Notes under the pieces: model-generated
Databases searched by the model: none
Seen by the model: only the letters and a program-made list of their open reading frames with translations
Told to the model about the DNA's origin: nothing
Made by a program: the position numbers and the translations under genes
In this document: piece after piece, positions 1-20,162 of the stretch
Layout of the letters: the number at the start of each line of letters is the position of its first letter
Position numbering within the stretch: position 1 is the stretch's first letter
Virus record (IMG/VR): IMGVR_UViG_3300022591_000084
Span: 1 to 20,162 of that record
DNA: 20,162 nucleotides
Reading direction: 5' to 3' (one strand)
Source: a virus

Positions 1-1
1 G

Positions 2-100
2 ACTGAGCTTGACCTCACCGAAGAGGCAGGAAAGAGAGGGGTATCCGATCATGGAATACAGGCGATAAGGGAGGCCATCTTTGGGAATATCGTAGGCTGA
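2..100 (+). CDS. C-terminal end of an upstream protein, possibly terminase small subunit (partial)
   Basis: An open frame runs in from the left edge and encodes 32 residues, starting TELDLTEEAG and ending AIFGNIVG, before a TGA at 98-100. The visible part is acidic then helical and carries no diagnostic motif. It lies immediately upstream of the large terminase, where the small terminase (the DNA-recognition subunit) usually sits, so that identity is an inference from position only. Its stop codon is odd: the GA of the TGA belongs to a 30-bp repeat whose other copy lies inside the terminase gene, so the C terminus may have been set by that duplication. Confidence 0.5.
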   Translation, partial: TELDLTEEAGKRGVSDHGIQAIREAIFGNIVG

Positions 101-128
101 TGCTGGATAAATCCCAGGTAAAAATATG
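99..128 (+). repeat. 30-bp exact direct repeat, copy 1 (forms the terminase start region)
   Basis: Bases 99-128 are identical to 167-196; both begin GATGCTGGATAAATCCCAGG. The flanking bases differ on both sides. Copy 1 contributes the last two bases of the upstream TGA stop, an AGG (116-118) that can act as ribosome binding site, and the ATG at 126. Copy 2 is coding sequence inside the terminase (residues 15-23, MLDKSQVKI, and part of W24). Confidence 0.9.
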
Positions 129-129
129 A
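100..129 (+). other. 9-codon mini-ORF bridging upstream gene and terminase
   Basis: An ATG at 100-102 overlaps the upstream stop (TGATG). It reads nine codons (MLDKSQVKI) and ends in TGA at 127-129, which overlaps the second terminase ATG at 129. The peptide duplicates terminase residues 15-23 because it lies in the 30-bp repeat. It could couple translation of the two genes or be accidental; there is no evidence that the peptide has a function. Confidence 0.25.
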
Positions 130-1433
130 TGGAGAGTGAAATCTTTCTTCCCTATCAAAAGCGGTGGATGCTGGATAAATCCCAGGTAAAAATATGGGAG
201 AAATCGCGCCGAATAGGCGCAAGTTTTTGCGAGGCCGCGGCCTCTGTTCTGTTAGCTTCAGCCAGAAATGGCGCGGACGTTTACTACATCTCCTACAACC
301 AGGAAATGACCAGCGGGTTTATCTCTGATTGCGCGAAGTGGGCCAATGCTTTTCATATTTCCATAGATAAGCACATCGGTGACAAAGTTTTGACGCGGGA
401 CGACGGAAAGGATATCCATGTCTATGATATTCCCTTCTATAGCGGCCATAAAATCGTGGCCTTCTCTAGCAATCCGCGCAACATCCGATCAAAAGGCCGG
501 CCAGGGGATTGGGTAATAATAGATGAAGCGGCGCATGTAGATGATATCGAAGATATGCTCAAAGCAGCGCTCGCTGTCACGATGTGGGGCGGAGAGGTTC
601 ACCTTCTCTCTACCCATAATGGTATGCTAAATCCGTTTAATCGACTTATACAAGAAGTTAAGCAGGGACAATACGATTATTCTATCCACAAGACCACATT
701 AGACTTAGCCCTTCAGGAAGGGCTCTATAAACGGATATGTCAGGTCAGCGGAAAAAAATGGACACAGGAAAATCAGGTTTCTTGGCGATCAGAGCTAATG
801 AGGAGATATAGGCCACGGGAGGATGAGGAGCTGTTTTGCATACCCGCCACGAGTGGCGTAGGTTTCGTGATCCAGGATAAAATCGTTGTGGAGGATTTTG
901 TACCTGATCCCGACTTATGGGACGGCCCCTATTTCGGCGCGGATTGGGGATTCTCCCGCGATCCATCTACGATTATCAAGGTATGGATATTTGACGATAA
1001 TCTTTACGTGGAGAACGAAAATTGGGGTGTAGGAATAGAGATAGATCAGCTTCCTGATTTCTTCGATGAGGTACCCGAATCACGGTACTATGCCATCAGA
1101 GCAGATAGCGCACGTCCTGATACCATCTCCTATCTCAACCGAAACGGATTCCAGGTTTTACCATCGGAAAAAGGGCCCGGAAGCATAGAGGATGGAATCA
1201 CCCATCTGAGAGGGTATAATAGGATTATTATCCATTCCAGATGCCGGCATACTATCGAGGAGGGTAATCTGTGGAGGTATAAGATGGATCGGTTGAGCAA
1301 TACTCCAACCCGTAAACCTGAGCCAGGATATGACCACTGCTGGGATGCGATACGATACAGCTTGGAACCCATCATGAAATACCGGGACATGGTACGAATC
1401 AGCGAAGATGCTTTTTTTGAGATATCACGATGA
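126..1433 (+). CDS. Phage terminase large subunit (packaging ATPase-nuclease)
   Basis: This is the DNA-packaging motor protein, 435 residues, a normal length for the Mu Gp28/T4 gp17-like terminases. Seen motifs: LPYQKRW (8-14) followed by the deviant Walker [11 protein letters not shown] (25-34); Walker [10 protein letters not shown] (129-137, D133/E134); coupling motif LLSTHNG (160-166); and an RNase H-fold nuclease with D273 ([11 protein letters not shown]), D327 (RADSARP) and D407 (HCWDAIRY) as likely metal ligands. The start is ATG 126 or the adjacent ATG 129. An in-frame TAA at 108-110 excludes anything upstream, and AGG at 116-118 is the only ribosome site. The 3' end overlaps the portal gene by ATGA. 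Family knowledge: the N domain hydrolyses ATP to drive DNA into the prohead through the portal, and the C domain cuts the concatemer. All catalytic positions appear intact. Confidence 0.96.
167..196 (+). repeat. 30-bp exact direct repeat, copy 2 (inside terminase coding sequence)
   Basis: This is the second copy of the repeat at 99-128, offset by 68 bp. Here it encodes part of the conserved N-terminal stretch that leads into the ATPase motif of the large terminase, so it is probably the source copy. Copy 1, in the intergenic space, is the likely duplicate. Confidence 0.9.
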
Positions 1434-4400
1434 ACTTAGACCAGGATACTCAGCTAAACATAGCCAGAATGCTCGCAGAGGTTATGGAAAAGCCACTCAA
1501 AAGTTACCCAATTCAAAAGCCATGGCTGCCATCGGGCGTTGTACCGGATGGCATCACGCCTGCCGTGGCGATGGATAACGCGACCTATTCTCATATGAAT
1601 TATTTGGATGCGATAGGAGATTTACAGGGTTTTATTGGCTACCCCCATCTATCCCAGCTAGCGATGCGGACGGAATACCGGGCCTTCGCGGAGGCACTCT
1701 CGGGGGGAATCACTCGCAAGTGGATTAAGCTGACATCCAGCGAAACATCCGGGGATGAGAGTGGAGAAAAGATAAAAGCCATCGAAAAGGAGTTGAAACG
1801 AATCCGGTTGAGAGAAGAGATCAAAAAGGCGTGTGAACTTGATTCGTTATTTGGAAGGTGCCATGTTTATGTTGATATTAAGGGTCAAAATTCTGCTGAT
1901 ACTCTGATTATCGACAAGCGAACCATTCCACAAAGGTCATTAGTTGGGGTAAGGGCTATTGAGCCCATGTGGACAACGCCAATCCAATACAATTCCACCG
2001 ACCCTACCCTACCCGATTTCTACCGGCCTAAATCCTGGTATGTGCTGGGTAAGGAGATTCACTCTAGCCGGTTTCTTGAGGTATTGACGCGGCCAGTTCC
2101 CGATATTCTAAAGGCGGCCTACAATTTCGGCGGAATTTCCTTATCACAGTTATGTGAAGTTTACGTGGAGATATGGCTCAAGACTAAGACGGCAGTGGGG
2201 GACCTGGTTAGGAATTACTCGATCATCATCCTGTCCACCAACATGGGGCAGCTATTACTAGGCAAGAATGCGTCCAAGGACAAATTATCCTTAAAACAAC
2301 GCGCCGATTATTTTAACGTCATGAGGGACAACCAGGGATTGATGGTCCTGGATAAGGAGCGTGAAACCCTGGAACAAATCGCGGTCCCACTTTCTGGGCT
2401 ATCCGATATTCAGCAACAGGCCCTGGAACATCTTTGCACTGCAAGCCATATCCCCGCCGTGATGTTGACGGGTATTTCTCCCAGTGGGCTGAATGCGTCA
2501 AGTGATGGGGAAATCCGCATATGGTACGATTGGATTAATTCGCATCAGGAAGCGCATTATCGAGAGCATATCTCGAAAGTTATTAAGATAGCTCAATTAT
2601 CTTTGTTCGGAGAAATCGACCCGTCTATCGATTTCGATTTTGTTCCACTCTACCAGATGACCGAATCGGACCAATCCACCATCCGCGCATCGGATGGGCA
2701 GACCGCTTGCAATTATATCGACCGTGGCGTGATTGACGCGGGAGAGGAAAGGAAACGCCTCGCCGAAAACCCTGATAGTCCTTATCACGGCCTGGATTTA
2801 AGCGTCATGCCGGTGATGCCAGGGGAAGAATTTGGGAACCCACAGGAGGAACAATCCCCTGCCATGGATGCCTGGATAACCGTCAAGCCACACGGGGATG
2901 ATGAGAAAGGTTCGCATGTTGAAATTGACGAACAGGGAAGAGTTCAAAAAGGAATGGGCGGGAAATTCACAGGTCAGCGCATCAGCGAGATTCATAAAGG
3001 CTTCGAAGGTCCTAAAACACCCTCTCAGGCGCACATCGAGGAAGGCAAGAAGGCGGAAATCAAGGATAAGCCTAAAATACCAACAAGGAAGGGGTTAGTA
3101 GACTATTCTAACGAGGAATTATCCAATCCAGAAACCTATAAGGATAATCCGGATTTGGAAGCTATTTCAAGAAAAGTAGGAAATGAAAAGTTTGAAAGCC
3201 ATGCTCAGGGAAAAATGGGGCGAGGAGATTTTAAGAAATCCATACAAGAAGGAAAGTTTCCTGAGTTAGTTAAGGAGCATCTTGATAAGGTTCTTGCTGA
3301 AAAGAAGAAAAAAGAAGATGACTTTGCATTATCTCATGTTATTGTCCCAACATTACAATTACCATCTGGATGGGGGTCAGAGGTAAGCGATGATGGAATA
3401 CATTTCGCTGGTCCTTATAATGAGGATGTTCAAAGCAGATTAAAAAGGCTAGGATCGTATTATGATCCCAAGACTCGGCATTGGATAGCGCCTCATTCAT
3501 CTAATGTAAAGCTAGAAAAAATGTTTGCTCGTGCCGGAGCGGCTACGGAAAGGAAGAAGGAGGAAAAGGAGAAACAAAAGAGGGAGGAAAGAATAAAATG
3601 GGAGGCTGGGGAAGAGGATAGGAAAAGGCAAAGGGAAGAGAATGAGAGAAAATGGGCCGCTGAAGAAACGGCCAAAAAAACTCAGATTGAAAAAGAGAGA
3701 ATGCAGCGTGCGAAGGAAAGGGAGGATAATCCTCCTGAACCCTCTTACCATCATAGAGTATTACTCCCTAAAGGCGCTAATCCACCGAAAATAGAAGGCA
3801 TGTCTTACTCAGGAAAAGGAAAATCATTTAGAATAAATGAAGATCATCCTTCTACCGAAGGCTCTCATCTTTTGGGTCATGAAGGCGAAATGGGTGAATA
3901 CCATTATTACAAGAAAACGCCAACTAATCTAACTTCACAGAAACAGCCATCCCCAGTATCAGAATATGAACCTTCCATTGATCCCTATATGTACCCTGGT
4001 GATGACTACGCCTCACAAGCTGGATATGATAAAGAATCAGGGAAACAGCTTATCTATCTTGGTGGAACTAAATGGAAAGCCGTCAATAATGGCGTTGAGA
4101 AAATAATAGATAGTCCAAAGACAACGGAATCCATAAGTAAAGGAATACCCAGAAACGTATCTCCTGAAGAGCATAAGGAAAATAGGGATAGAATGAAGTC
4201 TATTATGGAAAAATCAAAGTCTAATAATGAAAAGGGAAACACTGAAACCGTTAAAAATACCGGCCTTAGTGAATCCCATGAATCTGTAAAAAGAATTGGG
4301 CTTCCAGATTCATGGAAGGGGACTTATGCGGATAATGGTGATCTTATAGTATCAGGTGAATATGATCCTAAAGCAGCAGAAAAGCTAAAATCAATGGGTG

Positions 4401-4513
4401 GAAAATGGAATCCAGCAGAAAAAACTTGGATAGTTAAAAAAGAATCAATAGAAAAAACAGAGAAGAAAAGGAAAGAACTAGAGGAACGTATAAAAAAATA
4501 CCAATCTATTTAA
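1430..4513 (+). CDS. DUF1073-type portal protein with a long C-terminal extension
   Basis: At 1027 residues this is about twice the usual length. Residues 1 to about 470 match the DUF1073 (Phage_portal_3) family as I recall it: [20 protein letters not shown] (81-100), [14 protein letters not shown] (136-149), the block around [13 protein letters not shown] (202-214) and [12 protein letters not shown] (230-241). This part should form the dodecameric vertex ring that terminase docks on. The rest is unlike a portal: [20 protein letters not shown] (499-518, resembling motifs in phage polyvalent-type proteins), a HARP/DUF5710-like unit at 644-688, a charged coiled coil (about 705-765), a Gly/His/Tyr-rich part (780-890) and a second HARP/DUF5710-like unit at 958-1002. 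The DNA from about 3100 to 4513 looks more AT-rich than its surroundings. It overlaps terminase by ATGA. The function of the extension is unknown. Confidence 0.9.
3359..3493 (+). repeat. HARP/DUF5710-like protein repeat 1 within portal extension
   Basis: This encodes residues 644-688 of the portal protein. Key features are LP..W at the start, [17 protein letters not shown], then [11 protein letters not shown]. It aligns along its whole length with the unit at 4301-4435 ([30 protein letters not shown]). The pattern of a tyrosine-acid turn, an amphipathic helix, then Y/W-D/N-P-x-x-K/R-x-W resembles HARP (SMARCAL1) and DUF5710 modules. I assign this by eye, not by a profile search. Confidence 0.6.
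4301..4435 (+). repeat. HARP/DUF5710-like protein repeat 2 within portal extension
   Basis: This encodes residues 958-1002, followed by a short Lys/Glu-rich helix to the C terminus at 1027. It is the partner of the unit at 3359-3493, about 270 residues downstream of it. Conserved positions are LP..W, the Y-D/N turn, an LK.(L/M)G helix end, and (D/N)P...(T/H)WI. The [11 protein letters not shown] version is closer to DUF5710 than to HARP. Confidence 0.6.
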
Positions 4514-4519
4514 AGTAAA

Positions 4520-5326
4520 ATGCCATTAAAATTTATTCGCGCCATACATCCTAACGAAGGGATTAAATCATCCTACGCTAAGGCTTTGCGCATCCTTGTC
4601 GATGAGATGGTGGCTAGCCTAGTTCACTGGCTGCGGGCGTCCACTACGGCTCATCCCCCCGAAGTGGCACAGGATCAAGACCCGTCTGCTCCGTCTCAGG
4701 AGGTGGCCGGCAGATTAGGAAACCTCTTTGATTCGTGGCGTGAACGGTTCGATGTATCGTCACCTATACTGGCTAAACGATACCTAGAAGCGCAACGCAA
4801 TGCGACAGATCTATCTTTCAAGGCGGCGTTAAAGGAAGCGGGCTGGTCCGTTGATTTCGAAATGACCAACGCGATGCGGGATGCTATGGAAGCGAAGATT
4901 GCCGAGAATGTGGGACTTATCCGCACCATTCCCGAGCAGTATTTCTCGAAGATCGAGGGTCTCGTCATGCGCTCCTATTCCGTGGGGCGCGACTGGGCCA
5001 CGATGGCGAATGAGATAGAGAAAATAGGCCATTCCACGAGGGAGAGAGCCATCTTCATCGCTCACGATCAGATGAACAAGTGCAACGCGGTGGTTCATCG
5101 TGCGCGTCAGTTAGAGATTGGCATAAAAGAAGCGAAGTGGCTGCACAGTCATGGGGGCCGCGTACCAAGGCCGGATCACGTAGCGGCGCATGGTAGAATT
5201 TTTGACGTTGAGAAGGGGTGCTTAATATCAGGGGTGTATATATTTCCAGGTGAATTGATTTCGTGCCGGTGCCAAAGCAGATCCATCCTCCCCCCACCCA
5301 GCGAAAGATTGAATTTTGGTGCTTGA
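4520..5326 (+). CDS. Phage head morphogenesis protein, Mu gpF-like
   Basis: The 268-residue protein has a C-terminal Mu F-like domain (PF04233 type) at about 155-256. The signature elements are RAIFIAHDQMNKCNAVVHRA (176-195), W207, GGRVPRPDHVAAHGRIF (212-228) and PGELISCRCQSR (243-254), with the paired Cys/His residues expected of the family. The N-terminal 150 residues are helical and variable. Family members are minor capsid proteins needed for head assembly and are normally encoded next to the portal, as here. The start ATG lies 6 bases after the portal stop with no clear ribosome binding site, so translation probably depends on the portal gene. The stop TGA (5324-5326) lies within a TTGACA that may be the -35 box of a promoter for the next gene. 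Confidence 0.9.
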   Translation: MPLKFIRAIHPNEGIKSSYAKALRILVDEMVASLVHWLRASTTAHPPEVAQDQDPSAPSQEVAGRLGNLFDSWRERFDVSSPILAKRYLEAQRNATDLSFKAALKEAGWSVDFEMTNAMRDAMEAKIAENVGLIRTIPEQYFSKIEGLVMRSYSVGRDWATMANEIEKIGHSTRERAIFIAHDQMNKCNAVVHRARQLEIGIKEAKWLHSHGGRVPRPDHVAAHGRIFDVEKGCLISGVYIFPGELISCRCQSRSILPPPSERLNFGA

Positions 5327-5351
5327 CAACTTATAGTAATTCGTCAATAAT
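5323..5351 (+). promoter_or_regulatory. Candidate sigma70-type promoter before the protease/scaffold gene
   Basis: TTGACA (5323-5328) matches the -35 consensus perfectly. After exactly 17 bases comes AATAAT (5346-5351), a five-of-six match to TATAAT. The predicted start of transcription, about 5358-5359, falls at the ATG of the DUF2213 gene (5359), and no Shine-Dalgarno sequence lies before that ATG. If the promoter is active, the message would be nearly leaderless, or translation would rely on the polycistronic read-through transcript. A perfect inverted repeat GTCAA-TAAT-TTGAC (5343-5356) overlaps the -10 box and could be an operator. This is inference from sequence alone. Confidence 0.35.
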
Positions 5352-5358
5352 TTGACTT

Positions 5359-6651
5359 ATGGAAGCCTTCCCACTCATTGCCCTTGATAGTCAAGAATCC
5401 GTCAGGTCATTTGACGCCGATGGGCGGCTTCATGTGGCTAAAACCCACCTCAGCAAAGCCGCTATCAATCCTTATTACGGTCGGGAAATTCCCGGCTATG
5501 AGGAACTAGGACTGAAACCAGGCGCGGTTTACAGGATGTTTAGACCCCCCGAAGAACTTGAAAAGGCCGCGCCAACTTTTCAACGCTTGCCTATCCTGTC
5601 AAAACACGTTCCGATTTCCTCTGACGCGCTACCCAAGGAATTGATTGTAGGGGCTATTGGAAGCGATACCGCTTTTAACTCACCCTATCTCGATGCCTCG
5701 CTTTCTGTTTGGACAGATCCAGCCATCGCGGGGATTGAATCAGGACAGTACAAAGAGCTATCCAGCGCATACCGATATACCCCAGTCATGACATCAGGAA
5801 GTTGGGAAGGGAAAGCCTACGATGGAATTATGACGGAAATCAATGGAAACCATCTAGCTTTAGTGGATCGTGGCCGCGCTGGCAGTGATGTAGTGGTGGC
5901 TGATGAACAACCTTATTCAATGAAAACAAGAGATTATACAATGTTAATGACTAAAAAGGGCGCTGCCATCCATGCCGCCTTGTGCGGGATGTCGAAAACT
6001 CTCGCGATGGATGCTGGCTTGGGTGCCATTACCGCCAATGCGGGAGGAAAGGGCTGGAAGAAAGGAGAGGCCGCCAGGGCTATCCTTGCGCTTGACGCGG
6101 ACGTTAGCCCGGAAACCCTGGACAAATTGCTCGATGCGGTGATTGGGATTGATGACAATGAACCGAAAAGCGGAGAAGAGCTGCCACCCGTAGCTACCGA
6201 CGAACCTCCGGCCGCCATGGAAGAGAAAAAGCCTATGGGGAAGAAAGAACAAGCCTCATCCTTACTAAAGGGAAAAATTCCCGATGAATTGCACGACGCC
6301 ATTCTGAAACTGTTTGAAGAGGATAAGCCATCTATGGAAAAACATGCAATGGATCGAGCTATTCGTTCAGCGATTGAATCGCATAAAGCCGAGATCAACT
6401 TAGCGAACTCCGCCGCCAGGGATGTGCGAGGAACGATAGGAGAGGTAGATATTACCCTAAAGGCCGATGAGATTTACGGAATGGCGCTAGATCATATTGG
6501 TGTCGATCATACCGATGTTGTGGGTGCTTCTGCTCTTCGTACTTTGTATCGAGCGGTAACATCTGCCGCTATCCCTACCTCACAACCTAAAGGAAATCCA
6601 GCAGAACTCTATAAGCGGTTTCCTGACCTTGCTAAACTCAGGAGACGTTAA
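5359..6651 (+). CDS. DUF2213 protein: probable prohead protease with scaffold-like C-terminal half
   Basis: The 430-residue protein has residues 15 to about 180 matching DUF2213: FDADGRLHVAKTHLSKAAIN (18-37), EIPGYEELGL (43-52), PILSKHV (78-84), YKELSSAYRY (131-140), YDGIMTEINGNHLALVDRGR (154-173). The family is regarded as a phage prohead maturation protease. H83, S135 or S136, and H165 are plausible catalytic residues, but that is my inference. Residues 180-430 are Ala/Lys/Glu-rich and helical, with an acidic linker (265-295), and look like a fused scaffold. The gene precedes cement and capsid genes, which suits a protease-scaffold role. No ribosome binding site precedes the ATG, but the protein start agrees with family members I recall. 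A candidate promoter lies directly upstream. Confidence 0.85.
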   Translation: MEAFPLIALDSQESVRSFDADGRLHVAKTHLSKAAINPYYGREIPGYEELGLKPGAVYRMFRPPEELEKAAPTFQRLPILSKHVPISSDALPKELIVGAIGSDTAFNSPYLDASLSVWTDPAIAGIESGQYKELSSAYRYTPVMTSGSWEGKAYDGIMTEINGNHLALVDRGRAGSDVVVADEQPYSMKTRDYTMLMTKKGAAIHAALCGMSKTLAMDAGLGAITANAGGKGWKKGEAARAILALDADVSPETLDKLLDAVIGIDDNEPKSGEELPPVATDEPPAAMEEKKPMGKKEQASSLLKGKIPDELHDAILKLFEEDKPSMEKHAMDRAIRSAIESHKAEINLANSAARDVRGTIGEVDITLKADEIYGMALDHIGVDHTDVVGASALRTLYRAVTSAAIPTSQPKGNPAELYKRFPDLAKLRRR

Positions 6652-6653
6652 AC

Positions 6654-7136
6654 ATGAGCGGATTTCAAGCAGCGGTTAATCTTTACAACCCGCCCGCCGT
6701 AGCGGGTGATTTCGCGACCAACAACCCTCGCCGGTTTTATCCCACCACGGGCGATGCGCTGGTAACGGGATCTAGTGGCGCTACGGTAGCCAGATTCGGA
6801 TGGGTAACCAGTGGCGCTACCGTAGACAATACCGGGTCTGGTGTTCCCGATGGGATCATTCCACGTAGCCAAGGCGAGGCGTTGATCACCACCTATCTAG
6901 GGGAATCGAGCAATCTGATTCCAGCGGGATTCGCTGTTGATCTAGCTCAATCAGGTGATCTTTGGATGACGGCCACCGTAGCCGGGGCCACCGTAGGACA
7001 AAAAGCCTTCGCGAAACTATCAGATGGAACTATGCAACCCGCTAATGCAGGAGCCACCGTAAGCGGATTCATAGAGACCGCTTTTACCATCCGTTCCGCC
7101 TGTGATACCGGCGAACTCTGCATTATTTCGCTATAG
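6654..7136 (+). CDS. Capsid cement/decoration protein, Gp24-like
   Basis: This 160-residue protein resembles the structural cement protein Gp24 family: N-terminal FQAAVNLYNPPAVAGDFA (4-21), IPRSQGEALITTYLGES (69-85) followed by LIPAGF, and GQKAFAKLSDGT (115-126). Such proteins sit on the outside of the shell and stabilise it between major capsid subunits. Four (S/A)GATV motifs occur at residues 41-45, 53-57, 110-114 and 132-136; the first two are near-identical in DNA (6774-6789 and 6810-6825, one mismatch), which suggests repeated beta-strand units. A strong Shine-Dalgarno AGGAGA precedes the ATG. The gene follows the DUF2213 stop by two bases and is 11 bases from the capsid gene, so the two shell proteins are probably made together. 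Confidence 0.85.
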   Translation: MSGFQAAVNLYNPPAVAGDFATNNPRRFYPTTGDALVTGSSGATVARFGWVTSGATVDNTGSGVPDGIIPRSQGEALITTYLGESSNLIPAGFAVDLAQSGDLWMTATVAGATVGQKAFAKLSDGTMQPANAGATVSGFIETAFTIRSACDTGELCIISL

Positions 7137-7147
7137 GAATTAATTCA

Positions 7148-8158
7148 ATGCAATATGAACTAAAAGAATTAGCTGAACGCGCTGGTATTACGTTTCCACC
7201 AGATGTGCGAGGAATTACTTCGGAGGGATTCGGAATGGATGCGCAGATTTCGACCATTACTACTCCGAATAGCGGTATCCCGACATTTCTCACTACCTGG
7301 GTATCCCCCCGCGTTATTGAGGTGGCCACCGCCAGGATGGCGGCCGCCGAGATTGTCGGATCGGAAGTGATTCAAGGGGATTGGACGGATTCCAGTTTAG
7401 AGTTCCCCTTGGTCGAATCCACCGGAAAGACGGCGGCCTATGGTGACAAAAACACCAATGGGCGGGTAGGAGTTAACATCGCTTGGCCTGGCCGCCAGAC
7501 GTTTAGCACTCAGGTAATGAGTGAGTGGGGAGTTCGTGAGCTGGATCGAGCGGGTAAAGGTAAGATTGATCTAGCCAATCGAATATCGATTGCCTCCACC
7601 TCAACCCTGGCGCAGTGGCTCAACAAAAGCTATTTCTACGGCATCTCGGGGTTGAAGATCCGCGGCCTGTTGAATGACTCGGATTTGCCTAACGCTATTG
7701 TCCCATTGGATAAAGGTTCTGACGATAAGTGGACGGCCGCCACCGCACAGCAAATTTTCGATGATGTCATGGCGCTTTACGCCGATCTCACCACTCGGAA
7801 TAAAGGCATTATCAATATGGATTCGGAGTTTACTTTGGCGTTATCCAATACCCGTGAGCCGCAACTGGGGAAAACATCGGCCTACATGAACTTCAGCGTG
7901 AAGGACACCCTACAAAGGACCTTCAAAAACCTCACGATTGTTACCGCGCCACAATACACAACGGATTCCGGAGAGCTGCTCCAGTTGATTGCAAAAAATG
8001 TCAACGGCGAGCCAACGGCGGAATGTGTCTTTACCCATAAGCGGCGTGCTTTCCCTATCGTTAATTTTGGAACATGGTTTGAACAAAAGCTAAGTAGCGG
8101 AACTGCTGGAACCGTTATTTATCATCCGACCTATATTTCTTCCATGCTAGGTATTTAA
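7148..8158 (+). CDS. Major capsid protein, DUF2184 family
   Basis: The 336-residue protein matches the DUF2184 group of HK97-fold major capsid proteins. Recognisable stretches include GIPTFLTTWVSPRVIEV, AAEIVGSEVIQGDW, FPLVESTGKTAAYGD, YFYGISGLKIRGLLND and the C-terminal AFPIVNFGTWFEQKLSSGT. Many copies assemble into the icosahedral shell. The ATG has an upstream AGGAA. The position after protease and cement genes and before neck genes is the standard one. There is no N-terminal scaffold-like delta region, which fits scaffolding being supplied by the preceding DUF2213 protein. Length and sequence appear complete. Confidence 0.93.
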   Translation: MQYELKELAERAGITFPPDVRGITSEGFGMDAQISTITTPNSGIPTFLTTWVSPRVIEVATARMAAAEIVGSEVIQGDWTDSSLEFPLVESTGKTAAYGDKNTNGRVGVNIAWPGRQTFSTQVMSEWGVRELDRAGKGKIDLANRISIASTSTLAQWLNKSYFYGISGLKIRGLLNDSDLPNAIVPLDKGSDDKWTAATAQQIFDDVMALYADLTTRNKGIINMDSEFTLALSNTREPQLGKTSAYMNFSVKDTLQRTFKNLTIVTAPQYTTDSGELLQLIAKNVNGEPTAECVFTHKRRAFPIVNFGTWFEQKLSSGTAGTVIYHPTYISSMLGI

Positions 8159-8161
8159 GTA

Positions 8162-8470
8162 ATGTCTTCCACCATTATTGTTGGTTGCCGTCTTCCATTC
8201 GGTATACGCATTAGATTGCATGAAAAGGAAGTTACTCTCAATGGCGCGAATAAATCAATAGTTATAGGTGGGGATTGCGGATACACCGAGATAGAAAAAG
8301 AGTTTTGGGATACGTGGATTATCCGCCATTCTACGAATCAAATCATTACCTCTGGTGCTGTTTTTGCCTCTGAAAAGCCAAAAGATGTTAAGGTCATAGC
8401 CAAGGAACATAGAGGTCGTAAAACCGGATTCGAACCTCTTCCGCAGGATGAAACCGACGCCGCAGCGTAA
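8162..8470 (+). CDS. Small conserved protein downstream of the capsid gene, function unknown
   Basis: The 102-residue protein starts MSSTIIVGCRLPFGIRI and has a short beta-rich core (EVTLNGANKSIVIGG), then an FWDTWIIRH helix and a basic-to-acidic C-terminal tail (KEHRGRKTGFEPLPQDE). I recall similar small proteins just after DUF2184 capsid genes in related phages, but no function is known to me. It starts three bases after the capsid stop with no obvious ribosome binding site, so it is probably translated by coupling. A minor head protein or a connector accessory is the simplest guess. No membrane segment or signal peptide is seen. Confidence 0.8.
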   Translation: MSSTIIVGCRLPFGIRIRLHEKEVTLNGANKSIVIGGDCGYTEIEKEFWDTWIIRHSTNQIITSGAVFASEKPKDVKVIAKEHRGRKTGFEPLPQDETDAAA

Positions 8471-8485
8471 ATGAACGAGCTTTAA
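8471..8485 (+). other. 4-codon mini-ORF bridging two genes
   Basis: Directly after the TAA at 8468-8470, ATG (8471) AAC GAG CTT is followed by TAA (8483-8485), whose last base is the first base of the next gene's ATG. It exactly fills the 14-base gap and could keep ribosomes engaged between the two genes. It may be chance. Confidence 0.2.
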
Positions 8486-8889
8486 TGGCCGATGTCACTT
8501 TTGATTTTCTCTCTTTTACTACTCGTTATCCTGAATTCGTAGGAATAGCGCAAGACACGCTTGCCTCGTTATTCGACGAGGCGAGTAATCTCTACCTGGA
8601 TAATACGGACAATAGCATCGTCCAGGATGAGAGCCGCAGACAATATCTCCTATATCTTCTCACCGCCCATCTGGCCGCTCTGAGCGGTCTAGTTACCAAA
8701 GACGGACAACCCCGTGCCGTAGGACGCATCAGCAGCGCCACCCAGGGGAGCGTCACCGTAGCGATGGAATACCTACCTCCCGGCAGCCAATCTTGGTATG
8801 TTCAAACTCAATACGGTGCCTCTTATTGGGAGGCCACTAGCGCCCTGCGCGGTTTTGAATACATTCCAGCATCATGGCAACCCTATTGA
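8485..8889 (+). CDS. Head-tail connector protein, DUF4054 family
   Basis: The 134-residue protein fits DUF4054: an N-terminal FLSFTTRYPEFVGI (9-22), a helix with LFDEASNLYLDN, a second helix YLLYLLTAHLAALSG, and a C-terminal QTQYGASYWEATSALRG segment. Members are neck adaptors that bind under the portal, comparable in role to HK97 gp6 and SPP1 gp15. Length is normal for the family. It starts on a TAATG junction with the mini-ORF above and overlaps the following neck gene by 16 bases, which indicates tight co-expression with the other head-completion proteins. Confidence 0.88.
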   Translation: MADVTFDFLSFTTRYPEFVGIAQDTLASLFDEASNLYLDNTDNSIVQDESRRQYLLYLLTAHLAALSGLVTKDGQPRAVGRISSATQGSVTVAMEYLPPGSQSWYVQTQYGASYWEATSALRGFEYIPASWQPY

Positions 8890-9425
8890 AGAATGCCGAG
8901 AAGGCAATACAGGGGATCAAGGAGAACAAATGCGAAGTGGGTTTTATGGAACGCGCCACCTATCCCGATGGGCTGCCCGTGGCCGCCGTGGCGTTTTGGA
9001 ACGAATACGGCACAACGCATAAGATTGAAGAGCATGAACAGACCATCTATCGGTCATTGAATAAATCAGGAGGATTTAATAAGAAGGGGAAATTCGTCAA
9101 GAAGTCTAAATCGAATTACGCTACGACACATAAAGTAGGCTCTTATTCTTTCTCAATACCTCCCAGGCCTTTCTTTAGAAATGCCATATCTCATAATAAA
9201 GATAAATGGATGAAGCAATTAAGGGATGACATCGCTTCAAGTCTTGATTCAAAGAAGGCATTAACTGCTGTTGGTTTGTTGATTCGTGATGACATTATCG
9301 AAAGCATTATAGAGTTTAAGATCCCTGAAAACGCGCCAAGCACTGTTAGACAAAAAGGGTTTAATAAACCACTGATTGGAAAGAAGCCCCAGATGGTAAA
9401 TTCCGTTACGTTTACGGTGTCCTGA
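8874..9425 (+). CDS. Neck/tail completion protein, HK97 gp10-like
   Basis: This 183-residue protein has the pattern of gp10-like tail completion proteins: VGFMERATYPDGLPVAAVAFWNEYGT, split across residues 22-47, then IPPRPFFRNAI, and a C-terminal KGFNKPLIGKKPQMVNSVTF. Between NEYGT and IPPRPFF lies an insertion of about 45 residues, rich in Lys, Ser and Asn, which also appears AT-rich in DNA. In relatives the two motifs are usually much closer, though insertions here are known. The protein should join the neck to the tail terminator. It overlaps the preceding gene by 16 bases and the next by one (TGATG). Confidence 0.8.
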   Translation: MATLLKNAEKAIQGIKENKCEVGFMERATYPDGLPVAAVAFWNEYGTTHKIEEHEQTIYRSLNKSGGFNKKGKFVKKSKSNYATTHKVGSYSFSIPPRPFFRNAISHNKDKWMKQLRDDIASSLDSKKALTAVGLLIRDDIIESIIEFKIPENAPSTVRQKGFNKPLIGKKPQMVNSVTFTVS

Positions 9426-9799
9426 TGGATTTGCAATTACTAACTAATTCCGCTATCTCCACTACGGTGTCACCTAACGTTAGGGTGACTTTTTATAGCT
9501 CAAAAGGGTATGTTATTGGAGAAGGACGCGCGCAAATACCGATCTATGCTGATCCGGTGACTCTTCCGGCAAATATTCAGGCGCTCGATGGAGCGGAATT
9601 GCAGCATATTGACGGATTAAATATACAGGGCGTACTACGTGCCATCTATCTGAAAATAGAAGCACTTGGAACAGTAAGGCCAAAAGAAATAGGAGGGGAC
9701 AAATTGGTTATTGGAACAGAAACATGGATTATTGTAAAGATTTTGGAAACCTGGCCACTATGGACGAAAGCGGTGATTGTGCTTCAAGAGAATGAATGA
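9425..9799 (+). CDS. Head-closure/neck-like structural protein
   Basis: The 124-residue protein contains a pattern I recall from a conserved family found between gp10-like and tail terminator genes: LPANIQALDGAELQHIDGLN (47-66), then IQGVLRAIYLK, VRPKEIGGDKLVIGTETWII and a final LETWPLWTKAVIVLQ. It is beta-rich and probably belongs to the head-closure or stopper class that seals the filled head, but the exact role is inferred from position. It starts at TGATG, so translation is coupled to the gp10-like gene, and it ends immediately before the next ATG. Confidence 0.7.
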   Translation: MDLQLLTNSAISTTVSPNVRVTFYSSKGYVIGEGRAQIPIYADPVTLPANIQALDGAELQHIDGLNIQGVLRAIYLKIEALGTVRPKEIGGDKLVIGTETWIIVKILETWPLWTKAVIVLQENE

Positions 9800-10129
9800 A
9801 TGCCAAGAATAGTCAATGATTTTAAGATTGGGGCTACCTTTATCCTATACGGGAAGCTAGAAGATTCTAATAGCGTATTCGATAGCTCGGGATATTCAAT
9901 AGCCTGTCAAATTAATGATTCAGCAGGAAACAAAATTGATACGCTCACCGCCGAGTTTATTACTCCAACGCCTGAAGGCTATAATTTTCTGATTTCAAAA
10001 CTCGCTTCGTATACCAAGCTATGGCCTCCTGGCGCGGCGGTTTATGATATCAAGATCACTGCACCAAATGGTATCGTGGATTACACCGTAACGGAAAATA
10101 TTAACTTAATTGTAAATGTGACGCCATAA
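9800..10129 (+). CDS. Small beta-sandwich-like protein upstream of the fibre (BppU N-terminal-like?)
   Basis: The 109-residue protein has alternating beta-strand character, with FKIGATFILYGKLED, SIACQINDSAGN, LWPPGAAVYDIKI and a C-terminal TVTENINLIVNV. The WP.G...DI.....G......T pattern resembles small Ig-like or BppU N-terminal-like domains encoded before fibre genes in many phages. The gene abuts both neighbours (zero-base gap upstream, TAATG into the fibre gene), so it may serve as base or adaptor for the fibre. I do not know a tested function. It could also be a neck or capsid accessory. Confidence 0.6.
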   Translation: MPRIVNDFKIGATFILYGKLEDSNSVFDSSGYSIACQINDSAGNKIDTLTAEFITPTPEGYNFLISKLASYTKLWPPGAAVYDIKITAPNGIVDYTVTENINLIVNVTP

Positions 10130-11757
10130 TGCTAAATATTACTCTTGAGGTTGATCCCCCTCTAGCTATTAAGGTGGCCTATCCAGGGCCTCAAGGCGTC
10201 CCTGGGCCGAAAGGTGATGCTGGAATTCAGGGACTAAAGGGAGACTCTGGGGAACAGGGCCCTAAAGGTGAACCCGGGCCAGGACTTCCAGCGGGAGGAA
10301 CTACCGGACAGATACCCTATAAGATCAGCAGCACGGATTACGAGGTAGGATGGGAGGATGCGCCTTCTGGCGGCGGCGGTGGAAGCGGAGATATGCTTAA
10401 GTCCACCTACGACACCAATAATGATGGCGTGGTGGATGACTCCGATAAGCTGCATAGCCAGTCATCCGATTATTATCTGGACGTAGACCACCACACGGAT
10501 GGCACCGTCAATAAAGTCTACACTGTCGCTGAACAAACTAAACTGGCGGGGATAGCCGAGGGCGCTGAAGTCAACGTTAATGCGGATTGGAACGCCAGTA
10601 GCGGGGATGCGCAAATACTGAACAAGCCCAGTATCCCCGCCGCGCAGGTTAACAGCGATTGGAGCGCGATAAGTGGGGTGGCGCAAATACTTAACAAGCC
10701 ATCTCTAGCTACTGTGGCGACATCTGGGAGCTATGCGGATTTATCCAGCAGGCCCGCCATACCCTCCGCTTTGTCCGACCTATACAGCGACGCCACGCAC
10801 CGGATTGTCACCGATGCGGAAAAGAGCGCATGGAACGGCAAGCAGGACGCATTGGGATTTACCGCCGTCCCCAACACCCGCCATGTGGCGGGCCATGCGC
10901 TATCAGCAGATGTCACGATCACCGCTTCCGACGTGGGGGCCGTGGCCGCCAATACCGCGATTACCGGGGCCACTAAGACCAAGATCACCTACGATTCCAA
11001 GGGGTTGGTCACATCCGGTTCGAATGCTACCACGTCTGATATAGATGACAGCGCCGATAAACGCTATTGCACAGATGCGCAGAAAACCGTTATAGGTAAT
11101 ACCAGCGGGACGAATACCGGAGATAATGCTACTAATAGTCAATACAGCGGATTGTCATCTTCTAAACAGGATGCGCTGGTATCTGGCACGAATATAAAAA
11201 CCATCAATTCAAATTCATTGTTAGGTAGTGGTGATCTGGTTATTTCAGGGGGAGGGGGTTCTTCCGTTACGACGACAAAACTCATTTCTCCTCAAGCGAC
11301 CATTGACATTCCCCTGTCATTTAATCAAATAAAGATATACTTCAACGACTTGGTTCAGTCGTCCGGGAACGTCCAGCTTCTTGTCAGGTTTCGTAGGGCG
11401 AGCGATGGAGTTTGGCTGACTGGAAATATCTATAACCATTCAATGGCCTGGGAAATCGCTTCTAATGGGTATGTTAATTACAAGGCATCCCCCTATAATG
11501 CCTTTCAGATTAGCAAATACTCAGGACCCTATAATTTCTCGGACGGCGTTCTGGATATTATCAATCATAACACTACTAATAATACTGTCATTAGCGCGTT
11601 ATGTAATGAATTCGAGACGTTGGGAGGGTCAGGATACTTATGTATGACTCATGGCTATATAACGGATAACGTCATCCATGATATGGTAAGATTGTTCTGG
11701 GATTCTGGCGTTAATTTTCAGGCAGGTGCTCAATACACAGTGGTGGGGGTTAATTAA
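10129..11757 (+). CDS. Fibre protein with collagen-like repeats and a C-terminal globular domain
   Basis: The 542-residue fibre protein begins with a short N-terminal strand region (1-18), probably the attachment end. Eleven Gly-X-Y collagen triplets follow (20-52), then a Gly/Ser linker, a DTNNDGVVDDSD EF-hand-like loop (95-106), a duplicated unit (149-170 and 173-194, each with DW.....AQILNKPS), and fibre phrases such as HRIVTDAEKSAWNGKQDALG, TKITYDSKGLV and NTSGTNTGDNATNSQYSG. Residues 375-542 form a different, globular-looking end and are the likely receptor-binding part. Such trimeric fibres contact the host surface. The gene lies between neck and tail-terminator genes rather than after the baseplate, so it may be a head, collar or whisker fibre. 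Start at TAATG. Confidence 0.85.
   Translation: MLNITLEVDPPLAIKVAYPGPQGVPGPKGDAGIQGLKGDSGEQGPKGEPGPGLPAGGTTGQIPYKISSTDYEVGWEDAPSGGGGGSGDMLKSTYDTNNDGVVDDSDKLHSQSSDYYLDVDHHTDGTVNKVYTVAEQTKLAGIAEGAEVNVNADWNASSGDAQILNKPSIPAAQVNSDWSAISGVAQILNKPSLATVATSGSYADLSSRPAIPSALSDLYSDATHRIVTDAEKSAWNGKQDALGFTAVPNTRHVAGHALSADVTITASDVGAVAANTAITGATKTKITYDSKGLVTSGSNATTSDIDDSADKRYCTDAQKTVIGNTSGTNTGDNATNSQYSGLSSSKQDALVSGTNIKTINSNSLLGSGDLVISGGGGSSVTTTKLISPQATIDIPLSFNQIKIYFNDLVQSSGNVQLLVRFRRASDGVWLTGNIYNHSMAWEIASNGYVNYKASPYNAFQISKYSGPYNFSDGVLDIINHNTTNNTVISALCNEFETLGGSGYLCMTHGYITDNVIHDMVRLFWDSGVNFQAGAQYTVVGVN
10186..10284 (+). repeat. Collagen-like Gly-X-Y repeat tract in the fibre gene
   Basis: Eleven consecutive Gly-X-Y triplets begin GPQGVPGPKGDAGIQG and are rich in Pro, Lys, Asp and Glu at X and Y. 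This composition can form a triple helix without hydroxyproline, and it implies a trimeric fibre shaft. Confidence 0.9.
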
Positions 11758-11795
11758 TGGATATTCAATACGTTTTTAATCTTAATGCCTTATAA
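11757..11795 (+). other. 12-codon mini-ORF between fibre and terminator genes
   Basis: ATG 11757-11759 overlaps the fibre stop (TAATG), and the frame runs MDIQYVFNLNAL to a TAA at 11793-11795, just past the terminator gene's ATG at 11785. That ATG has no Shine-Dalgarno, so reinitiation from this short frame is one way it could be translated. No peptide function is implied. Confidence 0.2.
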
Positions 11796-12282
11796 GCCAT
11801 CCATTACCGTTAATAGTATTATAGATGCGCTTTATGGGTTCTTGCGCCTTTTTGAGGCAGGCGCGGAAATAGTGCAAAGCCAGCAAAACCGCGTACCCAT
11901 GCCGAAAAGTCCTGTATTTGTTTTGACTCCCATTAATCAGAGTAATATAGAGACCCCCAGTGTGGTAGTGGAGGACAGAGACGCCATCATCACCACACCT
12001 ACCCGAATTACCATTCAAGTGGATATCTTTGGAGAGTATTCGGTGGACCTCTGCACGGCTATTATCGCGGTGATTCGATCTGGTGTATCAGACACTTATT
12101 TTCAGAATGGAATGGCGATTCTTCATTGCGATGACGGTATGCAGTCCCAATTCATAACGGGTGAACAGCAATTTGAGCAACGATGGATATTGCAAATTGT
12201 TATGCAATTTAATCCCGGCGTTGTCATGCCACTCACGACGGCGAATAAACTCTCCATTCATTCTATTGAAGGTGTACTTTGA
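11785..12282 (+). CDS. Tail/neck terminator protein (LIC_12616-like)
   Basis: The 165-residue protein fits the neck terminator group found just before the sheath gene in contractile phages: an N-terminal helix (SIIDALYGFLRLF), then QNRVPMPKSPVFVLTPI and TPTRITIQVDIFGEYSVDLC, a central helix (TAIIAVIRSG), and FEQRWILQIVMQFNPGV near the C terminus. The TRI..QVD.FG and RW.LQ...Q.NP pattern is the basis of the call. It would cap the finished tail tube and dock the tail to the head. The ATG lacks a ribosome binding site. The 3' end overlaps the next gene's TTG start (TTGA). Confidence 0.8.
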   Translation: MPYKPSITVNSIIDALYGFLRLFEAGAEIVQSQQNRVPMPKSPVFVLTPINQSNIETPSVVVEDRDAIITTPTRITIQVDIFGEYSVDLCTAIIAVIRSGVSDTYFQNGMAILHCDDGMQSQFITGEQQFEQRWILQIVMQFNPGVVMPLTTANKLSIHSIEGVL

Positions 12283-13517
12283 ACCGGGTTGACCTTAATA
12301 TTCTCACTCATCAAGGGGTTAATCCGGATTGGCTCCTCAAGGCCGTGGAGAGCGTGAAAGGTCATCCAGTTAATCTTCTGGTCTGGGAAAATCAGGGCAA
12401 CATCGCTGAAGGCAGGATTAACGCCATTCGTCAAGGGTCTGCGGAGTTTATCTGCTGGGTGGATTCTGATGATTGGCTCTATCCGGGTGCCGTTCAGGCG
12501 TGTATTGATGCCCTGGATGCCCACCCGTTAGCGGTCGCCGCCTACACCGACTGCATTCTTGTTGACGAGGCTGGGGTATATCTACGGGACGGGCCGAATG
12601 AGGCTGGCCCCTGGAACCTCCGGCACATGCCCTGGTGGGGAGGCTATGCCGAGCATTTGTGTGTGATGCGCCGGTCGGTGATTGAACCTCTGCTCGAAGA
12701 GATAAGACCATTTTACCATGGTGATTGTCATCTGCTACGTGGCCTGGCCGCAGCTCAGGGTGATTTTATCCACGTCCCTATGGTGGGCTATGCCTATCGC
12801 CAACATCCCGCTAATAGCGCCAAACAGTTCGATGTCGCTATGCTCATGCGTGCCAACGCCAGGAATTATGATGCCTTACGCGGCGCGGGACGGTTGCCTA
12901 TCCATCGTATCGACTGCCATGTACTTTATTGTCATGAGCCAAAAAATTGGCTAGAGGGTGCGCTGCGGTCGCTGGAGAATGAGCCGGTTAACGTCCATCT
13001 GTGTCCCGGTATCGCGGGTCATGTCGGGTTGGCTCGTTCCAATGCTTTCAAGCAGGGAAGTGCTGAGTATGTATCCTTTGTCGATGGGGATGACGAGGTA
13101 ATGCCGGGGGCTTTCGATGCGGCACTGGCGGTGCTGGATGCTCACCCCGAGGTGGTTTCTACCTACTGCGACATACAACTGATTGGAGCGCCAGACGGAG
13201 AGGGGTATATCAAGAACGAGTGGAATCCCGTCAAACAGTTGACGCATAGCGCGGAAGTCCACCATCTACACGTTATGCGCAGGGGTGCGGTAGAGAAATG
13301 CCTCGTTGAGTTAGCTAAGTGGAAAGGTTTCGAGGAATATCTACTGATGGGTCTATTGTGCCAATATGGAAAACATTACCACATACCAACCCAGCAATAC
13401 CGATTCCGGCAGCACGCGCAATACCCACGGGCAGGCGCGATTGGTGGTCAGTCATTGCGTAAACAGGCGGTATTAAAAGTGGCTCCTATATTATTGAGAT
13501 TATCCCATGAGATTTAA
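12279..13517 (+). CDS. Two-domain family 2 (GT-A) glycosyltransferase
   Basis: The 412-residue protein is made of two related GT2 units. Unit 1 (about 1-205) has LNILTHQG (6-13), an N-terminal nucleotide-binding half, GSAEFICWVDSDDWLYPGAV with the DxD-type DSDD at 62-65, and HLCVMRRSVIEPLLEEI. Unit 2 (about 206-412) repeats this: GSAEYVSFVDGDDEVMPGAF with DGDD at 269-272, and HLHVMRRGAVEKCLVEL. Both keep the metal/nucleotide-sugar motif, so both may be active. No membrane segment is seen. Start: TTG at 12279 overlaps the previous TGA, with GAAGG six bases upstream. The 3' end overlaps the sheath gene by 11 bases, so it is fully part of the tail operon. The acceptor is unknown: a virion protein, host glycan and hypermodified DNA are all possible. 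Confidence 0.85.
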   Translation: MNRVDLNILTHQGVNPDWLLKAVESVKGHPVNLLVWENQGNIAEGRINAIRQGSAEFICWVDSDDWLYPGAVQACIDALDAHPLAVAAYTDCILVDEAGVYLRDGPNEAGPWNLRHMPWWGGYAEHLCVMRRSVIEPLLEEIRPFYHGDCHLLRGLAAAQGDFIHVPMVGYAYRQHPANSAKQFDVAMLMRANARNYDALRGAGRLPIHRIDCHVLYCHEPKNWLEGALRSLENEPVNVHLCPGIAGHVGLARSNAFKQGSAEYVSFVDGDDEVMPGAFDAALAVLDAHPEVVSTYCDIQLIGAPDGEGYIKNEWNPVKQLTHSAEVHHLHVMRRGAVEKCLVELAKWKGFEEYLLMGLLCQYGKHYHIPTQQYRFRQHAQYPRAGAIGGQSLRKQAVLKVAPILLRLSHEI

Positions 13518-15453
13518 GGTCGGCGGACAATATATTCCTGATTCCTTTAACAATACGGATACGGTCTATTTATCCGATCCGATCCGGATATTGGCCTATT
13601 TGACCCTTGATTCTAACCCAGTTTTTACGCTAGATGACTTCATCTTTTCATGGGCTCCCGGTTCGCCTGGGGGAGCAGGCCCAGACATTTCTTTGGGATC
13701 TTTTGATTTTTACGTGGGCCCGGTATTAATTACTCAGAGCGCTATTGTTGTCGCGAATGGCGCGGACACTGTTCCAGGGATTCTGACCATCACCACTGCG
13801 TTCCCTGGCGGTGGCGAAAACATTACCATGTACCTCATTCTCCTAGCTAACGAGGGATCGTATTATGTCCAGGCTCCCCCTTTCATCGATCCTCCCATCG
13901 ATTCCCCTTATTCAGAGGCAAATAGAGTGTTACCCCGTATTCCCGTTTCGGAACTTGTACAGATCAATTCTAACGTCATCGACTCGGGAGGCAATCCTGT
14001 TTCCCTCAATGGCGTATTTCTCACGAAAAACGCTTATGTCCCATCAGGGACGGTACTCCCCTTTAGTTTTGCCTCGGATGTAGCCTCCTTCTTTGGGCCT
14101 GCATCCGAGGAAGCCGTGGTGGCTCAAAAGTATTTCGCTGGAGATGACAATAGCCAGACCAAACCGGGAACGATATTTTTTGCCCCCTATTCGGATTCCT
14201 CTCGCTCAGGATGGTTACAAAGCGCCAGCATGGCGGATGTCACGCTGACCCAATACCGGGATTTAACGGGTACCCTAACCATCACGGTGGACGGAACGCC
14301 AATGACCTCCTCCTCGCTGAACTTCCTTGGCGTGACCAGTCAAAGCGATGTCGCAGCGCTCATCCAGTCGGGATTTACGGGTGGGCCAACCGTGGCCTGG
14401 GATGCGATTCGTTTGGTGTTCCGCCTAACCAGCCCCACAACCGGAATTAGTTCCTCAATTAGTTTTGCATCGGGTTCCCTGGCTTCCTCTCTGCGCTTAA
14501 TGGCGGCGACCGGCGCCACGGTATCTCAGGGAGTGGCTATCGATACTCCCTCTTCGGCGTGCGACAACATCCTTGCCAATATCTTGTCATGGATTTCGTT
14601 TACCACGATGTGGGAGCCTATTCTCACGGACAAGATCCTCTTCGCCTATTGGGCCAATGCACAGGCCAAGCAGTACGTCTACATCGCCTGGGATACGGAT
14701 AATCCCGCTACGGTGGCGGATTCGGGGGCGTCCTTTGGGGCGATCATGCAGGTTGAAAAGCTGAACGGCGTCTGTTGCATCAGCGGCGACTCGATGGATT
14801 GCGTAGCTCAAGGGACCACCTTGGATGTCGCGGCTCGAAACGTGGCTGCCTTCGTTATGGGAGCAGGCGCGTCAATTGATTATAACCGCCTTGGTGGCCG
14901 CATCACCTTCAAATTCAAACATCAATCCGGTCTTATCCCAACCTGCTTGGATAAGCAGATTAGTCGAAATTTAAGCGCTAATGGGTATTCATTTTATGGT
15001 GATTATGCCATGAATAGTAATGACTTCCTCCTATTCTGCGACGGAAGGATGCCGGGAGATCAGAAATGGCTAGATAACTTCTATGATGATGTTTGGCTTG
15101 CTGGACAGATGCAAGTTGCGCTAATGACTCTGTTGATGGGTATTAACCGTGTATCCTATAATGAAGCGGGACGTGCTCAAATTAGAGGCTCCTTATCCGA
15201 TCCCATCAACCAGGCACTAAACGCTGGTGTCATTGATCGTGGGATTATGCCATCCAATACCCAGAAAGTTCTCATCATGGCGCTAGTTGGAAAGGATATT
15301 TCGAATGAACTTTACACCAATGGCTATTATCTGCAAATCCTTGACCCTGGCGCTCAGGCACGAGGTAATCGCCAGACGCCCATTATCAATTTCTTTTACA
15401 TGAATGGCGAGGCGGTTCAAAAAATCGTCATTCCGGCTTATGACGTGCTTTAA
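13507..15453 (+). CDS. Tail sheath protein (DUF3383) with a 140-residue N-terminal extension
   Basis: At 648 residues this is longer than the roughly 500 usual for DUF3383 sheaths. The conserved part begins at IPVSELVQINSNVIDSGGNP (145-164), with SDVASFFGPASEEAVVAQKYF further on, the middle TLTITVDGTP..SSSLNFLG region and the C-terminal polymerisation part. This protein forms the contractile cylinder. Residues 1-140 are a separate beta-rich, Gly/Pro-rich module (VGGQYIPDSF, TVYLSDPIRILAYLTLDSN, VANGADTVPGILTITTAF) that ends in a Pro-rich linker. An in-frame GTG at 13927 (V141), preceded by AGAGG at eight bases, could start a 508-residue normal-length sheath. The annotated ATG lies inside the glycosyltransferase gene and has a poor ribosome binding site. 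A one-base sequencing error that fuses two genes is the main alternative. Confidence 0.88.
   Translation: MRFKVGGQYIPDSFNNTDTVYLSDPIRILAYLTLDSNPVFTLDDFIFSWAPGSPGGAGPDISLGSFDFYVGPVLITQSAIVVANGADTVPGILTITTAFPGGGENITMYLILLANEGSYYVQAPPFIDPPIDSPYSEANRVLPRIPVSELVQINSNVIDSGGNPVSLNGVFLTKNAYVPSGTVLPFSFASDVASFFGPASEEAVVAQKYFAGDDNSQTKPGTIFFAPYSDSSRSGWLQSASMADVTLTQYRDLTGTLTITVDGTPMTSSSLNFLGVTSQSDVAALIQSGFTGGPTVAWDAIRLVFRLTSPTTGISSSISFASGSLASSLRLMAATGATVSQGVAIDTPSSACDNILANILSWISFTTMWEPILTDKILFAYWANAQAKQYVYIAWDTDNPATVADSGASFGAIMQVEKLNGVCCISGDSMDCVAQGTTLDVAARNVAAFVMGAGASIDYNRLGGRITFKFKHQSGLIPTCLDKQISRNLSANGYSFYGDYAMNSNDFLLFCDGRMPGDQKWLDNFYDDVWLAGQMQVALMTLLMGINRVSYNEAGRAQIRGSLSDPINQALNAGVIDRGIMPSNTQKVLIMALVGKDISNELYTNGYYLQILDPGAQARGNRQTPIINFFYMNGEAVQKIVIPAYDVL
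13914..13929 (+). promoter_or_regulatory. Candidate internal ribosome site and GTG start for a 508-residue sheath form
   Basis: AGAGG (13914-13918) is followed after eight bases by an in-frame GTG (13927-13929) that falls precisely between the N-terminal module and the conserved DUF3383 domain. A TAG in another frame sits just before it at 13923-13925, a typical stop-then-start layout for two adjacent genes. The site could be a working internal start or a relic of a former gene boundary. Confidence 0.4.
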
Positions 15454-15464
15454 GGAATAAGACA

Positions 15465-15908
15465 ATGTCTATTAGAAACACCTCTATTTCATCCGCTAAT
15501 AAGGTCCTGAATCTGTGGGATGGGGATTTATTCCCCATCCCCGTAGAACAGTTTGGATTCGAAACGGATAAAATGTTCTCATTTGACGCCATTGACCTAT
15601 CGGAAACGCGCATAGGCGCGGACGGGAGAATGGTGGGAGGCCGCGTTTATTCCATTGTTCCCATGACGCTCACTTATCAGCCGGATAGCCCAAGCCTGGA
15701 TTTTATCAACGCCATCGTGCAGGGAATGCTTACCGTCAGTGATATTATCTGGCTGAGTGGGACGCTGGTTTATCCATCTATTAACAAGGCGTACAGCCTT
15801 AATAATGGAATTATTAAGAACGCTAACATCATACCGGATGCGCTAAAAACTCTGGCTCCCATTAATGTATCCATCCATTGGGAAAGCGTAACCCCGGCGG
15901 TGTTATGA
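15465..15908 (+). CDS. Tail tube protein (DUF3277-like)
   Basis: The 147-residue protein follows the sheath gene by 11 bases and has a good AAGGAAT ribosome site. It has the beta-barrel pattern expected of a tail tube monomer: NTSISSANKVLNLWDGDLF, FSFDAIDLSETRIGADGRMV (38-57), YSIVPMTLTYQPDSPSLDF, and the C-terminal PINVSIHWESVTPA. The GADG.M.GGR.Y...P.TLT...DSPS stretch recalls DUF3277 tube proteins. Hexameric rings of this protein stack into the inner tube that carries DNA during ejection. A perfect 10-bp inverted repeat with a five-base loop lies in its early coding part (15517-15541). The 3' end overlaps chaperone G by ATGA. Confidence 0.85.
   Translation: MSIRNTSISSANKVLNLWDGDLFPIPVEQFGFETDKMFSFDAIDLSETRIGADGRMVGGRVYSIVPMTLTYQPDSPSLDFINAIVQGMLTVSDIIWLSGTLVYPSINKAYSLNNGIIKNANIIPDALKTLAPINVSIHWESVTPAVL
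15517..15541 (+). other. Perfect 10-bp inverted repeat (hairpin) inside the tube gene
   Basis: GGGATGGGGA (15517-15526) and TCCCCATCCC (15532-15541) are exact reverse complements around a TTTAT loop. In mRNA this would make a very stable hairpin about 52 bases into the tube coding sequence. No T-run follows, so it does not look like an intrinsic terminator. The arms encode WDGDLFPIP. Confidence 0.7.
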
Positions 15909-16327
15909 GAAAGACTAAAGTAATCACTATCGAGGATGAGGGACGCGATAAGGGAAAATCGTATCTCATCACAGAAATGCCACTCTTCCAGGGGGAAGAA
16001 TGGGCTTTGCGAGTTATCATGGAAGTGGCTCGCGCTATGCAAACTCTCCCTGCCGGATTCGACGGAACCCGAGAGTGGTTTCAACTCTACGGAATGGAAT
16101 GGCTGGCGTCCAGCGGTATTAAGGTATTCGGTAATTTGGAATGGATAACTACTCGTCAATTAATGCAAGAATTAATAGATTGCATTGAATACTTGCCTAA
16201 TAAAAACGATATGCGCGTCAAGCACAAGGAGATTTACAGCGTAACAGAGGAAATACCCACCATGCTGCGCCTAAAGTGGGAGGTCATCAATCTACACTTC
16301 GATTTTTTTATACCAGGCGGCCCCTGA
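15905..16327 (+). CDS. Tail assembly chaperone, G-type (first frame)
   Basis: The 140-residue protein starts MRKTKVITIEDEGRDKGKSY. The DKGK.Y.ITE.P....E.WALR pattern (17-38) is that of tail assembly chaperones encoded between tube and tape measure genes in DUF3383-type contractile phages. G-type chaperones coat the tape measure protein during tail assembly. I use ATG 15905, which overlaps the tube stop (ATGA), rather than the in-frame TTG at 15878, which lies in the tube gene with no ribosome site. The last codons contain a U_UUU_UUU slippery run (16303-16309), where part of the ribosomes should shift to the -1 frame and make the longer G-T product. Confidence 0.85.
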   Translation: MRKTKVITIEDEGRDKGKSYLITEMPLFQGEEWALRVIMEVARAMQTLPAGFDGTREWFQLYGMEWLASSGIKVFGNLEWITTRQLMQELIDCIEYLPNKNDMRVKHKEIYSVTEEIPTMLRLKWEVINLHFDFFIPGGP

Positions 16328-16530
16328 ATTTGGGTTATATCCCCAGCACGGATACCCGCCAATATGCCATGTATAGCAATATCCCCATGATCGTAGGCCA
16401 GCTATTATCCAAAAAGATGGCGACCTGGAATGAAATGGAAACGGTAATCGGCGTCGAAGATGGTTATAGGATGCTAGAAATAGCCATTGTGGACAATTAC
16501 AACCACCTATTATCCAATCAACCGCTATGA
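16276..16530 (+). CDS. Tail assembly chaperone, T extension made by -1 frameshifting
   Basis: This frame is open from a nominal GTG at 16276 to TGA at 16528-16530, but the GTG has no ribosome binding site, and the expected route is a -1 shift from the chaperone G gene at 16303-16309. Read that way the fusion is 135 residues of G followed by 73 residues starting YTRRPLNLGYIP, 208 in all. The segment has the helical ATWNEMETVIGVEDGYRMLE pattern typical of the second chaperone frame in related phages. In such systems the G-T form recruits the tube protein to the tape measure complex. It ends with an ATGA overlap into the tape measure gene. Confidence 0.75.
   Translation: MGGHQSTLRFFYTRRPLNLGYIPSTDTRQYAMYSNIPMIVGQLLSKKMATWNEMETVIGVEDGYRMLEIAIVDNYNHLLSNQPL
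16303..16309 (+). promoter_or_regulatory. Programmed -1 ribosomal frameshift slippery site
   Basis: The zero frame reads GAT TTT TTT ATA, so the heptamer is T_TTT_TTT, an ideal X_XXY_YYZ site at which both tRNAs re-pair fully after slipping back one base. It lies six codons before the G stop (16325-16327), and the -1 frame stays open to 16530. A small CAGG/CCTG stem (16314-16326) follows after four bases; this is a weak stimulatory candidate. Confidence 0.75.
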
Positions 16531-18122
16531 GTAAGAACGTCGTTGACAAAATGACCGTAGAGGTTAGTTTAGATAAAACTAATCTTGATAATGGCCTGAA
16601 AGAAGCGGACAAAGGAGCGGTTGAATTTCAAAAGAAGTTCAAGGAGGCTGGACACGTTGGAAAAGAAGCCCTGCAAGGGATGGAATCCGGCCTCAAGAAT
16701 TTCCTGTGGGTGCTCGGAACAGCGGCAGTAGTCAAGAAGTTCGGCGATGATGTCTTTGGGGCCAGCTCAAACATCTATCGGATGTCGCAAAACCTCAACA
16801 CGACATCCCACGATTTATTGACGGCAGGGGGGGCGCTAGAAAGATTCGGAGGGAAAACGGAGGATATCATAGGAATTTATAAGCGGTTTAGGGATGAAAT
16901 GAATCAATACCATTTTAGCGGAAACATGTCTGAAGGATTCATGCAGGGAATGCTAGGACTTAATATATCTTTTGACCAGTTGGAAGGGATCAAGAGCGCT
17001 ATTGAACTACTTCGTCTTTTGAATAATGCGGTAAACCGTTCTAGCCTGGGTAAATCCGAAAAGGTTTTCCTTCTGGAAAAATTCGGATTGACGCAGGAAG
17101 CCATTAATATGGTCATGCAGACAAGAACGGAATTTGAAAATCTCATTAAAACGGAAGACAACCTAACAAAAACACATGGAAAACTTTCAGAAAGCCTTAT
17201 AAGGTTACAACAAGATTTTACAAGTTTTGCACAATATCTAAGCAGTAAATTTTATGGCGCAATAGATGACTTACAGACAAAATGGGATACTTTTCATCCA
17301 GAAGTATGGAGAGAAAGATTTAAGTCTATTGGTCTATTTCCAGATAAAACACAATATGAGATAAATCAAGAAAAACAAGACAAATTACGTGATAAACATT
17401 TAAGGAGAGAGATTCATCAATTAGAAAAAGAACAATACCAAAAAATTTGGAGATGGTTAGGATTTTGGGATGATAAAGAAAAACCACCTTCTCCCATCTT
17501 ATCAACTCCATCAGAAAAATCACCTCATCCGCCATCCGTCTCAGACCAAAGAATGCCAGGGGAAAACCGGGCACAATGGTATAGCAGACTGAAAGCGAGA
17601 TATTCTCCCATGGTAGACGCCACGGCGGATAAATATGGCATACCACGGGATGTATTTCAGCGCCTGGTTAAACAGGAATCGGGCTATTACCCCGGTGCGG
17701 TATCCAGAGCTGGCGCGATAGGACTTACTCAAGTCATGCCTAAAACTGGTGCGGGGATGGGTTACATGTCCTCTGACCTCTATGACCCTCATAAAAATCT
17801 GGACGCTGGAGGACGCTATTTTAAGCAGATGATGACCCGGTATCATGGGGATATTACCTTGGCGGAAGCGGCCTATAATGCGGGCCCTGGTGCGGTAGAT
17901 AGGGCTCACGGCGTACCGCATATTGCCGAGACTCAGGACTACGTGAGACGGCTTGCACCTATACCGTCTCACTCATCCAGTTCGAAAAACGTCAATGTCG
18001 AAACCCATGTGGGAGATGTCCACGTTCATACCCAGGCGCAAGATCTTGACACCACCATTACGGATATGCGCCAATCGATGGAATCTCTATTCGGATCGGC
18101 GGCGGCGTCTGGGCTATTCTGA
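16527..18122 (+). CDS. Tape measure protein with C-terminal lytic transglycosylase domain
   Basis: The 531-residue protein directly follows the chaperones (ATGA overlap), as tape measure genes do. Residues 1-310 are mostly helical: an N-terminal VSLDKTNLDNGLKEA start typical of tape measures, one hydrophobic patch (LKNFLWVLGTAAVV, 56-69), and a charged helical region near 275-310. After a Pro/Ser linker (318-345), residues 355-475 form an SLT lytic transglycosylase: catalytic E384 in VKQESGYYPGAV, GLTQVMP (399-405), AEAAYNAGPGAV (446-457) and ETQDYVRR (468-475). The C terminus has the VETHVGDVHVHTQAQD strand motif seen at the ends of other tape measures. It sets tail length and should cut peptidoglycan during DNA entry. 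At this length the tail should be short. DNA at about 17150-17530 appears AT-rich. Confidence 0.9.
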   Translation: MSKNVVDKMTVEVSLDKTNLDNGLKEADKGAVEFQKKFKEAGHVGKEALQGMESGLKNFLWVLGTAAVVKKFGDDVFGASSNIYRMSQNLNTTSHDLLTAGGALERFGGKTEDIIGIYKRFRDEMNQYHFSGNMSEGFMQGMLGLNISFDQLEGIKSAIELLRLLNNAVNRSSLGKSEKVFLLEKFGLTQEAINMVMQTRTEFENLIKTEDNLTKTHGKLSESLIRLQQDFTSFAQYLSSKFYGAIDDLQTKWDTFHPEVWRERFKSIGLFPDKTQYEINQEKQDKLRDKHLRREIHQLEKEQYQKIWRWLGFWDDKEKPPSPILSTPSEKSPHPPSVSDQRMPGENRAQWYSRLKARYSPMVDATADKYGIPRDVFQRLVKQESGYYPGAVSRAGAIGLTQVMPKTGAGMGYMSSDLYDPHKNLDAGGRYFKQMMTRYHGDITLAEAAYNAGPGAVDRAHGVPHIAETQDYVRRLAPIPSHSSSSKNVNVETHVGDVHVHTQAQDLDTTITDMRQSMESLFGSAAASGLF

Positions 18123-18715
18123 TGGCTCTTGGACAAGCGGGCTTATCGGTACTAGAGTCATCTTTGTGGCAATACCTGACGGGCTTGTTTGCGGGGCAGT
18201 GGGGAATTTATGATGGAGGTGGTTCCCCGCTGGTGGGATCGGATACGCCGGGGTTTACGGGCATTCTGTTGAGTGCTCTAGGATTCAAGCAACCCGTGGT
18301 AAGCACCATGGAATTCGATTACCGAAAGGAAATGCGATCCTCCGATTTTCCTGTGGAGCGGGGTCAGTTCGCCAGCTACAACAAAGTGGAGTTACCCGGA
18401 AGGCCCATGGTGACGATGGCGATTAGCGGGAGCGAGAGTGATAGGAGCCAATTCCTGTCCGCAATAGATTTCGCCACCAAAAGCACTGAGCTGTATTCCG
18501 TAGTCACGCCCACTGTGACTTATTACAATCACAGCCTGGACAGATACGCTTATCGACGGTCATCAGATGGCGGTGCCACGTTGCTCACCGTGGAGATCTA
18601 TTTGACGGAGATTAGGCAGGTATCCAGCCAGTACAGCCAGATCAACGCGCCACGGAATCCCGCCGCCACACCTCCCCAGAATAGCGGTAATGTACAGGCG
18701 ACACCGACGAAATGA
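18122..18715 (+). CDS. Baseplate/tail-tube initiator-like protein
   Basis: The 197-residue protein lies between the tape measure and plug genes. Recognisable pieces are the N-terminal WQYLTGLFAGQWGIYD, FDYRKEMRSSDFPVERGQFA (65-84), SYNKVELPGRP, and SVVTPTVTYYNHSLDRYAYR (125-144) followed by LLTVEIYLTEIRQV. The pattern DFPVE.G.F.SYNKV.LP and YSVVTP...Y is common to a conserved family at this place in DUF3383-type phages, thought to sit where tube meets hub. Similarity to Mu-type DNA-circularisation proteins is possible but not shown. The last 25 residues are Pro/Asn-rich and probably disordered. It starts at TGATG and ends with ATGA. Confidence 0.75.
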   Translation: MALGQAGLSVLESSLWQYLTGLFAGQWGIYDGGGSPLVGSDTPGFTGILLSALGFKQPVVSTMEFDYRKEMRSSDFPVERGQFASYNKVELPGRPMVTMAISGSESDRSQFLSAIDFATKSTELYSVVTPTVTYYNHSLDRYAYRRSSDGGATLLTVEIYLTEIRQVSSQYSQINAPRNPAATPPQNSGNVQATPTK

Positions 18716-19011
18716 AATACACCATCCCCCTTCTTCCCGTACCCTCTCAGGTAGTATCGACTACGATCCGCCAGCAGAATATCATTCTAAGCGTGTATTT
18801 GCGAAACGGTTGGCTATTCTCCAACGTGAATATCAATGGCTCGGACGTGGCCTTAGGGACATTAGTTCATGACCGGGTTCCGATCATCAAGAAGACCTAT
18901 CTTCCCATCCTCGGAAACGTGTCTATCGTGGATCAAAACGGAACGGACGATCCCGTCTATACGGGTCTTGGTTCCCGATTCGTAGCGACGTTTGACGATG
19001 GCCTCGTTTGA
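18712..19011 (+). CDS. Baseplate plug protein
   Basis: The 99-residue protein starts MKYTIPLLPVPSQ and matches the small phage baseplate plug family: IPL.P.PSQ at the N terminus, a strand pair IILSVYLRNGWLFSNVNING (24-43), TYLPILGNVSIVDQNGTDDP (62-81), and VYTGLGSRFVATF at the C terminus. These proteins close the centre of the baseplate near the hub in contractile phages. Length is normal. It overlaps the upstream gene by ATGA and the hub gene by 14 bases. Confidence 0.85.
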   Translation: MKYTIPLLPVPSQVVSTTIRQQNIILSVYLRNGWLFSNVNINGSDVALGTLVHDRVPIIKKTYLPILGNVSIVDQNGTDDPVYTGLGSRFVATFDDGLV

Positions 19012-19870
19012 CTTCAAGAAGGGACTGAAGTTTGAGATTGTCCTGGGTACTGGGGGCTTTACAGCGGGCGGGAATAAAATCACCATCCAGGGCTTGCGAT
19101 CTATCATCCACATCGAGAACGCCGGGGGGCAGCAGTTAGGCACCTGCCGGGCGACCATCTATGGCGTGTCACAAAGTGACATGAATTCCATCACTACCCT
19201 GGCTTGGGACCCCCAACGCCTGGGATTAGAACATGCACAACCCAATACTATCACCATTCATGCTATCGATGGAGATAAGGATTCAATTGTATTCTTCGGG
19301 AATATCATAAACGCCTGGGGGGATTACTCCGGGATGCCGGAGGTGTACCTCAATATCCAGGCCAGCGTGACTTATCAGCAACAGATGGCCCCGATTACCC
19401 CAAGGCTCTATAAAGCTCCCGTCAATGTAGCCTCTGTTCTTAGCGAATTAGCATCCGCTATGAACATGACTCCTGAAAACAATGGGGTTGATATAACGTT
19501 GGGACAACAATACCTACATGGCACCAACATGGACCAGGTTTACCAGATACGCGATGCCGCAAGAATAGACATCTACTACGATTACAATACCTTGTTATTC
19601 TGCCCAAAAGGCCAGGCACGGAATAAACCTTCGGTGATGATTTCCGCTCAAACCGGCATGGTAGGATACCCGACGTTTGATTCATCAAGAATTAACGTCA
19701 TCACCCTATTTCGGCCTGATGTTTTGCCTGGCATCCCCATCCAGGTCATCAGCGACATTCCCCGAGCCGCGGGGAAGTGGACCGCAAATATATTGACGCA
19801 TGATCTCTCATCAGAGATGCCAGGCGGAAAATGGTACACGCGGATTATCGGAATGAAGGTCCTTCAATGA
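18998..19870 (+). CDS. Baseplate hub protein
   Basis: The 290-residue protein begins at ATG 18998 (MASFDFKKGLKFEIVL); an in-frame TTG six bases earlier is a weaker alternative. Family patterns are ITIQGLRSIIHIENAGG, TCRATIYGVSQSDMNSI, ENNGVDITLGQQYLHGTNMD, RDAARIDIYYDYNTLLFCP, GMVGYPTFDSSRINVITLF and the C-terminal AAGKWTANILTHDLSSEMPG followed by GKWYTRIIGM. This matches hub proteins (T4 gp27/Mu gp44-like role) that form the trimeric ring on which tube and spike assemble. There is no ribosome site; translation is likely coupled through the 14-base overlap with the plug gene. It ends ATGA into the spike gene. Confidence 0.85.
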   Translation: MASFDFKKGLKFEIVLGTGGFTAGGNKITIQGLRSIIHIENAGGQQLGTCRATIYGVSQSDMNSITTLAWDPQRLGLEHAQPNTITIHAIDGDKDSIVFFGNIINAWGDYSGMPEVYLNIQASVTYQQQMAPITPRLYKAPVNVASVLSELASAMNMTPENNGVDITLGQQYLHGTNMDQVYQIRDAARIDIYYDYNTLLFCPKGQARNKPSVMISAQTGMVGYPTFDSSRINVITLFRPDVLPGIPIQVISDIPRAAGKWTANILTHDLSSEMPGGKWYTRIIGMKVLQ

Positions 19871-20162
19871 ATGATTTCTTCCAAAACGTGCAGGATGTCG
19901 CCATCGCGGGGTTGTACAACAATGTCCACTACGCCATTCTAAAGGCGCTACAGAAAGTCCAGACCTTCACCGTGGTTCAGGTAATGGCCTGCTCGAACGA
20001 GGGCGGCCTATCCCCCGTGGGTACCGTGGATATCCTCCCCCTTGTCAACCAAGTCGACGCAGCGGGTAATTCGGTACCACATATCACCATCCCAGAAATA
20101 CCCTACTGCCGGGTACAGGGAGGCCAAAACGCCATCATCCTGGACCCCGCCGTGGGAGACCT
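19867..20162 (+). CDS. Baseplate spike protein, Gp138 N-terminal (OB-fold) domain (partial)
   Basis: The first 98 residues are visible before the window ends. After a short helix (MNDFFQNVQDVAIAGLYNNV) comes the OB-fold region typical of Phage_Gp138_N proteins: TFTVVQVMACSNEGGLSPVG, TVDILPLVNQVDAAGN, then IPYCRVQGGQNAIILDPAVGD. These features match the spike that forms the tip of contractile tails and pierces the outer membrane. The missing C-terminal part would carry the beta-helix or tip. The ATG overlaps the hub stop (ATGA). Confidence 0.88.
   Translation, partial: MNDFFQNVQDVAIAGLYNNVHYAILKALQKVQTFTVVQVMACSNEGGLSPVGTVDILPLVNQVDAAGNSVPHITIPEIPYCRVQGGQNAIILDPAVGD

Follow-up and report, generated by a model that had tools for sequence, protein, structure and literature searches.

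Why should the portal gene of a phage-like contig continue for about 550 residues after its portal core has ended, and what could so long an extension do? The question is raised by a virus contig of IMG/VR (record IMGVR_UViG_3300022591_000084), of which a stretch of 20,162 nucleotides, here called the window, was analysed. The window carries a block of head and contractile-tail genes. The portal-plus-extension reading frame (1430–4513, + strand; 1027 aa, uninterrupted) lies between the gene of the terminase large subunit (126–1433, on its 5' side) and MuF (4520–5326) and the head genes, as is expected for a DUF1073 portal. The head genes include a DUF2213 head maturation protease/scaffold (5359–6651, + strand; PF09979, E 3e-43; phrog_2229, E 7e-109) and the major capsid protein (7148–8158, + strand; Pfam Major_capside, E 1e-10; phrog_264), and the block is completed by a protein in the decoration-protein position, fibre, sheath and tape measure. 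The fibre-like protein (10129–11757) has a collagen-like Gly-X-Y stretch close to its N-terminus, and the tape-measure-like protein (16527–18122) contains a lytic transglycosylase (SLT) domain. Among the tail genes, in an unusual position, lies a gene (12279–13517, listed with a TTG start) that matches glycosyltransferase family 2 twice.

The portal core (residues 1–470; 1430–2839, + strand) was assigned by Pfam, by PHROG and through relatives of the solved portals, gp19 of E217 and Pa193. Residues 81–421 match PF06381 (Phage_portal_3, the DUF1073 portal) at E 4.1e-74 and 249.9 bits, above the curated cut-off of 33.8, and the protein matches the PHROG 146 portal at E 2e-95; an NCBIfam search of the whole frame returned the HI1409 portal family only, under its cut-off. 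The original prediction, that the core ends near residue 470 and the frame runs on to 1027, is borne out, since alignments of close portals with the window portal stop at about residue 466–471. In the phage records examined the closest portal relatives measure some 457–703 aa against 1027 aa here, and portals lacking a long extension have 515–516 aa in Aeromonas phages and 562 aa in Amjad_SA. Used alone as a query, the core retrieved one distant locus.

The extension, of which 547 residues follow the aspartate at position 480, is built from a series of distinct elements. At the join with the core stands an A-x-D motif, AMD (residues 478–480; 2861–2869, + strand), a putative site of the head maturation protease (AMD/A, in the context PAMD/A, the slash marking the cut). 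It is followed immediately by a conserved tag, WITVKPNG...GMGGKFNG..I (residues 481–525; 2870–3004, + strand; phrog_25904, E 1e-18), and then by a helical domain with the signature GKM.RGDFK (residues 561–641; 3110–3352, + strand; pLDDT about 90), which is collinear in the related loci L036, L033, L065, L037, L084 and L087. Next come a HARP/DUF5710-like module; a K/E/R-rich predicted helix, likely a coiled coil to judge from its composition and an equivalent coil in L036 (residues 693–785; 3506–3784, + strand; in the predicted model, which ends at 725, the helix begins at residue 689); an LLGHEGE motif (residues 801–820; 3830–3889, + strand), common to L036, L065, a bridge protein in L079 and other viral loci; and a second HARP/DUF5710-like module. 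Tag, A-x-D motif, helical domain and LLGHEGE motif had all been absent from the original prediction. One polypeptide, encoded among virion genes, thus combines the portal and the tag with the helical domain, both HARP-like modules and the LLGHEGE motif, the arrangement by which polyvalent proteins are recognised. Pfam and NCBIfam revealed no recognised enzymatic effector domain in the window frame; such domains are present in relatives that bear the same tag. Pattern scans of viral contigs with the extension or a module found no relative, and the distal 404 residues had no match among 50,697 phage records.

The tag is the element by which the extension can be placed among other proteins. It is 45 residues long, has no match in Pfam, belongs to a PHROG of unknown function and is predicted to fold as three strands and a helix (pLDDT about 80). 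It was found in 65 loci, 59 of them viral (from a scan with three tag sequences) and 6 in bacterial genome contigs (from a wider alignment). Its carriers are of several kinds. The tag follows portal cores in L028, L033, L035, L036, L038, L040, L045, L047, L060, L064 and L076; it shares a protein with the DUF2213 protease in L014, L017, L018, L037, L043, L044, L046, L054, L019, L074, L075 and L077; and in stand-alone proteins, many of which are encoded between head genes, it lies close to the N-terminus. In Vibrio phage 1.112.O it is on a separate gene directly upstream of the portal. Cultured phages include Aeromonas phage DH1 with a portal–tag protein, and Pseudomonas phages with other portal fusions, to an ADP-ribosyltransferase in Orisa03 and to InPase in PB1/E217. 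The tag proteins bear a varied set of further domains: DUF5710 (L016, L023, L025, L029, L033, L037, L053, L064, L065, L074), InPase (L036, L047, L060), ADP-ribosyltransferase (L060, L066, L076), PBECR1 RNase (L040), ddrB-ParB (L051, L071), NUDIX (L041) and LPD3 (L019, L074), while the tag protein of L070 carries a helicase with a Snf2-like match. Most of the domains that accompany the tag are typical of polyvalent proteins (PMC5512222). L033 and L064 are portal–tag–DUF5710 fusions in which DUF5710 exceeds the Pfam cut-off, and there it occupies the position that module 1 has in the window extension.

Comparison of extensions with the cores that carry them shows that the extension moves by itself. 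The extensions of the window portal and of L036 are collinear (E 1e-31, 30% identity over 362 aa), both running from the tag through the helical GKM.RGDFK domain, a HARP-like unit and a K/E coil to LLGHEGE, although the two portal cores are only 24% identical; the better core relatives L033 (51%), L045 (49%) and L035 (45%) carry other extensions. The order of tag, GRGxFK-like domain and DUF5710 recurs in L033, L065, L037 and L084. At the level of sequence, then, the extension is a mobile cassette of tag, helical domain, HARP/DUF5710-like module, coil and LLGHEGE, to which a second module is added here.

The two modules (module 1, residues 640–692, 3347–3505; module 2, residues 952–1006, 4283–4447; both on the + strand) are true repeats. 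They align with a Smith–Waterman score of 77, against a mean of 23 (sd 4.5) and a maximum of 60 in 20,000 shuffles, so the original claim of two units that align throughout stands, with bounds of about 640–692 and 952–1006. Their likeness to HARP and DUF5710, which had been judged by eye, holds up as a distant homology with a similar fold in the predictions but fails as family assignment, both Pfam cut-offs being missed: HARP (PF07443) reaches 12.1 bits on module 1 against a cut-off of 25, and DUF5710 (PF18974) 16.5 bits (E 0.007) on module 2 against 26.5. Even so, in a six-frame search of the window the only match of each profile was to these modules. A profile made from the two modules matched the DUF5710 domains of related phage proteins with an hhalign probability of 78% and E 1.9e-5, the best of 200 column shuffles giving E 0.0023. 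The relation to HARP is distant and indirect, through the bridge protein of L079 on another viral contig, in which two units of this kind occur together with a coil and the LLGHEGE motif seen here; neither its match to HARP (E 3e-4) nor that to DUF5710 (E 3e-3) reaches the cut-off, and its units match the window modules at E 1.8e-8, the best value from shuffles being 0.0023. The bridge protein (L079:201-1358) is a stand-alone protein and has distant relatives on plasmids.

Structure prediction points the same way. AlphaFold2 gave a hairpin–helix–hairpin–helix arrangement for module 1 (pLDDT about 90) and for module 2 (pLDDT 84), the ββαββ pattern of two hairpins and a helix. In a Foldseek search with the model of residues 470–725 a DUF5710 protein ranked first (E 4e-5), followed by an unnamed protein of 444 residues (the same length as the tag protein of Vibrio phage 1.112.O), a helicase and a HepA-related phage protein (E 5e-3, low TM-score); the model strings separate domains together, which keeps the overall TM-scores low. 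A PDB fold search with module 2 returned no significant match, which is not proof of a new fold, and no solved HARP structure turned up in the PDB searches; by sequence, the modules found nothing in the PDB and the tag a chance match only. From profile comparison and predicted folds it is concluded that the modules are distant relatives of the HARP/DUF5710 group and, by Pfam's rule, not members of it. With the HARP domains of SMARCAL1-type annealing helicases they share a sub-threshold match and occurrence in pairs, and their predicted fold may resemble phage HepA-related models, but they lie below the Pfam cut-off and their protein lacks a Snf2-type ATPase, Pfam having found only the portal and the sub-threshold DUF5710 in it. 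With DUF5710 they share the profile–profile match and, in relatives, the same place after tag and helical domain; they differ in falling below the cut-off, in two extra residues before the helix and in lacking the LNVPY motif. The literature search found only one paper that names DUF5710, a genomic study of Acinetobacter pittii.

What such modules bind can be read in two ways. Annealing-helicase activity is a known property of HARP domains (Ghosal 2011, as cited in PMC9243424), module 2 and the coil are basic, and the Foldseek neighbours include a phage helicase and HepA-related proteins; all of this speaks for DNA as the ligand. Protein binding is nevertheless a serious rival, because both annealing activity and protein contacts are reported for HARP: in SMARCAL1, contact with BRG1 is also made through the HARP domains (PMC9243424). 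The pI of module 1, 6.3, is close to neutrality, and Pfam assigns no function to DUF5710. That the modules are interaction domains for a head or host protein is quite conceivable, if not the reading preferred here, and the extension might be a delivered cargo all the same.

The original suggestion that the extension might be cleaved off finds positional support in the A-x-D motif at the join and indirect support in the solved structures of E217 and Pa193. In the head protease of SPN3US the motif A-X-E is proven, and the enzyme cuts the major capsid protein, the portal and ejected proteins after it (PMC10052503); nothing was found in the literature on the cleavage motif of DUF2213 proteases. 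The present case resembles SPN3US/phiKZ head maturation in that a three-residue motif recurs in such proteins, and differs in its motif, A-x-D, in its protease, which belongs to DUF2213, and in that cleavage is predicted. In the non-redundant set of tag proteins, A-x-D lies no more than 10 residues upstream of the tag in 18 of 34, against 4.4% of 10-residue windows elsewhere in the same proteins, and its middle residue varies among relatives (M, Q, F, L or A). It is missing there from the remaining 16 of 34 and from the closest extension relative, L036. In a non-redundant set of 19 major capsid proteins, 17 have the longer pattern A-x-D-[SAQDGR] in their first 75 residues, whereas only 5% of windows in other places contain it, and DUF2213 N-termini also have A-x-D. 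These counts are not independent, since the sequences are related. In the window, the N-terminal site of the protease itself is IALD/S (5377–5388, + strand), taken from the list of A-x-D sites, and the corresponding site in the major capsid protein, located by comparison of capsid N-termini, is FGMD/AQ (residues 28–31; 7229–7240, + strand), that is GMD and not A-x-D. An A/G-x-D motif is thus common to the N-termini of capsid protein and protease and to the portal–extension join. The window portal has 3 A-x-D against 3.3 expected by chance, which is no excess, and counts in the window proteins are not significant, except weakly for DUF2213 (P 0.04). Because of the GMD in the capsid protein and the chance-level count in the portal, the argument is one of position only.

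The solved pbunavirus heads offer a partial comparison. The E217 capsid protein is ordered only from residue 66, just past SAMD, with AMD at 62–64 and S65, and its first 65 residues are absent from both the E217 and the Pa193 models. The E217 portal, 765 residues long, is ordered only at 97–528, with AMD at 70–72 and InPase at 635–753; the Pa193 portal is ordered at 94–528, and its first 93 residues were unseen by mass spectrometry. Missing density of this kind can equally mean disorder. On these patterns the DUF2213 protease is predicted to cut at A-x-D sites, and AMD/A at the core–extension join is probably a head protease site; the cargo is therefore suggested to ride in the head and then to be cut loose.

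On balance the extension is best read as a polyvalent cargo that is tethered to the portal, probably released by the protease, injected and most likely DNA-binding. From the fusion, the modules, the tag, the mobility of the cassette and the position of the motif we infer loading into the head by portal fusion, cleavage after D480, injection and action on DNA. Fusion to a dodecameric portal would place about 12 copies of the extension inside the prohead; the DUF2213 protease would probably cut after AMD480 at head maturation and free a protein of 547 residues; this protein would leave with the DNA into the host; and the most likely target of its HARP/DUF5710-like modules would be single-stranded or branched DNA, from the incoming genome or the host, binding to which would aid the early survival or establishment of the genome. 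Being brought into contact with DNA by the portal is probably not what the extension is for, since the cassette is also found on the protease and on stand-alone proteins. Fusions of effectors to portals have already been read as injected (PMC5512222, PMC9503650). In those polyvalent proteins, as here, accessory domains (PBECR, 2H and InPase in PMC5512222; ART and NUDIX in PMC9503650) sit on the portal and are linked to virion genes; the window cargo differs in combining a tag and an A-x-D join with a pair of HARP/DUF5710-like modules, and neither HARP nor DUF5710 is named in the text of PMC5512222 (2017). The gp19 portals of E217 and Pa193 (Pbunavirus; PDB 8fvh, 9b41) differ likewise, the E217 extension carrying an InPase domain in place of HARP-like modules and showing no GMGGKF tag in its sequence. 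Portal–effector fusions as such are known, then, and the HARP/DUF5710-like extension with tag and A-x-D join is a further form of them.

The extension could also stay where it is made, as a flexible crown on the portal inside the capsid that aids assembly, scaffold contact or DNA organisation, its modules touching packaged DNA or head proteins and nothing being injected. The fusion itself, the end of portal density at residue 528 in E217 and Pa193 (compatible with a flexible C-terminus), the presence of the tag on the protease and the tag proteins without A-x-D all agree with this. Many close portals nevertheless manage without a long extension, among them those of the Aeromonas phages and Amjad_SA, the cassette also occurs stand-alone and with enzyme domains in relatives, and A-x-D lies exactly at the join, so that a permanent crown appears rather unlikely. 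Free cargo might instead be made beside the full-length portal if translation also began within the frame, at M479 (ATG at 2864), as in nested phage head genes. An AGGAGG at 2844–2849 does lie 14 nt upstream of this in-frame ATG, which is exactly at the join, but the spacing is long, AGGAGG occurs at chance frequency in the window, and relatives conserve neither start nor Shine–Dalgarno sequence at this place, A-x-D recurring instead; internal initiation is rejected as the main explanation and is improbable. That an assembly or frame error joined two genes, as the single contig and the separate tag gene beside the portal of Vibrio phage 1.112.O might suggest, is scarcely credible for 1027 codons open without a stop and is refuted as a general explanation by the portal–tag fusions on the independent contigs named above.

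If the extension is a released cargo, its tag may belong to a wider scheme. It is proposed, tentatively, that the GMGGKF tag with A-x-D is a general loading-and-release signal, by which exchangeable effectors would be attached to portal, protease or stand-alone carriers in phages that have a DUF1073 portal and a DUF2213 protease, to be cut loose by the head protease at maturation and injected. HARP/DUF5710-like modules would then be among the commonest of such payloads; proteins carried in the heads of many phages could be recognised by a short tag and a protease motif, and sequence alone would suffice to list new injected effectors. Such a signal would also help to account for the portal C-terminal extensions missing from the cryo-EM models of E217 and Pa193, and would supply a cut site that could be tested directly in laboratory phages already well studied. 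A virion with HARP-like domains would point to an early need to protect or anneal the incoming genome.

The E217 protease (L089:5133-6566) has a C-terminal run of A-x-D sites (AQD, AKD, AFD, AMD, ALD, AQD), as though a scaffold region were cut into pieces. One stand-alone tag protein (L042:2251-3849) shows a lethal-factor-like metallopeptidase match at its C-terminus, under the cut-off. A second recurring motif, approximately [FW]-DE-x-KHPR-x-x-[DN]-G-x-F, was seen in head-linked proteins, namely the portal of L002 and the tag reading frames of L019 and L084, and in the portal of Orisa03 it stands at the place of the GMGGKF tag, ahead of an ADP-ribosyltransferase.
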